This document shows positions 1-59,095 of a DNA stretch of 59,095 bases, piece after piece; positions within the stretch are counted from its first letter, which is position 1; each line of letters starts with the position of its first letter. The stretch comes from a virus, in the IMG/VR virus record IMGVR_UViG_3300042892_002848, positions 1-59,095 of that record; one strand, written 5' to 3'. The position numbers and the translations under genes are program-made. A model generated the notes under the pieces. The model had not been told where the DNA came from and searched no databases. It saw only the letters and a list, made by a program, of their open reading frames with translations.

Positions 1-170
1 CCACCTGAACTGCCAATTGACTGATAGTTGAGTCCAATACCGGTTTCTTTCTTGTAGGCTTCTGCCCACTTGGCATAGATAGGGTAGGGGAATGTTGCAC
101 CAGCACCTGTGATGTCTGCGTGAGCTGTGACTGCTACTGCTGCCAGCAGCATTGTGATAAATCGTTTCAT
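1..170 (-). CDS. pstS: PstS phosphate-binding protein, N-terminal part (cut by window edge)
   Basis: Periplasmic phosphate-binding component of the Pst ABC transporter. The 56 visible residues are a signal peptide ([17 protein letters not shown]) followed by the family's hallmark start of the mature protein, [16 protein letters not shown], and the phosphate-loop region ending SIGSSGG. ATG is at 170 with AGGAGA 5 bp upstream. The rest lies outside the window, so completeness cannot be judged. PstS is a known auxiliary gene of marine T4-like phages, where it is thought to keep phosphate flowing during infection with host PstCAB. A Pho-box-like repeat lies just upstream. The gene is divergent from the small plus-strand genes that follow. 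Confidence 0.93.
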
Positions 171-192
171 AAAGTCTCCTTGTTAGTACATT

Positions 193-226
193 TATTTAAC
201 AACCAAATATTACAGTTTTGTTACAC
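193..226 (-). promoter_or_regulatory. Pho-box-like promoter of pstS
   Basis: Read on the minus strand, GTGTAAC (220-226) and CTGTAAT (209-215) are separated by AAAA, giving the 11-bp period of a PhoB site (consensus CTGTCAT-N4-CTGTCAT; 4/7 and 6/7 matches). A possible -10, TTAAAT, lies at 194-199, nine bases downstream, which is near the spacing seen when PhoB replaces the -35 contact. TTAAATA here also resembles the phage late motif, so the promoter could be late, Pho-controlled, or both. Confidence 0.45.
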
Positions 227-317
227 CAGTTGCATAACATGCAAACCAGTTCCAGCCGCGATAACTGCCCGGTTTACAATTTAAAAGCCCTATGTAAATA
301 CTGCATGAGGCTTTTTT

Positions 318-554
318 GTGATCAAAACTGTGGTGTTTATTGTTGTGGTATGTTTGGGCATGTTGAATTCAGGTGCTCAAACCAAAAAAGATACTGAAAA
401 AGCCACGGACTACACATGGGCATGTGTTAGATGGACCTGGACGGGCGATGTATATGATCGTCGAGTAGTTTGCGTGGAATGGCAAAAGAAAGATTGCTCC
501 AATCGATTGCACAAAGAAATATGTAAATTAGAAGGAAGAAAAGAACTAAAATGA
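318..554 (+). CDS. Small exported protein, unknown function
   Basis: 78 residues from a GTG start; GAGG ends 7 bp upstream and no in-frame ATG precedes it. The N-terminus (IKTVVFIVVVCLGMLNSGAQT) is a clear signal peptide, followed by a polar part with four cysteines that could pair in the periplasm. Its stop overlaps the ATG of the next gene (ATGA), so the two are co-translated. It is divergent from pstS. I do not recognise the family. A lysis role was considered because a membrane protein follows, but there is no lipobox, so an outer spanin is not supported. Confidence 0.6.
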   Translation: MIKTVVFIVVVCLGMLNSGAQTKKDTEKATDYTWACVRWTWTGDVYDRRVVCVEWQKKDCSNRLHKEICKLEGRKELK

Positions 555-1045
555 TTGATCCGCTAACCGCACTGGCCGGCATACAAGCTGCTGTTGCATT
601 GATTAAAAAAGTATCCAAGACTGTGGACGATGTAGCGTCCTTGGGACCAGTGCTGGGCAAATACTTTGACGCCAAGAGCACTGCATCCAAGGCCATGGTG
701 GAATCCAAAAACAGTGGTAAAAAATCCAGTATGGGCACAGCCATCCAGATTGAGATGGCTCTGGATCAGGCCAAACGATTTGAAGACGAGTTGCAACTGC
801 TGTTCATGCAAGCAGGCAAGGTAGACGTCTGGAACAAGATCAAATCACGCTCCGCTGCCATGGATGCGGATGAAGCACATGCTATTCGTCGTGAAAAAGA
901 AGCAGCAGCCCGTCACAAAAAAGAACTTGAAGATCTAATAGAAACAGTATTACTAGCAACACTGCTAATAATAATGGTATTGGGAACCATATGGGGAACC
1001 TACGAATTTGTCAAATACTGTAAATTGGTAGGTTGCGGCAGCTGA
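551..1045 (+). CDS. Tail-anchored helical protein, unknown function
   Basis: 164 residues, mostly helical and Ala/Lys/Glu-rich, with a charged stretch at about 110-130 and one hydrophobic segment at about 133-152 (TVLLATLLIIMVLGTIW) close to the C-terminus, so probably anchored by its tail with the bulk on one face of the membrane. Starts inside the stop codon of the preceding exported protein. I do not recognise the family. The pair (exported small protein plus tail-anchored coiled protein) could form an envelope complex, but this is only inference from adjacency. Confidence 0.65.
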   Translation: MIDPLTALAGIQAAVALIKKVSKTVDDVASLGPVLGKYFDAKSTASKAMVESKNSGKKSSMGTAIQIEMALDQAKRFEDELQLLFMQAGKVDVWNKIKSRSAAMDADEAHAIRREKEAAARHKKELEDLIETVLLATLLIIMVLGTIWGTYEFVKYCKLVGCGS

Positions 1046-1069
1046 TAGTCAGAGATCGCGTTTGTAAAA

Positions 1070-1360
1070 TTATTGTGTCAGCATCCTGATCAAGCCAACA
1101 CTGTCAATGGTCACCAGCAGGATGTAGTTAGCCAACATACCAAACGATTTGCGAGTCCAACTAGCCCAAGCGTACATAGCACAACCAAGAATCCAAATAG
1201 GATACATAGCAAGTAAAGGGGGAGTGGGTACAGTGGCAGCCATCGTAATGCTACAGCCAATACTGATAGCCCAAGCAAGTACTTCCACGACAAAACGGAA
1301 TCTGTTAGTTTTGTAATCATCATGTATCCAGGTAAAAATATCTTTGAGAATTATGTTCAT
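1070..1360 (-). CDS. Small multi-pass membrane protein
   Basis: 96 residues when started at the ATG at 1360, which overlaps the uvdE stop (ATGA); the longer open frame to 1423 lies inside uvdE and is unlikely. Three hydrophobic stretches: about residues 22-42, 47-65 and 72-92. Similar small membrane proteins occur in T4-like marine phages without known role. Translational coupling places it downstream of the uvdE promoter. Confidence 0.6.
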   Translation of the reverse strand: MNIILKDIFTWIHDDYKTNRFRFVVEVLAWAISIGCSITMAATVPTPPLLAMYPIWILGCAMYAWASWTRKSFGMLANYILLVTIDSVGLIRMLTQ

Positions 1361-2385
1361 GCTAGTTGTTTGTAGTGCTCGTACACCTGCATGGATGCTA
1401 GATTCTTGCCCTTGGCTTCGCACTGAATGTCAAAATTGTCAGCAAACCCCACTACCCATTTGTTGCAGGCATCATTCCACATGAAGTCACTATGTGCGCG
1501 GAGCTTTTGCTTTTTAAAACCTCGATCAAGAAGTTCAGAAAGGTCTGGTCGAACGCTTCGATCATGCCCAACCAAAATATCTTCACGACTAACAGAGTAG
1601 TGAAGAGCAGGACGCTGACCACGCCAAGACTCAATAACCCGCATTGTACGAGAGTCAGTGGGGGTGATGTATTCCCCCGAGTTGATCCAGTGGTGGTGTA
1701 CATCCAGCACAAGAGCAACATGCTCAGCCACAAGCAAAGTAGTATCAATCCCATTTGTCATCTCATCATTCTCGATGGTAATTAGATTTCGCGCTTCAGG
1801 AGTCAGTCGACCCAGTGTGCGCAAAAACTTGTCGGGACCACCTTTACCCGACAAATGTACGTTGATTTTAAAACCATGATCATGCCAGGTTTTTCCATAG
1901 CCCATCCAACGGGCCATGTCTGCATGATACTCAAATTCCAGGATACTGCGTTCTACAATTTCATCCGACTCACTGGCCAGCACACAGAACTGTCCGGGAT
2001 GGAAGCTGAGTCGCACACCCAGTCTGCGGGCAGTTTCGCCAACAGGAGCAAAAATACGGGCCAGATGATCTTGTATCTCTGTTCGCTGCCACCAGTCAAT
2101 CCAGCTGGCTTCAGTATATCCTTGCAGCATTTCACTACCCAGGCGCACCATTCTGCGTTCGGGAGGTAGCGTGGCCACTCGTTCAATCATTTTTACTGCT
2201 GCGGCAGCATTGTGATTCATTATGTCCCATTGCCGTTGTTCAGCTTCGTCTGCATGTTCGCGAAGCCAGCGCATGGTGGTTGATCGGCCGTTTAGTTCAC
2301 GGTCCACTGCATTGACTTTCATGCCGCCACATTCGCTCGGATCATTTAGCCATTTGCAACAAAAACCAATCTTAGGTGTAATCAT
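1357..2385 (-). CDS. uvdE: UV damage endonuclease UvdE/UVSE
   Basis: 342-residue TIM-barrel endonuclease that nicks DNA 5' to pyrimidine dimers and other lesions, starting alternative excision repair. The family's N-terminal start (MITPKIGFCCKWL) and conserved metal-site strands are visible: RLSFHPGQFCVL, INVHLSGKGG, LITIENDE, LVLDVHHHWIN and LHYSVSREDI. Length matches the family. I place the start at 2385: the upstream in-frame ATG at 2403 lies inside a sigma70 promoter whose -10 ends only 6 bp before 2385, so the mRNA is probably leaderless. A small membrane protein follows as ATGA. UvdE would help the phage survive sunlight in surface water. Confidence 0.93.
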   Translation of the reverse strand: MITPKIGFCCKWLNDPSECGGMKVNAVDRELNGRSTTMRWLREHADEAEQRQWDIMNHNAAAAVKMIERVATLPPERRMVRLGSEMLQGYTEASWIDWWQRTEIQDHLARIFAPVGETARRLGVRLSFHPGQFCVLASESDEIVERSILEFEYHADMARWMGYGKTWHDHGFKINVHLSGKGGPDKFLRTLGRLTPEARNLITIENDEMTNGIDTTLLVAEHVALVLDVHHHWINSGEYITPTDSRTMRVIESWRGQRPALHYSVSREDILVGHDRSVRPDLSELLDRGFKKQKLRAHSDFMWNDACNKWVVGFADNFDIQCEAKGKNLASMQVYEHYKQLA

Positions 2386-2391
2386 GCTTGT

Positions 2392-2420
2392 ATTATACAA
2401 CACATCTGGAATAATGTCAA
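2392..2420 (-). promoter_or_regulatory. Consensus sigma70 promoter of uvdE, leaderless type
   Basis: TTGACA (2415-2420), 17 bp, TATAAT (2392-2397). Both hexamers are perfect. Only six bases separate the -10 from the ATG at 2385, so transcription should begin at or next to the start codon. Confidence 0.85.
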
Positions 2421-2433
2421 ATCAGTAGCTGTT

Positions 2434-2441
2434 CATAAATA
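2434..2441 (+). promoter_or_regulatory. T4-type late promoter, CATAAATA
   Basis: CATAAATA differs at one base from the T4 late promoter TATAAATA. It is followed by an A-run, AAGGAG and the ATG of the 95-residue gene at 2458. Confidence 0.65.
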
Positions 2442-2457
2442 AAAAAAAGGAGTTTTT

Positions 2458-2745
2458 ATGTGGATATCTGTAGTTACATATTCGGTTGAGGCAGTTAGGA
2501 CTAATTCAGCAAATTTGAATATTTTAAGAGATATTCAAATCAAAGCACAAGAAATGATTGACAACGGTCTTGGCGGGGACTTGATGCCAGGATACGAAAA
2601 TGCAGCAAACATAACTGCAAATACTGACCAAACATCTGTAGAAGTCAAACGCGGCTGGCACACACAAGAAGCGGCTGAAACATTTGTTAATTATGTGTTA
2701 TCAAACAGTGATGGTGTAGCTACTGGCCAAGTTGAATCCGGTTAA
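2458..2745 (+). CDS. Small protein, unknown function, late-expressed
   Basis: 95 residues, soluble, no recognised motif. It has a good ribosome site (AAGGAG, 6 bp before ATG) and a late-type promoter just upstream, which supports it as a real gene although it is a lone plus-strand gene between two minus-strand operons. Its end overlaps the 3' end of the convergent amidinotransferase gene by 4 bp. No function can be assigned. Confidence 0.6.
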   Translation: MWISVVTYSVEAVRTNSANLNILRDIQIKAQEMIDNGLGGDLMPGYENAANITANTDQTSVEVKRGWHTQEAAETFVNYVLSNSDGVATGQVESG

Positions 2746-3665
2746 CATCGTACCAAATCAAGCGTTACACAGTGGAATCCCCCGCCTAGAGTCCTGCTGT
2801 GACGCAGTTCCAGGGGTATAACCGTCATGCCCATACCTTGTTCTAGCGCCTGTATCATGGCTTCCTGTTTGGCATCAACTATGACGGTTTTAGGATCAAT
2901 GCTCAACATGTTGAGTGCAATCCATTTTGATGCATACGGATATTCGTAAAATCCTTGCGCTATTACTTCTTCAACAAAAAATATCTCTTTTCCCTTGAGA
3001 TGTCGTGGTAGATCTTTTCTATTCCGATCTAGTCTGCTGCCATTAACAACAAATTGATCTGCATTCAGTGCCACTATTGTTGAATCAATATGTACTCCAG
3101 AATAAAAGTTACACAGTTCAATATCTACCTCGGGCAATTGTGCACATAGCCACTCGTAAGCAGCTCGATTGCCGCTAGCAGATTCCAAAAATAACCATCG
3201 GTGCTGATCTACTCTCAGCACATTAGCAGCGTCCAGCACCATACCTGAGTCTCGAGGCATGTGAATGATCTGATCAGCATCTTCAAGTATGTCTATATAA
3301 CACTGGTATTCTTGATCACGGCAAGGATACATCATGGCAGGATCAATTATGATAGAACCATACACAATAAATCGATCACGTGGGCAATAGTTGTACAGCC
3401 CATCATGGGTTTGAAAGTCAAATGTACTGGGACGCACAACTTCCACACCATGCATGGTCAAAATGCTGCACAAGCCTTGTAGGTCTTGATTGGTTTCCTG
3501 TATAATGTGCTCGGGCACTGGTCCGCTGGGTAATGGTGTATGTTTCCACAGTGTGCGTTCAGCTTCGGATCTAAACACAGGATCCTTTGTGGGCCAGTTG
3601 GCATAGGCAGCGTCACCTACCACAATGCGTTTTAGTGTGCTGTATTCGTTGTAGCTGGAGATCAT
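2742..3665 (-). CDS. Amidinotransferase-family enzyme (glycine/inosamine amidinotransferase-like)
   Basis: 307 residues of the pentein-fold amidinotransferase family, which moves an amidino group from arginine to an amine acceptor through a Cys intermediate. Catalytic signature visible: CPRD (94-97), LDAAN with Asp145, GVHIDS with His192 and Asp194, and GGGFHCVTLD with the nucleophile Cys299. It overlaps the 2OG oxygenase gene by 4 bp (ATGA) and is third in an operon with a nucleotide-sugar dehydrogenase. The acceptor is not predictable; relatives modify glycine, inosamines or lysine. Hydrolytic relatives (arginine deiminase, dimethylargininase) cannot be fully excluded, though the C-terminal GG-HC-T pattern favours a transferase. 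Confidence 0.88.
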   Translation of the reverse strand: MISSYNEYSTLKRIVVGDAAYANWPTKDPVFRSEAERTLWKHTPLPSGPVPEHIIQETNQDLQGLCSILTMHGVEVVRPSTFDFQTHDGLYNYCPRDRFIVYGSIIIDPAMMYPCRDQEYQCYIDILEDADQIIHMPRDSGMVLDAANVLRVDQHRWLFLESASGNRAAYEWLCAQLPEVDIELCNFYSGVHIDSTIVALNADQFVVNGSRLDRNRKDLPRHLKGKEIFFVEEVIAQGFYEYPYASKWIALNMLSIDPKTVIVDAKQEAMIQALEQGMGMTVIPLELRHSRTLGGGFHCVTLDLVRC

Positions 3666-4186
3666 TTGGGCACATGTCCAGTAACTTGTAACGTGTACCT
3701 GACTGTGGCACCCATGTTGGCTGCCATGTGTGGAGTGTCATAACACCATTCTATCACATCACCCGCACGCCACTTGACCACAGGTTCGTCCATGGCCTCC
3801 AAGTAGTGTCCAGGTTGCCAATCCTGTAAAAATATCACAGCTCGGCAAATGGTGTGTTCCTGACCTTGCAGATCAAATATGTCAATGTATTTTTTGTAAA
3901 GATCTTGGTGTGTGGGCAAAATTGTTCCTGGCATCATTCTGTAGTAACTGGTGCCAATATCTTGCCATCCCAGCTGGGTGAACACTTCAATGATAGTTTG
4001 GTTCCAGCTGGGTTGTGCACTACGCATGTCGCACATGTCGCCTGTGAACTTGCTTGAAAATCCTTGTGCCAACCAATGTTCAATTGATTCATTGTCGTTG
4101 AATGTTTCATTGATATATTCAAGGTCCAGGAATTCATCATCCCAAAATGCAGGAATATGATATTTAGAGACTGCGTGTGTTGCCAT
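3662..4186 (-). CDS. 2OG-Fe(II) oxygenase, aspartyl/asparaginyl beta-hydroxylase-like
   Basis: 174-residue jelly-roll dioxygenase. The iron triad is visible as His93-Gln-Asp95 (PTHQD) and His153 (PHMAAN), with Arg163 (RYTLQ) in place to bind the 2-oxoglutarate carboxylate. Length and the PHxAxN...RYxLQ pattern fit the compact aspartyl/asparaginyl beta-hydroxylase-like group common in phages. Substrate unknown. Its start overlaps the ugd-like gene by 23 bp and its end overlaps the amidinotransferase, so all three are made from one transcript and probably work on one molecule (inference). Confidence 0.85.
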   Translation of the reverse strand: MATHAVSKYHIPAFWDDEFLDLEYINETFNDNESIEHWLAQGFSSKFTGDMCDMRSAQPSWNQTIIEVFTQLGWQDIGTSYYRMMPGTILPTHQDLYKKYIDIFDLQGQEHTICRAVIFLQDWQPGHYLEAMDEPVVKWRAGDVIEWCYDTPHMAANMGATVRYTLQVTGHVPK

Positions 4187-5414
4187 AATGTATTACTGTC
4201 ATGCCTGTTCGATTTGCTTCTTGTCGGAACGGATCAACAATGATGCTGCCTTGAACAAATTCAAAGTAGTCTGGATCTGTTGCTTGTACACCTGTGTAGC
4301 CATATGTGATGTTGCGATTGTGTGCCATAAGAATCACTGCTGGCTGATCAAACGATGTTACACAATCTGTGCGGTCATCTGCCAATGGGTCAACATATTT
4401 AACCAGGACTCCTAGCTCTTTCAAGTAGTGTCCAACCAAGGTGCTGTAGCTGCCAATACAGTAAGGCACGTTGGGCTTGTAGGCTTTGCCATGAATCACT
4501 ATGGGCAAAAGACCAAAAGCCTTTCCATCCTGTAGTGCAGTGTCAAACAAAAACTGAGCAAGGTTGCGAGCTTGCTGTTCTCGAGCCCGCATGATGGTGT
4601 CAAACAAGTCATAGCCAATATTGTATTCTTTGGCCAACCAGCGTAGAGCAATGTTGTCACGCGGATGGCAAGCACCTGCATCGCCCATGCCCGCGGTCAT
4701 GTATTTAGGTCCCATGATCCGCATGGTGCTGGCAGCCAGTGCATCGGTAACCACATCCACATTGATGTTACCAATCTTGACCGCAAAGTCTTGAATCATG
4801 TTTACTATGCCCACTTTGGCTGAAATAAATGTATTGTAGAAGATCTTAATAGCTTCACATTCTTCCCAGGTGCCTGTCACATAGCGTGGCGAATTTTTCA
4901 TCATGGACTGATATAACTCCACTAGTTCCTGTATTTCTGTGCCTGCTCCGGTGTCTGAACCAATCATGACCATCTCAGGGTTGACCATGTCCCACTTAAC
5001 CGATCCCATGGCAATAAGATAGGGGTTATATAAGAATGTGTGTTTGGGATCTAATAGTGTTGCAAAGTGTTTTCTAGTAGTACCAGGAAGCACTGTGCTG
5101 ATCAGCACAACTTTTTTTGGAGAGTCAGCATAGGCATTGATTTTTTCCAGCGCATCAATTACCGCGTGGTGACCAAAATCTTGCGGACACATGTGGCTTG
5201 ACGGAACTGATCCGTCATAACCGTCAGCATGCGGAGTAGGCACTGCCACAAAAATCCATTCACATGATTCTATTACTTGCTGCACATCGCAAACTTTAAC
5301 AAGGTCACTTGATCTTGGGTAAATATCATATCCGTACACAGTATAATATTCAGCAAACACTTCGGCACATTCAAGCCCTAACTTGCCGAGACCAATAAAT
5401 CCAACATTTTTCAT
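4164..5414 (-). CDS. ugd: UDP-glucose/GDP-mannose dehydrogenase family protein
   Basis: 416 residues. An NAD-dependent double oxidation of a nucleotide sugar C6 alcohol to a uronate is expected. N-terminal Rossmann motif GLGKLG (8-13), a central dimer helix with ECEAIKIFYNTF (Lys190, Asn194), and catalytic Cys249 in GDAGACHPRDN, the equivalent of the family's GGxCxPKD. The C-terminal UDP-binding domain is present (HGKAYKPNVP). First gene of an operon with a 2OG oxygenase and an amidinotransferase. TATAAT and AAAGGA lie upstream (about 5432-5442) inside the divergent gene. The uronate could feed capsule or LPS synthesis or, by analogy with chlorovirus UDP-glucose dehydrogenase, a virus-directed polysaccharide. 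Confidence 0.9.
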   Translation of the reverse strand: MKNVGFIGLGKLGLECAEVFAEYYTVYGYDIYPRSSDLVKVCDVQQVIESCEWIFVAVPTPHADGYDGSVPSSHMCPQDFGHHAVIDALEKINAYADSPKKVVLISTVLPGTTRKHFATLLDPKHTFLYNPYLIAMGSVKWDMVNPEMVMIGSDTGAGTEIQELVELYQSMMKNSPRYVTGTWEECEAIKIFYNTFISAKVGIVNMIQDFAVKIGNINVDVVTDALAASTMRIMGPKYMTAGMGDAGACHPRDNIALRWLAKEYNIGYDLFDTIMRAREQQARNLAQFLFDTALQDGKAFGLLPIVIHGKAYKPNVPYCIGSYSTLVGHYLKELGVLVKYVDPLADDRTDCVTSFDQPAVILMAHNRNITYGYTGVQATDPDYFEFVQGSIIVDPFRQEANRTGMTVIHYGNTRSL

Positions 5415-5417
5415 TCG

Positions 5418-6707
5418 ATGTCAATTCCTTTAGATAGATTATACAATTTTTTAGACAGCATCAGTAATCATAACTTATTAATTTATCGTTGGAATCCTCA
5501 TGGCTCAAGAAATCTCAACAATCTAACCATGTTAAAAAGTTACGACAAATCAGATTTGTGGCCCAACATTCCTGCCATGATATGTCACGATCAAGAACCA
5601 TTGGATTACAATTACTATTCAGAATCTGACATAATCAATTTTATAAAAAATTCTTGCCCATTTACTACAAACTCCCCCGAGTTTGAAATTTACATGGAGA
5701 CCAGCTCAAAAACAGCTAAAGAATTCATGTTACGTATAATAGGACCACCATCTGTTTATGACCGTACCTTAATATTACACTCAGAAAAAAATAGTAACGA
5801 GGTTTTAAAATATCAATCTAATGAGTTTGTTCCGGTGTATCTCTGGAGTCATGCTATTATTGCAAGAGACTGGTTCAGATACGCAGAAATAGACCCGTTA
5901 TTAAAAAACAAATCAATAACAAAAGACTTCCTGGTGTATAACAGAGCTTGGTCTGGGGTCAGGGAATATCGGTTAAGGTTTACTGAGTTAATCGTTAACT
6001 ATGATCTGGCTGAAAAATGCAAGATGTCATTCAGTGATACAGATCAAAATTACCATTATCAATCTCATCAATTCAAAAATCCCACGTTGTCTATTTCAAG
6101 ATTTGATCTTGAAGATTTCTTTGAAAACAACTTAACACCAAGCTCAGCCAGCGCTGATTATGCAGGTGAGGATTATCAAACATGCGGCATAGAAATTGTT
6201 TTAGAAACATTGTTTGACGACACTAGATGGCATCTTACTGAAAAAATATTGAGACCAATAGCTTGTGGACAGCCGTTTATTTTGGTATCTACACCAGGAA
6301 GTCTAGCATATTTGCAAAGTTACGGCTTTCAGACATTTGAGAATATTATCGACGAAGATTATGACAATATTCAGGATCCAGCACAAAGGCTTGTTGCAAT
6401 TGTTGATCTAATGAAATCAATTGCAACTATGCCAGGCGCACAAAAAGAAATCATGTATAAAAAAATGCAAGAAGTATGCGAACACAATCACAAAAGATTC
6501 TTTAGTAAAGAATTTCAACAACAGGTTATTCTTGAATATCAACAAAATTTAAATCAAGGAATTACAGAAATGAACAATTACACAACCGGAATTAAATTTC
6601 AATATTTAGAATCTAAATACCATCCTCAATGGAGGCCATCCTGGGCGACTCTGGCACAATATGAAAGAACAAAAGAATTACTAAAACATTCTAACGTTAA
6701 ATCTTGA
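5418..6707 (+). CDS. Glycosyltransferase-like protein (exostosin/GT10-like C-terminus)
   Basis: 429 residues. The C-terminal half has a nucleotide-sugar-binding pattern like that of GT-B retaining enzymes: LTEKILRPIACGQPFI, then GSLAYLQSYGFQTFENIIDEDYD. The same pattern recurs in the protein at 28,423-29,526, so the two are paralogues. The gene is clearly AT-richer than its neighbours, a sign of separate origin. Its ATG is only 3 bp from the divergent ugd start codon, and no ribosome site is seen, so initiation may be leaderless or from a later codon. The 3' end overlaps the convergent gene by 11 bp. Likely modifies host or virion glycans; the sugar is unknown. Confidence 0.65.
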   Translation: MSIPLDRLYNFLDSISNHNLLIYRWNPHGSRNLNNLTMLKSYDKSDLWPNIPAMICHDQEPLDYNYYSESDIINFIKNSCPFTTNSPEFEIYMETSSKTAKEFMLRIIGPPSVYDRTLILHSEKNSNEVLKYQSNEFVPVYLWSHAIIARDWFRYAEIDPLLKNKSITKDFLVYNRAWSGVREYRLRFTELIVNYDLAEKCKMSFSDTDQNYHYQSHQFKNPTLSISRFDLEDFFENNLTPSSASADYAGEDYQTCGIEIVLETLFDDTRWHLTEKILRPIACGQPFILVSTPGSLAYLQSYGFQTFENIIDEDYDNIQDPAQRLVAIVDLMKSIATMPGAQKEIMYKKMQEVCEHNHKRFFSKEFQQQVILEYQQNLNQGITEMNNYTTGIKFQYLESKYHPQWRPSWATLAQYERTKELLKHSNVKS

Positions 6708-7050
6708 CTCTAGTGCCATCCCATTCGTCTCCAGGGGGATTTTGACGATATGTCTGTACTCGTAACAACAGGTCAGAATAAAAAGAATCTAGTTCGTTGT
6801 TCCACTTGCCCATAAGGCCTTCAATAGCATGCTCACAATAGGTCCATTCGCGTCTGCGATAGTTCTCCAGGAGATCACTATGTACTTTTTTGTAGGCTGT
6901 CAGCTTGTCAAAATCAGTCAAGGGAATTTTTTCAATCACGCAATATGCGGTGGCGTTACGACCTTCGTTGATCATACGGAATGTGTCCAGTTCCAGCACA
7001 GTAAAACTGTTGGGAATTTGATTGATTGAGTCTCCAAATATAATGTTCAT
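6697..7050 (-). CDS. Conserved T4-like phage protein, unknown function
   Basis: 117 residues from the ATG at 7050, chosen over 7080 because AGGAAA sits 6 bp upstream. Begins MNIIFGDSINQIPNSFTVLE, a start I associate with a small conserved protein of marine T4-like phages. No catalytic motif, signal peptide or membrane segment. Minus-strand gene between two plus-strand genes, with its 3' end overlapping the glycosyltransferase-like gene. Confidence 0.65.
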   Translation of the reverse strand: MNIIFGDSINQIPNSFTVLELDTFRMINEGRNATAYCVIEKIPLTDFDKLTAYKKVHSDLLENYRRREWTYCEHAIEGLMGKWNNELDSFYSDLLLRVQTYRQNPPGDEWDGTRVKI

Positions 7051-7061
7051 GTGTTTTCCTT

Positions 7062-7068
7062 TTAAATA
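7062..7068 (+). promoter_or_regulatory. Late-type promoter TTAAATA, leaderless spacing
   Basis: TTAAATA ends six bases before the ATG of the metallophosphoesterase gene (7075), and no ribosome site is present in between. The spacing fits transcription beginning at the start codon, as with other late genes in this window. Confidence 0.4.
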
Positions 7069-7074
7069 TGTATC

Positions 7075-7866
7075 ATGCAATTTGCTTTTGATTTAATTTC
7101 TGATCTACACATTGAAACCTGGCCTGAATCTTTTGACTGGACAGCTCAGGCCACTAGTCCTGTGTGTATTGTGGCCGGTGATGTGTGCAAAGATCAAGCA
7201 TTGTTGTTAAAAACTCTCAAACATCTAGGAACCTGCTATCGAGCTGTTTTTTACATAGACGGCAATGATGAACACAAAAATTATATCACACAGCTGGATT
7301 TTAGTTATCAGTATCTGAGTCAACAAATTGAACTCATACCCAATGTGGTGTACTTGCAAGACAATGTGGTTGTGATCGACGGTGTTGCTATTGTGGGCAC
7401 TTCCGGGTGGTGGGCATTTGACTTTGACTCATCCATTGATTCAGCTGACGCCATGCTATGGTATGCCGAGCGTCATGACCTTGACGTAGCAACTGTTCGA
7501 TCCATTGCACAAATGGCTGTAAGCGATGCTCTGTACATGAATACCAGTATCAAACGATTGCAAACACATCCTGATGTTAAAAAAATCATCGTGGTTACTC
7601 ACACAGTACCTGATCCTGCCTTGGTTGCGCACGACATTGATCTAGTAGGATCTTCAAGAATGAACACTGCGGGCAACCGATACATGATGCAGGCACTAGG
7701 TGCTGACACTGAAAAAAAGATTCACACCTGGTGTTTTGGGCACTATCATGGATCTGTGGATCAAGTTCGTAGCGGAGTTAGATTTGTCAACAACTGCAGA
7801 GGTCGGGGAGACACAACTTATTCACAGCAGGTGTACTACCCAAAGCGTATTGTGATTAACTATTAA
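7075..7866 (+). CDS. Calcineurin-like metallophosphoesterase
   Basis: 263 residues with the five dimetal phosphoesterase motifs in order: DLISDLHIE (D-x-H), CIVAGDV (GD), IDGNDEH (GN-D/H), VVTHTVP (H) and CFGHYHG (GHxH). Catalyses hydrolysis of a phosphomono- or diester; candidates include nucleotides, 2',3'-cyclic ends or polyphosphate. Length fits a single-domain enzyme. It stands alone on the plus strand, with a late-type TTAAATA six bases before the ATG, and its stop overlaps that of the convergent clpS by 4 bp. Confidence 0.88.
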   Translation: MQFAFDLISDLHIETWPESFDWTAQATSPVCIVAGDVCKDQALLLKTLKHLGTCYRAVFYIDGNDEHKNYITQLDFSYQYLSQQIELIPNVVYLQDNVVVIDGVAIVGTSGWWAFDFDSSIDSADAMLWYAERHDLDVATVRSIAQMAVSDALYMNTSIKRLQTHPDVKKIIVVTHTVPDPALVAHDIDLVGSSRMNTAGNRYMMQALGADTEKKIHTWCFGHYHGSVDQVRSGVRFVNNCRGRGDTTYSQQVYYPKRIVINY

Positions 7867-8171
7867 TTTGATTCAGGTTCTAGTTTGATCTGCAAAGGAT
7901 AACTTTGTGCTCGAGCCAGCATGGTCACTTCTACGCCTTTTTGTTCGGCAATTTCGTAGGGCAACACAGCTACCACAGCTGAGCCAGATTCGTGAATGTC
8001 AATTGTGATTTGATCCGCTGTTTCGGCAGTATAATCAAAATGCTCCATCAAACTTTCAACCACAAACTCTGATGAAGTTTGATTGTCATTCAAATAAACC
8101 ACGCGGTACATTGGGGGTTCTTTTACAGCTTCTAGTGGTTTGATGCGTGTGCGGATATCTGATTGAGGCAT
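7863..8171 (-). CDS. clpS: ClpS-like N-end-rule adaptor
   Basis: 102 residues. ClpS hands proteins with N-degrons to the ClpAP protease. The core fold is plain: PPMYRVVYLNDNQTSSEFVVESLMEHF, then the IDIHESG helix start and a C-terminal QSYPLQIKLEPE. The residues that grip the N-degron amino group in bacterial ClpS (Asn-Asp of LNDN and the His of IHESG) are kept. The position of the gatekeeper Met (NDDYTPM in E. coli) is Ser here (NDNQTSS), so the pocket may accept different N-terminal residues. A phage clpX lies 0.9 kb upstream with hsp20 between, suggesting a phage-directed proteolysis module. Confidence 0.9.
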   Translation of the reverse strand: MPQSDIRTRIKPLEAVKEPPMYRVVYLNDNQTSSEFVVESLMEHFDYTAETADQITIDIHESGSAVVAVLPYEIAEQKGVEVTMLARAQSYPLQIKLEPESN

Positions 8172-8230
8172 TGTTACTTTCCTTGATAAAGTGGCAGCGA
8201 AATTGCTGCCACTGTATTTACACTATTATA

Positions 8231-8692
8231 TTAAGAAACGTGCGTAATAGCAATAGTTTTTGGCTTGGCGCTTTCAGGAACTTCACGTTTTAAACGTATG
8301 CTCAAGATACCAAGTTCAAGGTGTGCATTGCTGATTTCCACATGATCTGCAAGTTGAAATTCTCTGCGGAAATGTCTTTCGCTGATGCCTTTGTGTAGAT
8401 ATGTGTAGTTGGCATCATCTTCATCTGCCAACTTTGCTACACTGTGTGTACCTTCAACTATCAAAAACTTTTTGTCCTTGGTCACTGAAAGATTGTCGTG
8501 CCCAAAACCTGCCACTGCTAGATTGATCATGTACTCATCTTCGCTGATTTGTACAATATCGTAAGGTGGATAGTTTGTGCTGGATTGTTGAGCTGTCACA
8601 CGCATTAGATCATCAAACATGTTATCGAAACCAATACCAAATTTGTGAATTGCGGGGATGTCGAAACTACGAAGGGTGAGAGTTTTTGTCAT
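8231..8692 (-). CDS. Small heat-shock protein, Hsp20/IbpA family
   Basis: 153-residue ATP-independent chaperone that holds unfolding proteins. An N-terminal arm (FGIGFDNMFDDL) precedes an alpha-crystallin domain (YPPYDIVQISEDEY to about residue 140) containing VAGFGHDNLSV, the GISERHFRREFQL strand typical of IbpA, and the L-GILSIRL version of the A-x-x-x-n-G-v-L motif, and ends with a short tail that has an I-x-I (IAI). Hsp20 is a frequent gene of T4-like cyanophages. It has its own promoter region (8757-8770) and a 60-70 nt leader with a possible hairpin, between clpX and clpS. Confidence 0.93.
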   Translation of the reverse strand: MTKTLTLRSFDIPAIHKFGIGFDNMFDDLMRVTAQQSSTNYPPYDIVQISEDEYMINLAVAGFGHDNLSVTKDKKFLIVEGTHSVAKLADEDDANYTYLHKGISERHFRREFQLADHVEISNAHLELGILSIRLKREVPESAKPKTIAITHVS

Positions 8693-8756
8693 TTGTTTTC
8701 TCCTTTATTAAGCAAGATGACTTTGAAGTGTAGCCCCACTATGGGCACTACATTGT

Positions 8757-8770
8757 TATTTAGTATAACA
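8757..8770 (-). promoter_or_regulatory. Promoter region of hsp20: extended -10 overlapping late motif
   Basis: On the minus strand TGTTATACT (an extended -10, TG-N-TATACT) runs directly into CTAAATA (8757-8763), the late-type motif. A transcript from either would carry a leader of about 60 nt with an imperfect hairpin (about 8732-8751) and AAAGGAG before the ATG. Confidence 0.5.
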
Positions 8771-8780
8771 CAAAAATCAA

Positions 8781-9053
8781 TTATGTTTTGTTATTTAGAT
8801 TAGATATCACGCGGTAATCTGTCCAGCTTGGATATTTTGGGTCCACAGTCCAGGTCAGTCCAAACAATGTGTAATACTCGTCCAAATCAAAAGTTACTCG
8901 TATTTTATATTTGATTGTTTTTGTCTTGTACTCAACGTTGTACTGTTGTGCCCAGGCGGAGAGTTTTTTGGAAACTATGTTCAAAGCATGTATTCCTGGC
9001 TGTAGTGCGGTTATCCCACTAGGCCCCTGTGGCAGAGTAAATTCAATATACAT
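8781..9053 (-). CDS. Small protein downstream of clpX, unknown function
   Basis: 90 residues. Start codon overlaps the clpX stop (TAATG), so it is translated by coupling with ClpX. The pattern KYKIRVTFDLDEYYTLFGLTW suggests a small alpha/beta protein; I know no function. Its fixed linkage to clpX makes a role with the unfoldase possible but unproven. Confidence 0.6.
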   Translation of the reverse strand: MYIEFTLPQGPSGITALQPGIHALNIVSKKLSAWAQQYNVEYKTKTIKYKIRVTFDLDEYYTLFGLTWTVDPKYPSWTDYRVISNLNNKT

Positions 9054-10258
9054 TACTCGTTGACTTGTTTCAATTCTACTGGTGAGTTTACTAGATCTAC
9101 GTCAATGTCCACGCACTTGATGCCTTGGCGACGATATGCTGCTAGGTAAAACATGTGTGGTAACAATACTCGTTCAAGTTCTGAATGCAGACCTCTGGCA
9201 CCTGTTTTGTTAGCAATAGTACGTTCAGCAATCAATTCTAATGCAGCAGGGGAGAAATTGAGTTCAACTTCATCGCGCTCAAACAACCAATGGTACTGAC
9301 TGATGTAGTTGTGCTTGACGTCTTGTAGAATACGCAACAGATCCTGTTTGGTCAGTTCCTGCAGTGCAACCCAGCTGGGGAATCGTCCCACAAACTCTGG
9401 AATAAGACCAAAGCGTACCAGATCGTCTGGCATGGTCTGGTTCATGAGATTAACATCATCTTGTGTGGCCAGTTTAGAACCAAAGCCAATGGTGCTGCCT
9501 TTGATGCGATTTTTAAGAATAGTTTCCAGGCCCACAAAAGCACCACCTGCAATGAACAAGATGTTTGTGGTATCAATTTCTACCGTTTCCCCCGACGGGT
9601 GTTTACGCCCGCCTTGCGGAGTAATTCGGCATCGAGTGCCTTCCACCAGTTTGAGCAGGGCTTGTTGTACACCTTCGCCCGACACATCACGTGTGATACT
9701 GGTTCCTTCACTTTTTCTAGCAATCTTGTCAATTTCATCCACAAACACAATGCCGCGTTGGCAACGGTCTACGTTGTAGTCTGCAGCAGCATACAAGCGA
9801 CTGATTAGACTTTCCACATCGTCGCCTACATAACCAGCTTCAGTCAAGCTGGTGGCATCAGCAATCACAAACGGCACGTCAAGATAACGGGCCACTGTGC
9901 GAGCCAAGAGTGTTTTGCCTGACCCTGTGGGGCCAAGCATGAGAATGTTGGCTTTTTCAATTTCAGTATTTTGGTCTTGATTGTTGATCCGTTTGTAGTG
10001 ATTGACCACTGCCACGCTCAACACTTGTTTGGCTTGATCTTGGCCAATCACATACTGGTCTAAATGATCTTTAATGGCCAATGGATCCAGTGTAGCGGTT
10101 TGTTTGTTGAGTTCTGCTGGGTCATCTACCAAGAGAGTTTGACACAGATCCACACACTCGTTGCAAATAGCAACTGAATCGCCTACTATAAGCTTGGTCA
10201 CAGTGTCTTTGTGTTTGCCGCAAAAATTACAGGTATCTATCGGTTTGATATTTTTCAT
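9053..10258 (-). CDS. clpX: ClpX AAA+ protein unfoldase
   Basis: 401 residues, complete. N-terminal zinc domain with four Cys (10, 13, 32, 35); Walker A GPTGSGKT (109-116); pore-1 loop GYVG (142-145); Walker B IVFVDEID (170-177); RKH pore loop (218-220); sensor-2 GARG (353-356). The IGF loop that docks ClpX on ClpP is intact (257-259), so the protein should work with host ClpP; no clpP is in the window. ClpX unfolds tagged substrates and remodels complexes. Transcribed just before a 90-residue unknown and not far from hsp20 and clpS. Could redirect host proteolysis or process phage proteins (inference). Confidence 0.96.
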   Translation of the reverse strand: MKNIKPIDTCNFCGKHKDTVTKLIVGDSVAICNECVDLCQTLLVDDPAELNKQTATLDPLAIKDHLDQYVIGQDQAKQVLSVAVVNHYKRINNQDQNTEIEKANILMLGPTGSGKTLLARTVARYLDVPFVIADATSLTEAGYVGDDVESLISRLYAAADYNVDRCQRGIVFVDEIDKIARKSEGTSITRDVSGEGVQQALLKLVEGTRCRITPQGGRKHPSGETVEIDTTNILFIAGGAFVGLETILKNRIKGSTIGFGSKLATQDDVNLMNQTMPDDLVRFGLIPEFVGRFPSWVALQELTKQDLLRILQDVKHNYISQYHWLFERDEVELNFSPAALELIAERTIANKTGARGLHSELERVLLPHMFYLAAYRRQGIKCVDIDVDLVNSPVELKQVNE

Positions 10259-11713
10259 TTATTGTCTTTCTTGTAAATGTAGGGCAACTTGTTCGCTCTC
10301 TCTGTCGCTCAGCAAGTCAGGGTCGTATTCCCCCCGGGCAATTTTGTCGATGAGATAATCGATGTAGGCAGTGTTGTAAGTATAACTGTCGCTGATGGTT
10401 TTGTCAAGCTCGATCCAGTTGTGGCCATTGTGTTTAAACAAGCGATTAGGCACTTGATCTGTTCGAATGTAGGTGTCGCCTTTGTTGCCTGACCTGGGTA
10501 ACTGTGTGCCAAAGCTGTGTACAGCTTGGTATTCAGGCAAAGATTTAATCAAGGCCATCCATGGCAGTTCAGCAATTTCTCCCCGAGACAACAGGTGTCG
10601 TTGGTTCTTGATGGTGTCATTAGGATTAACTGATTTCCACTGTTTGATGGCTTCTTTCACATAAGGCAGTTCTTGTTCATTATCAAGCTCATCTACATCT
10701 GTTTCTGGCCTAACAGTTGCAGGTGCTGGTATGGGTGTAAGGTTTTTAAAATGCACAAAAGGCTGATCAAGATACGGGTGTTGCTCTGCTGTTGTTTTTT
10801 TAATCTGTTGCACCTGATCATCAGTCAACGGTCCGTCGTCAGAGTCATACTTGGGTTCAGATTCATTTTGATCCAATGCTGCAATTTCTTCTGGAGTAAA
10901 CGATCTTGTGACTATGTCAGGCGGAACAATACTCATAGCGGCTTGATCTTCACGTGTCTTTCGTTCCCACCTTAGGCTTTCAGTAGACGCCAACAGCATC
11001 ATGATGGCCAAGGGGTCAAACACAATGACCAACAAAATAATAACCCAGCGCACTGCTTCTTCTAGCATATTAACATTGGTGGTATCACTGTAAATCAGTG
11101 CAGCTATGTACTTGATGGGGCCAACTTCGGCCTCAACCTTTCTGACCTCTGCTGCAATAGGCGCACGAGCCTCATTGACTGTAGCAATAGTTTTCTGCTC
11201 GGAGGAGATTTCGGATAGTAAACGAGCACGTTCTTTAGCTTGAGATCTGCGGATTGATACGGCTTTATCGGCACCTTTTTCATCTGCACTTCGACCCATA
11301 ACTTGGTCGACTGCCTCATCCATCTGTTTAAGCGCCTTACGGTTTGCATCTATATTGTCCTTGGCTGTTCGAATTTTTTCATCATACACTGAGATCTTGG
11401 CCTGCACATCACCTGATACCAGGCTCTGGTCGCTGTGTGCTTTACTAAGAAAACCAAAAATACCCATGCTGGTGATCAGCATCAGGGCTGCCACAGCAGG
11501 CACCAGATACATTTTCATCAGTAGTCGGCAGCGAGACCAATACTCGTGCAACCACAGCGTGACAACCACCTTGCCCAGTTCTAGAATAGAACCCATGATA
11601 ATAATAGGTATCACGGCCGCAGCAAAAATGGCCGCAAGACCCATGATTGAGTAGTAGGCAGCAATAACTGACAGGCTTAATGCAACTGCCAGGGTGATAT
11701 AACTAAGGAACAT
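10259..11713 (-). CDS. Large membrane protein with coiled coil
   Basis: 484 residues. Hydrophobic segments at about 5-25, 28-50 and 67-90, then a Lys/Glu/Ala-rich coiled coil (about 95-200), then another membrane segment (VIILLVIVFDPLAIMMLLAS, about 223-243) and a long polar C-terminal half with acidic and Pro/Thr stretches. Proteins of this layout are conserved in T4-like marine phages, without a known function. It sits directly upstream of clpX (stop and ClpX start touch). Envelope remodelling or a receptor-like role is possible; nothing in the sequence decides. Confidence 0.7.
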   Translation of the reverse strand: MFLSYITLAVALSLSVIAAYYSIMGLAAIFAAAVIPIIIMGSILELGKVVVTLWLHEYWSRCRLLMKMYLVPAVAALMLITSMGIFGFLSKAHSDQSLVSGDVQAKISVYDEKIRTAKDNIDANRKALKQMDEAVDQVMGRSADEKGADKAVSIRRSQAKERARLLSEISSEQKTIATVNEARAPIAAEVRKVEAEVGPIKYIAALIYSDTTNVNMLEEAVRWVIILLVIVFDPLAIMMLLASTESLRWERKTREDQAAMSIVPPDIVTRSFTPEEIAALDQNESEPKYDSDDGPLTDDQVQQIKKTTAEQHPYLDQPFVHFKNLTPIPAPATVRPETDVDELDNEQELPYVKEAIKQWKSVNPNDTIKNQRHLLSRGEIAELPWMALIKSLPEYQAVHSFGTQLPRSGNKGDTYIRTDQVPNRLFKHNGHNWIELDKTISDSYTYNTAYIDYLIDKIARGEYDPDLLSDRESEQVALHLQERQ

Positions 11714-11716
11714 AGA

Positions 11717-12028
11717 TTATTTATTGGGACCTAGCTTGGCGGTCACAGCGTACTTTACCGAGATCCAGGATGCAAATGACTGATCGGGCACATCAAACCA
11801 AACTGGATGGGTCACTTGATGGCCCCAGATGTTTTCTAGTTTGCGCCTGACTCGAGATTGACTTTTCCAGTTGCGGCCATAGAGTTTTTTTGCTTCACGC
11901 TGGATTGAATACCAGACGTCGGTACTGTCGATATCAAACCAAATACGGTGCATGACCAAGGGCGTTGATTCAAGAGAGCTGAGTGACTCGGACATGCTCA
12001 ACGCAGCGGCCCCAATTTCAACAGACAT
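11717..12028 (-). CDS. Small phage protein, unknown function
   Basis: 103 residues from the ATG at 12028; the ATG six bases earlier is too close to the AAAGGA ribosome site, which is 7 bp from 12028. Contains a basic middle (KKLYGRNWKSQSRVRRKLENIWGHQ) that could contact nucleic acid, then an aromatic C-terminal part. Lies downstream of a strong promoter and a structured non-coding stretch (12,035-12,243). No recognised family. Confidence 0.55.
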   Translation of the reverse strand: MSVEIGAAALSMSESLSSLESTPLVMHRIWFDIDSTDVWYSIQREAKKLYGRNWKSQSRVRRKLENIWGHQVTHPVWFDVPDQSFASWISVKYAVTAKLGPNK

Positions 12029-12060
12029 ATACATATCCTTTCACTGTTTTATTCCTTTTA

Positions 12061-12204
12061 TGGCATACCCCTGGCTACCAACCAGGTTTTGATTTGACTC
12101 AAGGACAGTGTCTCAACCTATGCGACTAACGTTCACATGCCACAGTAGCAGCGGGCCTAGGACCCCCGCCGCACTATTGAACAGCACCATTTCCTTGATC
12201 ATGC
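12061..12204 (-). ncRNA. Candidate structured RNA or long leader
   Basis: About 205 bp without a credible gene lie between two minus-strand genes, behind a perfect sigma70 promoter. The expected transcript contains a GC-rich hairpin (GCGGG/CCCGC, 12,151-12,169) and an 82-nt unit (12,061-12,142) closed by a 7-bp stem and containing a 5-bp stem with 7-nt loop (CCTGG/CCAGG, 12,070-12,086). It looks tRNA-like in outline but lacks a TTC loop and a plausible anticodon arm. It may be a small RNA or a regulatory leader of the gene ending at 11,717. Confidence 0.35.
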
Positions 12205-12210
12205 ATAGTA

Positions 12211-12239
12211 ATTATACAGATCATGTGACATGTTGTCAA
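12211..12239 (-). promoter_or_regulatory. Consensus sigma70 promoter
   Basis: TTGACA (12,234-12,239), 17 bp, TATAAT (12,211-12,216), both perfect. It reads into the structured non-coding stretch and then the gene ending at 11,717. Confidence 0.8.
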
Positions 12240-12243
12240 CTTA

Positions 12244-12924
12244 TTATTCGGGCTTGTTTGCCAGGCCACGCCAGGACACAATGTCCGATTCACTCCAGGA
12301 TTTGCCATCCCAGGTAGCATGTTGCGGAAACGGCCAATTGGGATATTTGGTCTCAGTTATTTGATAACTGCCAACATGTGCAGGATTGACTGTGATTGGG
12401 AACCAGTCTGTGACAGCAGGTTCTTCTGGCTCTGGCATGGTTGCAATAAGCTGGTCCAACTCTGCTATCAACTGTTGTTCGGTTTGAGCTTGAGGCTCAA
12501 CAGCATCACCCAGAAATACTTGACCAGTGTCTTCGTTGGTCAATTCCAAAGGACCGAGGTAGTAGTATTCTGTATCGTCATTGCTCCAGCCCAGTTCTTC
12601 TACGCCGTCATAGCCATCTTGTTCCCAGGCCTGTTCAAATGCTGTCACATCTTCTTCGGTGGCATCGCGCAATGCGTCAATATCTAGCCAACAACCGTCG
12701 GTCATTTCAGACAGTTCCCATGACTCGTCGTTGTCAATGCAACCAAGTTCATAGCCGTCTTCATTTACCAGTTCCGAATCGGTAAGCGGACGCTCATCTG
12801 ATTCCACTGTGAACGTGCCCCAGCGCCAGCCTTGTTCAACAACGATAGCTTTGCTGCCATTGTAGAAAAACATTTTTTCTACTGCTGATTTTTTATGCTG
12901 TGGTGATAGTTTCCAGATGGCCAT
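12244..12924 (-). CDS. Acidic phage protein, unknown function
   Basis: 226 residues, very acidic in the middle (many Asp/Glu between about 40 and 160). The last 60 residues (WFPITVNPAHVGSYQI... WDGKSWSESD...WRGL) resemble a small domain repeated in phage proteins with the pattern P-x-x-x-G-x-Y ... W-DG-x-W. The start has GGAGAACAGC before ATG. Acidic phage proteins sometimes mimic DNA, but there is no direct evidence here. Confidence 0.65.
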   Translation of the reverse strand: MAIWKLSPQHKKSAVEKMFFYNGSKAIVVEQGWRWGTFTVESDERPLTDSELVNEDGYELGCIDNDESWELSEMTDGCWLDIDALRDATEEDVTAFEQAWEQDGYDGVEELGWSNDDTEYYYLGPLELTNEDTGQVFLGDAVEPQAQTEQQLIAELDQLIATMPEPEEPAVTDWFPITVNPAHVGSYQITETKYPNWPFPQHATWDGKSWSESDIVSWRGLANKPE

Positions 12925-12934
12925 GCTGTTCTCC

Positions 12935-13456
12935 TTACAGGTGTTTCATTACGTTTTCAGGACTGGAAACACTGTAGGGATCAGGATCAGCTGCGCTGGA
13001 TTCTGGTTCCACAAACATGTGTTCCACTAGACCGTTGTTGATCACAGCCGCATAACGACGACTGCGCCAGCCAAAGCCAATGTGACTCATGTCAATCAAC
13101 ATGCCCATGCCTCGTGTGAAGTTGTAACCACCGTCGGGGATGACTCGAACATTCTTGATGTTTAATGCTCTGGCCCATTCGTTCATGACAAAGGCATCAT
13201 TCACGCTGACACAATAAATTTCATCGATACCTTTTGCTCGGAAGTCATTGTACTGTTCTTCAAAGCCCGGCAATTGATAGGTGCTGCAAGTGGGTGTGAA
13301 TGCGCCTGGCAGGCTAAACACCACCACTCGTTTGTTGGCAAACAAGTCATTGGTTGTTTTAAAAACAAACTCGCCGCCTATGGGGCATCCACCTTCCTCA
13401 GGTGCTTCGTCGCCTTGTCTAAAGGCAAAGGTTACATTTGGTATAGTCTGTGTCAT
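12935..13456 (-). CDS. Peroxiredoxin (AhpC/TSA, Prx5-like)
   Basis: 173 residues from the ATG at 13456, which has AAGGAA upstream; the open frame to 13504 overlaps the preceding gene and lacks such a site. Thiol peroxidase that reduces peroxides; the active-site loop is SLPGAFTPTCS with peroxidatic Cys57, Thr54 and Pro50, as in the Prx5 group. Later conserved stretches VSVNDAFVMNEWA and the R-x-R-RYAAVI strand are present. Reduction could use the phage glutaredoxin encoded at 20,192. Likely protects against oxidative stress during infection, and is known in other T4-like marine phages. Confidence 0.92.
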   Translation of the reverse strand: MTQTIPNVTFAFRQGDEAPEEGGCPIGGEFVFKTTNDLFANKRVVVFSLPGAFTPTCSTYQLPGFEEQYNDFRAKGIDEIYCVSVNDAFVMNEWARALNIKNVRVIPDGGYNFTRGMGMLIDMSHIGFGWRSRRYAAVINNGLVEHMFVEPESSAADPDPYSVSSPENVMKHL

Positions 13457-13466
13457 GGTAGTTTCC

Positions 13467-13679
13467 TTAAATATCCAAGTCCATCTCGCCAGCTTCTTTT
13501 GCAAGAATCAGCACCTCATCCAGTGTGTTGCACAGGATCTTGGCAGTGACGTAGTCGCCTTTTTTGTTGCGCCCACCTGCTTCTACCATGAAGCCGTTGT
13601 CGTAACGATACACAGTGTATGATTCATTTATCTTGATCAGCTTGTCGCTGATTTTAGATACTGTTGTTTTAGTTGCCAT
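13467..13679 (-). CDS. Small phage protein, unknown function
   Basis: 70 residues from the ATG at 13679, preceded by GGGAGAG; the upstream in-frame ATG at 13703 lies deeper in the neighbour. The start overlaps the previous gene by 11 bp. Basic N-terminal half and the pattern SYTVYRYDNGFMVEAGGRNKKGDY look like a small beta-rich fold. Part of a chain of short overlapping genes typical of the T4-like accessory region. Confidence 0.6.
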   Translation of the reverse strand: MATKTTVSKISDKLIKINESYTVYRYDNGFMVEAGGRNKKGDYVTAKILCNTLDEVLILAKEAGEMDLDI

Positions 13680-14133
13680 TTTCTCTCTCCCTAGTAAGTT
13701 CACATGTTAACATAAATTTCTCCCAGGCGTCAACCACTGCGGGATGACTCATCAGTTTGTTAGCTTCTGTCTGCATGGCCTTGACGCCAGCTTCGGCCAC
13801 ATCTCTAGCGCTGGCGTGCATCAATGGGCATAATTCATCACCAAACTCTTTGGCTAATTTTTGCCAGGCTCGTTGTTGTCCCAGAGTGATAGGTGTTCGC
13901 TGTGGCCGCATTTCACTGGCTTTATGTAAGGCCTGACAGATAGCATCTTCAGCCACACGCCCTGCTGCAATCATGGCCGCATGGTTAGGTTCCACGTTAT
14001 ACCTACGGGATTGACCCCCGGGGTATACACAGACAAGATGACTACCTTTATGGAAACTATCCAAAAGATCATTATCATACTCAGCCACAGGCCGATACCG
14101 CCGTCCAATTTTTTCATAGTACACCTTTTTCAT
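13669..14133 (-). CDS. Conserved T4-like phage protein, unknown function
   Basis: 154 residues. Begins MKKVYYEKIGRRYRPVAEYD, a beta-rich start I associate with a family in T4-like marine phages, followed by a helical Ala-rich C-terminal half. Its start overlaps the preceding gene (ATGA). No enzyme motif seen. Confidence 0.65.
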   Translation of the reverse strand: MKKVYYEKIGRRYRPVAEYDNDLLDSFHKGSHLVCVYPGGQSRRYNVEPNHAAMIAAGRVAEDAICQALHKASEMRPQRTPITLGQQRAWQKLAKEFGDELCPLMHASARDVAEAGVKAMQTEANKLMSHPAVVDAWEKFMLTCELTRERENGN

Positions 14134-14555
14134 TGATAATCTCTATCCAACTTTGTGTTTGTTAGGCCGGCCAGTATCTGAAACTGATCCCATGCGTCTT
14201 TTACTGCTGGACGAGCTTGTAATTCAGAATCAGGCAACACTGCTTCCAACCAAAATTCTGAGCGACGACTAGGATGTGCGCCAAACTTGCGTGGCTGGTG
14301 AAACTTGCCCAACTTCCATAAGCCTACACTCACACTGCGGAACTTGTCCTCATCCTCTTTGCTGTTAACATCGTAATTGCTCCACTCGGGATTACTTCTT
14401 CCGCCTAAACAGTACGATGACCAAATTCCTTGCCATTGATCATCGTCTTGCGGATCAAAATCTGTACGAGAAATGATCACCAGCACATCGTCAATGTCTA
14501 CTCGACCTTCCACAATGTCTCGAACACATCGGCTATAACTGAGTCCAATTTTCAT
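14130..14555 (-). CDS. Conserved T4-like phage protein, unknown function
   Basis: 141 residues, starting MKIGLSYSRCVRDIVEGRVD. Soluble, mixed alpha/beta, no recognised motif. The next upstream gene ends at 14556, directly against this start, so it is co-transcribed; its own end overlaps the 154-residue gene by 4 bp. Its C-terminal A-V-x-D-A-W-(D/E)-x-F pattern is shared with that neighbour (VVDAWEKF versus VKDAWDQF), so the two may contain related helical modules. Confidence 0.65.
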   Translation of the reverse strand: MKIGLSYSRCVRDIVEGRVDIDDVLVIISRTDFDPQDDDQWQGIWSSYCLGGRSNPEWSNYDVNSKEDEDKFRSVSVGLWKLGKFHQPRKFGAHPSRRSEFWLEAVLPDSELQARPAVKDAWDQFQILAGLTNTKLDRDYQ

Positions 14556-14753
14556 TTAGCCACCAAAATGTTTGATAACAGCATCCAAGTGATGAACCAT
14601 GATTGTGTTTCCACTTACATCTTCAGGATGCAGGTACTGACCTTTTTTGAAGTCGGCTAGTTCTTTCTTGAGATACTTGCGATGTTCCTTGAGCACAAGC
14701 ACTGCAATTCGATCTGCTGTGTCAACGTCAATTTCCAGTTTATTCTTGCTCAT
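14556..14753 (-). CDS. Small helical phage protein, unknown function
   Basis: 65 residues, mostly helical and charged (EHRKYLKKELADFKKG). The start overlaps the stop of the 31-residue membrane peptide gene upstream (ATGA). No function known. Confidence 0.6.
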   Translation of the reverse strand: MSKNKLEIDVDTADRIAVLVLKEHRKYLKKELADFKKGQYLHPEDVSGNTIMVHHLDAVIKHFGG

Positions 14754-14845
14754 TTTTGATTTCCAAAAAATATAAAAATTGCTGACAAGGCCAGGGCCAG
14801 CGGCAGGTTAACGAATGTCAGTATCAGTACCAGTATCCAGTGCAT
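14750..14845 (-). CDS. 31-residue single-pass membrane peptide
   Basis: Short gene linking DNA ligase to the 65-residue gene. Its ATG overlaps the ligase stop (TAATG) and its TGA overlaps the next ATG (ATGA), so it is coupled at both ends, which is strong support for such a short frame. The peptide (MHWILVLILTFVNLPLALA...) is almost wholly hydrophobic, with a short polar end (GNQK), so one membrane span is expected. Function unknown; small membrane peptides of this kind often tune host envelope proteins. Confidence 0.6.
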   Translation of the reverse strand: MHWILVLILTFVNLPLALALSAIFIFFGNQK

Positions 14846-16221
14846 TACAGTTTCTCTCCGGCTTCAAATCCACGGAATCGAACATGTCGAGGAAATCTCA
14901 AACTGAATGATCCGTCTTGATTCTGAGTAACTGCATCAGCTTGGATTTCGCCAATGACGCCAAGTAACTGATCCCTGGCAGCCCAAAACTCATCACGATC
15001 ATTATCGCTATAGCCAGTACCAACATTGACCCGAATATTTCGTTCATTGTCAACTCCTTCGTAAATTATAGCACCCAGTCGGCCCTGATTGCGACCAGTT
15101 CCTTCTTCAAAACCCACAATGGTCAGGTCAACTGTGATTGTGGGTTTCCATTTCATCCAGTGGTCACTACGCTTGCATTCGTACGGGGCGTCAAGATTCT
15201 TGATCATGATGCCTTCATATCCTTGCTCCACACTGGCGCTGGCAAAACGCTGCATGACATCATGTCCTTCAGCAGTGTCCAAGTCCACATTCATACCTGG
15301 CATGATGCGCAAGCAATCAGTGGTGTCAAGAATGGATCTTGCACTTTCAATCCATTCTATACGCTTGTGCTGTTGTAAATTGCAGTGACCTTCTTTGAGT
15401 GCATCCAGCGGAACAATATCAAAAATGTGATAAACCATGCCAGTTGTGTTGGCATTGCTTTTGCGTTGTGCCTGTTTCATCAAGGCTTGAAAATTCTCAC
15501 CTACAATTTCACCATCCAACACAAAGTGGCCACCTGTTCCTCGGCCGTATTGGAAAGCTCGACGGTTGTCCAGGACAGCCTCAGCAATTTGTGGGAAGTT
15601 TTCAAACTCCTTGCCATTGCGGCTGTACAACACACAGCTACTGCCCGACACCACTGCAATAACACGCACACCATCCAGTTTGACTTCCAGGCGTTTGATG
15701 CCTTTCATTTTCTTGGGCTGATCAGTTGAGTCCTGTGCCAGCTGCACACCGAACACAGGGATTTTCCATTCTGTTTTGCCCAGCACCTTGTTCAGAGTCT
15801 TTTCTGAAATACCACATCTTAGGTCCTTGATCAGCACACGTCGACAAACTGTGTTCCATTCCACACTGTCAAACAGTTGGGACACTTCCTTGATACGGTC
15901 GCGAGCACGATGGCCAGTGATAGTACGAGTACGCAGATCTTCTAGCAGGGCCCAGAATGTGGACCAGGGGTTTGGAGCATGAGTGATGCCTGTAGTCTCA
16001 GACACTTGTTGCACACCAAACACATGGAAGGGATTGTAGGCCTGATAAGCGTTGAACAAAAAGCCCTGAGCACTGGCACTGCCCAATTTTGCAGCCATCA
16101 GGGCTTTTTCGATTACTTTTTCTTTGTGCAATCGGCTGTCGGAACTTTCAAGATCTTGGATCCAGTCGGCTGACATGGTTAGACCATCAAAGCGTGAGTT
16201 GGAAAAATTGATGTCATTCAT
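14845..16221 (-). CDS. 30: ATP-dependent DNA ligase (T4 gp30-like)
   Basis: 458 residues. Seals nicks in replication and repair. Nucleotidyltransferase motifs in order: I EVKLDG (Lys181 takes AMP), III SRNGKEF (200-206), IIIa VLDGEIV (234-240), IV YEGIMIKN (335-342), V WMKWKP (355-360), followed by an OB domain to the C-terminus. An N-terminal alpha-helical domain of about 150 residues is present, as in T4 ligase. Starts 13 bp after the 116-residue gene upstream and is followed by the overlapping membrane peptide gene. Confidence 0.95.
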   Translation of the reverse strand: MNDINFSNSRFDGLTMSADWIQDLESSDSRLHKEKVIEKALMAAKLGSASAQGFLFNAYQAYNPFHVFGVQQVSETTGITHAPNPWSTFWALLEDLRTRTITGHRARDRIKEVSQLFDSVEWNTVCRRVLIKDLRCGISEKTLNKVLGKTEWKIPVFGVQLAQDSTDQPKKMKGIKRLEVKLDGVRVIAVVSGSSCVLYSRNGKEFENFPQIAEAVLDNRRAFQYGRGTGGHFVLDGEIVGENFQALMKQAQRKSNANTTGMVYHIFDIVPLDALKEGHCNLQQHKRIEWIESARSILDTTDCLRIMPGMNVDLDTAEGHDVMQRFASASVEQGYEGIMIKNLDAPYECKRSDHWMKWKPTITVDLTIVGFEEGTGRNQGRLGAIIYEGVDNERNIRVNVGTGYSDNDRDEFWAARDQLLGVIGEIQADAVTQNQDGSFSLRFPRHVRFRGFEAGEKL

Positions 16222-16233
16222 ATATTTAATCTT

Positions 16234-16584
16234 TTACCACGAGCTATTATAAAACACTCGCAAGCCCAGAAACAATTCTGCTCGCGCAGCCTTGACAAAC
16301 GCTAGGTCACTTTCTTGATAGTGTTCATCAGCATCACGCCCAAAAAAGAAACCGCCAGTGCCCGGCAATTGCTTATGCGTCACTGCCTGCTCCAGTGCAT
16401 CAATGTCTGCCCAGGTCAGTTCTAGTTCAACGCCATTAAATGAGCCGTACTCAACATTTTTAGATTTGGCAAGTTGTTCCATCCAGCCATGCAGATTAGG
16501 ATGCTTGCGCCAGTAGGCCAGTTCACGAGCAGTGGCCTCTTGACCTGCTTTGGCGGCAACATAGGCGTACATGTCCAGTCCCAT
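16234..16584 (-). CDS. Small phage protein of the MGLDMY family
   Basis: 116 residues. The start MGLDMYAYVA, followed by an R-x-L-x-YWRKHPNLHGWME segment, is shared by a widespread family of small phage proteins of unknown role. Its ATG overlaps the stop of the upstream gene (TAATG). Some database entries for such proteins carry enzyme names that I would not trust; no kinase motif is visible here. Confidence 0.65.
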   Translation of the reverse strand: MGLDMYAYVAAKAGQEATARELAYWRKHPNLHGWMEQLAKSKNVEYGSFNGVELELTWADIDALEQAVTHKQLPGTGGFFFGRDADEHYQESDLAFVKAARAELFLGLRVFYNSSW

Positions 16585-16829
16585 TACATTACCTTTCTAA
16601 TTGCAGCCATTGCTTCAGGAAACTGTTTCATATTTTCAGTGTCGCGATCTAGTTCAGCCAAGGCGGCCTGTTCCAGCAATCCGAGTCCGTAACGCACATC
16701 ATCTTCGCCCACTGCCTTGGCCCATTCACAGATGTCCTTATGATTTTGCAGACTCATAAGAATTTGAAGGTCAATGCTTTGATAGCGGTCAAAGCCCAAG
16801 CAACTAAAATCAATTTTTTTGTCGTTCAA
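16584..16829 (-). CDS. Small protein with TTG start, unknown function
   Basis: 81 residues. The reading frame opens at a TTG (16,827-16,829) with AAGGAG 8 bp upstream; no in-frame ATG fits. Helical and acidic in the middle. It follows a 28-residue membrane peptide gene and overlaps the next start (TAATG). Confidence 0.5.
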   Translation of the reverse strand: MNDKKIDFSCLGFDRYQSIDLQILMSLQNHKDICEWAKAVGEDDVRYGLGLLEQAALAELDRDTENMKQFPEAMAAIRKVM

Positions 16830-16839
16830 AACAATCTCC

Positions 16840-16926
16840 TTAGCCTATCAAGGTCCAGTATAGTGTCAAGGGCACTGCATATACCACAGTGGCGTGAGCA
16901 AGGTCAATTAGCAATTGTCGCATCAT
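16840..16926 (-). CDS. 28-residue hydrophobic peptide
   Basis: Short frame starting MMRQLLIDLAHATVVYAVPL and ending before the AAGGAG of the next gene. AGGAGAATAAC precedes the ATG with good spacing. It fills the gap between the genes ending at 16,939 and starting at 16,829, and is hydrophobic enough for one membrane segment. Support is the ribosome site and the fit; function unknown. Confidence 0.45.
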   Translation of the reverse strand: MMRQLLIDLAHATVVYAVPLTLYWTLIG

Positions 16927-16938
16927 GTTATTCTCCTA

Positions 16939-17220
16939 TTAGGCTTTGGATGAAAGATATTCAAACAGGATCCACTTGGCACGATTCAGTATTTGACGCT
17001 GATCTTCCTGGATGTTGGCCAGCGTGTCTGAGTCATAGGGACCGTAAGCCATCATCTCTTGGCAATCGCTCAACAGGCCGGCCGCCATCATAGCAGGACC
17101 ACTAGAACGGAAAGTCATGCTGGACTCTACAGCTTCACGCATGCCTTTTTCGGTTACACCATACATGCCAACTTGGCGTTTTTCTTGCTCAGTAAGTGCT
17201 TGGTAAGTTGCTGTGGGCAT
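16939..17220 (-). CDS. Small early protein, unknown function
   Basis: 93 residues, soluble, with a basic/charged N-terminal third and helical remainder (LLSDCQEMMAYGPYDSDTLANIQEDQRQ). It lies directly behind an early-promoter cassette (17,251-17,279) with GGAG before the ATG, so expression soon after infection is expected. Small early proteins of T4-like phages often bind host proteins; no family is recognised. Confidence 0.6.
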   Translation of the reverse strand: MPTATYQALTEQEKRQVGMYGVTEKGMREAVESSMTFRSSGPAMMAAGLLSDCQEMMAYGPYDSDTLANIQEDQRQILNRAKWILFEYLSSKA

Positions 17221-17250
17221 CCGGGGCTCCTTGTTGCTGTTTAAGTGTTA

Positions 17251-17279
17251 ATTATAGCATTTCGGTGAATAAAGGTCAA
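17251..17279 (-). promoter_or_regulatory. Early-promoter cassette 1
   Basis: TTGACC (17,274-17,279), 17 bp, TATAAT (17,251-17,256), then the shared leader TAACACTTAAACAGCAACAA and GGAG. The -35 overlaps the end of the upstream gene. Serves the 93-residue gene. Confidence 0.85.
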
Positions 17280-17515
17280 CCAAGCACCACCACACGGCGT
17301 GTGCCTTCGTAGTCACCCTCATCTTCGTACATGTCATCTTCGTCTAGGAGTTTGTTCATACGGTGATACTCACTGTACTTGATCAAGGCCAGATCCACGC
17401 GGTCCACAGTGGGCGCAACCTGCGTCTGCCAGTGGTCACCATAGTTATAACTAAAGTGTACTTCGGCAGTAGGGTCCAATAATTGCAGGGAATTGATGAG
17501 TTCTTGTACTGTCAT
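17276..17515 (-). CDS. Small early protein, unknown function
   Basis: 79 residues, beginning MTVQELINSLQLLDPTAEVHF, a pattern seen in many small phage proteins (a helix then a D-P-x-A-x-V strand). Acidic C-terminal part. Two early promoters lie upstream in tandem. No function known. Confidence 0.6.
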   Translation of the reverse strand: MTVQELINSLQLLDPTAEVHFSYNYGDHWQTQVAPTVDRVDLALIKYSEYHRMNKLLDEDDMYEDEGDYEGTRRVVVLG

Positions 17516-17545
17516 GCAGTGTTCCTTGTTGCTGTTTAAGTGTTA

Positions 17546-17574
17546 ATTATAGCACAAGTGTTAATTTAGGTCAA
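17546..17574 (-). promoter_or_regulatory. Early-promoter cassette 2
   Basis: TTGACC (17,569-17,574), 17 bp, TATAAT (17,546-17,551), followed by the shared leader sequence and AAGGAA before the 79-residue gene. Confidence 0.85.
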
Positions 17575-17645
17575 ATTGCAAAAAATCAAGCTAGCCAAGT
17601 ACGGCTTAATTCAGCATACGTTGTCACATGGTTGTTGTATGTTTA

Positions 17646-17674
17646 ATTATACAACACCAGGCAATTTTGGTCAA
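17646..17674 (-). promoter_or_regulatory. Early promoter upstream of cassette 2
   Basis: TTGACC (17,669-17,674), 17 bp, TATAAT (17,646-17,651). Its leader differs from the shared cassette leader. The -35 overlaps the end of the virion-like gene. The 70 bp to the next promoter hold no open frame, only a weak hairpin (AGCC/GGCT) followed by a T-run, which could stop part of the transcripts. Confidence 0.8.
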
Positions 17675-18477
17675 CTGGCCGATTCGGCTTCGGCCACTGT
17701 GTAACTGCTGCCCAGCAATGGTGCCACAGGTGGTGGAGTTTCTGGTTGGTCAGGCACAATGTCATAGCCGTTGATGCCTGTTTCGGCCAGTTGCACTTGA
17801 TTGCGGCCTTCTCGCATGGCTCCAATGATGGCCTGGCCAGTGGTACTATTGATGTCCACAATGTCTTCAAAAAACTGGGCAGCCTGTCCCACTGCAACGT
17901 CTGTACCCAGACTAGTAAAATTGGTTATCAGGGCCATCACACTGGTCTGATCACCTGCTGTGAGATCACTCAAATTGATAGCAGCTTTGCCTTGATTGAC
18001 CACTTCCGAAGTGGCCTGTTCAGCCATGCTGGTGAATGCACTGTTCAGAGTTGCAGTATCGCTTCCCATGGCTGCGGCTGCAGTAACAATAGCTGACTCT
18101 GCTAATGGAATCAGTATGGCCATGGCTGCTTCGGCATCGGCATATGCTCCGGTACCCGGGCCTGACGGGATAACCACTGGGCCCAACACAGGATCGCCAA
18201 ATGTGCCGTTGACTGTGCCCAGCATGTTGGCATACACTGCGTTTAAAGCAGCAAGTGTTCCGTCTGCAACTCTTGCAGCCAAGATAGCGTTGGCCTGAGG
18301 CAGTACATCCACAGCAGGAATTCCAGCTGCTGTGCCAAAAAAGTCAGTGATCAGGTATGTGCCATCAGGTCCTGAGCCGCCGGCAAATGTGTTGGCGTAG
18401 AAGTTTTTTACTGCATCAGTAATAGGTTGAGTTTGAGCCTCAACCAGGGGCAAATTTTTTAGAGTTTCTATGGTCAT
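17671..18477 (-). CDS. Virion-like structural protein, probably baseplate or tail tip
   Basis: 268 residues, Ala/Gly/Thr-rich, low charge, typical of a structural phage protein; no enzyme motif. It overlaps the 374-residue gene (ATGA) and is last in the PAAR cluster. Position next to the PAAR spike tip suggests a baseplate or tail-tip part, but this is inference from context. Confidence 0.6.
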   Translation of the reverse strand: MTIETLKNLPLVEAQTQPITDAVKNFYANTFAGGSGPDGTYLITDFFGTAAGIPAVDVLPQANAILAARVADGTLAALNAVYANMLGTVNGTFGDPVLGPVVIPSGPGTGAYADAEAAMAILIPLAESAIVTAAAAMGSDTATLNSAFTSMAEQATSEVVNQGKAAINLSDLTAGDQTSVMALITNFTSLGTDVAVGQAAQFFEDIVDINSTTGQAIIGAMREGRNQVQLAETGINGYDIVPDQPETPPPVAPLLGSSYTVAEAESAS

Positions 18478-19598
18478 ACCAGTATGGCTGCCAACTGTGG
18501 CAATGTTAGATTTTGAATACCGCTGACCTGCTGCAGTTGATACTGCAAGGCCTTGTTGGCCACTGCCTGGGACGGAGGTATAATTTTGCCCAGTTCGTCA
18601 CAGCCTGTGGCTGTGGTTGCATTTAGTGTGTTGGATATTCCTGAATTTACTGCTCCGTCGGGTGCGTAAATCAACTGGTCTTCAAACTTCAAGGTGGGGT
18701 AACTTGTGGGCAATATTTTGGCCGGATCCAACAGATCTGTCATAACAGTAATTCCGGGAGTGGTCACATCCAAGATGGCCAATACATCAGCCAAGCAGTC
18801 TCCTGCTACCATGTTCATACCCTGGTATGCTCGTTGTTGTAGACGATCAAATTGATTGGTAGTCAATCCATTGGGATTAAACAAACTTTGTCTATTGTTG
18901 CTGATTAGGCCTGTGATTTCTACGGAGTCAAGTCCAGACATTTCCAGGGCAGCTTGCACACACGGTAGTGTGTTGTTGCCCATATTGCCTACCTTGCTTA
19001 ATTGTTGCAATAGTGCAGCAGGTTCACCTAGATTTTGAATATTAGAAAGCACCAACAAGTTGCCTAGCTTTTCAAGATCTGCTCCCAGTGCAGGCAACGC
19101 CAGCGACACCCTGGTGAGATCGCCGGTGATCATGTCGTCAAGGTTGGTAAATGTCGGGCCAAGATATTCGTTAGCATTGGCCGCACTGGTAATGAACAAA
19201 TTAACTTGCCCCACATATCCTTGTGCTGCTGAAAACGCCTGTGCAAATTTTCCCACATCGCCTGAGCCTAGTTGTGTGTTGCCCACAGTTTCTAGAAATC
19301 CCAGAAACCCCAGGCTGTTGCCCACAGGAAATGGTGCAGTGTTAGCTGACGCAGCAGGGATACTGTCACCCAATGCGGGACATACTGAATTTCCTAGAGT
19401 TTGCAAACTCAGAATAGTAGCATTGGCCAGGCCAGCAGTACTAGCCAGGCTCAAAGTGGCCAACAGATTGGCAATAGGTGCAATAGCTTCATATTGTTGC
19501 ACTGCTCCTGAAAACACACTGTTGAGTGCTATTCCAGTGTTTTGTAACAGGCCTGCACCGCTTGTGAGTTGCAATGGTGTTAATAAGCCCTGGGTCAT
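18474..19598 (-). CDS. Virion-like structural protein next to PAAR spike
   Basis: 374 residues, rich in Leu/Asn/Ala/Gly with few charges. The C-terminal part, with GCDELGKIIPP and SQAVANKALQYQLQQVSGI, is a pattern I associate with virion proteins of T4-like marine phages. Its start overlaps the PAAR gene stop (TAATG). Likely a tail or baseplate component; exact role not visible. Confidence 0.65.
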   Translation of the reverse strand: MTQGLLTPLQLTSGAGLLQNTGIALNSVFSGAVQQYEAIAPIANLLATLSLASTAGLANATILSLQTLGNSVCPALGDSIPAASANTAPFPVGNSLGFLGFLETVGNTQLGSGDVGKFAQAFSAAQGYVGQVNLFITSAANANEYLGPTFTNLDDMITGDLTRVSLALPALGADLEKLGNLLVLSNIQNLGEPAALLQQLSKVGNMGNNTLPCVQAALEMSGLDSVEITGLISNNRQSLFNPNGLTTNQFDRLQQRAYQGMNMVAGDCLADVLAILDVTTPGITVMTDLLDPAKILPTSYPTLKFEDQLIYAPDGAVNSGISNTLNATTATGCDELGKIIPPSQAVANKALQYQLQQVSGIQNLTLPQLAAILV

Positions 19599-19885
19599 TA
19601 TGCTACCCTAACGTTGGGGCTGCCGCCTGATCGAGCGTGACCACAAGTGTCTACGTCAGCTGAAGTTCTTATGATGGGTTTGCCGCCGGCTTTTACAGTT
19701 GCTGAACCACCATTGGTAGTTGCTGAACAGTGTTTGGCACATCCTTTTTGACCACAACATGGATGAGGTGTTACAGAAATACCAGGCACAACCACAGGCC
19801 GACCATTGACTCGCACAGAAGCCACGCCACTTGCGGCTACTCCTCCTGCTGAGTTTGCATCTCCCTGTCGTTGTACTGCTGGCAT
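19598..19885 (-). CDS. PAAR-domain spike-tip protein
   Basis: 95 residues. PAAR proteins cap the membrane-piercing spike (gp5.4 in T4, VgrG tips in type VI secretion) with a metal-bound cone. Visible here: the N-terminal MPAVQRQGD start, the repeated strand patterns SVRVNGRPVV and TVKAGGKPIIRT, and His/Cys residues (TPHPCCG, KHCSA, DTCGH) suited to bind the tip metal. Nearly all Gly, Val, Ser and Ala between. The overlap with the large structural gene downstream places it in the tail module. Confidence 0.9.
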   Translation of the reverse strand: MPAVQRQGDANSAGGVAASGVASVRVNGRPVVVPGISVTPHPCCGQKGCAKHCSATTNGGSATVKAGGKPIIRTSADVDTCGHARSGGSPNVRVA

Positions 19886-19886
19886 G

Positions 19887-20192
19887 TTATCCTAGTATCA
19901 ATTTCTTTTCTGGCACCTTGATGCCAGTGGTTGCTTCGATATACTTCATTTTGACTTCTTGGTCAGTGAGTGCATAGATTGCAACATTATTAATATTTAT
20001 TGTGACCGAAGCCTTGCGTTCTGCGGTAAACACACTGGGCACAAGACCCAGCCCTTGTGGTCCTGGTGCTACGCTAACTGGCTCACTTACTGTGATAAAA
20101 TTGTATTCAATCAGTTCTACTCTTGCAATCAGTTCTTCTCCCGAATTGAGTTTAAATGTGCAAACCTGTCCCAGTGTTTTTTCAATATTCAT
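19887..20192 (-). CDS. Sm-like (LSm/Hfq-type) fold protein
   Basis: 101 residues. The LNSGEELIARVELIEYNFITVSEPVSV stretch matches the strongly bent five-strand Sm pattern (x-G-x-E-x-x-A-x-V...), followed by LVPSVFTAE and a C-terminal GIKVPEKKLILG that I associate with T4-like marine phages. Sm proteins form rings that bind RNA, but phage members are not characterised, so RNA binding is inference. The start overlaps the glutaredoxin stop (TAATG). Confidence 0.6.
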   Translation of the reverse strand: MNIEKTLGQVCTFKLNSGEELIARVELIEYNFITVSEPVSVAPGPQGLGLVPSVFTAERKASVTININNVAIYALTDQEVKMKYIEATTGIKVPEKKLILG

Positions 20193-20413
20193 TATGCTAG
20201 TTTCTTTCTGAGTTCTGTAAATCCACCCACTAGTTCTTGATCCAAGAATATCTGTGGTAGTGTTCGAGCTGTTGGTACTGCTTCTAGTAGTTGTTCACGT
20301 GTCCAATCCCGGCTCACGTTGCGTTCTTCATATTCAATTCCTTGAGATTCCAGTAGTGCCTTTGCTTGAGTGCAGAAAGAACAGAAATCTTTTGACCATA
20401 CTATTGCTTTCAT
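20192..20413 (-). CDS. Glutaredoxin
   Basis: 73-residue thioredoxin-fold protein with the redox motif CSFC at residues 12-15 and the cis-proline strand TLPQIF, followed by VGGFTELRKKL. It would reduce the disulfide formed in ribonucleotide reductase at each turnover, using glutathione. Same transcript as nrdA and nrdB, which supports that role. T4 has an equivalent (NrdC). Confidence 0.93.
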   Translation of the reverse strand: MKAIVWSKDFCSFCTQAKALLESQGIEYEERNVSRDWTREQLLEAVPTARTLPQIFLDQELVGGFTELRKKLA

Positions 20414-20422
20414 GTGTTTTCC

Positions 20423-20869
20423 TTATAGTTGTGATGTGTTGTACGTTTTGGCAAAGATGTCTGATTTGACAACACCGTAATCACCAGGGCCGTGCTTGAC
20501 AATATAATCATTGCCCTTGGTATAGTTTAAATCTCCCCAGCTGGCTCGGACAACACCATCATGGTCAGCCAGTCGAGCAATCTTCATGATCTTTTTGGGT
20601 ATTGCTGTGCCATCACCATTGTCGTCGTAGTATGCAGCAAACTTGATGGGACTTACAGGATACTTTTCTCCCTTGGGACCAGTAATAATCTTGTGTCCAA
20701 CAGTGTACTTGACTGGACCTTCAAGAGTGTCTACCGTACCATTGTCTGTGGCAGTTTCGTAGCTGATGGCAGTAGGGTGTTTGTAGGTTTGAAAACCGCC
20801 GGTATCAAACCAAGTATCATCTACTCGTGGTGCAGTTGCTGCAATAGATTGTTTAATATCATCATTCAT
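20423..20869 (-). CDS. PGDYG-family protein
   Basis: 148 residues. The C-terminal KHGPGDYGVVKSDIFAKTY is the signature of the PGDYG family (found in bacteria and phages), whose function is unknown; a related GPKGEKYPVSPIKF segment lies mid-protein. Positioned between nrdB and glutaredoxin, so it could act in nucleotide metabolism, but only the location suggests so. Confidence 0.7.
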   Translation of the reverse strand: MNDDIKQSIAATAPRVDDTWFDTGGFQTYKHPTAISYETATDNGTVDTLEGPVKYTVGHKIITGPKGEKYPVSPIKFAAYYDDNGDGTAIPKKIMKIARLADHDGVVRASWGDLNYTKGNDYIVKHGPGDYGVVKSDIFAKTYNTSQL

Positions 20870-20871
20870 TT

Positions 20872-21972
20872 TTATAGTTCCGGTAGTGCATCGTAGTCTA
20901 GTTGATCACTCATGACTCCGATAACATAGTTAGTGCTTTCAGACTCTTGCAGTGCAGTTTGTTTGTTGCTGGTGTTGACGTGCTTGTTGAACCAAGGAAT
21001 AGGTGTGCTACGGGGTGCAGGTTCCAGATACTTGATACCAATTTCCTTGAGTGCAGCCACGGCTGTGTAGTCCACAAAGTCTTTGAGAATGTTGGCATTG
21101 AGTCCAATCACAGGTCCCTTGTTGAACAGGTAGTCTGCCCAGCCCTTTTCTTCACGTATCACATCCAGGTACAGTGCATACACTTCGGCTTCGCACTCGA
21201 CCTTGGCAGCAGCAAAGCGTGGATCTTCTTTGACCACCTGATTGATAATGTAACCAGTCCATTCTTTGTGCAGAATCTCGTCTTGAAGAATCAAGCTGAT
21301 GATGTTACCATTGCCCATGAAGATCTTGTTCTCCACCATGGCCAGGCTTGTGGCAAAGCTGACCATAAAGCGGAAGGCTTCCAGTGCATAGCTGGCATGC
21401 AAGGCCATGTAGATTGCTCTCACATGTTCTGTTTCTTCCACAGACTGTCCCAGTTCTTTGGCACAGTTGATTCTGTGCAGGTCATCATAGTACCGGCCCA
21501 CACTTGATGCCATGTCAATGATCTGTTGTGTGTCGTGAATGGTGTTGAACACATCCTTGGGCACGTTGTAGATGTTGCGAATGATGTGGCTGTAACTCTT
21601 TGAGTGAATGTTGGTTTCAAAGAATGTCCAGTTGTAGATCAAGGCTTCTAGTTCTGGCAATGATACTACAGGCATAAAGATCTGACTGGGTCCACGACCT
21701 TGCAGGCTGTCTAGCGCTGTTTGGCGCAACAGGTTACTGGTAAAGATATGTTTCACTGTTTCGCTGGCATCCTTGAAGTCATTTGAATCTTTGGTCAAGC
21801 TGACTTCTTCGGGTTGCCAAAAGAATCCACGTGCTGTGGCTTCGTAGTCTGCAATCTTTTTGTATTTGACTTCTTCAAAGCGTTGGATTGTGACAGGACC
21901 CGCTGGATCCAGAAACATCTTGCGATTAAGGTAGTCTGTCTTTGTTGTTAAATTGTATTGTTGTTTTGACAT
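20872..21972 (-). CDS. nrdB: Ribonucleotide reductase class I, beta subunit NrdB
   Basis: 366 residues from the ATG at 21972 (AGGAAA upstream), not the ATG at 21993. It houses the di-iron/tyrosyl-radical cofactor. Ligands align with E. coli NrdB: Asp88 (LDSLQGR), Glu119, His123, radical Tyr127 (HSKSY), Glu182 (ETEH), Glu198 (ALEAFRF), Glu232 and His235 (DEILH). An extra residue (Asn121) lies between Glu119 and His123, giving E-x-x-x-H where E. coli has E-x-x-H. Located in the nrdA-nrdB-glutaredoxin operon with an alarmone hydrolase and aldolase between the subunits. Confidence 0.95.
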   Translation of the reverse strand: MSKQQYNLTTKTDYLNRKMFLDPAGPVTIQRFEEVKYKKIADYEATARGFFWQPEEVSLTKDSNDFKDASETVKHIFTSNLLRQTALDSLQGRGPSQIFMPVVSLPELEALIYNWTFFETNIHSKSYSHIIRNIYNVPKDVFNTIHDTQQIIDMASSVGRYYDDLHRINCAKELGQSVEETEHVRAIYMALHASYALEAFRFMVSFATSLAMVENKIFMGNGNIISLILQDEILHKEWTGYIINQVVKEDPRFAAAKVECEAEVYALYLDVIREEKGWADYLFNKGPVIGLNANILKDFVDYTAVAALKEIGIKYLEPAPRSTPIPWFNKHVNTSNKQTALQESESTNYVIGVMSDQLDYDALPEL

Positions 21973-21973
21973 T

Positions 21974-22597
21974 TTAATATTTTCCTGAAGCAAGCACTAT
22001 CTTGCAAATGTGTTCTAGTCTTTCTATGTGCTCGTAAGCACGCCACGGTGTTGTGTCAATGGCCACAACACCGTGTCCTTTGATGCCCACAATGTCGTAG
22101 GCAATATTTCCTTCATTGTCTAATTGTAACATAGTGTGGCACTGGTCTGCAAGCTCTTGGCTAATGGGAGCCACATCACCCACATTGGGTGCCACTCGAG
22201 TGTAGCGATTCAATTCTGGAAATGCCGCACTCACTGTACTCAAATCAATACCAGCATGCATGGCCGCTATACAGTAGGTGGGATGTAAGTGAACTACTAC
22301 TCGCACTTCATCGCGGTGCTGACCCATTTTTCGTTGTAGTCCAAGGTGTAGGGGCAGTTCGCCCGACGGTTCGAGATTGGCACTGATATCAGTGTATGGC
22401 TGCTCTTCCCACAACATACTGCCAACAATACGAATCTTCTTGAACTGGTCCGGCTGTAGTGTTTGCTTACGCACACCACTAGGTGTGATATAAAAATGGT
22501 CACGGTCGTGGTGACGAATACTCACATTGCCATCACGACTGGTAATCCAATTGCGTTTATACGCATCCAACATCACATCACAAATGGTTTCTAACAT
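21974..22597 (-). CDS. Class II aldolase/adducin-family protein
   Basis: 207 residues. Zinc-dependent sugar-phosphate aldolase/epimerase fold. Motifs match L-fuculose-phosphate aldolase: GNVS (23-26), PSG (39-41), EPSGE with catalytic Glu80, the metal His pair in VVHLHPTYC (103, 105) and the third His in KGHGVVAI. The complete set of metal ligands suggests an active enzyme. Substrate unknown; relatives act on fuculose-, rhamnulose-, ribulose- and methylthioribulose phosphates. Its place between nrdA and nrdB suggests a link to pentose supply for nucleotides (inference). Confidence 0.85.
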   Translation of the reverse strand: MLETICDVMLDAYKRNWITSRDGNVSIRHHDRDHFYITPSGVRKQTLQPDQFKKIRIVGSMLWEEQPYTDISANLEPSGELPLHLGLQRKMGQHRDEVRVVVHLHPTYCIAAMHAGIDLSTVSAAFPELNRYTRVAPNVGDVAPISQELADQCHTMLQLDNEGNIAYDIVGIKGHGVVAIDTTPWRAYEHIERLEHICKIVLASGKY

Positions 22598-22612
22598 TAC
22601 GATTTCTTTTCC

Positions 22613-23122
22613 TTATTTGAATAAATCCACTAGCTCTAGGGCCAATGCATTGTTACCCAAGACTGGACTCAAATCCTTGTGTTCATCTCGGTACATTTTA
22701 AGTTTTTTTGGATTGTTTGCTAAACCACTTGGTAAACTGGCAGAAACATTGCTCAATCGGTCTGCACTCTTTACCAATTCACTTCCTGGAGTTTGAGCAA
22801 TCTTAGCAATGGCATTTGCCATTTTTTCTTTTCGGTTCTCTCCGCGGCCTGTTACTGCCCAAACTATATTGGCAACATTATCACCAAATTGTTGTTTGAT
22901 TTGTTCCAATGTGACATCTGTATCTTCCACTATATCATGCAACCAAGCAGCAGCAATTATTTCTGGGTCTTGTGTAATTGTTTTAACACGGGCAACAACA
23001 TCCGCCAAATGGGTGGCATAAGGGTGTACACCGTATTTTTGGTTCTTGTGTGCATCAACAGCAAGAGTTTTTGCCTTCAACTCTATGTCATCTGCACTTT
23101 CTAACAGTTCATTTATTTTCAT
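22613..23122 (-). CDS. Small alarmone hydrolase-like HD protein (SpoT/MESH1 type)
   Basis: 169 residues. HD-fold (p)ppGpp 3'-pyrophosphohydrolase pattern, close in layout to animal MESH1: HPYATH (metal His38), WLHDIVEDT (His62-Asp63, then Glu66-Asp67), then PGSELVKSADRLSN with Asp121 and Asn125. No synthetase domain, so it is a stand-alone hydrolase. It should lower the stringent alarmone, lifting the block on nucleotide synthesis and growth. Encoded between nrdA and the aldolase/nrdB. Its N-terminus MKINELLESADD resembles those of several virion-region proteins. MESH1 can also act on NADPH, so other substrates are possible. Confidence 0.82.
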   Translation of the reverse strand: MKINELLESADDIELKAKTLAVDAHKNQKYGVHPYATHLADVVARVKTITQDPEIIAAAWLHDIVEDTDVTLEQIKQQFGDNVANIVWAVTGRGENRKEKMANAIAKIAQTPGSELVKSADRLSNVSASLPSGLANNPKKLKMYRDEHKDLSPVLGNNALALELVDLFK

Positions 23123-23133
23123 ACCATGTCATG

Positions 23134-25449
23134 CTAGAGCTTGCATGCCTCACAATCTTCTTGCTCGTCAAAATCAATCACTTCTAACGGAGCATCTTCC
23201 GTGACATTCTTGCTGCCGGTCTTGTTGATCAGGCTGTAGTAAAAAGTTTTCAGACCCCAGTAGTGTGACTGCATCAAGTTCCGAGCAATCAAGGTAGTGG
23301 GTACCTTGCGGTCTGCAAAGTGTGCAGGATTGTAAAAAGTGTTGGTGCTGATGCTCTGGTCCACATAGGCAGCGATAACTGCTGCAGTCTTTAGGTAGCC
23401 ATCGCAGTCTCTTTGTTCCCACATCAACTGATATTTGTTCTTGAGTTTGTGATATTCTGGAACCACTTGTGTCAAGCTGCCAGCTTTGCTTTCTTTGACA
23501 CTAATCAAGCTCATGGGCATTTCAATACCGTTGGTTGAGTTGATCACAACTGAGCTGGATTCCACAGGCGCCACTGCCATTTGTGTGGCATTGCGTACAC
23601 CATGCGTTTTCATTTCTGTGCGTAATTTTTCCCAGTCAAGTTCTGGAGCAAAGTCTGCAAGTTCGTTAACACCCTGAGCACGTAGTTCCCAAGGAAATTG
23701 TCCTTGCCCATAACGTGTGTGATCACTGCCTTCGCATCGGCCACGTTCTTGGGCCAGCTCAACTGACGCTTCGGTCAAGTAGAATGCCAGATGTTCCATC
23801 CAGGTTTTGACTTCGGCTAGAGCATCCTTTTCACCGTACCGGAGGCCGCGTTTGGCGTGCCAGTAGGCCAGGTTGGTGATGCCGATTCCAAGTGGTCTAA
23901 TTTCATCGTTGGATAGTTTAGACTGGATGGAAAGAAAGTCCTGATAGTCAAGAATGTTGTTGAGGCTACGATGCAGTATACGACAAGCCCTGCGCATATC
24001 TTCTGGGTTACGGAACGCACCCCAATTGATTGAGCCCAGGGTGCAAAGTGCGATACGACCAGTATCGTCATCCAGACGTTTAAAGGACTTAGTAGGTAAA
24101 AGTATTTCACAGCAAAGGTTACTCTGGTAGATGGTATGGTATTCGGGATCAAACGGTCCCTGCTTCATCACATTGTCAATAAACACCAGATAGATACGTC
24201 CAGTGTCTGTGCGTTCTTTCAAGATACCGCCCTTGAATACTTCTTCTGCGCTCATGGTCTTCTTGCGAAGGTCCTTGCGTTTTTCGTATTTGACATAGAG
24301 TTCTTCGAACAGTTCAGTGTTACTATAAAATGCTTGATATAGATCCGGAACCTGGTTGGGATCAAAGAATGTTATGTTTTCTTTGTTCTTGAATCGTCTC
24401 CAGAAGAAGGCGGATAGGACCACACCGTAGTCCATGTGTCGCACTCGTGTTTCTTCTGTACCTTGATTGTTTTTAAGCACAATAAGGTCATCAAACTGGT
24501 GATGCCATATTGGATAAAACACTGTAGCACTTGCATTACGGATACCTCCTTGACTACAACTACGCAGATCTCCAAACCATTTTTTCAAGAATGGAATCAT
24601 GCCAGTGTGCATGATCTCGCCACCACGGATGGGTGAGCCCAGTGGGCGTAGTCTTCCAATCTCCAGCCCAATGCCAGCTCGCTTGCTGGCATACTTGGCC
24701 ATCATTTCCCCTGAAGCAAATATACTATCCAGGTCATCATCGCTGCGTATAAGAACACAACTTGAAAATTGCTTTGTAGGAGTGCCGAGTCCAGCAAGAA
24801 CAGGAGTAGCAAGAGTAAACAGGCCATCACTAGCCGCATTGTAGTATTCCTTGATGTAGCGCATTCTCGCTGTGTTCGGTTCTTCTGAGTGAAATACAGT
24901 AGCGGCCGCGACCATGTATCTAATTTGTGGAGTTTCATAAGTTTGTCCTGTGGAACGATTTTTTACCAGGTACTTTTCAATCAGCTGCTCAATGGCCGCA
25001 TAGCTGTATTGTTCGTCCTTGGCATGATCCAGCATGTCATTCATGCGGTTCCAGTCATCTGGTGTGTACCAGTCCAGTAGTTCAGGTGTGTACAGGCCGG
25101 TGGCCACATTGGTCTTCACAATGTCATACAGGTGAGGAGGCTCGTAGCTGCCATACACATCTTTTCTCAACATGCTAAGACGCTGCTTGCCCGCTACATA
25201 TTGATAGTTGGTATGGCCCACATCTGGATTTGATTCTACGTCGATCAAGTCTACGATTGCTCTAAGCGTGATACCATCAATTTCTTTGGTAGTAATGCCA
25301 TCGTAAAAGTGCAATTGTGCCTTGATCTCTACCATACTTTGACTTACATCTGCAATACCTGTGCATATCTTAGCAATCTGAGTTTGCCACTTTTCCAACG
25401 CCAGTGGCTCGCGCTGCCCTGAGCGCTTTTGTACTATTATAGTTTTCAT
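23134..25449 (-). CDS. nrdA: Ribonucleotide reductase class I, alpha subunit NrdA
   Basis: 771 residues, complete. An N-terminal ATP-cone (about 2-90; IIVQKRSGQREPL) gives activity control by ATP/dATP. Catalytic residues align with E. coli: Cys231 (SSC), Asn444-Cys446-Glu448 (SNLCCE), Cys469 (ALCTLGSIN), the tyrosine pair FYYS for radical transfer and the C-terminal CEAC shuttle (766-769), which a glutaredoxin would reduce. Reduces ribonucleotides to dNTPs for phage DNA. First of a run through nrdB and glutaredoxin on the minus strand; the start has AGGTAAT before ATG. Confidence 0.97.
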   Translation of the reverse strand: MKTIIVQKRSGQREPLALEKWQTQIAKICTGIADVSQSMVEIKAQLHFYDGITTKEIDGITLRAIVDLIDVESNPDVGHTNYQYVAGKQRLSMLRKDVYGSYEPPHLYDIVKTNVATGLYTPELLDWYTPDDWNRMNDMLDHAKDEQYSYAAIEQLIEKYLVKNRSTGQTYETPQIRYMVAAATVFHSEEPNTARMRYIKEYYNAASDGLFTLATPVLAGLGTPTKQFSSCVLIRSDDDLDSIFASGEMMAKYASKRAGIGLEIGRLRPLGSPIRGGEIMHTGMIPFLKKWFGDLRSCSQGGIRNASATVFYPIWHHQFDDLIVLKNNQGTEETRVRHMDYGVVLSAFFWRRFKNKENITFFDPNQVPDLYQAFYSNTELFEELYVKYEKRKDLRKKTMSAEEVFKGGILKERTDTGRIYLVFIDNVMKQGPFDPEYHTIYQSNLCCEILLPTKSFKRLDDDTGRIALCTLGSINWGAFRNPEDMRRACRILHRSLNNILDYQDFLSIQSKLSNDEIRPLGIGITNLAYWHAKRGLRYGEKDALAEVKTWMEHLAFYLTEASVELAQERGRCEGSDHTRYGQGQFPWELRAQGVNELADFAPELDWEKLRTEMKTHGVRNATQMAVAPVESSSVVINSTNGIEMPMSLISVKESKAGSLTQVVPEYHKLKNKYQLMWEQRDCDGYLKTAAVIAAYVDQSISTNTFYNPAHFADRKVPTTLIARNLMQSHYWGLKTFYYSLINKTGSKNVTEDAPLEVIDFDEQEDCEACKL

Positions 25450-25451
25450 TA

Positions 25452-25877
25452 TTACCTAATTTGTTGTTTTATTTCTTGTAGCGAAATGGTGTGATAGACT
25501 TTATAAGGTCCTGGGTTGATATTTAACACTTGTTCAGAGTCCCAATTAAGTATATATTTCTTTTTGTCTACCAGGACTAAATTGTCGCTGCCGGTGTCTA
25601 CCAACTGAAAATCCTGCAGATCGGCTCGATCTAGCATAGCTATAGTATACACGATTCCCAGCCCGCGAGCAAGACCACAATACATGTTGTCGTCCAATAG
25701 TTGCCAAGGATCAGGCCAGGTTTCGCGATCGTCCCAATGTAGATGATATGGCTGCCAGGGGGATTGGAACCACCAGGTGTTGACAGCTTTGAGTGCTGTT
25801 TCCAAAGGCAAGGAAACAGCCTGAGACCTGAGGTCTGCCCAAGCTTGCAATCGCTCAGGAAAAGTGTGTGACCACAT
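25452..25877 (-). CDS. Phage protein coupled to tail fibre, unknown function
   Basis: 141 residues, Trp-rich (WPDPWQLLDDN, WDDRETWPDP). Its ATG overlaps the fibre gene's stop (TAATG), so it is made with the fibre and may be a fibre chaperone or accessory part; T4-like phages often place such a gene there. No recognised fold. Confidence 0.6.
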   Translation of the reverse strand: MWSHTFPERLQAWADLRSQAVSLPLETALKAVNTWWFQSPWQPYHLHWDDRETWPDPWQLLDDNMYCGLARGLGIVYTIAMLDRADLQDFQLVDTGSDNLVLVDKKKYILNWDSEQVLNINPGPYKVYHTISLQEIKQQIR

Positions 25878-27679
25878 TAGTTGATGTGTGCTATGCTGTA
25901 TCGAATGATGCCGTCACCGGCACCAGTGGCTGTGTAAGAGATAGTTACCAATGGTGTTACGGTACTTAGATTATGGGTGGCTTCTAGTGTTACACCTGTG
26001 GAGCCGTTTTCCACATAGTCGTCTGAGTAGGAAAAACCTGTGCCTGCTGTGCCATCGCGGGCACTGACCACTGTCATGGTTCCAGTTCGATAAAATTCAT
26101 TTCTCACAATGGTGTAGTCCATCTTGAACGCAGGAATTTTAAGAATATCTGTGTCTACAACAACCAAGTTGGCCTGAGTGCTGTCGTCTCTAACTTCGTC
26201 TCGAATGCCTGCAGTGCGTTGATATCGTCCCAACATCAGTTGGTTGGCCTGCGTGTTTTCTTGTACATTGTCTTGGTAAAATGTAATACCTGAAATAGTC
26301 ATGCCCAGAGCAATGCTGGTAGTGTCAGTTAGATTGATTCGAGGATAAGTTGCACTCTGAGCAGTGTTGCGTTCAAACATGTCACCAATGCTGACGTTGT
26401 TTTCTGCGTCAATCACAATGATACTGGAGGCAGGAAACGCTGATCCATTGAATCCGTTGCCCACGTCATAGAATGTGTTGTAGGCACTGGCGTTGTGGCT
26501 GACGCCATCGATGACAATGCCTTGTGAATGAATGTTGTCAAATGTGTTTTGCACTATACGAACACCAGTAGCACCACCGTTGACTGGGGTTGCTCCGCCC
26601 AACACAATGCCTTGATATAGAGTATCAAAATTACAGTTGCTAAAAGTTACCCCTTGAATCTGTTGATCAGTGTCTGTGGCATAGCTAAATCCTGAAAACT
26701 TGCAGTTGTTCCAGGTCGCATTACGGCTCACTGCGCTCACAGAGCTGCTCCAACGAACAGCAGCCACGTCTTCGCCGGCGTCGGCCAGCTCTGCCTGGGT
26801 TAGTGGGCCTTGCACAGTCACACTGTCAAACACACAGCGATCTGCGTACTCGATCAAAAAGCCGTCGTGAATCTGATTGGTCGCAAACTTCATGCTGGTA
26901 ATTTTTACGTTGCCTGGCAAGCTAGCACCGTTGGTGCCAATATTGACTCCGGTCTGCTGCAGGCTGTCTGCAGTTTGGAACATGTATCCCGGCAGACTTT
27001 CAGCAGTCCAGTACGGATCTCCACTGGGGTTGGTTGAACTAATAGCAGTGCCAACTGGAACCGCAAAGTTGGATCTGTAGTACAAGGTGGTTGAGGTATT
27101 GTATACCAAGACTCCTGCTGCATAGGACACAGCGGAATTCCAGTTTTGCACATTAAAATTGATAATGGTGCTGTCAGGCCCATCTCCGTACAATTGGCAG
27201 TTGGGCGGAATGTTCAAGGTGTCAGTAATGATGTAGATGCCAGCAGGAAAATAGATGCTGCGGCGAGCACTAGGATTTGTGCTGCGGCAAAAAATTTGAA
27301 ACAGTGCTCGATTGATGTCAGCCGTGACGTCGGTTGTGCCGTCGCCTGTGGCACCAAAATCAGTAATCACAGTATAACTATCAAGTCTCGATTGCAGACT
27401 TTGAGCCACAGGATCACTAGGTGTTGATCCTGTTTGTACAGTGTACCCTGCAGCTTCACCTTGATAGGTGTACTGTGTGGCAAAGCTGAGAATATCACTA
27501 AACTCAGTCAGTACTTCAGTGTTGCCAATCACAGGAGCACCATCTTCCAGTGTGCCATTACCAATGAACAGTCTTCGCTGGTCAACTGCCCAGCCCAGTT
27601 CAGCGCCTGCTAATGGTTGTGGTAGGTCTGACTCTAGACCTTTGCGTTGAGTAATTCGTGATATTTGTACAATTGCCAC
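25877..27679 (-). CDS. Tail fibre or spike with pectin-lyase beta-helix domain
   Basis: 600 residues. An N-terminal region (VDQRRLFIGNG near 32-42), conserved in T4-like phage structural proteins, is followed by a beta-helix domain starting at the hallmark ITDFGATGDGTTD (105-117). Repeated short strands rich in Asn, Thr, Val and Gly continue to about residue 470, then a C-terminal beta domain ends in DGIIRYSIAHIN. Likely a receptor-binding fibre, possibly with polysaccharide lyase/hydrolase activity. GTG start (27,677-27,679) with AAGGA at good spacing, behind a late promoter. Confidence 0.82.
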   Translation of the reverse strand: MAIVQISRITQRKGLESDLPQPLAGAELGWAVDQRRLFIGNGTLEDGAPVIGNTEVLTEFSDILSFATQYTYQGEAAGYTVQTGSTPSDPVAQSLQSRLDSYTVITDFGATGDGTTDVTADINRALFQIFCRSTNPSARRSIYFPAGIYIITDTLNIPPNCQLYGDGPDSTIINFNVQNWNSAVSYAAGVLVYNTSTTLYYRSNFAVPVGTAISSTNPSGDPYWTAESLPGYMFQTADSLQQTGVNIGTNGASLPGNVKITSMKFATNQIHDGFLIEYADRCVFDSVTVQGPLTQAELADAGEDVAAVRWSSSVSAVSRNATWNNCKFSGFSYATDTDQQIQGVTFSNCNFDTLYQGIVLGGATPVNGGATGVRIVQNTFDNIHSQGIVIDGVSHNASAYNTFYDVGNGFNGSAFPASSIIVIDAENNVSIGDMFERNTAQSATYPRINLTDTTSIALGMTISGITFYQDNVQENTQANQLMLGRYQRTAGIRDEVRDDSTQANLVVVDTDILKIPAFKMDYTIVRNEFYRTGTMTVVSARDGTAGTGFSYSDDYVENGSTGVTLEATHNLSTVTPLVTISYTATGAGDGIIRYSIAHIN

Positions 27680-27705
27680 AGTTGGAATCCTTGAAATCTA
27701 TTGAG

Positions 27706-27712
27706 TATTTAG
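27706..27712 (-). promoter_or_regulatory. Late-type promoter CTAAATA of the tail fibre gene
   Basis: CTAAATA on the minus strand, 27 bp before the fibre GTG, with an AAGGA ribosome site between. Confidence 0.55.
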
Positions 27713-28419
27713 CGTGTGAGGTAGTACTGTTCCACACGTTTCATCCACTCGTTGCTCCAGTGTGCAAACTCATCGCCTTCGATTACGTATTCTGTGTACA
27801 CAGGCTTGCCCAGGCTACCGTCAGGCAGCATATCGGGCTGCTGAGCCATTAAAATAACACCGCAGTCAATGCTTGTACCGTGAGTTTCGTTGTGTGCTGC
27901 CGCATACGCTGCCAACTGCACAAAATAATCATCAATCCATTCACGTTTTTTGGGCTTGTTGGTTTGTTTGAAATCCATGATGGCCGGGCGGTTTTTCCAC
28001 ACACCCAGGCAGTCTGTGGTGCCAGCATATAACCCACTATAATAAACCGGAACTTCTGCGCCCCAAAATTCATTCACATGGCATAGTCCTTGCAGAATGA
28101 CTTCTGCGGCCATGAACCATGAAGGATGTGCAAAAGGATTTCCAGGCAAGGGCTTCATGTCATCATGCAGCATGTAGTGCTCAAGATAGCTGTGCATGCG
28201 TGTGCCACGACTGGCTGCTTCTGTGGTAATTTCTTGTGCTTTTTGCTCGCCCACTCGCCGGCGCCAGTTGGCCAGCACCTGACGCTTTTCTTCACTCTTG
28301 GTTCGGTCCAGGATTGTGGTCACACTGGGTACCTTGCTGCCGTCGGGCAGGCAGTAGTGTCGTTTGCCGTCTATGGTTTCTCTGTTGATGGGTGTGTAGT
28401 TGTATCGTTGAGTTATCAT
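27709..28419 (-). CDS. PD-(D/E)XK nuclease (RecB/Cas4-like)
   Basis: 236 residues. The catalytic core TTDCLGVWKNRPAIMDFKQTNK gives the D-x(n)-D-x-K motif (Asp of TTD; Asp and Lys of DFK), preceded by the helix with SRGTRMHSYLEHY that is typical of RecB-like nucleases, and followed by QLAAYAAAH. A 5'-3' or ssDNA exonuclease is likely, acting in recombination or host DNA breakdown. The N-terminal DGSKVPSVTTIL start is typical of phage members of the family. Confidence 0.8.
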   Translation of the reverse strand: MITQRYNYTPINRETIDGKRHYCLPDGSKVPSVTTILDRTKSEEKRQVLANWRRRVGEQKAQEITTEAASRGTRMHSYLEHYMLHDDMKPLPGNPFAHPSWFMAAEVILQGLCHVNEFWGAEVPVYYSGLYAGTTDCLGVWKNRPAIMDFKQTNKPKKREWIDDYFVQLAAYAAAHNETHGTSIDCGVILMAQQPDMLPDGSLGKPVYTEYVIEGDEFAHWSNEWMKRVEQYYLTR

Positions 28420-28422
28420 GTG

Positions 28423-29526
28423 TTAAATTGAATGGTTGAGTTTTTGTTGAAGTTGTGCCAACATGTGTTGTGTCCAGTTGGTGGTCATTAGCAATTGATA
28501 ATTGTGTTCTACAGTGTGTGTGATTTGATCAAACACCCAGGTCTGATCCATGCTGCATAATCTCTGTACCTGTTCAAATGCAGCTGACCATCTTTCCTGA
28601 TCATTGTGTATTCTATCGTAACTTTCGTCAATCACATTGTCAAATGTACGGAAGCCCAAGGATCTAAGATTGTGTAAAAAATTTTGTCCCGAGAACATCA
28701 CAAACAATCGTTGTGCCATCATGGGCTTGGCTGTTTTTTCTGTAAAAAAACTATACCAATTGTGGAATCCTGTTTCAGCTACCACGCTGTAGGCAGTTTG
28801 GTTGTATATTTCAATTGGCAAAATTCTAGCAAGTGCAATGTTGTGTTCATGATATAATACCAAATCAGTTGGCCTTGTGGCCGTTGCAGGAAACTGTTGT
28901 ATATCAGATTCCCAAGCTAACCCAGTTTGAAAATTCACAGTTGGGTCAGTCATGTATGTGAGTATGCTGCTGTGTTGCAAATTGTGACTCATCACAGAAT
29001 TGTACACAAAATCTCTATGTGGCTTGGGACTGCCCAACAATGCATCAAAACACAGAGGTTTGACTGTGTTGTGTTGTAGTTTTTGTATGGGTGCTGTTAA
29101 TGTCTGGTAGGGCCAGGTCAATAGATCAAAATGAGCATTCCACACAATTACATTTTGTTGATCAGCTGCATCAGGATCATTTATTTGACCAGGCACGACC
29201 CAGTACACATCAGGATGATTATGGCGGCAAAACAGTTCTTGATGATACGCATGCAGCTCAGTGTCAAATGCAAACACAAGATCACTACATTGTTTGACCT
29301 GGTCAATTTCCTGTGAAAATTTGTGCCCGCCGATCACTTGTTGTAGACGCTGCTGTTCAGATTCTGGGGGTTCGTAACTGTTCAAATGATTTACAAACGC
29401 TATCTTGACATCGGCTGTGACCGCAACATACTGATCAGCTGACTGATACACCTGGTGCTGCTGCTGAAACTTCAACTGCTGTATGTAATGATCAGTTGAA
29501 TAGTTGTTGCTGTAGATTGCAATCAT
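28423..29526 (-). CDS. Glycosyltransferase-like protein, paralogue of 5,418-6,707
   Basis: 367 residues. The C-terminal pattern FFTEKTAKPMMAQRLFVMF followed by LHNLRSLGFRTFDNVIDESYD matches the plus-strand protein at 5,418 (TEK...P...GF-TF---IDE-YD-I). The N-terminal half (about 1-150) differs between the two. Probably a GT-B fold transferase; donor and acceptor unknown. Gln-rich (KFQQQHQVYQ). It lies just downstream of iscUA. Confidence 0.6.
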   Translation of the reverse strand: MIAIYSNNYSTDHYIQQLKFQQQHQVYQSADQYVAVTADVKIAFVNHLNSYEPPESEQQRLQQVIGGHKFSQEIDQVKQCSDLVFAFDTELHAYHQELFCRHNHPDVYWVVPGQINDPDAADQQNVIVWNAHFDLLTWPYQTLTAPIQKLQHNTVKPLCFDALLGSPKPHRDFVYNSVMSHNLQHSSILTYMTDPTVNFQTGLAWESDIQQFPATATRPTDLVLYHEHNIALARILPIEIYNQTAYSVVAETGFHNWYSFFTEKTAKPMMAQRLFVMFSGQNFLHNLRSLGFRTFDNVIDESYDRIHNDQERWSAAFEQVQRLCSMDQTWVFDQITHTVEHNYQLLMTTNWTQHMLAQLQQKLNHSI

Positions 29527-29529
29527 GCG

Positions 29530-29853
29530 TTAGATTCTAAAGCTTTCTCCGCAGCCACACCGATCACGTTCGTTGGGATTTGAAAATTCAAATCCTTCAT
29601 TGAGACCTTGGCGAACATAATCCACAGTCATGCCGTCCAGATATACTTCGTGTTTTTTGTCCACCAGCACAGAAAAATCAGGCTGAGCATAATTTATGGT
29701 ACTGTTGTCACCGGTGTGTGCATCGACATATTCTAGCACATAAGCCAGACCCGAACACCCTGTGGTTTTTACTGCTAGACGTATGCCTATGCCACCGCGT
29801 TTTTCTAACAATCGTTTGATTTTGTTTCGGGCAGTGTCAGTGAACAAGATCAT
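29530..29853 (-). CDS. iscA: A-type iron-sulfur carrier IscA
   Basis: 107 residues. Carries Fe-S clusters from the scaffold to target enzymes. All three cluster cysteines are present: Cys33 (TTGCSGL), Cys99 and Cys101 (CGCGESF). The start lies 17 bp inside iscU, so the two are co-translated. Sequence could also be classed as ErpA or SufA; the family cannot be split with certainty by eye. Three radical SAM proteins in the window need 4Fe-4S clusters and are plausible clients. Confidence 0.93.
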   Translation of the reverse strand: MILFTDTARNKIKRLLEKRGGIGIRLAVKTTGCSGLAYVLEYVDAHTGDNSTINYAQPDFSVLVDKKHEVYLDGMTVDYVRQGLNEGFEFSNPNERDRCGCGESFRI

Positions 29854-30223
29854 GTTTGATCCTGTAGTCAGCTACCGCCGCTTTGATGGCATCTTCTGCA
29901 AGTATTGAACAATGAATTTTAACAGGGGGAAGGGCAAGCTCAGTAGCAATTTCGCTATTTTTGATCGCTTCCGCCTGCTCAAGGGTACGTCCTTTGACCC
30001 ATTCAGTAACAAGCGAACTTGACGCAATCGCGCTGCCGCAACCGTATGTTTTAAATCTTGCATCTGTGATTACTCCGTCAGTAACTTTAATTTGCAGCTT
30101 CATCACATCACCGCACGCCGGCGCTCCAACCATACCAGTGCCCACATCTGTGTCTTCTTTGGAGAAACTACCCACATTGCGTGGGTTCTCGTAGTGGTCT
30201 ACAACTTTTTCTGAATATGCCAT
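29837..30223 (-). CDS. iscU: Iron-sulfur cluster scaffold IscU
   Basis: 128 residues, full length. Site of Fe-S assembly with sulfur from IscS. Cluster ligands Cys37 (GAPACGD with Asp39), Cys62 (YGCGSA) and Cys105 (KIHCS) are present, as is LPPVK (98-102), the Hsc chaperone recognition site, so it should work with host HscA/HscB and IscS. The sequence is strikingly like proteobacterial IscU, suggesting fairly recent capture. Driven by its own perfect promoter (30,242-30,270) with AAGGAAAA before ATG, and coupled to iscA. No iscS in the window. Confidence 0.96.
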   Translation of the reverse strand: MAYSEKVVDHYENPRNVGSFSKEDTDVGTGMVGAPACGDVMKLQIKVTDGVITDARFKTYGCGSAIASSSLVTEWVKGRTLEQAEAIKNSEIATELALPPVKIHCSILAEDAIKAAVADYRIKHDLVH

Positions 30224-30241
30224 AAAATTTTCCTTAGTTTA

Positions 30242-30270
30242 ATTATAAGGTATTTAACGACAAATGTCAA
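30242..30270 (-). promoter_or_regulatory. Consensus sigma70 promoter of iscUA
   Basis: TTGACA (30,265-30,270), 17 bp, TATAAT (30,242-30,247), both perfect; 18 bp to the ATG with AAGGAAAA. Host RNA polymerase should use it at once, so iscUA is expected early. Confidence 0.88.
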
Positions 30271-30282
30271 TGCAGTTTGGTG

Positions 30283-30645
30283 TTAAACGCCGCGATCTTT
30301 ATTCATTGCTGATTTGGCAGCGGCAGCCACAATGTTCTGAGCCTGGTTGACTGGCATTTTGGGTGGAGTAGGTGCTTCGCCACCTTTGAACACAATTGGA
30401 TCCTGGGAGTCTGGTGCCAATGGTTCTAGCACATTGCTGAGAGGAGGTTGTCCCACAATATCGGCCAGTTGGTTTGGGGCAATGGTAATGCCCAGGCTGC
30501 GGGCTAATTCAATAAAGGCTTTTTGATCAATTTGTTTTTGAGCACCTGTGTCCGCAGAACGACCAGCCAGAAAACTAACCAGGCCCATGAGTTTTTCAGG
30601 CTCGGGTGTGGATCCAGTTGTGTTGGCTACTTCATCAATTCTCAT
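30283..30645 (-). CDS. Virion-region protein with M-R-I-x-E start, unknown function
   Basis: 120 residues, beginning MRIDEVANTTG, then helices and a Pro-rich middle (APTPPKMPVNQAQN). The start overlaps the stop of the 286-residue gene (TAATG). It ends just before the iscUA promoter. Its first residues follow the short M-K/R-I/L-x-E pattern shared with four other proteins in the window, which may be a packaging signal (inference). Confidence 0.6.
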   Translation of the reverse strand: MRIDEVANTTGSTPEPEKLMGLVSFLAGRSADTGAQKQIDQKAFIELARSLGITIAPNQLADIVGQPPLSNVLEPLAPDSQDPIVFKGGEAPTPPKMPVNQAQNIVAAAAKSAMNKDRGV

Positions 30646-31505
30646 TATCTGCGGGCTCGGCCCAGTGATGCAGCAGGTGTGGCAACATCTGCATCTAAAT
30701 CATCAGCGGCCATGGCATCAAGGTCATCCACTTCGTCGCCCACACCGGCTGCAGCATCAGCTGCTAGATCAGCTCCAGCATCCATACCCGGGATTTCAGC
30801 AACAGGTGCGGTTTGTCCAGTTACCACGCCCAAGGCAGCATCCAGTTGTTGTTTAGTACCTTGCAAGGTCTGCATCAATGCTGTGAGAGCAGCAGTAGTG
30901 TCTGAGTTAAATTGCGTGGCTTGATCAACGCCCACTTGATTCTTGATTGAATCAACCAGGGCTGGCAATTCTTTGAACTGTAATTCACTTACATCTTCCA
31001 ACATGCCTTGCATTTTGTCTACCATGTCTTGAGCAGCCAGCACCACTTGAGCTTGTTGTACTTCGCTTTCTTTGAGATAACGGTGGGCACGGCGTAGACG
31101 ACTCTCAGCCACAGCAGCAGCCTGATCATTGACCATTTTTTGTTCATCGGGGCTTAGAGATTGACCCTTCTTGATCTTGTCCTGTGCCATTTTGAGTTTG
31201 GGATCAACAGGAGCTCCTGGTTTGACAGCAGGGTTAGTGATTGCTGCAGGAGCAGTCATTTCACCAAGGTGTGCTGTGAGAGCTTGTTCCATCATGACCA
31301 GTTTGAGATAGTCGGGATTTTGTTCGCTGGTGTGACAAGCTGATGTAGAACGGTGCTCGCCCAGGATGCCACGCACACGATTCAACATGTGACTGGCTTG
31401 ACGACGGTTCAACTGGTCAAAGCTGAGTTTGGAACCAAAGTAGCTTTCGAATACCTGGCTGATTTGTTGGGTGGCCCGTGGTGCGGCTAGTTCATGCAGT
31501 TTCAT
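30645..31505 (-). CDS. Helical virion-region protein, unknown function
   Basis: 286 residues. Begins MKLHELAAPRA (the shared short N-terminal pattern). Long helical and coiled-coil-like middle (about 80-200: KMAQDKIKKGQSLSPDEQ, AQVVLAAQDMVDKMQGML) and an acidic C-terminal tail full of Asp/Ala (DEVDDLDAMAADDLDAD). Such a layout fits a scaffolding or internal head protein. A late promoter CTAAATA is 24 bp upstream and GAGG precedes the ATG. Confidence 0.6.
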   Translation of the reverse strand: MKLHELAAPRATQQISQVFESYFGSKLSFDQLNRRQASHMLNRVRGILGEHRSTSACHTSEQNPDYLKLVMMEQALTAHLGEMTAPAAITNPAVKPGAPVDPKLKMAQDKIKKGQSLSPDEQKMVNDQAAAVAESRLRRAHRYLKESEVQQAQVVLAAQDMVDKMQGMLEDVSELQFKELPALVDSIKNQVGVDQATQFNSDTTAALTALMQTLQGTKQQLDAALGVVTGQTAPVAEIPGMDAGADLAADAAAGVGDEVDDLDAMAADDLDADVATPAASLGRARR

Positions 31506-31959
31506 TTGAGAATCCTCTAAGTTGTAGATATTTAGCCGAATTAATACATTTTTCTAATTCGGAGTGAACACTGTCCAGCACGGTTTTTTTGGGCTGAATC
31601 TTGGTATTTACTGTTTCGTAGAAGTCCTGATGGCGACTTCTAGTGGCTTGACTCAAGCGACAGTGTATGTCTGCTGCAAGCTGTTGGTGTTTGCTGTCCA
31701 ACATTTGTATGTTGTTGGCTAGATTGTATTGATGATATTTGTCGGCCACACACCAGCTGATAGCGGTGCGTTTGTTGGCAAAGGTGTAAATGTGTCGGTC
31801 CCAGGTTCTAACGCTGTAACCTGCGGCTTGTGGTTCCAGGTAATAGTGTCCAAACGCCACATAGGAGCCTGATTGATCATCCACAATCATGTGTTCAAGA
31901 TTGCGTGAAATTTCGCGTTTGGCCCAGCGTTCGAGTTTTTGTTCTTGTTCTTGTTTCAT
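31492..31959 (-). CDS. Conserved T4-like phage protein, unknown function
   Basis: 155 residues from the ATG at 31959, which overlaps the stop of the gene before (ATGA); the longer frame to 32028 is inside that gene. The pattern SGSYVAFGHYYLEPQ ... TAISWCVADKYHQYNLA is one I associate with virion-region genes of T4-like phages. No membrane segment or catalytic motif. Confidence 0.6.
   Translation of the reverse strand: MKQEQEQKLERWAKREISRNLEHMIVDDQSGSYVAFGHYYLEPQAAGYSVRTWDRHIYTFANKRTAISWCVADKYHQYNLANNIQMLDSKHQQLAADIHCRLSQATRSRHQDFYETVNTKIQPKKTVLDSVHSELEKCINSAKYLQLRGFSNETA
31529..31535 (-). promoter_or_regulatory. Late-type promoter CTAAATA inside upstream gene
   Basis: CTAAATA on the minus strand lies 24 bp before the ATG at 31505, within the 3' end of the 155-residue gene. 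Confidence 0.5.
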
Positions 31960-32219
31960 GGCATTACAAATGTTGTCACAAGATATGCAATCACAGCCAA
32001 CATTGTTCCCATGATGCCCAGGCCCCAATTGATCAGCTGATCATTGCGTTTTTCACTCATGATTTGAACCATGTCATGAACTTCGCGGATCACTGTGTTG
32101 AGTCCATGAATTTTTTCCTCAAATGCGTCTAGTTTTTGCTCAAGAAAGCGATAGCGTTGAGCACACAAGTCTACATGTGCCTCCAGACTTTTTCTCTCCA
32201 GATCAGTGGTTTCTGCCAT
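31956..32219 (-). CDS. Coiled-coil protein with C-terminal membrane anchor
   Basis: 87 residues: a heptad-like helix (residues 8-55, RYRFLEQKLDAFEEKIHGLN) and one membrane segment near the C-terminus (about 64-84, WGLGIMGTMLAVIAYLVTTF). Preceded by late promoter CATAAATA (32,237-32,244) and GGAG. The size, single span and late timing leave a lysis role (holin-like) open, but other small tail-anchored proteins look the same. Confidence 0.6.
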   Translation of the reverse strand: MAETTDLERKSLEAHVDLCAQRYRFLEQKLDAFEEKIHGLNTVIREVHDMVQIMSEKRNDQLINWGLGIMGTMLAVIAYLVTTFVMP

Positions 32220-32222
32220 AGG

Positions 32223-32654
32223 TTACTCCAATGTGGTATTTATGCTAGTAAACCAAATGTTCTGCTGGTCACCTTGAGTGGTCAACACTGTGGCAATGCC
32301 TGGCTGTTCGCCCAGCCCGGCAACCATGGGCACACCTTCACAGTCTACCAAGAGGCCTGCTAGAGGATCAGGATTGTTGTGCATGTCAAACACGCCTTCG
32401 CTTTCGCTCACAAAACTAAACTGCCACATGCCATCAATTCTAGCAGGTTGAGTTATTTCTTGTGGTTGTGTTCGCAGCCCAAATATCTGTAAGAGTGTTT
32501 CGTAGTTGCGTTGCTGATTACGACTGCGATGCCAGTTTTCATGATTGTGCACTGGTTGTCCTGCACGGTCTTGGTAGGGTATTTCGCTGGAACGAAACGC
32601 ACCGGTTACCCCAGTTCGGGTGCAGTCAAATAGGGTTCGGCATTGTATTTTCAT
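32223..32654 (-). CDS. Conserved T4-like virion-region protein
   Basis: 143 residues from the ATG at 32654 (MKIQCRTLFDCTRTGVTG), a start conserved in T4-like marine phages; the frame to 32675 runs into the terminator region. Contains WHRSRNQQRNYETLLQIFGLR and FSFVSESEGVFD. Late-type TTAAATA ends 8 bp before ATG with no ribosome site, so the mRNA may be nearly leaderless. Function unknown. Confidence 0.65.
   Translation of the reverse strand: MKIQCRTLFDCTRTGVTGAFRSSEIPYQDRAGQPVHNHENWHRSRNQQRNYETLLQIFGLRTQPQEITQPARIDGMWQFSFVSESEGVFDMHNNPDPLAGLLVDCEGVPMVAGLGEQPGIATVLTTQGDQQNIWFTSINTTLE
32237..32244 (-). promoter_or_regulatory. Late promoter CATAAATA
   Basis: One mismatch from the T4 late consensus, 17 bp before the ATG at 32219, with GGAG in between. 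Confidence 0.6.
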
Positions 32655-32671
32655 TCTGCAGTTATTTAATG

Positions 32672-32706
32672 CCAAAAAGAAACCCCGGATTTTTTAAGTC
32701 CGGGGT
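32672..32706 (-). terminator. Rho-independent terminator of the 136-residue late gene
   Basis: Perfect 8-bp stem ACCCCGGA/TCCGGGGT (32,682-32,689 and 32,699-32,706) with a T-rich tract on the minus strand. It closes the transcript that starts at 33,179, making that gene monocistronic. Confidence 0.88.
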
Positions 32707-32725
32707 GGTTCAAACTAGAGTTAAA

Positions 32726-33136
32726 TTAGTTTGTGAAGGTTGCAGTGGCTGCTGTGGTCACAGCGTAACCAATGGCTGCTGTAAGAGCTACGTCTAGGTC
32801 TCCACCGTTGGCGAAGTCCCACGCACCAGTTGGGAACGAAGCAATGGCCAATGTTGCTGAGTTTGAAGAGACTGTGGTGAACTCATACATAGCAATAGTA
32901 GCTTGTTGCTGAATTGTCTGGATAGCAATTGCCAATGAGGTGCCGCTGACAGTAGCGTTACCAGTGAAAGTAACTGTGCCAAAGTCCAGTTTAGGACCAG
33001 CTGAGTTAACAGTTACACCGCTGACCACAGTGTTGATACCTGAGCTGAAACCAGCGCCAGGTGAAGAAGCTGCTACGGGTTGATCCATTACCACTACTGG
33101 TTGTAGATCGCCATTTACGCGAGTAATTTGTGCCAT
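32726..33136 (-). CDS. Putative major virion protein (head decoration-like), monocistronic
   Basis: 136 residues, almost uncharged and rich in Ala, Thr, Val and Ser, beta-rich, starting MAQITRVNGDLQPVVVMDQP. It has its own late promoter CATAAATA (33,179), a strong AAAGGAAA ribosome site and its own terminator, the arrangement of a gene expressed at high level late in infection. A capsid decoration or tail surface protein is the best guess; no family signature proves it. Confidence 0.65.
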   Translation of the reverse strand: MAQITRVNGDLQPVVVMDQPVAASSPGAGFSSGINTVVSGVTVNSAGPKLDFGTVTFTGNATVSGTSLAIAIQTIQQQATIAMYEFTTVSSNSATLAIASFPTGAWDFANGGDLDVALTAAIGYAVTTAATATFTN

Positions 33137-33178
33137 GATAAAATTTCCTTTAAGTTAATAGGCTGTGTGCCTTGCTTT

Positions 33179-33186
33179 TATTTATG
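33179..33186 (-). promoter_or_regulatory. Late promoter CATAAATA of the 136-residue gene
   Basis: One mismatch from T4 TATAAATA, 42 bp before the ATG, in intergenic DNA. The leader carries AAAGGAAA. Confidence 0.65.
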
Positions 33187-33201
33187 TCGGATCCAAAAAA
33201 A

Positions 33202-35109
33202 TCATGATTTGGGATTGTTTTGTGCTCGATTTTGAGCAGCAAAAGCATTGGGGTCAAAGCGGTTCACTGCCTTGGCATAGCCTGCAGGAGTGGCCATTAC
33301 CCAGCCTTCTTGGCCAGGATGCTGTGCATCTGCTTGACGCAGCAGATCCATTTTGAGATCGTGCAGCAATATAAATGCTGTGAACGCTGCTGCCAGTGCA
33401 CTGGTATTGCTGGTGGGACTCTGTAGGTATTCCACAATGTTACGGAACTTTTGCGGTGTAACTCGGGTCTGTAGCCAGTCTCCAAATTCAGACAACAGGC
33501 TAGCAGGATTCAGCGGCGCACCTACTTTGGTGTTGATAAAATCCACAGCCAGTTTGGCCAGGTCTGTAATCTTGTTGGCTCGCAGTTCCGCAGGATTAAA
33601 CAAGGTGTTGATGGCAGCACCTTCTGACCGAACCAGAGCTTTTAGTTGTTTGACCAAGGCAGGTTCAGCTTCAAGTTGTTTGGGAGTTGCCGGACGTTCC
33701 AGCATGAGTCCGGGCACAGGATTAAAGCTCACACCACGCAAGGGCTGACGTGGTTCACCCTGATCACTGTACATGCTGTGGATAGCAATGCCAATGGTAC
33801 TGTTGCCTATGCGCTGCCCCAAGGCACTTTGAACTGGAATTTTGTATTCAATAGTATTGGGACGGAATACATAGTTGCCAGACACAGCAGGCGGAGTGTC
33901 CATGTACAACAGGTCTCCTTTGACATAGCCACGGAATCCTGTGGGCAGTGCTGCCTCCAACACAGGAAACAACTGAGCATACAACTGAATCAATTCTGTG
34001 CGATCGCCTGAACGTCGGCTCTGTATGTCAGCCATCATCTGGGGACTTGTGGCCAGGCCATCGTAGCCTTTGGCTTCAAATCCTGATCCGTCTGTGAGCA
34101 CAAACTCACCTGTAGCGGGCTTGCGTCCAAATATCACAGCAGGTTTGCCATCCCATTTGGCAGTCACTGTGCTGGGTTGCTCGATGGCCTGTTGCACAAT
34201 GGTCAGAGCATCCCGAATACCTTGTGTGCCACGACGGAACACAAGATCTTCCAGGTGTTCAATTCCTTTGGCTCGGCCACCTACTCCGGCTGCTTCAGCT
34301 TCAGCAATCATTTGCACTGTGTCTGGTGCTTCAACCAATGGCATCATGCCTTGATTCACAATGCGATCTCTCAAGCGAGCCAGAAAATTCACATCACTTT
34401 CTTTCACGCCCATGTCAGGTTCTGCAAGTTCTTCTCGAGCCAAATACTCACGAAAATCTTTCAGCTTGGCATCACGTTCAGGATCACGGGCTAGATTTTG
34501 ATAAATGGTTTCTACATTTTTTAGATCATCACGACCTCGGCCTGCGCCCAGCAAAGTCTGGGCCACATAGTCAGGATCAAGACCATCTCGCACCAGTTGA
34601 TTGGTTGTTCGGCTGAACATGCCATTTGCGCCCACTCGAAGTCCCAGATGCTTGGCCAGGCTTGACATTAGCACGTTGCGCACCATGCCTTTATAGGCCG
34701 AGTCTGTGCCGCCGGCATAGAAAAATGTACCCCAGTCCACATTAGGAAAAAACATAAAATCTGTTTGCACAAAGCCATTACGAGCATTGCCGGCAATGGG
34801 AGTCTTGAAGTGCACTTCGCCGCCTTTCTTGACCCACTCACGAGGATCTTGACCGCTCTTTTGCACAAACTGTGTGAGTGCTGCTGCAATTTGATCTTTA
34901 GTGGTGTCTTGTAGATCCACTGCTAGATCAAGATCACCTGAGGTGGCAGCACGGCCTGTGGAGCCTAGCCAACGATCCTGTGGAAACTGCATGCCCAGTA
35001 CACCTTCTAACCAACGAATGGTAGCAGGCACATCTGCTTGATTGATACGCTGGGTGGCCGGATTGCCGGCAGCGTCCTTGAATACGTTGCCGCCTTCTAG
35101 TAGTTTCAT
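33202..35109 (-). CDS. Fusion of Pol-beta-type nucleotidyltransferase and ligase-like (KxDG) domain
   Basis: 635 residues. Residues 45-130 show a Pol-beta nucleotidyltransferase signature: GST (49-51), DLDLAVD (59-65) and a later acidic strand VQTDFMF (114-120). After a linker, IEHLEDLVF (283-291) leads into TAKWDGKPAVIFG (316-328), like motif I (KxDG) of covalent nucleotidyltransferases such as ligases, followed by YVKGDLLY (395-402), like motif IIIa, and EYKI (421-424), possibly motif V. The C-terminal 200 residues are helical. Related T4-like phage proteins exist without known function (I believe the family is filed as DUF6267). Starts MKLLEGG and overlaps the upstream gene by ATGA. A nucleic-acid repair or nucleotide-transfer role is inferred from motifs only. 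Confidence 0.7.
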   Translation of the reverse strand: MKLLEGGNVFKDAAGNPATQRINQADVPATIRWLEGVLGMQFPQDRWLGSTGRAATSGDLDLAVDLQDTTKDQIAAALTQFVQKSGQDPREWVKKGGEVHFKTPIAGNARNGFVQTDFMFFPNVDWGTFFYAGGTDSAYKGMVRNVLMSSLAKHLGLRVGANGMFSRTTNQLVRDGLDPDYVAQTLLGAGRGRDDLKNVETIYQNLARDPERDAKLKDFREYLAREELAEPDMGVKESDVNFLARLRDRIVNQGMMPLVEAPDTVQMIAEAEAAGVGGRAKGIEHLEDLVFRRGTQGIRDALTIVQQAIEQPSTVTAKWDGKPAVIFGRKPATGEFVLTDGSGFEAKGYDGLATSPQMMADIQSRRSGDRTELIQLYAQLFPVLEAALPTGFRGYVKGDLLYMDTPPAVSGNYVFRPNTIEYKIPVQSALGQRIGNSTIGIAIHSMYSDQGEPRQPLRGVSFNPVPGLMLERPATPKQLEAEPALVKQLKALVRSEGAAINTLFNPAELRANKITDLAKLAVDFINTKVGAPLNPASLLSEFGDWLQTRVTPQKFRNIVEYLQSPTSNTSALAAAFTAFILLHDLKMDLLRQADAQHPGQEGWVMATPAGYAKAVNRFDPNAFAAQNRAQNNPKS

Positions 35110-36164
35110 CTGCGTTTGCTTTCTGCGGTCGCTGTTCTTGTTAGTTGTTTACCCGGTGTTACAGATCCAGGTGTTGGCCGCAAGTTCATTATGTTTTGAG
35201 CATTGAATGATGCTGGGTTAGAAGTTGGTGTTGCGCCGGCAGCGGCAGCAGGAGCAGCGGCAGCAGCGGCAGCAGGTGCAGCAGGTGCAGCAGGTGCAGC
35301 AGGTGCAGCAGGTGCAGCAGGTGCAGCAGGTGCAGAGCTGCCCATTGCAGATTCTATTCTTTCAATTGCCATGGCTTCATCAGTATTTCTAGGGTCCAGC
35401 CGCTGTGCACCAATGTTGATTGATCCGTCTCTATTTGCTTTCAGTTGAATCAGTTGAGGGTCTGCCTTGGGATTTGTCTTCAGTTCTGCTTGTATTTTTT
35501 GAATAATCAACTGGTCCACACGGTCGCCTGTTAATTTATAAGATCCAATGTTGTAGCCGCCGCCAGGATTTGCCACTATCTTGGGCATGGTTCCAGACAT
35601 CATGCGACGTTTGTCCGGGTAAAATTGTGTCAAAGACATAGCGTCATAGGCAGTTTGACTCAGAGCTTGCCATTGTGCCAGTCGTTGCTGTGCTGTGGTT
35701 GGCTGATCAAAATTCAAAATGTCTTGCTTGGCCGCGGTCAAGCGATCAACCAAGACTTTTGCTTTGGGCTGGGACAATTCATCCACGTTGGCAGGCAACC
35801 CTTGTGTGTAATCAGTGCCAACAGATCCCTTCATCAACACCTTGTGTAATCTAACATCAAGATCTCTCGCAAGTTCACTCCTGGATGCCGGAGATAATTC
35901 CTTGCGGTCTAGCACTTTTTCTTTTTTGAGCATGTCAGCAATGGCCACGTTCCAGGCCTGCATTTCTTGTTTGGCTGCTTGAGCAATTAGTGGACGAGCT
36001 TGCTGGGCCGCTGCTTTTTGTCTGGCATCTCCATACGCAGAGGTCACAGTACCTCCTGCATCGCCTGTGTCAGGCACACTGATACCAGCACCTTGTGCAA
36101 ATCCTGCCCCAAATGCTCCTAGAGCGTTTTCATTCAGTCGCAGGGTAATTTCATGAATCTGCAT
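35106..36164 (-). CDS. Virion-region protein with Ala-Ala-Pro repeat linker
   Basis: 352 residues from the ATG at 36164 (AGGAG upstream). Starts MQIHEITLRLNENA (the shared short N-terminal pattern). Gly/Ala-rich region, then helices (to about 190), then a repeat-bearing middle with two similar units, GGGYNIGSYKLTGDRVDQLI and GSINIGAQRLDPRN, then a low-complexity PAA repeat encoded by seven perfect 9-bp units, and a basic tail. Overlaps the nucleotidyltransferase fusion gene by 4 bp, so the two are made together. Probably an internal or structural virion component (inference). Confidence 0.6.
   Translation of the reverse strand: MQIHEITLRLNENALGAFGAGFAQGAGISVPDTGDAGGTVTSAYGDARQKAAAQQARPLIAQAAKQEMQAWNVAIADMLKKEKVLDRKELSPASRSELARDLDVRLHKVLMKGSVGTDYTQGLPANVDELSQPKAKVLVDRLTAAKQDILNFDQPTTAQQRLAQWQALSQTAYDAMSLTQFYPDKRRMMSGTMPKIVANPGGGYNIGSYKLTGDRVDQLIIQKIQAELKTNPKADPQLIQLKANRDGSINIGAQRLDPRNTDEAMAIERIESAMGSSAPAAPAAPAAPAAPAAPAAPAAAAAAAPAAAAGATPTSNPASFNAQNIMNLRPTPGSVTPGKQLTRTATAESKRR
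35272..35334. repeat. Seven tandem copies of a 9-bp unit (GCAGGTGCA)
   Basis: Perfect in-frame repeats encoding Ala-Ala-Pro units in the minus-strand virion-region gene. Degenerate GCA/GGC copies continue to about 35,238. Multiples of nine keep the frame, so copy number can vary without breaking the protein. Confidence 0.95.
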
Positions 36165-36399
36165 GTGTTCTCCTGACAGATCTTGAAAATTTACCAGAAT
36201 CTCGAGTGCGAATGGCATTCAGTAGTTTTCTAGTGAGATTGTCCGCTTGCTCAGTTGAATACTCCAATTCAATCTGCTCCAGTAATCGTATGGCAGAATC
36301 AATCAAGTTGCTGGCACGATTTTCAATCAACAAACGGCGATCACGTTCTACATACAACGTGTCCAGTTCTTCTAGTATACTGCGTGTCTTTTTTTGCAT
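36151..36399 (-). CDS. Small helical phage protein, unknown function
   Basis: 82 residues, charged and fully helical (RSILEELDTLYVERDRRLL... ), likely a coiled coil. First gene of the minus-strand virion block, with CTAAATA at 36,418 and AAAGG before the ATG. It overlaps the next gene by 14 bp. I associate this start with T4-like marine phage genomes. Confidence 0.65.
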   Translation of the reverse strand: MQKKTRSILEELDTLYVERDRRLLIENRASNLIDSAIRLLEQIELEYSTEQADNLTRKLLNAIRTRDSGKFSRSVRRTHADS

Positions 36400-36417
36400 T
36401 TCGGCGGACCTTTGTAT

Positions 36418-36424
36418 TATTTAG
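36418..36424 (-). promoter_or_regulatory. Late-type promoter CTAAATA, divergent pair
   Basis: CTAAATA on the minus strand, 18 bp before the ATG at 36399. Its plus-strand partner lies 16 bp away. Confidence 0.55.
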
Positions 36425-36439
36425 CGCAGACCCTTTGGG

Positions 36440-36447
36440 AATAAATA
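36440..36447 (+). promoter_or_regulatory. Late-type promoter AATAAATA, divergent pair
   Basis: AATAAATA, 21 bp before the ATG at 36469, with ACGAGGA as ribosome site. Confidence 0.55.
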
Positions 36448-36468
36448 TCTACAACGAGGACACAATCA

Positions 36469-37392
36469 ATGACCAGCCAAATCAACCCCAACAACATCGA
36501 CGGTAATTATCCAGTACCCGGTGTGCCCAACAACACACAGGGCTTTAGATCAAACTTTACAGAAACTGCAACCAATTTTCAGTATGCTGCCCAGGAAATT
36601 ACTGACTTACAAAACAAGTCGGTGCTAAAACAGGCCCTGGCTGGTACTACTCTGGACAACAACATGTCAGACAACTTGATTTACGCCGTTAAATTAAACG
36701 ACGTGAGTTACACGTATGTTGCACTCACTGCAACAGCCGGTGCAATTGCAATCGATTATGCTGCTGGTCAGTTTCAATCTATTACCACATCAGGGTCTGT
36801 GAGTCTGAGTTTTACAAACTTTCCCCCATCCGGGTCAGCCGGCATAATCAGACTGAGCATTGCCATTACCAACACAGCATACACCTTGACCTTGCCCGCT
36901 GCGGTCAGTCTAGGCACCACAGGCATTCAAGGGTACTCTGCAAACGTGATTACTTTTGCAGCGACTGGAACTTATCAATTTGAATTCTCCACGGTTGATT
37001 CTGGAACTGTGATAACCATATTTGATCTGAATCGTGCTCTCACTGCGTATACCAACCCATTTGGGTATGTTGCTGGAGGTGGTGGCACTGTGACTCAGGC
37101 CACTAACAAAGCCACCGGTGTTACACTAAACAAACCCAGTGGTCAAATTACTATGCAAAACACCAACTTGGCCGCTGCTACCATAGTGAGTTTTGTATTG
37201 ACCAATAGCACAATTGCTGCCACTGACTTGTTGGTTATTAATCATGTGTCTGGTGGAACCATTGGGTCGTACACTCTTGATGCCGCATGTGCAGCCGGTA
37301 GTGCCACCATCTATGTCAGAAACAACACCGCTGGTGGTCTTGCTGAAGCACTGGTGCTACGCTATGCTGTGGTCAAAGGCGCTGTGGCGTAA
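36469..37392 (+). CDS. Virion structural protein, fibre-like
   Basis: 307 residues. The N-terminal part (MTSQINPNNIDGNYPVPG... NTQGFRSNFTETATNFQYA) has the form of T4-like marine phage structural proteins, with a helical attachment segment. The rest is beta-rich and nearly uncharged, with a C-terminal domain TQATNKATGVTLNKPSGQITM ... VRNNTAGGLAEALVLRYAVVKGA that recurs at the ends of phage tail proteins. Late promoter upstream. Fibre, whisker or other appendage; I cannot say which. Confidence 0.75.
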   Translation: MTSQINPNNIDGNYPVPGVPNNTQGFRSNFTETATNFQYAAQEITDLQNKSVLKQALAGTTLDNNMSDNLIYAVKLNDVSYTYVALTATAGAIAIDYAAGQFQSITTSGSVSLSFTNFPPSGSAGIIRLSIAITNTAYTLTLPAAVSLGTTGIQGYSANVITFAATGTYQFEFSTVDSGTVITIFDLNRALTAYTNPFGYVAGGGGTVTQATNKATGVTLNKPSGQITMQNTNLAAATIVSFVLTNSTIAATDLLVINHVSGGTIGSYTLDAACAAGSATIYVRNNTAGGLAEALVLRYAVVKGAVA

Positions 37393-37408
37393 ACTCAAGT
37401 TCGGCGTT

Positions 37409-38497
37409 TTAAATCAAATCTACCAGGTCCGGAAATGCTGTTTTCCAGCTGTTGTTACGCCTTGAATCCCAGGTGGCAACAAAATCTCGCCATTCATGCA
37501 AGGTCAACGTCTGCGGCAAATTGCTAATCATTTTGTGTATCACGTGAGTGCTAGGGTATTTTGTCAAAATCAAATGTCTAATACCTGGAGACATTTTGTT
37601 TAGGTCCCATATTCCATGACAGGGATGAACATTTATTTCTGTTTTACCACCGCCGTAGTTTGTGGCCAAATTTTCTGAGATCCATGTTTCTACGCGGTCA
37701 AAATAATAGGCATTAAGAAAATTAACTGTGAATTCAATTCTAAACATCACGTTCCGAATGTCTGGATTGTGTTTGATACGCAACAGATTGTCACTGACTT
37801 TGTTCCAGGGCAGAGGCCAACGCACATAATCAAACTGTTGTTCTATTCCGTCTATGCTGGCTGCAAAGATCACTGTTTTAAAGTTGCGCCACATTGCCAG
37901 GGTTTCATCATTGGGATATATTGACCCATTTGTTGTGTAGTGCAAGGTGACCTGGCCAGGATTTGAAATATGTTCTAAAAATCTAAGATGTGTGTCTGTA
38001 AATAGTGGTTCGCCGCCAAAAAATTTGATATATTTAATTTTGTCCAAGGACACAGCTTTTACAATTTTGGCAATGTACTGATCAACAATTGTTTTATCAC
38101 TGTGAAATTTTACCGGTTGATTGTTGAGTTTTTGAGTTTCCTTGAGCCACAAAGAGCTGGATTCTTTCTTGCAAATCACACACGCTGCATTACACTCGTT
38201 GTCAAGATGTATGTCTATACTGACCGGATCAAGGGATGTTTCATCGTTGTCAATCCAATCAACGCCACTTTGTCTAAGACTTTGTTGTCCAGCTTGTTCT
38301 AATACGCGGCAACGGTTACATTCAGGAGTCCAGTCTGTTATTGTGTTTAATCTTTCCTGTCTGTCCTTCAACAAATCCGTACCTAGCAATATCCCTTTAC
38401 GCTGGTAAAGACAACAAGGGTTAACACCAACCTCATTGTTTCTGCCAATTTGAAACGAATACCCATTGGATAAGTATCTACAAAATTGATTTATCAT
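37409..38497 (-). CDS. Radical SAM protein with twitch/SPASM-like cysteines (first)
   Basis: 362 residues. 4Fe-4S motif C-x3-C-x2-C at 102-106-109 (CNAACVIC), the SAM-binding FFGGEPLF, and extra cysteines before it (Cys28, Cys29, Cys60, Cys63) of the kind that hold an auxiliary cluster in twitch-type enzymes. The C-terminal IRHLILTKYPS... WDSRRNNSWKTAFPDL recurs in the second such protein at 47,432. Substrate unknown; related phage proteins are annotated only as twitch radical SAM. Directly downstream of gp41 (1 bp apart). Needs Fe-S clusters, which phage IscU/IscA could help supply. Confidence 0.85.
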   Translation of the reverse strand: MINQFCRYLSNGYSFQIGRNNEVGVNPCCLYQRKGILLGTDLLKDRQERLNTITDWTPECNRCRVLEQAGQQSLRQSGVDWIDNDETSLDPVSIDIHLDNECNAACVICKKESSSLWLKETQKLNNQPVKFHSDKTIVDQYIAKIVKAVSLDKIKYIKFFGGEPLFTDTHLRFLEHISNPGQVTLHYTTNGSIYPNDETLAMWRNFKTVIFAASIDGIEQQFDYVRWPLPWNKVSDNLLRIKHNPDIRNVMFRIEFTVNFLNAYYFDRVETWISENLATNYGGGKTEINVHPCHGIWDLNKMSPGIRHLILTKYPSTHVIHKMISNLPQTLTLHEWRDFVATWDSRRNNSWKTAFPDLVDLI

Positions 38498-38498
38498 A

Positions 38499-39944
38499 TC
38501 ATGACGCCTTGATCTGTCCCAGCAACTGTTTTAGTTTGGCGCTTTGAACGTCACCACTGACCTTAGCAACATCTCCCTGCTTGACCATGGGCTTGTCCCA
38601 GACATGTGTGCCGCCTGCAGGTGCCGCCCAGGCCGAATCGGAGCTTGCAGCAACCTGGCTCTTGGCCTTGATACTATCCATGATTGAACTTTGCGGTTTG
38701 TTGTAGCCGTTTTCGTCTCCGCCTTCATCAGTAATGCGCATGGTTTCAATGTTGTACTCCAGATCAATTTTTTGACCAACGCCGGTCGAGCTTCGAGATT
38801 TCATGCACTGTATTTGATACTTGCCGCGCTCTTTCATGGAGCGACTGGTAAAGATACCAAACACATTGTCTGCTGTGTTGATTTTGCTGATGCCACCAGA
38901 AATATGACTGTGATCAAATTCCATTTCTTCCACTGCTGATCTGTTCAACTGACTGGCTGTTACCAACAAAATGCCCAGTTCCTTGGCCAGGTTACGCAGT
39001 TCTTCACTCACATACTTGTCTTTCACAAAGAGATCGTTGGGACTGACCTTGGCACTCACAGGCATGACCAAGTCAAGATAATCCACCATCACAAAGTCTA
39101 CACGGATACCTGTTTGTATTTGTACTTCTTTCAAGTAAGCACGAATGTCATTCACATTGCTTTGTGCTGGCAAACCTTTCACACGATACTGTCCAGACTT
39201 CTTTTGAATCATTTTGACCTTGAGCGCTGTGGTCTCAATGTCCTTGCGAATCTCCTTGGTGCTCATGCTGGTCAGCATTGCATCACTGCGCAAACTGGTT
39301 AGTTCTTCCGAAAGTTCCAGTGTAATGTACACACCACTTAGGCCTTGTTGCAACCAGTTCAAGGCAATGTTCATCATCACAAGACTTTTTCCCGAGCCAG
39401 ACCCTCCGGCAAAGATGTTCAGTTCTCCACGACTGAATCCGCCATACAGCAGTCGATCCATTTGTGGCCAACCTGTTGAAACTTGCCCTCCAGCGTTGAA
39501 GTACCGGTTGATACGAGCACTGGGATCTGCAAAGTAATCTGTGCCCATGTCCTTGGTCAGACTGATCTGCACAGCATCCTTGATCAGTTTTTCCACAGGA
39601 TCATAGTCGCCTTTTTCCAACAGGTCTGCTGCTTTCAAGATAGCACGTTCCAGTTCCTGTCGCTTGGTAAAGTTTTCAAACTCCTCCATGAACCAGGCAT
39701 GATGTCCTTCATTGAATTCATCTAGATGCTGTAGTTTGATTCCTGTGGTTGCAGCAATTTGCGCAGCAGTGGGCAAGGTGCCGTGATCCGCACTGTGTGA
39801 CTTGATAAATTCAGCCGCAGGTCTTACGCTACGATCAAAGTTTTCTGGATTGTAGATGTTCTGCACACGAACATAACTTTCTGCATCCTGAAGTATCATC
39901 TCCAGGAACAGTCGTTGTACATCAGTTCCGTAGTCTTTTAACAA
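38499..39944 (-). CDS. 41: Replicative DNA helicase, T4 gp41/DnaB type
   Basis: 481 residues. Hexameric 5'-3' helicase at the fork. N-terminal helical domain, then RecA-type core: TGWPQMDRLLYGG, Walker A GGSGSGKS (180-187), GVYITLELSEE (H1a), VMVDYLDLV (Walker B), and TASQLNR (H3). C-terminal about 70 residues are a low-complexity tail. Start overlaps the primase gene by 23 bp, as the two act together in the primosome. Confidence 0.95.
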   Translation of the reverse strand: MLKDYGTDVQRLFLEMILQDAESYVRVQNIYNPENFDRSVRPAAEFIKSHSADHGTLPTAAQIAATTGIKLQHLDEFNEGHHAWFMEEFENFTKRQELERAILKAADLLEKGDYDPVEKLIKDAVQISLTKDMGTDYFADPSARINRYFNAGGQVSTGWPQMDRLLYGGFSRGELNIFAGGSGSGKSLVMMNIALNWLQQGLSGVYITLELSEELTSLRSDAMLTSMSTKEIRKDIETTALKVKMIQKKSGQYRVKGLPAQSNVNDIRAYLKEVQIQTGIRVDFVMVDYLDLVMPVSAKVSPNDLFVKDKYVSEELRNLAKELGILLVTASQLNRSAVEEMEFDHSHISGGISKINTADNVFGIFTSRSMKERGKYQIQCMKSRSSTGVGQKIDLEYNIETMRITDEGGDENGYNKPQSSIMDSIKAKSQVAASSDSAWAAPAGGTHVWDKPMVKQGDVAKVSGDVQSAKLKQLLGQIKAS

Positions 39945-40908
39945 GTTGTTTCTTTCTTAATTCAATTTTGATCTTGGATGTTTCTCTAGCTTGCATGATA
40001 GTTATCAGTGTTCCTAACTTACCATATTTCTTCACGGCATCGTTGACATCTTTGACCTCTGCAGACCAGTTGGGTATGCTCACTGCCCAGTTCAGTTCCA
40101 TTGCTCTGTCAATAAGTTCTAATCCAGCGTTGTCCTGGTCAGGAACTACTGTGATTTCTCTGCCCAAGCTACGAATCAATCTTGCTTGTGCATCATTAAT
40201 ATCGTTGTGCATCACAGCAAGGCCGCCAATACTGAGCGCATCAAATATACCTTCCATGACCAATACATGTTGCCACCCTGGGTGCTGTAGATCAGTACCA
40301 AACACATATCCAGGTTGTGTTTGATTAATATACTTGGGAATCTTGTTATCTAGAAATCTAGCAGTGAATCCCACAATCTTGTTGTTGTGTGTAAACGGCA
40401 CAATCACGCAGGGTCTGATCCAGTGGACTCCATCAGTGCGTATGGGCGTCATCATGGGAAAATCTTCAGGCACAAATCTATCACGACAGTATTCCCAGTA
40501 CTTGGGATGCTCTTGAGTGATCAGTTCTGACGCAGGTGGCAGTTCACGTTCTTCAAAATCAATGTCTTGCAATACGTTGGCCACACGTTGTCTATCTTCT
40601 ACAATACCGTAGATGCTGCGATGCCGCAAGCTTTCAAGATTGACCAATTCTATTTCACGTTCAGGCACACCCATCCAGCCCAAGAGCCTGCGGGCCTTGA
40701 AACTTAGTGTACGGCCAAGGATAAAGCTAGCGGTGTACCCACAGTTGAAGCAGTGATAGCTCCAACCTTGATCAGTTGATTTTAATCCGCCTCGTTGTCG
40801 AGCATCAGCCGATTGCCCATTTTGTGTACAGCAAGGAGCATTGAAGCTGATCCAGCCCGAAGGGGTCTGCTTTCTTTTGCCGGGCAAGTACTGTGTAATG
40901 TCAATCAT
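39922..40908 (-). CDS. 61: DNA primase, T4 gp61 type
   Basis: 328 residues. Makes RNA primers for lagging-strand synthesis with gp41. An N-terminal zinc finger (Cys26, Cys27, Cys53, Cys56; HCFNCG) recognises the priming site; the Toprim domain has MEGIFDA (218-224) and PDQDNAG (256-262). ATG at 40908 sits 7 bp behind an extended -10 (TGTTATACT) that forms a 17-bp perfect palindrome, so the mRNA is probably leaderless and may be controlled at that palindrome. Confidence 0.94.
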   Translation of the reverse strand: MIDITQYLPGKRKQTPSGWISFNAPCCTQNGQSADARQRGGLKSTDQGWSYHCFNCGYTASFILGRTLSFKARRLLGWMGVPEREIELVNLESLRHRSIYGIVEDRQRVANVLQDIDFEERELPPASELITQEHPKYWEYCRDRFVPEDFPMMTPIRTDGVHWIRPCVIVPFTHNNKIVGFTARFLDNKIPKYINQTQPGYVFGTDLQHPGWQHVLVMEGIFDALSIGGLAVMHNDINDAQARLIRSLGREITVVPDQDNAGLELIDRAMELNWAVSIPNWSAEVKDVNDAVKKYGKLGTLITIMQARETSKIKIELRKKQLVKRLRN

Positions 40909-40925
40909 CTGTTATAGTATAACAG
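40909..40925 (-). promoter_or_regulatory. Palindromic promoter/operator of the primase gene
   Basis: A perfect 17-bp inverted repeat, CTGTTATAGTATAACAG, directly abuts the ATG. Read on the minus strand it contains the extended -10 TGTTATACT (-10 hexamer 40,916-40,921); a weak -35 TTGTTT lies 17 bp further. A dimeric repressor could cover the -10 and start site. Confidence 0.5.
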
Positions 40926-40947
40926 AGTTTGTGTACAAAAACAACGA

Positions 40948-42024
40948 TTATCGGTATTGAATATTCTCAACCAAGCCGTTTGACAACAACACTGTGGCTG
41001 CAGTAGATCCTTCAAACTGGATGGGCACGTAACCTGAACCGCCCGTGGTCACAGTGACGTTGGCCACTGTGCCGGCGCCGCCTGGATTCAAAGCAGCCAC
41101 TGCTGTGGCACCAGCACCGTAGCCCAGAATTTGCACATAAGGAGGAGCCACATAAGAATTACCAGCATTGGTCAACAGTATTGCAGTGACCACACCATCT
41201 ACCACTGTGGCTTGAGCTGTGGCCCCGTAGCCAAGCGATGTGTTCAGGGCAATTCTCAACAGGGGATGATAGCCCACAGCATTGAAATAAACAGATTCAG
41301 TAGCATCCAAATACTCACGACTTTCTGTCACATTGTAGAATTCTGATTCGTAGTCCTGTGCTGCCTGTAGTTTGAGTGTGCCTGTGTAATGCACCAGGTC
41401 CATTTTGACTGTGGTCAGACTGGAACTGTTGGTGGTCATATGACTGGAATAAAACTCTGTTCGTTGTGTACTGTTGAGTGGTTGTGGATTGAGAGCCCAA
41501 TCAGGCCAACCTGTTGGTGCTGCACTCACAGTTTGATTTTTGCCAGTGATAGTGGGTATAGTAACCTCTTGACTGGGCACAAACTCAGGGTATATCGAAT
41601 CCACAACATTACAGTCCGCACGGGCTCCTGCATTGGCATCGGTAAACACTGCCTGATGATAACTGCCTTGTATGCGTTCTATGCTGTAGCTGCCAGGTTG
41701 GGCCACAATGTCATTGGTATCTTCTGGGGCAAGTACCAGTCGCACACGCCCTGTTGCGGCACTGAGCACGTCCATGTTTTTTTCCACCAACAGCTGATCG
41801 CCTGTTTGATTCATCAGTCGGAATCGAAATGTAGACCCTGTGATGTTTACAGGCTTTTGATCCTGGTTGATGAATTCAAAGAGCAACACATTGTCAACAC
41901 CTTTGTTTACTGTTAAAGTTTTTGCGTACACTGGATCATACCTCGCTTGAAAATATCCACCCGTGGTGTCTACCAGTAATACTCTGGTGATTTGTTGATA
42001 AAGATAAACGGTTGTGGAATACAT
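40948..42024 (-). CDS. Virion structural protein, probably baseplate or fibre-associated
   Basis: 358 residues from the ATG at 42024. N-terminal beta domain (QARYDPVYAKTLTVNKGVDNVLLFEFINQDQ... FRFRLMNQTG... SYSIERIQG) resembles BppU-like baseplate domains; middle TTVKMDLVHYTGTLKLQAAQDYESEFYNVTESRE recurs in T4-like marine phages; the C-terminal region has Gly/Thr-rich repeats (VVTAILLTNAGNSYVAPPYV and VANVTVTTGGSGYVPI). CTAAATA ends 5 bp before the ATG, so the late mRNA is probably leaderless. Confidence 0.75.
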   Translation of the reverse strand: MYSTTVYLYQQITRVLLVDTTGGYFQARYDPVYAKTLTVNKGVDNVLLFEFINQDQKPVNITGSTFRFRLMNQTGDQLLVEKNMDVLSAATGRVRLVLAPEDTNDIVAQPGSYSIERIQGSYHQAVFTDANAGARADCNVVDSIYPEFVPSQEVTIPTITGKNQTVSAAPTGWPDWALNPQPLNSTQRTEFYSSHMTTNSSSLTTVKMDLVHYTGTLKLQAAQDYESEFYNVTESREYLDATESVYFNAVGYHPLLRIALNTSLGYGATAQATVVDGVVTAILLTNAGNSYVAPPYVQILGYGAGATAVAALNPGGAGTVANVTVTTGGSGYVPIQFEGSTAATVLLSNGLVENIQYR

Positions 42025-42029
42025 TGTTG

Positions 42030-42049
42030 TATTTAGCAGACCATAAATA
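42030..42049. promoter_or_regulatory. Divergent late promoters with leaderless spacing
   Basis: Minus strand CTAAATA (42,030-42,036) ends 5 bp from the ATG at 42024; plus strand CATAAATA (42,042-42,049) ends 6 bp from the ATG at 42056. In T4 the late start site lies about 5 bp after TATAAATA, so both transcripts should begin at the start codon. The whole divergent region is 31 bp. Confidence 0.65.
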
Positions 42050-42055
42050 ACCGCA

Positions 42056-42433
42056 ATGGGCAATAACATATTCCAAAAGCTAACAGAAAAATATCCGTTT
42101 ATAACACTATGCGTTTATGCCAATACAGAGTATGTGGGCGTGGTACAAAATAGAGATGATGACGTGACCACTATCTACGATTTTGGTGCTGTGATGGCTC
42201 AGGAAGACAAGCTGGGATTTCTAGAACTTGCATCCACCTGGTGGTGGGAAAGCAATCGATCTATTCCCATCAACATCTTTTTACGCAGGGACTGGGACAA
42301 ATTCCGCAGCACATTGCGAACTTTTGTCAACAAAGACCTGGAAATCTTACACGGTCCTGCTTGCAGTTTGTCTGACATTGCTCGCAAAAAGACCAAACGC
42401 AGAAGCATCACACTGGTTCGACGTCTTGACTGA
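42056..42433 (+). CDS. Conserved T4-like phage protein, unknown function
   Basis: 125 residues. Begins MGNNIFQKLTEKYPFITLCVYA and contains LASTWWWESNRSIPINIFLRRDW, patterns I associate with a small protein of T4-like marine phages. Basic C-terminus (RKKTKRRSITLVRR). Late promoter 6 bp from the ATG. The end overlaps the convergent DnaE-like gene by 26 bp. Confidence 0.65.
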   Translation: MGNNIFQKLTEKYPFITLCVYANTEYVGVVQNRDDDVTTIYDFGAVMAQEDKLGFLELASTWWWESNRSIPINIFLRRDWDKFRSTLRTFVNKDLEILHGPACSLSDIARKKTKRRSITLVRRLD

Positions 42434-42986
42434 GCAAACTCATGTGCAAGGCAACCAACATTGCGTAGCTTAGGCTGTGACTCTTCTTGAATGTGTAGCC
42501 CCGACTGGTGTCACCGTCCCAGACTGATTTGAACACTTGATCCCAGGGCTGACCCTGTAAGTGTGCTTTGCCCGGACGAATAACCGATATAAATGCTGCC
42601 ATTCTTGCAATAGAGTCCGGCCGCATTTGTTGCAACAAATCAGTATAATTTCCCACATGCACCAGTTGGCTGGCCCAGGCAGAATCAGTCCATAATCTTG
42701 CCCAGTTTGGCTCTTGCGCCAGCAATTGATCATAATGTGCTTGATCACGAATCAACTGATACACACTCATGTTCAAAAAGTCAATTTTAAAGTAACCACG
42801 AGCCTCTGCTGACTCATAGTCTATGGCTGCACACTGATTTACAGGATCGTAAGGAATATCAGTGACATACACACCCGAATTGTGACGTCTGGGTCTTCCA
42901 TCTGTGATCTGCCGTGCAGGTGTGTGCTGAATCAATTTCAGTATGTGTTCGCGGTCAGCAAAGTCAATGTCAATGTCTGCGCTCAT
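42408..42986 (-). CDS. Miniature DnaE-like (PolIII alpha) protein
   Basis: 192 residues from the ATG at 42986 (overlaps the upstream stop as ATGA). Pieces of bacterial PolIII alpha appear in their normal order but strongly shortened: SADIDIDFADR (palm strand, DnaE PDIDIDF), HNSGVYVTDIP (HxSGVxI), YFKIDFLNMSV (KFDFLGL), GNYTDLLQQMRPDSIARMAAFISVIRPGK (palm/fingers; ALYRPGP) and FKKSHSLSYAMLV (FNKSHAAAYA). PHP, thumb, beta-binding and OB domains are absent. It may be a degenerate polymerase turned nucleic-acid- or clamp-related protein; activity is doubtful. Confidence 0.6.
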   Translation of the reverse strand: MSADIDIDFADREHILKLIQHTPARQITDGRPRRHNSGVYVTDIPYDPVNQCAAIDYESAEARGYFKIDFLNMSVYQLIRDQAHYDQLLAQEPNWARLWTDSAWASQLVHVGNYTDLLQQMRPDSIARMAAFISVIRPGKAHLQGQPWDQVFKSVWDGDTSRGYTFKKSHSLSYAMLVALHMSLLSQDVEPV

Positions 42987-43333
42987 TGTTGTACCAGTGC
43001 AGTCACTATGTCCAGTTGTTCCTGTGCCTGTGCCACTGCGGCTGCTGCATCGGCCACAGCAGGATGTTGTCTGGCCAACTCTTCTAGGCGTTTTTCTTGT
43101 TCCATTCGACGACGAACCCACTGGACAGCTTCCTGTGTTGGACCGTCAAGACTTATCTGAGTATGGCTGCAGGACAACGTTAGCCAGCTGACACCGTCAT
43201 ACACTTCTATATTTTTTAAACTTGTATTGTACCGTAATATTCCAGCACTCTGAGATCCTGGGCTTATATACGGCTGCATAGAGCTGCCGCCTGTGGTTAC
43301 TAACCCTGTACCGGGTATTATTCCTTGAATCAT
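42983..43333 (-). CDS. Phage protein with beta start and helical tail, unknown function
   Basis: 116 residues. N-terminal half MIQGIIPGTGLVTTGG ... AGILRYNTSLKNIEVYDGVSWLTL resembles the small beta unit found at ends of tail-fibre proteins, while residues 65-116 form a charged helix (QWVRRRMEQEKRLEELARQ). Lies between the Zn-finger gene and the DnaE-like gene, 1 bp and -4 bp away. Could be a small virion part. Uncertain. Confidence 0.6.
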   Translation of the reverse strand: MIQGIIPGTGLVTTGGSSMQPYISPGSQSAGILRYNTSLKNIEVYDGVSWLTLSCSHTQISLDGPTQEAVQWVRRRMEQEKRLEELARQHPAVADAAAAVAQAQEQLDIVTALVQQ

Positions 43334-43334
43334 G

Positions 43335-44042
43335 TTACCATCCTGCCTTGGTTAAGATTTCTTGTGCATATGCTTGATCTTCAGGGTGATCTCTAAAACG
43401 TTTTTGCCAGGCATCACTGTCAATATAACTCCAGATCATGGCCACCTGAGTGGGATCCAGGCTGCTCAAAAACTTTTGTCCCGATTCTGAGTTATAAATT
43501 ACCCATGGACTTATTCTTCCCGATGTTATTGCATGGCATGCTGCATTGGTATTACCGTAACGCATGCAATCATGTGCAGGATGGCCTGTGTTTTCTTGCC
43601 AGGTCATGCTGTATTCAATTGCTCGGGCCAAGGCATCATCCACTGCTTCCGTCTGCAGGTGTGCAATCAAGTACTCAGTGTACACACGATCGCTACACCA
43701 GTAGTCAATTTTTTTGTTGTGCTTGAGCAGCCAGTCAATGAACCGCGGGGGATTTATCACACGGGTATCCACACAATAGCGACCAAACTTTACAAATGCT
43801 CTGTAGTAGGCCGATGTCACAAACGTGTCAAAATCTTTGGTGCGAGCCGAACCTGCTGCAATTTCGTAAAAACGTATGTAACTTTGAAAGCCCAACCGAA
43901 CACCTGCCTCATTGCGGCTTTGATGCCTGCGCTTGGGCTCGCACATGTGTACTGCAATTGAGGTTTCTCTTGCAAACTCTTTCTTGCAGTATTCACATGC
44001 GAATTTACTTTTTGTCTCGTCCGGCTGCACGATTGTAATCAT
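43335..44042 (-). CDS. Zinc-finger-like phage protein
   Basis: 235 residues from the ATG at 44042. An N-terminal C-x2-C-x12-H-x-C pattern (FACEYCKKEFARETSIAVHMCEPKRR) forms a classical-type zinc finger and a basic stretch, suggesting nucleic-acid or protein contact. The rest is helical, with no known domain. The start overlaps the gp62-like gene by 38 bp, within a replication-linked operon with uvsW. Confidence 0.65.
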   Translation of the reverse strand: MITIVQPDETKSKFACEYCKKEFARETSIAVHMCEPKRRHQSRNEAGVRLGFQSYIRFYEIAAGSARTKDFDTFVTSAYYRAFVKFGRYCVDTRVINPPRFIDWLLKHNKKIDYWCSDRVYTEYLIAHLQTEAVDDALARAIEYSMTWQENTGHPAHDCMRYGNTNAACHAITSGRISPWVIYNSESGQKFLSSLDPTQVAMIWSYIDSDAWQKRFRDHPEDQAYAQEILTKAGW

Positions 44043-44451
44043 CAATTTCTTTTTGTGTGGTGATTTTGGCCATGACGTCAATTTCGTCGTCTTTGTAGAG
44101 TGGGAAGATTTCCTGCAGAGCCCGGCGTTTCACACTGAGTCCTGCTTCTTTCTTTTTGGGCGCAATCCAGTTGTGTCGAGGAGTGCCCATGCCTGGACTA
44201 ACAGCAGTGGCGCACAACCATTGCAGTTTGGGATGACGACCTATGTCAAAAAAGTGTTTGTTGAGATAGTGGTTGCAGCTTTGCACATAGTATTCTTGCA
44301 GTTCACGAGAACCTTCCACTGCTGAGCCCCAGCGCAACATTAAAAATGTGGAGAATTTCTTGCGCTCATCAGAATCAAGTTCATCATAGAAGTCTCTGTT
44401 CTTGATGTCTAATTGTCGCATCTCATTGCCAATGTGTAACTTGTCACTCAT
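44005..44451 (-). CDS. 62: Probable clamp-loader small subunit (T4 gp62-like)
   Basis: 148 residues, helical. The layout fits gp62, which holds the gp44 ring together: a KKFSTFLMLRW segment (in other phages F-x-V-N-R-x-L), YVQSCNHYLNKHFFDI, HPKLQWL, a basic HNWIAPKKK, and a C-terminal helical end. The match is by pattern only and the family is very divergent; gp44 and gp45 are not in the window. The neighbours (Zn finger, uvsW) fit a replication operon. If wrong, it is an unknown replication-operon protein. Confidence 0.5.
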   Translation of the reverse strand: MSDKLHIGNEMRQLDIKNRDFYDELDSDERKKFSTFLMLRWGSAVEGSRELQEYYVQSCNHYLNKHFFDIGRHPKLQWLCATAVSPGMGTPRHNWIAPKKKEAGLSVKRRALQEIFPLYKDDEIDVMAKITTQKEIDDYNRAAGRDKK

Positions 44452-44707
44452 GTGTTTTGCTCAGTTGATAAATCATAATAACACGATCTATAGCATCTTG
44501 TAAAGTGGGATTGGTTTTGGCCATTCGGTGAATCTCGCCCCACATCTTGGAATCCATTAAATGATCGTGCAAGGGTCTGCCATCGCTGGTGCGATAATCG
44601 TAGCCCATTACTTCACGTGTGTTGGGATCTGCCCCAAACTCTCTTCTAAACACTGTGTCACCCACACGTTCGTAAATGTATGTTGCGTCTGGCTTGAGCT
44701 GTCCCAT
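44444..44707 (-). CDS. Small conserved phage protein, unknown function
   Basis: 87 residues from the ATG at 44707; the stop of the upstream gene lies 1 bp before (TAACATG). Contains PDATYIYERVGDTVFRREFGADP and DGRPLHDHLMDSKMWGEIHR. Overlaps the gp62-like gene by 8 bp. No known fold or function. Confidence 0.6.
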   Translation of the reverse strand: MGQLKPDATYIYERVGDTVFRREFGADPNTREVMGYDYRTSDGRPLHDHLMDSKMWGEIHRMAKTNPTLQDAIDRVIMIYQLSKTHE

Positions 44708-44708
44708 G

Positions 44709-45209
44709 TTACCAGGCTTTGTTGTAGTCCACAATCTCGCAGTTGCGGCTGACGTCTTTCACAAAGTAAACACAGTCGGGTTCTGCATCGTCATTCAGCG
44801 GCACGGCCAGCATCTGACCATTCTTGAGTTTGGGTGCGTACCACGTGACTTCTTGGTACACATCCACAATTTCGATGTCAGGAAAGCTGGGTCTAAAACT
44901 TGTGAGTGGATTGAATTGAAACACTCTAAAGCCGCGATCATTGATGCTGGTTAATGGCAGTACTTCAAGGTCACCCACGTCAGGTTCACCGATCAAGATC
45001 TGCCAGTCCATGGGCATGCGTATTGTGGCGTCACCTATTCGCAGCACCAGAGCAGGAGCAGTAAAGCTTTCTAAAAAGATCAAGGGAATAAAATGATAGT
45101 CAGGATCTTTGGGGTCGCTATTGTCTAAAATAGCAAATCTCATGTCATCTACTTCTTCGGGCAGGTGATCGAGATTGTAATAAGTGTTGTCTAGTGTTAA
45201 AATTCGCAT
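44709..45209 (-). CDS. Conserved T4-like phage protein, unknown function
   Basis: 166 residues, beta-rich. Segment IRMPMDWQILIGEPDVGDLEVLPLTSIN and the C-terminal VTWYAPKLKNGQMLAVPLNDDAEPDC are patterns I associate with T4-like marine phages. Member of the uvsW-to-DnaE-like gene run. No enzyme motif. Confidence 0.65.
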   Translation of the reverse strand: MRILTLDNTYYNLDHLPEEVDDMRFAILDNSDPKDPDYHFIPLIFLESFTAPALVLRIGDATIRMPMDWQILIGEPDVGDLEVLPLTSINDRGFRVFQFNPLTSFRPSFPDIEIVDVYQEVTWYAPKLKNGQMLAVPLNDDAEPDCVYFVKDVSRNCEIVDYNKAW

Positions 45210-45257
45210 GTAGTAATAATACAGTAGTTGCGGGTCAAAGTCAACCAGGTTTGATCT

Positions 45258-45917
45258 TTAAGAATCTTCATTTACAAATTTTGATAATTTAATAGATAAA
45301 AGATCAATCACCGAAGACTCGGACAAATCAACTTGACGGGTTAACCACTCATTATGATATTTTTTACATTGTGCTGTAACTAATTTTAGATGCGGCATTT
45401 GATCTATTAAACTATCAATTCCATTTTTTTCAAGCAAATGACTTACATCTATTTTATTCGAGTTTTGTACTAATCTCATTTGCATCAGTGCCCAATTATA
45501 GTCTGTGATCCAATCAAGATACATCTCAGCAGCATGTGTTGCTTGGCCTACTAATACCAATTCTTTTATTTTAAGAAAAAAATCACCAAATGGACTTAAT
45601 AATAGTTTATAATGTCTAGTTGCACAATCACGCCTGGCCCATATAGCATAATTGTTTGCGTCGGGAACAACCAGCCAGACTGGTATCACTGGAAGTCTTA
45701 GCAATCTGTCAACAGAATGAGTACTAACATACGATTCAGAAAAATTGTTGCACAACTCTAACCAATCTGAATCAATCAGAGAATTATCTTGAAATTTTAC
45801 AGATGCAGACTGTGTGACACGCCCGTTTGTGCCAATTGATTGATTCCATTGATGGTTACAGCAATTCACAACAAAATCTCCAGCACACCCCGATACATAA
45901 CTTACCAAATGTTTCAT
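45258..45917 (-). CDS. AT-rich gene, unknown function
   Basis: 219 residues. Starts MKHLVSYVSGCAGDFVVNCC, which faintly recalls the nucleotide-binding start of sulfotransferases but lacks a full motif, so I do not assign it. Helical C-terminal half. Base composition is more AT-rich than the flanking uvsW and the 166-residue gene, a hint of separate acquisition. Overlaps uvsW by 4 bp (ATGA). Confidence 0.6.
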   Translation of the reverse strand: MKHLVSYVSGCAGDFVVNCCNHQWNQSIGTNGRVTQSASVKFQDNSLIDSDWLELCNNFSESYVSTHSVDRLLRLPVIPVWLVVPDANNYAIWARRDCATRHYKLLLSPFGDFFLKIKELVLVGQATHAAEMYLDWITDYNWALMQMRLVQNSNKIDVSHLLEKNGIDSLIDQMPHLKLVTAQCKKYHNEWLTRQVDLSESSVIDLLSIKLSKFVNEDS

Positions 45918-47383
45918 TTGATTTTCATCCAGTCTAGTTTTTCTGCTGAGAACGGATAATTGGCCTCTTTATAAAAGGCTTTGCGTTTGGTCAAATGGCG
46001 TTTGGCAAACTTGCATGTGCTGGTTATGTCCCAGATCTGCACATGATCTTTGTCTTCGGCTTTTCTAATGCCGCGCCCAATTGATTGTATAACTCGAACA
46101 AAGCTCTTTCCGGGCTCAATAAGAACCAGATTAAAAATACGGGGGATATTAATACCCACAGCGGCCACACCGTAAGTGGCCACAATGATCTTGTCTGTGG
46201 CATCTGCCACTTCGTCATATTCTTCTTGTCTCTTTGTGCCCTTTGTTGCTCCGGACACAAACACAGCTTTTTCTCCCAGTCGTGCTACCAGTTGTCTACC
46301 ACACTCTGTGCGGTCAACCAACACCAAGGTATTGCCAGTTTCGTTTACTCGACGCACCAGGTCAGCTATGGTGTCTAATCTACCTGACTCTTCCAGCAGG
46401 TATTTTAGTTCACTTTGATAGTTGCTGTATTCCACATGGTCTATCAGTTGCACAATGTTCACGTGGCACTGTGCCAGCACTCCACGATCTTGCAGTTCAC
46501 TAGCACTGAGCTTGCTGATAACAGGACCCAGGCTTACCAGCAGACTTTGGCTTTCAAACTTTTCTTTGGGCACAGTTCCTGTTAGTCCCCATCGAATTGG
46601 CACTCTAGCCATCACACCTGTGAGCAAGGTCTTTAAGGCATCTGCCTTGGCCATGTGTACTTCGTCCACAATCACACAGACCACGCCTTGAATAAAGTCC
46701 TGAATGCTCACTTCAGCTTCACCCGACTTGGTTTTTTTCATCATGTTGTTTAGACTTTGCCATGTGCATATGGTGTGTGTTCGGTCATAGTCTTTTTGAT
46801 CACCAAAATACACACCCACATCCAGGCCTAGATTGACATAGTCTTTTTCTGTTTGTGTTACCAAGCTCTTGTTGGGCACAATAATGATACTGCGACCATA
46901 TGCCTCCACGCTTTGACTCAAGGCAGCAGTCATAAGTGTTTTGCCTGCGCCTGTGGCCACTTCTTGTATGCACTGCGGATTCTGCAGGTAGTTGTTGACG
47001 ATCTCCACTTGATAGTCACGCAACAGAATGGGCTGACCCACAGCAGGATGCCCCACCGGCCAAGTCTTGTGTGCAAATGAATCTTCTGTTACCTGTACAA
47101 AATCAAACACCGTGGAATAATCACGTTGATCATCCAGTTCAATGTTATAATCGTATCGTTCTAGAATAGGAACAATTTCAGGCAAGAGATTGATGTAGCT
47201 GGAACCACCCAATTGAAAGTAAGCCACTTTGCCGTCCCACCGCCCCAGTCTTACTGCGGGCTGATATCTTGCTCCGGGGATTTCATACTTGAATGTGCTG
47301 ACCAGTTTCTTCCTACAGTCAAGATCAAGGCCCTCAATTTTGATGTTCACTTCGTCCCGAATCACTATTGTTGCTTGTTTCAT
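45914..47383 (-). CDS. uvsW: UvsW-type DNA/RNA-DNA helicase
   Basis: 489 residues. SF2 helicase that unwinds R-loops and branched DNA, switching T4 replication from origin- to recombination-driven. N-terminal UvsW domain with YQPAVRLGRWDGKVAYF (40-56), Walker A VATGAGKT (142-149), DEVH (240-243), GLTGTV (motif III), and SIGRGIRK (motif VI). The start lies 8 bp after a sigma70 -10, so the mRNA is nearly leaderless. Confidence 0.95.
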   Translation of the reverse strand: MKQATIVIRDEVNIKIEGLDLDCRKKLVSTFKYEIPGARYQPAVRLGRWDGKVAYFQLGGSSYINLLPEIVPILERYDYNIELDDQRDYSTVFDFVQVTEDSFAHKTWPVGHPAVGQPILLRDYQVEIVNNYLQNPQCIQEVATGAGKTLMTAALSQSVEAYGRSIIIVPNKSLVTQTEKDYVNLGLDVGVYFGDQKDYDRTHTICTWQSLNNMMKKTKSGEAEVSIQDFIQGVVCVIVDEVHMAKADALKTLLTGVMARVPIRWGLTGTVPKEKFESQSLLVSLGPVISKLSASELQDRGVLAQCHVNIVQLIDHVEYSNYQSELKYLLEESGRLDTIADLVRRVNETGNTLVLVDRTECGRQLVARLGEKAVFVSGATKGTKRQEEYDEVADATDKIIVATYGVAAVGINIPRIFNLVLIEPGKSFVRVIQSIGRGIRKAEDKDHVQIWDITSTCKFAKRHLTKRKAFYKEANYPFSAEKLDWMKIK

Positions 47384-47391
47384 TATTGTGT

Positions 47392-47420
47392 AGTATACAC
47401 TATTTAAGTACCAAAGTCAA
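47392..47420 (-). promoter_or_regulatory. Sigma70 promoter of uvsW, leaderless type
   Basis: TTGACT (47,415-47,420), 17 bp, TATACT (47,392-47,397), 8 bp before the ATG at 47383. The spacer also contains CTTAAATAG, which resembles the late motif. Confidence 0.75.
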
Positions 47421-47431
47421 AACAATAGGTA

Positions 47432-48559
47432 TTATTTTGCTACAAATTCTGCTAGTTCCGGAAATACAATTGAAAAATCTAGCTTCCTGTAATCGTCATG
47501 CTCGTGCAATTTAGATTTGAATAAATCAAAATAATCAGAATCGTTGGTGTTTTTTAGCAATTTGATCCACGTTTTTACATCAAGGTGTTTGCTGTTTTCT
47601 AAATGATTTGTTATTTTATCTTTTATTTGATCGGGCCATACGCCAGGTCTCATGTGCGCCGGAGAATGCACCCTTCCTAACCAAGGTCGCGGTAGTCCTT
47701 TGTTGTTGCACCAAGTAAAAAATTCGTCCAAATAGTAAATGTTATACGCACTGACAGTGTGGCTAACACTGAGTCTAAAATTATTGAGATTTGATTTTTT
47801 AATATAATTGTCAATATGGCAATTAACCTCAATCCAACTGGCAGGAAATCGAATGTATTCATAACGGTTGCCAACTCCGTCTATGCTTAGTTGCATATCA
47901 ATTTCTTTAAAATGCGTCCATAAATCCCACCATTCGTCATCTGGAAATACAGTTGCGTTGGTGGTATAATGTAATGTGATATTACTGGCTTGCCCAGACA
48001 ACACATAATAGTTCAACAATGCTTTTTGTTCCGGCACTCCACTTAGAAAGGGTTCGCCGCCGGGGATGTCAATATGAATAATACCAGGGGCATTGTTTAC
48101 AAAATCAGTAACAAATTCTTCTTTGAAAAACTTATGATGTTTTATTGTTATGTTGTAAATGTCTTTGGCTTCATTGTGCCATTTGCTAGACGACGTTGGT
48201 CCACAAGTGATACATTTTAAATTACATGTATTACCAAATGCAATGCTGGCTGTAATAAAATTATTTTCAGTCAACTGATAAATTTGGTATTGATCTTTCC
48301 ACCGAGTGTGGTCAAGTTGCCGCTTACTTTCAATACCGTTTTGTTCTTCAATTTGGCATCGTTCGCAGCCAATCGGCCATTGGTCATTGGTAAATTCAGT
48401 TTTTATTTGTTTTAAAAAATCACTGTTGGCATATGCAGTAATTGAGTCTGTCTTGATATTGTGTATTTTGTCATAGTGTTTGATCTGAAATTTACAGCAA
48501 GGTGTAATTGCACCAGTAGGTGAAAAATCTATATTGGACCAAGGACTATAACAAAACAT
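47432..48559 (-). CDS. Radical SAM protein with twitch/SPASM-like cysteines (second)
   Basis: 375 residues from the ATG at 48559. The open frame continues to 48613, but that stretch contains a terminator, so the shorter start is right. 4Fe-4S motif C-x3-C-x2-C at 112-116-119 (CNLKCITC), IPGGEPFL, and outer cysteines 21, 22, 65 and 68 as in the first radical SAM protein; both share a similar C-terminal region (WIKLLKNTND... FPELAEF). AT-rich compared with flanking genes. Late-type TTAAATA ends 7 bp before the ATG. Substrate unknown. Confidence 0.85.
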   Translation of the reverse strand: MFCYSPWSNIDFSPTGAITPCCKFQIKHYDKIHNIKTDSITAYANSDFLKQIKTEFTNDQWPIGCERCQIEEQNGIESKRQLDHTRWKDQYQIYQLTENNFITASIAFGNTCNLKCITCGPTSSSKWHNEAKDIYNITIKHHKFFKEEFVTDFVNNAPGIIHIDIPGGEPFLSGVPEQKALLNYYVLSGQASNITLHYTTNATVFPDDEWWDLWTHFKEIDMQLSIDGVGNRYEYIRFPASWIEVNCHIDNYIKKSNLNNFRLSVSHTVSAYNIYYLDEFFTWCNNKGLPRPWLGRVHSPAHMRPGVWPDQIKDKITNHLENSKHLDVKTWIKLLKNTNDSDYFDLFKSKLHEHDDYRKLDFSIVFPELAEFVAK

Positions 48560-48566
48560 TGTGCAA

Positions 48567-48573
48567 TATTTAA
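48567..48573 (-). promoter_or_regulatory. Late-type promoter TTAAATA, leaderless spacing
   Basis: TTAAATA on the minus strand, between the terminator and the radical SAM ATG, 7 bp from the ATG; no ribosome site is present. Confidence 0.5.
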
Positions 48574-48577
48574 CATT

Positions 48578-48609
48578 AAAAAAAACAGGTACCGTTTTAA
48601 GGGTACCTG
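48578..48609 (-). terminator. Rho-independent terminator downstream of the AAA+ gene
   Basis: Perfect 8-bp stem CAGGTACC/GGTACCTG (48,586-48,593 and 48,602-48,609) followed on the minus strand by eight T. It ends the transcript of the AAA+ gene and the 35-residue gene, just before the radical SAM gene. Confidence 0.9.
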
Positions 48610-48645
48610 CCAAAAGCCTGGGCCGGAGCCAACCAGCGCCCAGGA

Positions 48646-48753
48646 TTATTGTTTAATTTCTTTCACAGTAAAACCATTGGCCTCATGTTCATCGGCTTCG
48701 TACACAGTGTCCACAGCGTACAAGAACAAGTCACCATCCCAAATTTCAAACAT
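48646..48753 (-). CDS. 35-residue acidic peptide coupled to AAA+ gene
   Basis: Short gene whose ATG follows the AAA+ stop by one base (TAATATG). It encodes an acidic peptide starting MFEIWDGDLFLYAVDTVYEA and lies within the transcript ended by the 48,578 terminator. Support is the coupling and position; function unknown. Confidence 0.5.
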   Translation of the reverse strand: MFEIWDGDLFLYAVDTVYEADEHEANGFTVKEIKQ

Positions 48754-48754
48754 A

Positions 48755-49777
48755 TTAAGCCACCTTCATGCAAGTTGTTTCTGCTAGACGCTTCCAGTTC
48801 AGCATGCTCATCCGGCGCAGGTCTGCAATTTTAATTGCCATACGCAGACTCATTTCACGCAGACGATTCTGATTGGCGTCCATGAACGCAATGATCTCGT
48901 CCTGAACTTCGGGTTCAAAATCATAGTCTGCAAACAACACGCCATCTTTGGCAATTTGCTTGATACGCAGAATCTTGTCATGCATGGTATCCAGAGTCAG
49001 GTCCAGGTAGTGGCATCGACTTTGCAATGCATCCAGGTGGTCCCGCAGTTTCTGGCTCTTCATCTTGTCAAACTTCAAGTTTGTGATAAAGATGGCACTG
49101 CCTTTGAATTCAAAGCTGTCTGGAATGCCTTCGCGGCGCAGGCTGCTGCTTTCTGATAGCCACGAAATCTTGCGCTTCTTGCCTGAGTCCAGGGCACCCT
49201 TCAGCAGGTTCAAGCTCACATCGTCCAGCAAGATGCTGTCACAGTCGTCAAACACCACTACGCAATTTTCGTCCGAATACTTGTACAGAGTCTGGTACAG
49301 GCCAATGGGAGTAGCAGCACCCTTGACAACTTCTGCACGAAGGCGCTTGCCTGCCAGCTTGTCAAACATGGTGGCTTTTTCAATCTCTTGCTCCACGCCA
49401 AAGCTCTTGCCCACGCCCGGAGGACCTGATACAATCATGGCACGAATGTCACCTGTAACTGCTGCCTTGGTCATTTCGTGCAGGATGTCAAAACGCTCAC
49501 GAATGCGCTCAATTGCTTGTTCTTCTGTTTCTGCTGGTGCAGCCACTGCCTTGGCAGCGTTGGTGGTTGTGTCTGTCATGCCGTTAGTATACTCAATATC
49601 AGAAATGTTGTCAACACGGATACGGATCGTATCAGGACAGTTAGGAAAATTGCCGTCGTTTTTTACAGTCACAAAGTTGCCTTTGGCACCGGACTGAAAG
49701 CCCGACACAAGACTGAACACTTGATCAGCTACGGGACGTTTACGATACTCTCCGCGAACGATACGAATTGCACTCAT
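48755..49777 (-). CDS. AAA+ ATPase, early-expressed, unknown function
   Basis: 340 residues. Walker A SGPPGVGKS (about 117-125), Walker B VVVFDDCDSIL, sensor-1 IFITNL, followed by a helical lid. The first 65 residues (RGEYRKRPVADQVFSL ... DNISDIEYTNG) form a small extra domain, not usual in clamp loaders. The Walker B with D-D-C-D and the lack of an SRC motif speak against gp44. Early promoter cassette at 49,813, and a coupled 35-residue gene. May remodel a host complex or help replication. Confidence 0.75.
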   Translation of the reverse strand: MSAIRIVRGEYRKRPVADQVFSLVSGFQSGAKGNFVTVKNDGNFPNCPDTIRIRVDNISDIEYTNGMTDTTTNAAKAVAAPAETEEQAIERIRERFDILHEMTKAAVTGDIRAMIVSGPPGVGKSFGVEQEIEKATMFDKLAGKRLRAEVVKGAATPIGLYQTLYKYSDENCVVVFDDCDSILLDDVSLNLLKGALDSGKKRKISWLSESSSLRREGIPDSFEFKGSAIFITNLKFDKMKSQKLRDHLDALQSRCHYLDLTLDTMHDKILRIKQIAKDGVLFADYDFEPEVQDEIIAFMDANQNRLREMSLRMAIKIADLRRMSMLNWKRLAETTCMKVA

Positions 49778-49812
49778 GGTTGGCTCCTTTGGTGTGCGTT
49801 GTTTAAGTATTA

Positions 49813-49841
49813 ATTATAGCAGAATGGTGATTATTAGTCAA
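49813..49841 (-). promoter_or_regulatory. Early-promoter cassette 3
   Basis: TTGACT (49,836-49,841), 17 bp, TATAAT (49,813-49,818), then the shared leader with TTAAACAAC and GGAG before the AAA+ gene. Confidence 0.85.
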
Positions 49842-49858
49842 CTAACCCGGTGTTGCGT

Positions 49859-50062
49859 TTAAGCAACAAAATCAAAGTTGTAACCGTAAGATCCATCCAG
49901 ACTGACTTGGACCTTGTATTGATCTTTACGGAGTCGGTGATAGATTTTGCGAGCTTCTGCTTCGTTGCAAATCACGCTCAATGTGCCGCAAAAGAAACTG
50001 GCTTGATTGTCTGATTTAAGAACAGTATTAACCTTGTCAAGAATCACTGTTTCAAAACCCAT
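49859..50062 (-). CDS. Small early protein, unknown function
   Basis: 67 residues, starting MGFETVILDKVNTVLKSDNQ; one or two helices, then a beta hairpin (YKVQVSLDGSYGYNFDF). Own early promoter at 50,093. No known family. Confidence 0.55.
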   Translation of the reverse strand: MGFETVILDKVNTVLKSDNQASFFCGTLSVICNEAEARKIYHRLRKDQYKVQVSLDGSYGYNFDFVA

Positions 50063-50092
50063 TTTGGACTCCCTGTTGCTGTTTAAGTATTA

Positions 50093-50121
50093 ATTATAGC
50101 ACAACTGCGAATAAAGGTCAA
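50093..50121 (-). promoter_or_regulatory. Early-promoter cassette 4
   Basis: TTGACC (50,116-50,121), 17 bp, TATAAT (50,093-50,098), followed by the shared leader and GGGAG before the 67-residue gene. Confidence 0.85.
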
Positions 50122-50363
50122 TCCCAGCTCTTTTTCTCGCCACTGTGCTCGTTGTAGTTGTAGCCTGCACCGTAGTCTGCGATCTCTTGCAGAGAGAGGT
50201 CTGTGTTACGAAGACCGCTGGTGCCGCCAACACCACCCCGGTGTGGACCACGGATACGACCGTAGTAGCTGTCTGACATGCCGCGATCAAACGGATCACC
50301 ATGCTTGAATGTGTAAGAGCGTCCGTTGTGCTCCACTGTGTATTCTTGAGCTAGATCAATCAT
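50118..50363 (-). CDS. Small early protein, Gly/Tyr-rich, unknown function
   Basis: 81 residues with a middle stretch rich in Gly, Arg and Tyr (SDSYYGRIRGPHRGGVGG), likely flexible. A TATAAT (50,389-50,394) and AAGGAG lie upstream, but without a clear -35; a 21-bp palindrome (50,400-50,420) occupies that place. Unlike the neighbours it lacks the full shared cassette. Confidence 0.5.
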   Translation of the reverse strand: MIDLAQEYTVEHNGRSYTFKHGDPFDRGMSDSYYGRIRGPHRGGVGGTSGLRNTDLSLQEIADYGAGYNYNEHSGEKKSWD

Positions 50364-50399
50364 TTGTACTCCTTGCTGTCTATGTGTGTATTATACCAG

Positions 50400-50420
50400 A
50401 ATAACAACATTGTTGTTATT
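50400..50420. promoter_or_regulatory. 21-bp perfect palindrome upstream of a TATAAT
   Basis: Inverted repeat with arms AATAACAACA and TGTTGTTATT around one central base. It overlaps the stop codon of the 67-residue exported-protein gene and lies about 6 bp upstream of TATAAT (50,389-50,394). It could be an operator that blocks RNA polymerase, or a weak hairpin at the gene end. Confidence 0.45.
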
Positions 50421-50619
50421 TTTGCTCCATGATTTTCATAAAATTCTTCATTATGGCCTGGGCTTGTGCCATGCTTTGTTCAGGGCTGGGTTGCTGTACG
50501 CAAGCCGCTGTGACATTTTGTTTTTGAAATTGTGCCAGCTCTGCTTGACAAGAATTGAGATTTGCGTAATTACCAACAGTGGTAACACCTGTGGCCAGCA
50601 CCAGAATTAAGTTATACAT
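50416..50619 (-). CDS. Small exported or membrane-anchored protein
   Basis: 67 residues. Hydrophobic start (MYNLILVLATGVTTVGNYAN) looks like a signal peptide or signal anchor; the rest is polar, Gln-rich and contains two cysteines (SCQ, ACVQQ) that could pair outside the cell. Start preceded by GGAG at 7 bp. Function unknown; early envelope proteins of T4 can exclude other phages (inference). Confidence 0.55.
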   Translation of the reverse strand: MYNLILVLATGVTTVGNYANLNSCQAELAQFQKQNVTAACVQQPSPEQSMAQAQAIMKNFMKIMEQK

Positions 50620-50634
50620 TTGTCAACTCCTGTT

Positions 50635-50877
50635 TCAGTTAAACACGACCTGGGACTCAAACAGGTCACCGTACATTTCTTCGTAGGCCGCATCCCAGTC
50701 CTCACGAATCCACTCAACGGTGTATCCGCGCTGGGCATAGTCATCGGCCATGACCTGCAGGTAGCGATGGGCTTGCAGGGCACTCATATCGCGATCAGCC
50801 ATCAGGCTCAGGTTACTGCAATGTGCAAAATTGTTGCTGTCTCTGTGGGCACTAACTTGGACAAATTGCTTGATCAT
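50635..50877 (-). CDS. Small early protein, unknown function
   Basis: 80 residues. Helical and acidic at the C-terminus (EDWDAAYEEMYGDLFE). Own early promoter (50,909). No recognised family. Confidence 0.55.
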   Translation of the reverse strand: MIKQFVQVSAHRDSNNFAHCSNLSLMADRDMSALQAHRYLQVMADDYAQRGYTVEWIREDWDAAYEEMYGDLFESQVVFN

Positions 50878-50908
50878 TTGCTGGCTCCTGTTTGCTGTTT
50901 AAGTGTTA

Positions 50909-50937
50909 ATTATAGCAGTTTGGTGATTAAGGGTCAA
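50909..50937 (-). promoter_or_regulatory. Early-promoter cassette 5
   Basis: TTGACC (50,932-50,937), 17 bp, TATAAT (50,909-50,914), shared leader, AGGAG before the 80-residue gene. Confidence 0.85.
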
Positions 50938-50972
50938 CCGTTTGAGTGTTGCTTTTTTGCAACACAAAAACA

Positions 50973-51194
50973 CTACACCTTGCTCAAAACAGTCATCAAT
51001 CGTGCATGGATCAGATCCATTTCCGCCTGCTCCACATAGAAGTCTGTGGTAGGATCGTAGTAGGCGCCCTCTTTGTTGTCATAATACAACACTCGGCCTG
51101 AGAAGTTGAATGGACCTTCCAAGCCCTTGCGTGGACTGTACCGGGTGCGCATCTGGTCCATTTCTGTCTTGTCTGCTAGTACCTTGTAGCCCAT
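50973..51194 (-). CDS. Small early protein, unknown function
   Basis: 73 residues, starting MGYKVLADKTEMDQM, with a beta segment SGRVLYYDNKEGAYYDP and a C-terminal helix. Own early promoter (51,225). A short hairpin (50,946-50,965) follows the gene, too weak to call a terminator. Confidence 0.55.
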   Translation of the reverse strand: MGYKVLADKTEMDQMRTRYSPRKGLEGPFNFSGRVLYYDNKEGAYYDPTTDFYVEQAEMDLIHARLMTVLSKV

Positions 51195-51224
51195 GCTGCT
51201 CTCCTTGTTGCTGTTTAAGTGTTA

Positions 51225-51253
51225 ATTATAGCAGAATGGGCATTAATGGTCAA
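51225..51253 (-). promoter_or_regulatory. Early-promoter cassette 6
   Basis: TTGACC (51,248-51,253), 17 bp, TATAAT (51,225-51,230), shared leader, AAGGAG before the 73-residue gene. Confidence 0.85.
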
Positions 51254-51441
51254 CCGTTTTGCACACGGGCAAACAACTGTTGAAAGTGATCCATCAACAA
51301 CCGCGATGCTTGACGCTCATCGCGATGCAGTTCGTCTGACCCACATGCCTGCATGGCCTGCAGAGTTTTCATCATGCCGCCCTGGATGTTGTGGCCCCGA
51401 CCCCAGTTGGTGACAATTTCCAGTTGTTTAGCGTAGTCCAT
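51250..51441 (-). CDS. Small early protein, unknown function
   Basis: 63 residues, helical (MMKTLQAMQACGSDELHRDERQ). Own early promoter (51,472) and AGGAG. Its stop lies within the next cassette's -35. No known family. Confidence 0.55.
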   Translation of the reverse strand: MDYAKQLEIVTNWGRGHNIQGGMMKTLQAMQACGSDELHRDERQASRLLMDHFQQLFARVQNG

Positions 51442-51471
51442 TTCAATCTCCTGTTTGCTGTTTAAGCGTTA

Positions 51472-51500
51472 ATTATAGCCAATTGGGCATTTTGAGTCAA
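51472..51500 (-). promoter_or_regulatory. Early-promoter cassette 7
   Basis: TTGACT (51,495-51,500), 17 bp, TATAAT (51,472-51,477), shared leader, AGGAG before the 63-residue gene. Confidence 0.85.
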
Positions 51501-51826
51501 CCTCGTAAAATACGATAAGTCACACCCTGATCTGTTACTACTTTAGTAATACTGCCCTCAACTGTATAATCTTGCTCTAAAAGAGCTAGAGTTTTACGGT
51601 CTTTGACACGGGCTTGTTCTAACTTAATTGTGATGAATTTTTTACGGTAAGTGATGTAGGTTTGCTTGAAGGAGTACACCAATTCAAGGCCCAACTTCAT
51701 ACGCTCGGCCCGAACTTTTTGAGACTCTGTGTAAAGAGTGCTAGCGACATAACTTTTCATGGCCGCATCTCTGGCCGCAACCCAGGCAAATGGCGCTGTT
51801 TTTGTGTCCAATTCTGTTGCTTGCAT
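51497..51826 (-). CDS. Small early protein, basic helical, unknown function
   Basis: 109 residues. A long basic helix (about 30-80: SQKVRAERMKLGLELVYSFKQTY) and a small C-terminal beta segment (YTVEGSITKVVTDQGVTYRI). Own early promoter (51,856). Basic early proteins often contact DNA or RNA polymerase, but nothing specific is seen. Confidence 0.55.
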   Translation of the reverse strand: MQATELDTKTAPFAWVAARDAAMKSYVASTLYTESQKVRAERMKLGLELVYSFKQTYITYRKKFITIKLEQARVKDRKTLALLEQDYTVEGSITKVVTDQGVTYRILRG

Positions 51827-51855
51827 TCTGGCTCCTTTTTGCTGTTTATGTGTGT

Positions 51856-51884
51856 ATTATAGCCAATTGGGCATTAATGGTCAA
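51856..51884 (-). promoter_or_regulatory. Early-promoter cassette 8
   Basis: TTGACC (51,879-51,884), 17 bp, TATAAT (51,856-51,861), with a slightly diverged leader (ACACATAAACAGC) before the 109-residue gene. Confidence 0.85.
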
Positions 51885-51891
51885 CCAAAAG

Positions 51892-51916
51892 AAAACCCTG
51901 CACAGGGCAGGGTTTT
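51892..51916. terminator. Bidirectional-looking terminator
   Basis: Ten-bp perfect stem AAAACCCTGC/GCAGGGTTTT with a 5-nt loop; A and T runs on both sides mean it can stop transcription from either side. It separates the porin gene from early cassette 8. Confidence 0.85.
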
Positions 51917-51920
51917 GTTA

Positions 51921-51952
51921 CAAAAAGGTACTACTTTTACAGTAGTACTTTG
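51921..51952 (-). terminator. Terminator of the porin gene
   Basis: Seven-bp stem GTACTAC/GTAGTAC (51,928-51,934 and 51,942-51,948) with a T-run on the minus strand, directly after the porin stop. With the next hairpin it gives a double terminator. Confidence 0.75.
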
Positions 51953-51955
51953 GGT

Positions 51956-52843
51956 TTAGAAATTGTATTCTAAACCAACACCAAATTGCTGGCGGTCGTT
52001 GGCTGCAAGAACTGCATTGTCCTTGCGGAACACAGCATGAGCAGATGTTGTTTTGCTGAATGCATAAGTGGTCTGCACGTTGTAGCTCTTGGTGTCAGCG
52101 GTGTTGAGACCATACGAACCTTTTACTGTGACAGGAGTTCCTGCTACAGGAACAGCAACGCCTACACTCTTGCCAGTGTTGACAGTGGCACCAGCAGTTT
52201 TTTGCTCGCTCCACAATCCGTACACAGTGGCAATGCCTGCATTGTAGCTAGCACCAACAGAGTTGTAGTCACTACCAGAACCGATGTGGCGAGCAGCACC
52301 AACCGCAACTGGTCCAAAAGTGGCAGCAACACTGGTAGCTTGCACGTCATCAGTGCCAGCAACTTCGGACAATCCACGATCGTAACGAACAGCAGCAGGT
52401 CCCACGTTCACAGCACCAAACACAGCATTCTGAATGCGGCTTGTGGGCTGAGTGTGAGTTGTTCCGGTGCTGGCACCAAAATCATTCACAGGGCTAAATG
52501 CACCAATTACAGAATCATATGCATGTGATGCACGACCCATACGCACGCCAATCATTTTGTTGGACAAGCCAATTGTGCTTTCGCGATCGCCCAGGCTTGT
52601 AGCACCCGGAGCATCGGCCAACACGCTGGTTTCAACAACAGCAGCAGCGGTGAAACCATTGGCCAACTTTTCACTGGCACGGAAACCAATTCGACTGGTA
52701 TCATTTGTCAACGCAGTAACACCGCTGGCAGTGCCAACAGCGTCGGTATTCAAATACTGGCGTACTTTACCGTACACAGCAACGTCGGCTTGCGCCAGGG
52801 ATGCGGCCAATGCTAGGGCCATTACTAAAGCATATTTCTTCAT
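51956..52843 (-). CDS. Phage-borne outer-membrane porin, betaproteobacterial type
   Basis: 295 residues. Signal peptide of 19 residues (KKYALVMALALAASLAQA, cut before DVAVYGK), then alternating strand patterns of a beta-barrel with the porin-4 family start VYGKVRQYL and motifs SRIGFRASEKLANGF, and the C-terminal aromatic beta-signal GVGLEYNF that BAM recognises. It is shorter than the usual 350-390 residues, so loops may be trimmed. Expressed from its own sigma70 promoter, with a possible late promoter further up, and a double terminator. By analogy with the porin of phage PA-2 it could replace host receptors, or it could aid uptake of phosphate or other solutes. Confidence 0.9.
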   Translation of the reverse strand: MKKYALVMALALAASLAQADVAVYGKVRQYLNTDAVGTASGVTALTNDTSRIGFRASEKLANGFTAAAVVETSVLADAPGATSLGDRESTIGLSNKMIGVRMGRASHAYDSVIGAFSPVNDFGASTGTTHTQPTSRIQNAVFGAVNVGPAAVRYDRGLSEVAGTDDVQATSVAATFGPVAVGAARHIGSGSDYNSVGASYNAGIATVYGLWSEQKTAGATVNTGKSVGVAVPVAGTPVTVKGSYGLNTADTKSYNVQTTYAFSKTTSAHAVFRKDNAVLAANDRQQFGVGLEYNF

Positions 52844-52869
52844 TGATTTCTCCTTGTTTGAAGTAGTTT

Positions 52870-52898
52870 ACTATAACAGTCTGTAACACTAGTGTCAA
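52870..52898 (-). promoter_or_regulatory. Sigma70 promoter of the porin gene
   Basis: TTGACA (52,893-52,898), 17 bp, TATAGT (52,870-52,875), followed by an AAGGAG ribosome site and the porin ATG. Confidence 0.8.
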
Positions 52899-52913
52899 CT
52901 GTTATTGGAATAG

Positions 52914-52921
52914 TATTTATA
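52914..52921 (-). promoter_or_regulatory. Perfect T4 late promoter TATAAATA upstream of the porin
   Basis: Exact match to the T4 late consensus, in intergenic DNA, 70 bp before the porin ATG and just upstream of its sigma70 promoter. It would allow late expression as well. Confidence 0.6.
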
Positions 52922-52947
52922 GGTGTGTGTGCACTGGATGTTGTAAA

Positions 52948-53688
52948 TCACTGCCAATGTTCAACTATCAGTGGGTCCTGTGTTTCGTGTGGGTTAGGGC
53001 GGCCATGGAACACAATGGCCGCAGTATCTCCGGCAACTGCAACACCAGTGCCCGGGGCATGATAAAGGCGTTTTTGGAAGTCAAATCCACCGTCCAGGCA
53101 TTGCCAGCGATAGCTTTGAAAATATCGATCTTCAAAAAATCTTTGCTGATGTCGATCAATTACCTGTGCAAGATAATCTTGATCTCCTGGGTATCTGCGA
53201 CTGGTTTTTTCTATATCGCTGGCTGCAAACTGCTGCCACACATGACTGTGGGCGGACACGTTGAACCACATCATGCTGCTGTTGATCTTGGTCACATGGG
53301 GTCGCTGAAGATAATGAAAATCTCGTATGGCCCAGAATTGGCCAGGATCAAGATCTCGCACCCAGTCAATACTGCGAACCAGTACCATGTCAAGATCGAG
53401 ATACAACAAATTACCAGCATGATGTTCAGGATTGAATAGCTGTAATTTGTACCACCAACTGCGTCGTGGTCCAGCAATGCCTGGCCAATCGGTAAGTGTG
53501 TGTTTGATCATGTGGTCCGGAACTGGTCTATCGGCTTCAGTATACACATGCATACGTATGCCGCCGGACAAGTGTCGGTTCAGCATGTTGTACAGTCGAT
53601 CCACATAGGTCCAGTCATAGCCTGAACTGTGTATCACGCATGCACAGTCAATTACGCCGTCAAAGCGGGCAAGATTCTTTTTAGCCAT
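52948..53688 (-). CDS. GT-A glycosyltransferase
   Basis: 246 residues. Nucleotide-sugar transferase: Rossmann-type N-terminus (VIDCACVIHSSG...), the metal-binding D-x-D in GNLLYLDLDMVLV, and PGDQDYL later, as in family 8/32-like enzymes. Overlaps the upstream GT-B-like gene by 37 bp. Sugar and acceptor unknown. Confidence 0.75.
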   Translation of the reverse strand: MAKKNLARFDGVIDCACVIHSSGYDWTYVDRLYNMLNRHLSGGIRMHVYTEADRPVPDHMIKHTLTDWPGIAGPRRSWWYKLQLFNPEHHAGNLLYLDLDMVLVRSIDWVRDLDPGQFWAIRDFHYLQRPHVTKINSSMMWFNVSAHSHVWQQFAASDIEKTSRRYPGDQDYLAQVIDRHQQRFFEDRYFQSYRWQCLDGGFDFQKRLYHAPGTGVAVAGDTAAIVFHGRPNPHETQDPLIVEHWQ

Positions 53689-54500
53689 AGTGCTTGTTTT
53701 ATTTCGTCAAGAGTGTATTCAGTGTGGCAAATCTCTGTCAACCACTGGTGTCGGTCAAGATCATAAGGTTGATCTATGTTGTCTATTGCGATTGATACAG
53801 GATGTGCCAAACTGGTTTTATGAACAATTGGTCTAACTCCGGCTATGGCAGCTTGTATGCCTGGACCCGAATTGTAATTGACCACAGCGTGATAATCAAA
53901 CCGTATGTTGAAACTGTCATAGGTGCCAGCTAGTTTTTTGGGCTGCTCCCGATGTATGTCCCGGGGCAGTTGGCTCCAATCAAGTGCACAACGTGGGTGC
54001 GGTCTCACATGAATGGGACGATCAGTTACAGATCTAATCTTGTCGATGACGTCAGACATCCAGACTTCTTGTGTCACACCGGCCAGTTGGTGGCTGCGGT
54101 TGTGTTGACCTGTGATCAACACAACAGGATTAGAACTGAGATTTACTGCCAGGCTTACACCCAGGCGCCTGGGACGGTCCAAATCAAGATTCTGAGTATG
54201 TCCATAATAGCCCGTGGCATCCACATGATTTACTGAGATCTTCCAGGTGTTGCCACGATACAGGGCACCTGTTTCAATAATGATCACTGGTTTGTTTTGT
54301 TCACGATAGCGCTGATAAACTGCTTGATTGGCCTGCATGCGACCTTTCCACAGCACACTCCAAATCACAGCAGCATCTGAGGTCCAGGAATTTTCTTGTG
54401 TTTGTATACCAGCAGACTGCAAGGTATCCAGTACTGCATTTAACACAGGTGGACCATTGAGTGCCACCTGAAAAGGGAAATAGGCTATGTTTTTGATCAT
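53652..54500 (-). CDS. GT-B-like capsule/LPS-type glycosyltransferase
   Basis: 282 residues. Patterns of capsular-polysaccharide transferases: DRPIHVRPHPRC and VVNYNSGPGIQAAIAGVRPIVHKT, the latter like the sugar-nucleotide site in GT-B folds (S/N-S-x-x-x-x-E/G-A). The plus-strand protein at 55,312 has the same two elements, so they are distant paralogues. Divergent from the plus-strand glycan operon with only 11 bp between start codons. Confidence 0.65.
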   Translation of the reverse strand: MIKNIAYFPFQVALNGPPVLNAVLDTLQSAGIQTQENSWTSDAAVIWSVLWKGRMQANQAVYQRYREQNKPVIIIETGALYRGNTWKISVNHVDATGYYGHTQNLDLDRPRRLGVSLAVNLSSNPVVLITGQHNRSHQLAGVTQEVWMSDVIDKIRSVTDRPIHVRPHPRCALDWSQLPRDIHREQPKKLAGTYDSFNIRFDYHAVVNYNSGPGIQAAIAGVRPIVHKTSLAHPVSIAIDNIDQPYDLDRHQWLTEICHTEYTLDEIKQALWLKRILPALTA

Positions 54501-54511
54501 AAGTATCTGAT

Positions 54512-55315
54512 ATGAAATACTCTGTAGTTACCACATTTAATGCCAGTGGTTATAAACAATACGGCAGTCGCATGATAGATACATTTTTGTCCACGTGGCC
54601 TCAGGATGTGCAGTTGCTGGTGTATGCCGAAGATGTTGCTATTGCGCAGCAGGCTCCAAATTTAAAAATAGTCAATTTGGCACAGGCCAGTCCCGAACTG
54701 GTTGAATTCAAAAGAGTCTGGGGTCATGTGCCCCGCGCCAATGGCGATGTTGGCGCTGACCCAGTACGCAGCAAACGCAAAGATGCAGGCAAAGGATTCA
54801 AATGGAATGCTGTGCGATTTGCGCACAAGGTGTATGCTGTGTTTCATGCTGCTCGTAACTGCGGCACTGAATGGTTAATTTGGATGGATGCAGACATGGT
54901 GTGTCACAACACCATCAACACATCAAAACTTGAACAGTTCTTTCCTGATTCTGCGGACCTTTGCTATGCTGGGCGGGCCAACAAATTTACCGAATGCGGA
55001 TTGTACGGCATGCATTTGACTTCTCCTGTTGCTCAAGAATTTTTAACAGAGTTTCAACGCATGTACGATGATGCTGAAAACGGAATTTTTACTCTGAAAG
55101 AATGGCACGACAGTTTTGTATTTGATGCAGTGAGGGTAAAGTTTCTCATGCATGAATTGAACTGGAGCCAAGGGTTGATCACTGGTGAAGGACACCCACT
55201 GATCAATTGCGAATGGGGCACCTACATTGATCATCTCAAAGGTGCTCGCAAAGACCAAGGCCGCAGTAGAAGAAGTGATCTTGTGGTACAACGAAAAGAA
55301 ACTTATTGGCAATGA
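54512..55315 (+). CDS. GT-A glycosyltransferase with DxD
   Basis: 267 residues. GT-A signature with the metal motif D-A-D in EWLIWMDADMVC, and later HDSFVFDAVR. First gene of an operon of seven overlapping plus-strand genes. Start at 54512 is 11 bp from the divergent gene; CATAAGTA (54,498-54,505) ends 6 bp before the ATG and may be a weak late promoter. Substrate unknown. Confidence 0.75.
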   Translation: MKYSVVTTFNASGYKQYGSRMIDTFLSTWPQDVQLLVYAEDVAIAQQAPNLKIVNLAQASPELVEFKRVWGHVPRANGDVGADPVRSKRKDAGKGFKWNAVRFAHKVYAVFHAARNCGTEWLIWMDADMVCHNTINTSKLEQFFPDSADLCYAGRANKFTECGLYGMHLTSPVAQEFLTEFQRMYDDAENGIFTLKEWHDSFVFDAVRVKFLMHELNWSQGLITGEGHPLINCEWGTYIDHLKGARKDQGRSRRSDLVVQRKETYWQ

Positions 55316-56124
55316 CCTGGACTTATCTCAGTAAACGCGGAACAGACGAATACGTCAACATGTTTGCACATGGGTCAGGTGCTCGGCCCACTGTACTAGA
55401 AACCTGGGACTACTCACAGGATTCCAATCCCTTGGTAATACGGGGTATCATGAAACACAAACTGATCAAACAATGCTGGGCTGATGATCGACAGTTTAGA
55501 TACATTGATTCAGGTTACTTTGGTAACAAACCCAGCGCAGCCAATCCCAGTGGATGGAAACACTGGCACAGAATAGTGGACAACAATCTACAACACGGCG
55601 CAGTGGTCCGGCGGCCCGGAGATAGATGGGAACGTTTTGGCATAGACATGCCTCGGCGCCGTCACGGCAAGGCCATCATAATTGCTGCACCTGACGCTAA
55701 ACCATGTGTGTTTTACAACATCGAACTGGCTCAATGGTTGGCCAATACCAAGGCCGAAATAGAAAAATACACTGATCGCCCAGTTTACATTAGAGATCGC
55801 AATCCTGATCCTAGATTCCGAGCCAACAACACATTTGCACAACGCATTCAAGATGATGTGCATGCAGTGGTTGTGTTCAACAGTGTAGCCGCAACAGAAA
55901 GCATACTGACTGGTGTACCAACGTTTGTGTTGGCACCCAGCAATGCTGCCCAACCTGTAAGCAACACGGACCTGAGTCAAATTGAAGATCCGTGGTATCC
56001 CACCACTGATGAAATATATGCCTGGACCAGTCATCTTGCGTATGGTCAATTTCACATTGATGAATTGGCCAATGGCACAGCCGCTAGAATACTAACACAA
56101 ACCAAGGAGTTATCAAATGCGTGA
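55312..56124 (+). CDS. GT-B-like glycosyltransferase, paralogue of 53,652-54,500
   Basis: 270 residues from the ATG at 55312, which overlaps the previous stop (ATGA); a TTG start six bases earlier is unneeded. The elements DRPVYIRDRNPDPR and VVVFNSVAATESILTGVPTFVLA match the divergent minus-strand protein, of the capsule-transferase type. Middle genes of the glycan operon. Confidence 0.65.
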   Translation: MTWTYLSKRGTDEYVNMFAHGSGARPTVLETWDYSQDSNPLVIRGIMKHKLIKQCWADDRQFRYIDSGYFGNKPSAANPSGWKHWHRIVDNNLQHGAVVRRPGDRWERFGIDMPRRRHGKAIIIAAPDAKPCVFYNIELAQWLANTKAEIEKYTDRPVYIRDRNPDPRFRANNTFAQRIQDDVHAVVVFNSVAATESILTGVPTFVLAPSNAAQPVSNTDLSQIEDPWYPTTDEIYAWTSHLAYGQFHIDELANGTAARILTQTKELSNA

Positions 56125-56767
56125 ACACTATGGATGGCAATTTCCCGACTTCGAAACACACCTGCCACGGATGTTGAAGAAAAGTGTAGACAAAGGTCTA
56201 CCAGCTGAATATCAAATTGCTGTGCGACAACGCAGCATTGAATTATGCACCCGACGAGATGTGGCCCTGGACATTGGTGCCAATGTGGGCTTATGGAGTC
56301 GTGATCTTGTGAAAAGTTTTGGCCGTGTGATAGCCTTTGAACCTGTTGCTGTGTTTAGAGAATGTCTGGAAAGCAATGTAACAGGAGCAAACTTTGAAGT
56401 TCGTCCCATTGCGCTGGGCGATCAGGACACAATGGGAACCATGATCATTACCGAAGACAATTCGGGGCACAGTCATCTTGACCCCAACACCATGGGCGTA
56501 GGCAATGTGCAAGTGGTTCGGCTTGACAATCTAAACTTGCATGATATAAACTACATCAAAATTGACTGCGAAGGCTATGAGTATCGCATACTGCAAGGTG
56601 CAGAACAAACCATTCGACGTTGCAGACCTGTTGTGGTAATAGAACAAAAACCACATGATGCCTACAGCAAACAATACGGCCAGTTTGCGGCTGTTGACTT
56701 GTTGAAAAACTGGGGCATGGTCAAACTAGATCAAGTGCGTGACGATTGGATCATGGGATGGCAATAG
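56117..56767 (+). CDS. FkbM-family methyltransferase
   Basis: 216 residues. SAM-binding motif DVALDIGANVGLWSR, then FGRVIAFEPVAVFRECLESN and INYIKIDCEGYEYRILQGA, which are FkbM signatures. Such enzymes O-methylate sugars or polyketides; here a sugar is likely given the neighbours. Overlaps the previous gene by 8 bp. Confidence 0.9.
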   Translation: MREHYGWQFPDFETHLPRMLKKSVDKGLPAEYQIAVRQRSIELCTRRDVALDIGANVGLWSRDLVKSFGRVIAFEPVAVFRECLESNVTGANFEVRPIALGDQDTMGTMIITEDNSGHSHLDPNTMGVGNVQVVRLDNLNLHDINYIKIDCEGYEYRILQGAEQTIRRCRPVVVIEQKPHDAYSKQYGQFAAVDLLKNWGMVKLDQVRDDWIMGWQ

Positions 56768-57384
56768 AAGATCCAGACAAAGGAGCGCATGATTCGGCGC
56801 AATGGTCACGCAAGTGGACCACTGACAAATACATTGCCAAACGCAGAGTAAACTTTGAAACTGTGGATGCTTACTTGAATCAACCTATAGGGCGACTGTT
56901 GGACATTGGCTGCGGCTTTGCCTGGGATGCAAGATGGTTTGGTCAAAAGTATGGCACAGAACTTTGGTTGCTGGACGGCGATGCCAGCACCAATGCTAGC
57001 AAACCTGAGTCTGCCAGTTACGGCAACTGGAACACAGACCCTGGTGAACTAAAGTTTTATCACACATTTGATTTCTTGGATGCCAAACTGCAAGAACTAG
57101 GTACAACAAATTATCACCTTGTTGATGCCAACAATATCAACATACCCAGTGACGTAAAATTTGATGTTATCACATCATGGCTCAGTTGCGGACATCACTA
57201 TCCTGTAAAAACCTACATAGATCTTATGAAACGGCATTCGCATGAAAATACCAGAATCATCCTGGACATCAGATGCAAAGGCACATCAACCAATTTCATT
57301 GGCGTAGACGGTTTTGAGATTGTGAATGTGGTTTCAAACGCCGGTGGTAAAAAAAGAGCGACAGTAGAGATAAAGTTGCTATGA
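56758..57384 (+). CDS. SAM-dependent methyltransferase (first of two class I enzymes)
   Basis: 208 residues from the ATG at 56758; an upstream TTG in frame is less likely. Class I Rossmann motif GRLLDIGCGFAWDAR, acidic LLDGDAST, and FDVITSWLSCGHH. Substrate unknown but probably a sugar intermediate in the glycan operon. Overlaps previous gene by 10 bp. Confidence 0.8.
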   Translation: MAIEDPDKGAHDSAQWSRKWTTDKYIAKRRVNFETVDAYLNQPIGRLLDIGCGFAWDARWFGQKYGTELWLLDGDASTNASKPESASYGNWNTDPGELKFYHTFDFLDAKLQELGTTNYHLVDANNINIPSDVKFDVITSWLSCGHHYPVKTYIDLMKRHSHENTRIILDIRCKGTSTNFIGVDGFEIVNVVSNAGGKKRATVEIKLL

Positions 57385-58034
57385 CAAGTGCGTACTATGC
57401 AGAATCAGTTCGTCTAGGTCGTGAGTTCCAGGAGAGCAATAAAAGTTGGGCAGGCTATGATGTGGTCAAATATCAAAATTGTATCAAGGATCTAGTGGAT
57501 CACTATGGTGCTCAAACCATACTGGATTATGGCTGCGGCAAAGGTCAACAATACACTGATCCTCTTCCCTATGCCGGAGAACACAACTGGCAAACGTTTG
57601 ATGCCTATCTGGGTGTTAGTGTGTATCGCTATGATCCTTGTGTGGCAGGATCGGAAACGCCGCCTCCTGCAGGCACAAAGTTTGACGGTGTTATTTGCAC
57701 ACAGGTTCTAAACAGTATTCCAGACGATGATCTGAATTGGGTTGCAAAACAACTGGAATCATATGCTGATAAGTTTTGTTTTGTCGGCTTGAATTTTCAA
57801 CGTCCTGCCAAGGGCAAAAAAGCCATGTACGATCCTGCACATTTTCGTGAGCCAAGAACACGTGAGTTCTTTCGCAGGTATTTCAAGAACTGGAGTGGCA
57901 GTGATCTGTTTTGGTGGTGGAAAGATCGCTCGCACTATCCTGGGTGGCTAGACGATCAGTTAAATACTACCTGGAACGACATTCCCAACTCCTGGACTGA
58001 CAAATACCAATACGTAGAGGCAATTTACAGATGA
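57381..58034 (+). CDS. SAM-dependent methyltransferase-like protein (second)
   Basis: 217 residues. Motif TILDYGCGKGQQY and a C-terminal Trp-rich region (FWWWKDRSHYPGWLDDQ). The central FDGVICTQVLNSIPDDDL follows the methyltransferase pattern (acidic strand plus helix). Overlaps previous gene by 4 bp (ATGA). Substrate unknown. Confidence 0.75.
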   Translation: MTSAYYAESVRLGREFQESNKSWAGYDVVKYQNCIKDLVDHYGAQTILDYGCGKGQQYTDPLPYAGEHNWQTFDAYLGVSVYRYDPCVAGSETPPPAGTKFDGVICTQVLNSIPDDDLNWVAKQLESYADKFCFVGLNFQRPAKGKKAMYDPAHFREPRTREFFRRYFKNWSGSDLFWWWKDRSHYPGWLDDQLNTTWNDIPNSWTDKYQYVEAIYR

Positions 58035-58783
58035 AATCATTTATTATTACTATGTTAGGACACGAAATGTCCGAACAGTTGTCGGCTGAGTGTAGAGAGC
58101 AAGCAGCCAAGGTTGGAATCAATGTAGAAATATTTGAAGCCATCTGGGGGCGAGACTACGAACAACATTTAAAAAAACTCAAAATCAAACTAGGCAAACA
58201 AAAACTAAGCAAAATGACCCTGGGGCACTATGGCAACTTTCTAAGCCATTTTTACTTGTGGATGGCCTGTGTCAAAGATAACGAACCATACCTTGTGTTG
58301 GAACATGACGGTTGGCTCATGCGAGAAATCCCTGAAAATATTTTTGATCAATTTGATGACGTGTGCAAACTGGACTGTGTTAGTCCTTATATGAAAACCA
58401 ATGGCGGCTATGATGCTGTAATAGAAAAAGAATTGACGGCACCAGTGACTGTTCATTCAATTATTGATATTCCAGAATTAACTGGATATAGTGACGCCTT
58501 AAAGAGTAAAAAACATGCAGGAGTTTACAGTACCGGGGTGTATGCTTATATCATTAAACCACAAGGGGCAAAAAAACTAATTGATTATGTGTACGAACAC
58601 GGATTTCGTGCCACCGACAATCAAATGGGCACAATTGTACTGGATGTGAAAGTATGCATACCATCTGTGGCAAGATTACATCCTGTTATGAAAAGCCGAA
58701 AGATTATCGGGGAAATGTCAACTTCAAAACAGTCACCCAACCCACACACAGGAAAAGGAATAGAACATGCAAGACAAGAATAA
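58031..58783 (+). CDS. Glycosyltransferase family 25-like (LPS type)
   Basis: 250 residues. Pattern of the LPS galactosyltransferase-type family 25: KSFIITMLGHE start, KMTLGHYGNFLSHFYLWMACV and PYLVLEHDGWLM (the acidic strand), followed by STGVYAYIIKPQGAKKLIDYV. Overlaps its neighbour by 4 bp. Suggests modification of an LPS-like glycan. Confidence 0.75.
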   Translation: MKSFIITMLGHEMSEQLSAECREQAAKVGINVEIFEAIWGRDYEQHLKKLKIKLGKQKLSKMTLGHYGNFLSHFYLWMACVKDNEPYLVLEHDGWLMREIPENIFDQFDDVCKLDCVSPYMKTNGGYDAVIEKELTAPVTVHSIIDIPELTGYSDALKSKKHAGVYSTGVYAYIIKPQGAKKLIDYVYEHGFRATDNQMGTIVLDVKVCIPSVARLHPVMKSRKIIGEMSTSKQSPNPHTGKGIEHARQE

Positions 58784-59095
58784 ACACATTGTGCTGACAC
58801 AAAAATTTAGCACCTGGGGCGACAAACTGTTGCAACACACCGACGTGCTACACAGCATTCAACACGATAAGAAATTCAAACCCATCACAATTCAACTATC
58901 GCCATGTGAAGTTTGTTCCAGTGGGTGCCCGTTTTGTAGTGTGGCAGAACGTCCGCTGAAGTCTTACATGCCATTTGAAAAGATCAAACAAGTATTGCGT
59001 GATTTTCGAACTCTAGGTGCCAAGAGTGTGGAAATCACTGGTGGTGGTGAACCACTTATCTACCGTGACAAGGATACCAAAGATGATATCAACAG
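58767..59095 (+). CDS. Radical SAM protein, N-terminal part (cut by window edge)
   Basis: 109 residues visible. 4Fe-4S motif C-x3-C-x2-C at 50-54-57 (CSSGCPFC) and EITGGGEPL, which binds SAM. Starts 17 bp inside the family-25 gene, so it belongs to the glycan operon. Unlike the other two radical SAM proteins, the CxxxCxxC is close to the N-terminus and no twitch cysteines precede it. Possible role: dehydration or rearrangement of a sugar; unproved. Confidence 0.85.
   Translation, partial: MQDKNKHIVLTQKFSTWGDKLLQHTDVLHSIQHDKKFKPITIQLSPCEVCSSGCPFCSVAERPLKSYMPFEKIKQVLRDFRTLGAKSVEITGGGEPLIYRDKDTKDDIN

Follow-up and report, generated by a model that had tools for sequence, protein, structure and literature searches.

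In a 59,095-base virus record of IMG/VR from a large freshwater phage, analyzed here at full length and referred to as the window, a gene for a stand-alone RSH-type HD protein of the small alarmone hydrolase (SAH) type is located between the ribonucleotide reductase (RNR) genes nrdA and nrdB. We consider it probable that this gene encodes a horizontally moving, catalytically intact RSH-type SAH, which acts on (p)ppNpp to remove stress or defense nucleotides and which landed in the nrdA-nrdB slot. The protein would act as a metal-dependent HD enzyme, probably using Mn2+, that cuts the 3' pyrophosphate of hyperphosphorylated purine nucleotides, with (p)ppGpp and/or (p)ppApp, or a close analog, as candidate substrates. 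The gene may have entered the slot in the window lineage as a mobile one-gene cassette and, having landed there, is presumably transcribed along with the RNR genes by virtue of its position. Removal of the stress or defense nucleotides of the infected host would keep nucleotide synthesis and growth capacity for the phage.

Gene order and conservation

The SAH gene (22613..23122, minus strand, ATG start) encodes a protein of 169 amino acids, as supported by ORF, family, PDB-sequence, AF2, and Foldseek evidence. It starts 11 bp after nrdA, on the same strand. The upstream nrdA gene (23134..25449, minus strand; PF02867, 3e-112) encodes the class Ia RNR large subunit. Downstream of the SAH gene and directly before nrdB lies a gene for a class II aldolase/adducin-domain protein (21974..22597, minus strand; PF00596, 6e-29), so that the SAH gene is flanked by nrdA and the aldolase gene, inside the nrdA-nrdB interval and not adjoining nrdB. 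The class Ia small subunit gene nrdB is annotated at 20872..21993 (minus strand; PF00268, 9e-42), and the true start of NrdB may be an ATG seven codons inside the annotated ORF. Read along the minus strand, the order is a gene for an uncharacterized 141-amino-acid protein, nrdA, the SAH gene, the aldolase gene, nrdB, and genes for a PGDYG protein (20423..20869, minus strand; PF14083, 6e-10) and for a glutaredoxin (20192..20413, minus strand; PF00462, 9e-15), which closes the RNR gene run. Elsewhere in the window, two separate radical-SAM-domain proteins (PHROG_14086) are encoded at 37409-38497 and 47432-48613.

The SAH-type protein matched HD_4 (8.7e-14), PHROG_990, annotated as "metal-dependent phosphohydrolase" (3.9e-38), and NCBIfam spoT_relA (7.6e-20), and its top PDB sequence matches were Rel/SpoT/MESH1/SAH enzymes, with scores for generic HD phosphohydrolases falling far below these. 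The dN/dS ratio of the gene was 0.035-0.042 in comparison with sister lineages and 0.17 in comparison with a relative of 64% identity (L013). Given these low values, the ORF is not a chance reading frame and is under strong purifying selection. The window copy carries a 12-bp (4-amino-acid) insertion at residues 130-133 relative to the copies of L004 and L005-L012, preceding the C-terminal helices.

Catalytic site and fold

Nine residues, H25, H38, H62, D63, E66, D67, K118, D121, and N125, are invariant in alignments of 21 phage homologs (A1) and 36 viral-contig homologs (A3). Among them are the first metal-binding His of the HD site (H38; codon at 23009..23011), the HD signature H62-D63 (22934..22939), the catalytic ED motif E66-D67 (22922..22927), D121 (22760..22762), and N125 (22748..22750), all on the minus strand. 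These were the residues by which the first-pass annotation had recognized an HD protein with MESH1/SpoT-type motifs between nrdA and nrdB, and ORF coordinates, families, and residues all confirm that description.

An AF2 model, for which the input alignment comprised the window protein and IMG/VR rows only, reached a mean pLDDT of 94 and a pTM of 0.89. Its best Foldseek matches were human MESH1 (TM 0.81-0.83) and the SAH of Pseudomonas aeruginosa (TM 0.79-0.80), and the matches at E<=0.001 were RSH/SAH-type structures. Catalytic residues, fold, and family thus bear out the assignment to the RSH hydrolase class, and judged from the sequence, alarmone hydrolysis by the window SAH is likely.

The hydrolase domain stands alone in this protein, and a synthetase domain is absent. 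Searches of the window and three relatives found neither a match to the RelA_SpoT synthetase (PF04607) nor a second HD_4 protein; the gene product is therefore an orphan SAH and not a recognizable toxSAS antitoxin. As no small alarmone synthetase gene (PF04607) neighbors it in the window or relatives, a toxSAS toxin-antitoxin pair was rejected, and redundancy with MazG was rejected likewise, as no MazG was found in the window or relatives.

Cargo of the nrdA-nrdB gap and recent transfer of the SAH gene

In all close relatives (L002-L012), the SAH gene is found between nrdA and nrdB, a position common to three phage lineages, which are represented by the window with L002 and L003, by L004, and by L005-L012. 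To survey this gap more broadly, 80 loci of freshwater phages were retrieved with the window NrdB (the L110-L189 group). The gap varied from -19 to 2073 bp and measured at most 20 bp in 17 loci. Aldolase-family ORFs were the commonest cargo (32 ORFs). Further cargoes were Fe/Mn superoxide dismutase (L125, gap interval 4823-5383, and L126), IscU (L136, 3857-4541, and L138, 4974-5351), an IscA-type protein (L136), a 2OG-Fe(II) oxygenase (L137, 4744-5364), TauD (L151, 1410-2492), a methyltransferase-domain protein (L143), and PGDYG proteins (L148, L149, and L189). Within this survey, SAH occupied the slot only in the two identical twins of the window; NrdB is more diverged in the L004 and L005-L012 types. 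Xanthomonas phage X1 and Stenotrophomonas phage Mendera, the closest relatives in culture, have no SAH gene in the nrdA-nrdB gap. The iron- and oxygen-related cargoes beside NrdB (superoxide dismutase, IscU, IscA-type protein, 2OG-Fe(II) oxygenase, and TauD) are suggestive, because NrdB depends on a di-iron cofactor. A survey of phage RNRs reported genes of unknown function from the nrdA/nrdB gap (PMC3653736), and in T-even phages this gap harbors mobE (PMC2988022). Like the window SAH gene, mobE is a single-gene cassette between nrdA and nrdB; however, it encodes a self-spreading homing endonuclease, whereas SAH has no known mobility function.

The SAH gene of the window shares 97% DNA identity with that of L004 or L005 (dS 0.12-0.15), whereas nrdA and nrdB show 76-81% identity in the same pairs, with dS from 0.9 to saturation. 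Set against a divergence of about 20% in nrdA and nrdB, the 97% identity of SAH shows that this gene moved recently. The block of identity extends from the 3' end of nrdA to just past the SAH stop codon (L004) or to about 65 bp into the start of the aldolase gene (L005). From these limits we infer that the SAH gene travels as a cassette, which would be exchanged at the junction or between its flanks. A short hybrid ORF in L005 (8514-8612; also present in L006-L012) joins the first aldolase codons to a tail, GDDWFYSIDAKKE, that resembles the tail of an unrelated cargo gene of L119 (GDDWFYTIEEKND). This hybrid ORF of L005-L012 is a trace of cargo turnover.

Base-binding loop and substrate

The base-binding loop of the window protein (Q28-KYGVHPYAT-H38; 23009..23041, minus strand), delimited by loop comparison, is short and without the canonical Arg. 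In place of the Rel/SpoT/PaSpo loop QxR(K)xGEPYIxHP, it reads QKYGVHPYATHL, which is shorter, has lost the Arg, and has HL for HP. From Rel structures, we take the loop Arg of Rel/SpoT to contact the guanine base. Residues 40-50 of RelSeq form an extended loop contributing to the nucleotide pocket in Rel/SpoT (PMC3153485). Of 79 bacterial proteins sampled, among the matches listed, 76 had the loop Arg and three lacked it; it is also kept in PaSpo of phage SSU5 and in the whole surrounding phage clade. It is missing, as in the window protein, in the P. aeruginosa SAH and in the Bacteroides caccae (p)ppApp hydrolase. RSH-type hydrolases may be specific for G (RelSeq), specific for A (SAHMex, acting on (p)ppApp only), or mixed (Mesh1), and the residues that decide this were not named (PMC7644958). 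With an Arg-less, shorter loop and all three preferences among related enzymes, specificity of the window SAH for (p)ppGpp is not to be assumed. Its predicted substrate is best put as (p)ppNpp, and going by the sequence, ppGpp as the specific substrate is uncertain.

A single origin of the Arg-less loop among phage sequences was rejected (AU p 0.005), because the members from Pseudomonas/Vibrio phages cluster with the (p)ppApp hydrolase. Apart from these stands a larger set of Arg-less phage sequences, and the window protein forms a branch of its own with L013 (support 99), the placement of which has only moderate support (SH-aLRT 81-82 at the joining forks). Sequence patterns defined the loop classes both in this tree and in the neighborhood survey described below, and the two differ in how they classify borderline cases, for instance QRYG. 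Viral homologs also share a GxNRKER-type motif, corresponding to residues 94-100 of the window protein (GENRKEK), in which R97 is at least 90% conserved (A3) and at which Rel differs. This motif may substitute for the lost loop Arg.

Relation to known SAH enzymes

Among characterized structures, the P. aeruginosa SAH (6yvc, 6z3n) resembles the window protein in its stand-alone HD fold, its complete set of catalytic residues, a full-length match (87 bits, family profile), and a loop in which the Arg is missing and HL follows. It differs in being bacterial, in an identity of only 28-29% in the structural alignment, and in its longer loop, QTLSGSPLPYLVHL. MESH1, the metazoan SAH (3nr1, 3nqw, 5vxa, 9chy), shares the HD site and is the best Foldseek match but has about 26% identity and the loop QRRKDPEGTPYINHP. 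Membership of the MESH1 subgroup was rejected, as the QRRKD..PYINHP loop is not found in the window protein and MESH1-like bacterial sequences form a separate clade. The B. caccae (p)ppApp hydrolase (PAH; 7smg) has the HD fold, an RSH-like site, and an Arg-less loop, which differs from that of the window protein (QIDKAGSAYIFH), and it groups with the Pseudomonas/Vibrio phage SAHs. The window protein has neither this grouping nor the QxDKxG loop and was not assigned to the PAH group; the function could be shared. PaSpo of Salmonella phage SSU5, a protein of about 200 amino acids, is likewise a phage-encoded orphan SAH with an equal catalytic set. However, PaSpo has an Arg loop (QKRKYTGEDYINH), belongs to a separate clade, and is encoded about 14 kb from the RNR genes of SSU5. 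Lacking the Arg loop QxRKYTGExYxxH and lying outside the PaSpo clade, the window protein was not placed in the PaSpo group. The jumbo-phage proteins of PHROG_990, termed "HD-alarmone PDease" (PMC7824862), and the SAH of phage Adele (PMC12846349) belong to the same broad family and have the same predicted role but, unlike the window gene, lie outside any RNR operon. In Adele, SAH occurs together with NAD+ reconstitution genes, and in K8, of the same genus, SAH is separated from nrdB by 35 kb and from a gene of the NAMPT family by 5 kb.

Genomic neighborhoods and alternative functions

A SAH homolog was detected in 374 INPHARED phages, and RNR genes adjoined it in none of 18 inspected cultured-phage regions. 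Among distant viral-contig loci, nrdA/nrdB was found less than 8 kb from SAH in L061 only, at a distance of 5 kb. A rescan for closer relatives yielded none between 45% and 64% identity. Near Arg-less SAHs, genes for NAMPT, NMNAT/Nudix, or Prs are often found. In L013, the closest SAH relative outside RNR, SAH is followed by NMNAT/Nudix, a macro-like protein, and NAMPT (1081-5279), a neighborhood of the NAD-reconstitution type. In L044 (7956-11368), SAH is clustered with a Prs-like gene, from which it is separated by about 9 bp or which it overlaps, and with a gene of the NAMPT family; this set resembles the NARP1-type set plus an alarmone hydrolase.

In whole-record searches, 23 of the 44 Arg-less records had a NAMPT-family member, as did 3 of 33 records with the Arg loop. 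No more than 7 kb separated SAH from NAMPT in 12 of 19 lineages (KS p 5e-5 versus random placement), the SAH-nrdB gap was that short in 0 of 11 lineages with both genes (p 0.93), and NAMPT was nearer to SAH than nrdB in 10 of 11 lineages, in a distance test for which lineages were delimited by judgment and the random-placement null takes no account of early and late gene blocks. These associations, and the position of SAH directly upstream of NMNAT/Nudix and NAMPT in L013 at 64% identity, point to an alternative in which the substrate of the loop-variant phage enzymes is an adenine nucleotide, such as (p)ppApp, NADP(H), PAPS, or an ADP-ribose derivative, and in which these enzymes work alongside NAD+-reconstitution genes, serving anti-defense or repair of the NAD pool, while the copy in the RNR slot is displaced. 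The leading structural matches include complexes of MESH1 with PAPS and with NADPH, XccSAH hydrolyzes NADPH and pppApp (PMC9765508), and SAHMex provides a precedent for strict adenine preference. However, it is disputed whether MESH1-type enzymes act on NADPH (PMC7644958), NAMPT was not found in the 340-kb, 105-kb, and 99-kb relatives of the window, records that are fragments, and the proximity of SAH and NAMPT may merely mirror early-gene regions of large phages. We regard this alternative as rather unlikely. Tentatively, it is conceivable that the "QxYG-loop" phage hydrolases are a distinct RSH-fold class that has lost guanine reading and clears an adenine-type nucleotide in NAD+/nucleotide counter-defense, with the RNR-slot gene as a mobile copy. 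The linkage of the Arg-less loop to NAD genes would also fit a role as 2'/3'-phosphonucleotide phosphatase.

The first-pass annotation had coupled the enzyme to dNTP production. ppGpp represses nucleotide synthesis, and a dedicated (p)ppGpp hydrolase retained in the RNR operon, by which ppGpp removal accompanies dNTP production, would agree with the same-strand location of the gene between nrdA and nrdB, closely behind nrdA, and with the recurrence of this position in three lineages. Yet the slot is variable, mostly holding other genes or being empty, the recent cassette exchange accounts for the identical position, SAH-nrdB spacing is random in the 11 other lineages, and the base loop is without Arg. 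RNR adjacency was seen in no other phage lineage examined, and a stable association of SAH with nrdA/nrdB across lineages was not found. Functional coupling by conserved position was hence rejected as the main explanation, and we consider such a dedicated hydrolase unlikely. The RNR link of SAH is a lineage-specific accident of position, and a service to RNR in particular is not supported by our data.

It is improbable that the window SAH counteracts toxic small alarmone synthetases in particular, by reversing pyrophosphorylation of the tRNA CCA end or by removing (p)ppApp from CapRel/FaRel-type systems. In cells, PaSpo, which was also used in another study (PMC9712102), strips from tRNA the pyrophosphate that toxSAS enzymes install (PMC11559606), and a phage SAH can therefore act in this way; moreover, an accessory role that depends on the host would agree with frequent exchange in the cargo slot. 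However, it is the Arg-loop enzyme of a different clade from the window branch that sets this precedent. Finally, a general HD phosphohydrolase (dNTPase or 5'-nucleotidase) merely resembling RSH hydrolases would suit the surrounding nucleotide metabolism genes and the Pfam matches, which are to broad HD and HD_4 models only, but is highly improbable, since non-RSH HD structures appear in Foldseek only from E 0.058 and TM 0.49, versus 3e-7 and 0.81 for MESH1/SAH, a ranking on which a generic HD phosphatase was rejected, and since K118..D121..N125 is an invariant pattern of RSH type.

Implications

The first-pass view that an RSH-type hydrolase in this setting is little described applies to the RNR location: in the literature searched, the coverage of which is incomplete, no account was found that places an SAH gene within an RNR operon or links SAH with NAMPT. 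It does not apply to phage SAHs as such: jumbo phages have predicted ones (PMC7824862), the SAH of phage Adele was described, with a base preference said not to be predictable (PMC12846349), and PaSpo was found active in cells (PMC11559606). Beyond the SAH gene, the nrdA-nrdB slot provides a natural catalog of the genes placed with RNR in freshwater phages, several of them iron- or oxygen-related. Control of alarmones by phages has long been argued via MazG. The MazG of a cyanophage was without action on (p)ppGpp (PMC6850273), and SAH-type enzymes, carried by hundreds of phages, are better candidates than MazG for this control. The loop-variant branch and its repeated NAD-gene neighborhood turn this into a concrete question of substrate.

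Follow-up and report, generated by a model that had tools for sequence, protein, structure and literature searches.

A gene in a 59,095-base virus record (the window, by which I mean the whole stretch of DNA analysed) encodes a protein of 635 residues in which a predicted Pol X-like nucleotidyltransferase is joined to a predicted ligase-like domain, DUF6267, and in which short (L/I)xE motifs precede each domain. I propose, with a probability of about 60%, that it is a polyprotein packaged in the capsid, where the prohead protease would cut it, and that after injection it would extend and seal broken 3'-OH/5'-P ends. Its parts are listed here, with an arrow at each predicted cut.

33202-35109, minus strand: fused PolX-like / DUF6267 ligase-like protein, 635 residues (open reading frame; AlphaFold2 model built on 68 homologues, mean pLDDT 88.4)
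35095-35109, minus strand: putative leader MKLLE (residues 1-5), ending in (L/I)xE, with the predicted cut before G6-G7 (leader counts; pLDDT <50)
34411-35094, minus strand: Pol X-like nucleotidyltransferase domain, residues 6-233, with G49 S50, D59, D61, D117, K140 and R144 (Foldseek, VIA, conservation)
34264-34410, minus strand: interdomain linker, residues 234-282, mostly disordered, with LVE259↓A and IAE270↓A (pLDDT mostly <50; linker counts)
33217-34263, minus strand: DUF6267 ligase-like domain, residues 283-631, with K318WDG, G398-D-L-L, E601-G602 and K613 (PF19782, model, VIA)

A sequence-only reading of this DNA had proposed that one protein combines a Pol-beta nucleotidyltransferase with a ligase-like half, and both folds are indeed predicted within the single open reading frame. 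In the full-length AlphaFold2 model residues 1-5 and most of the linker (about 234-280) fall below a pLDDT of 50. A Pfam search of the whole protein returned one domain, DUF6267 (PF19782), at residues 283-618 with an E value of 2.5e-30, and no match in the N-terminal 280 residues. That E value, together with high-confidence models with matching folds, places the observation of both halves beyond chance. The same reading had assigned the gene to the late region, but it has replication genes (DnaB-like helicase, primase) on one side and virion genes on the other rather than standing in a pure late block.

The GS/DxD/D pattern of Pol-beta enzymes that had been read in the N-terminal half is present as G49-S50, D59-L-D61 and D117 and is conserved in every subgroup; G49, D59, D61 and D117 are invariant in the family, and position 50 is S or T. 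Foldseek matched the domain to Pol mu, Pol beta and TdT with a probability of 1.00 and an E value of about 0.005, and VIA-align superposed 163 of its residues on Pol beta 139-335 at 3.4 A (Z 10.6), a match that covers the palm and thumb. The 8-kDa lyase / HhH domain is absent: the N-terminal domain begins at the equivalent of Pol beta residue 139. By sequence, the Pfam Pol X palm profile found no match at E<=10 in G000 and six relatives and none among 26 nucleotidyltransferase members, and a search of the PDB gave no match of value for the protein. Membership of Pol X thus rests on fold and motifs, and from these residues 6-233 are predicted to be the palm and thumb of a family-X polymerase (Pol beta, lambda, mu, TdT), in keeping with the earlier assignment of this half. 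As a separate matter, membership of the RlaP family was considered and rejected, as the PF10127 profile matched none of the 26 nucleotidyltransferase members and nothing in a search of 8 genomes. The domain was not found in a search of cellular genome contigs, and a plasmid search found none.

For the C-terminal half, two checks had been named in advance, the conservation of Lys318 and the fold. Motif I, K318-W-D320-G321, is invariant in all 53 of 53 sequences carrying the ligase half, and residues 280-635 have the fold of the ligase superfamily, the best 50 VIA matches listed all being RNA or DNA ligases of the covalent nucleotidyltransferase superfamily. The remaining motifs lie elsewhere than first supposed. 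Residues 395-402 had been taken for motif IIIa, but 394-402 (GYVKGDLLY) is motif III, with D399 replacing the Glu; residues 421-424 had been taken for motif V, but K423 is replaced by R, S, A or other residues in homologues. Motif IV is E601-G602-[WYF]-V604 and motif V is K613-x-V615-x-R617, both invariant, so that across motifs III, IV and V of the covalent nucleotidyltransferases G398-D399 (Asp for Glu), E601-G602 and K613 are invariant or nearly so. A helical insertion separates motifs III and IV.

Modelled alone, the ligase domain has a pLDDT of 92.1 and a pTM of 0.87. Its highest VIA Z score is to the Naegleria RNA ligase (8.7), with human LIG1 (7.2), T4 Rnl2 (7.1), fungal Trl1 (7.1) and T4 Rnl1 (7.0) also matched; by Foldseek alone the matches are weak, the best being an archaeal RNA ligase at E 0.013. 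DNA ligases possess an OB fold. Here the chain ends about 18 residues past motif V, in a single helix, and the ligase half is therefore without an OB domain; the phage encodes an ordinary ATP-dependent DNA ligase, OB domain included, elsewhere, at 14845-16221. Residues 283-631 are accordingly best described as a predicted covalent-nucleotidyltransferase ligase core, closest in modelled fold to RNA ligases and lacking the OB fold. DUF6267 is PF19782, PHROG 455 ('unknown function') and cyanophage T4-GC 71; NCBIfam gave no match, and DUF6267 is named in no paper in the literature searched. To my knowledge, both the ligase assignment and the overall combination are new. A family that has no listed function, although it occurs in hundreds of genomes of marine cyanophages and their relatives, thereby gains a testable one.

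The nucleotidyltransferase and ligase domains form a conserved pair in large phages, whether fused, fused in reverse or encoded by neighbouring genes. Among 80 environmental loci collected via the nucleotidyltransferase domain, 22 carry the nucleotidyltransferase+DUF6267 fusion, one carries the reversed fusion, 42 carry DUF6267 as a separate, mostly adjacent gene, and five carry a divergent ligase gene beside the nucleotidyltransferase. At 10 of the 80 no ligase partner was found within reach, and the motif-I candidates there were not convincing. All 80 of the 80 loci collected via the full protein are fusions. The reverse-order gene (L304:4771-6669) runs from ligase to nucleotidyltransferase, with an (L/I)xE ahead of each domain.

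In the jumbo phages Phosso, Atu_ph07 and PA5oct the N-terminal half is a stand-alone protein, and the gene immediately before it, or one further back in the case of PA5oct, has the ligase motifs EK[IL]DG, EG[VY]V and K-x-x-D. The Atu_ph07 partner gives a weak Pfam match to RNA_ligase (E 0.002). When DUF6267 was compared with these jumbo-phage ligase genes, hhalign aligned them at motif I and at PNTI.Y with a probability of only 5%, so the case for their homology is drawn from motifs and gene order.

A tblastn search with the C-terminal half matched 402 phage records. Most are T4-like cyanophages, in which DUF6267 has a gene of its own, close to those for the gp41 helicase and a cytidylyltransferase. 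These cyanophage proteins belong to the same family as the C-terminal half studied here, but have neither the Pol X-like half nor the leader. In S-PM2, DUF6267 is instead fused to a cytidylyltransferase-like domain (L341:3480-5255, S-PM2d138), with neither leader nor linker site. A search of bacterial and archaeal genome contigs returned DUF6267 on 23 contigs, most from marine MAGs, and I take these to be mostly viral contamination; the contigs filed as bacterial and archaeal genomes (L343-L364) are probably phage contigs.

The T4 gp21 prohead protease cleaves after L/I-x-E, and T4 propeptides are 7-65 residues long (PMC9026906). The leader in the window, at 5 residues, is shorter than these, so a targeting signal may lie elsewhere. 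Across the family the nucleotidyltransferase leaders vary in length and sequence, yet all 52 distinct ones end in Glu directly before GG-x-x-F, and 50 of the 52 end in [LI]xE; the pelagiphage-type DUF6267 leaders carry (L/I)xE in 24 of 27 distinct cases. In the fusions an [LI]xE lies just ahead of the ligase domain in 60/60 distinct linkers, against a background of 27% in random 45-residue windows of the same proteins, although these leader and linker counts come from sequences related by descent and are not independent events. The reversed fusion has LFE↓G before the ligase and LTE↓GGNVFK before the nucleotidyltransferase. Cyanophage DUF6267 genes, by comparison, begin without a leader, and the four leaderless cyanophage-type DUF6267-cytidylyltransferase fusions have no [LI]xE in the linker. 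The separately encoded jumbo-phage nucleotidyltransferases, from three phages, likewise have no leader and begin M-GG or M-SG. The leaderless cyanophage-type lineage is a natural control for the (L/I)xE pattern, which recurs across several architectures despite the relatedness of the sequences. The window itself is a fragment. Three related large phages (G001, G003, G004) encode a gp21-type protease (PF03420), and two of the three also have the gp23 capsid protein; by eye, their gp23 reads YLKE↓NASAG close to where the mature form should begin.

The surroundings of the gene also touch on the virion, and the genes concerned are as follows.

35106-36164, minus strand: upstream partner gene read from an internal ATG, MQIHEITLRLNE↓NALGAF..., with a conserved leader
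32223-32675, minus strand: downstream gene, homologue of PA5oct gp250 (BLASTP E 5e-7)
30645-31505, minus strand: virion structural protein phrog_14154, starting MKLHE↓LAAP

The sequence-only reading had described the following gene as fibrous-looking, but the gene it meant, 35106-36218, is upstream and overlaps by 4 bases. Its leader, MQIHE(I/L)..., is kept in relatives while the body is about 30% identical, and from this conserved leader its product is probably an internal head protein. The annotation of PA5oct gp250 places it in the virion by ESI-MS/MS, and the PA5oct homologue of the nucleotidyltransferase and several of its neighbours are likewise annotated as virion proteins ('structural protein ESI-MS/MS'). 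A citidylyltransferase (T4-GC190), possibly the DUF6267 neighbour, has been reported in S-SM1 virions (PMC3037559).

In pelagiphages and methylophages, adjacent nuclease-like, kinase and cytidylyltransferase genes bear similar leaders. Two such clusters of genes with (L/I)xE leaders, L083:2911-8155 and L089:3869-8532, hold a nuclease-like gene (TD..I..ISLK.G..QLMSGG), DUF6267, a Zeta/AAA_33 kinase (L083 only) and a cytidylyltransferase.

What, then, would such a protein do? I infer packaging, cleavage, injection, the substrate and both activities; what computation shows is that the halves have the two folds and the catalytic residues, that their pairing is conserved and that the (L/I)xE sites are too. 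With its leader MKLLE↓, which carries (L/I)xE, the protein would be placed inside the prohead, where a gp21-type protease would remove the leader and cut the disordered linker at LVE259↓A and IAE270↓A. Two enzymes, a minimal nucleotidyltransferase of Pol X type and a ligase working through a covalent lysine, would result and be injected with the phage DNA. The first may restore the missing nucleotide or nucleotides at a 3'-OH end, and the second may load AMP onto Lys318, pass it to the 5'-phosphate and seal the ends, so that damage by host nucleases would be reversed ahead of phage gene expression. As for function, the best guess on sequence and model is still one made in the sequence-only reading, repair of nucleic-acid ends or of tRNA; that reading had overlooked the signature of a capsid-targeted polyprotein.

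The nature of the substrate divides this proposal into two versions, RNA and DNA, both of which keep the packaged kit. An RNA such as a cut tRNA is slightly favoured over gapped DNA, since the modelled ligase half is Rnl-like and without an OB domain; DNA repair is a plausible second, the nucleotidyltransferase half being closest to DNA polymerases.

Repair of RNA in the manner of RlaP and its RNA ligase, where the nucleotidyltransferase would put back a nucleotide that a cut tRNA has lost and the ligase would seal the break, has close to an even chance in my view. The closest fold to the ligase half is the Naegleria RNA ligase, with T4 Rnl1, Rnl2 and Trl1 among the matches listed, and the weak RNA_ligase match of the Atu_ph07 partner points the same way, as do the RlaP/RNA-ligase pairs reported from jumbo phages (PMC7824862). 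However, the nucleotidyltransferase is not RlaP by profile and, among solved structures, DNA polymerases are its nearest relatives, the window has no tRNA genes, and no 3'-phosphatase or kinase was seen beside the gene in the window.

A DNA gap-filling and nick-sealing enzyme, acting in base excision repair or end joining on the injected genome and comparable to PgVPolX or to the Pol X and ligase of African swine fever virus, is possible but rather doubtful. The ligase half is closest to RNA ligases and, with one helix past motif V, lacks the OB fold that DNA ligases have; the phage already has a DNA ligase with an OB domain; and the 8-kDa lyase domain is missing. For DNA speak the closest folds of the nucleotidyltransferase half, which are DNA polymerases beta, mu, lambda and TdT, and the precedent of PgVPolX, a working viral PolX-ligase fusion (PMC5537341).

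The third alternative, which is not a version of the packaged kit, is an uncut, fused enzyme made in the cytoplasm during infection, with (L/I)xE structural or due to chance, and it seems unlikely: the motif is short and frequent in the background windows, and cyanophage homologues lack the leader, but it marks where domains begin in several architectures, its flanks and its x varying, it is missing from the leaderless lineage, and one homologue is annotated as a virion protein.

Each part of the proposed repair kit has, by analogy, a precedent in PgVPolX, in the RlaP/RNA-ligase pairs or in the T4 internal proteins. PgVPolX, the Pol X-NAD+ ligase fusion of Phaeocystis globosa virus (PMC5537341), also has a Pol beta-like core N-terminal to a DNA ligase, but it has its own 8-kDa lyase domain, a NAD+-dependent LigA-type ligase and an algal host, and prohead-protease sites are unreported for it. 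The jumbo-phage systems of RlaP with an ATP-grasp RNA ligase (PMC7824862) share a Pol-beta-superfamily nucleotidyltransferase, an Rnl-type ligase and an occurrence in large phages, whereas here the nucleotidyltransferase falls outside the RlaP profile, the ligase is DUF6267 and the pair is fused with capsid-processing sites. African swine fever virus Pol X is likewise a minimal Pol X without the 8-kDa domain, but it stands alone, is partnered with a classical DNA ligase and belongs to a eukaryotic virus. The T4 internal head proteins (Alt, IPI-IPIII) have an N-terminal leader ending in (L/I)xE and are cut by gp21 and injected with the DNA; they are single proteins, however, and here there is a two-enzyme fusion with a further conserved linker site.

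The packaged and injected polyprotein suggests that phages package nucleic-acid repair enzymes that are released by the prohead protease. If true, the protease would take on a new role, in maturing a polyprotein of enzymes, and injected counter-defences would gain a new class. The wider proposition, that large phages carry a capsid repair polyprotein that mends host-inflicted breaks before expression, with DUF6267 as the kit's ligase, I hold tentatively and at somewhat less than even odds. The (L/I)xE signature may offer a simple route to listing further enzymes that T4-like and jumbo phages inject.

Several further genes were noticed along the way. In the window, an HD-domain hydrolase (HD_4, phrog_990) at 22613-23122 on the minus strand starts MKINELLE↓SADD, a leader of (L/I)xE type, and is possibly an injected enzyme. 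At three nucleotidyltransferase loci without DUF6267 (L312, L322 and L324) the next genes start VRAKEFILE↓GGWAS, which is leader-like, and may encode a different partner; at L312 and L324 the gene after the nucleotidyltransferase also has a leader-like start, MRFKEFLRE↓. Finally, also on the minus strand of the window, two radical-SAM-like genes (37409-38497 and 47432-48613) both match phrog_14086, and a NifU-like Fe-S scaffold gene (29530-30223) lies beside a gene that, by eye, is IscA-like.
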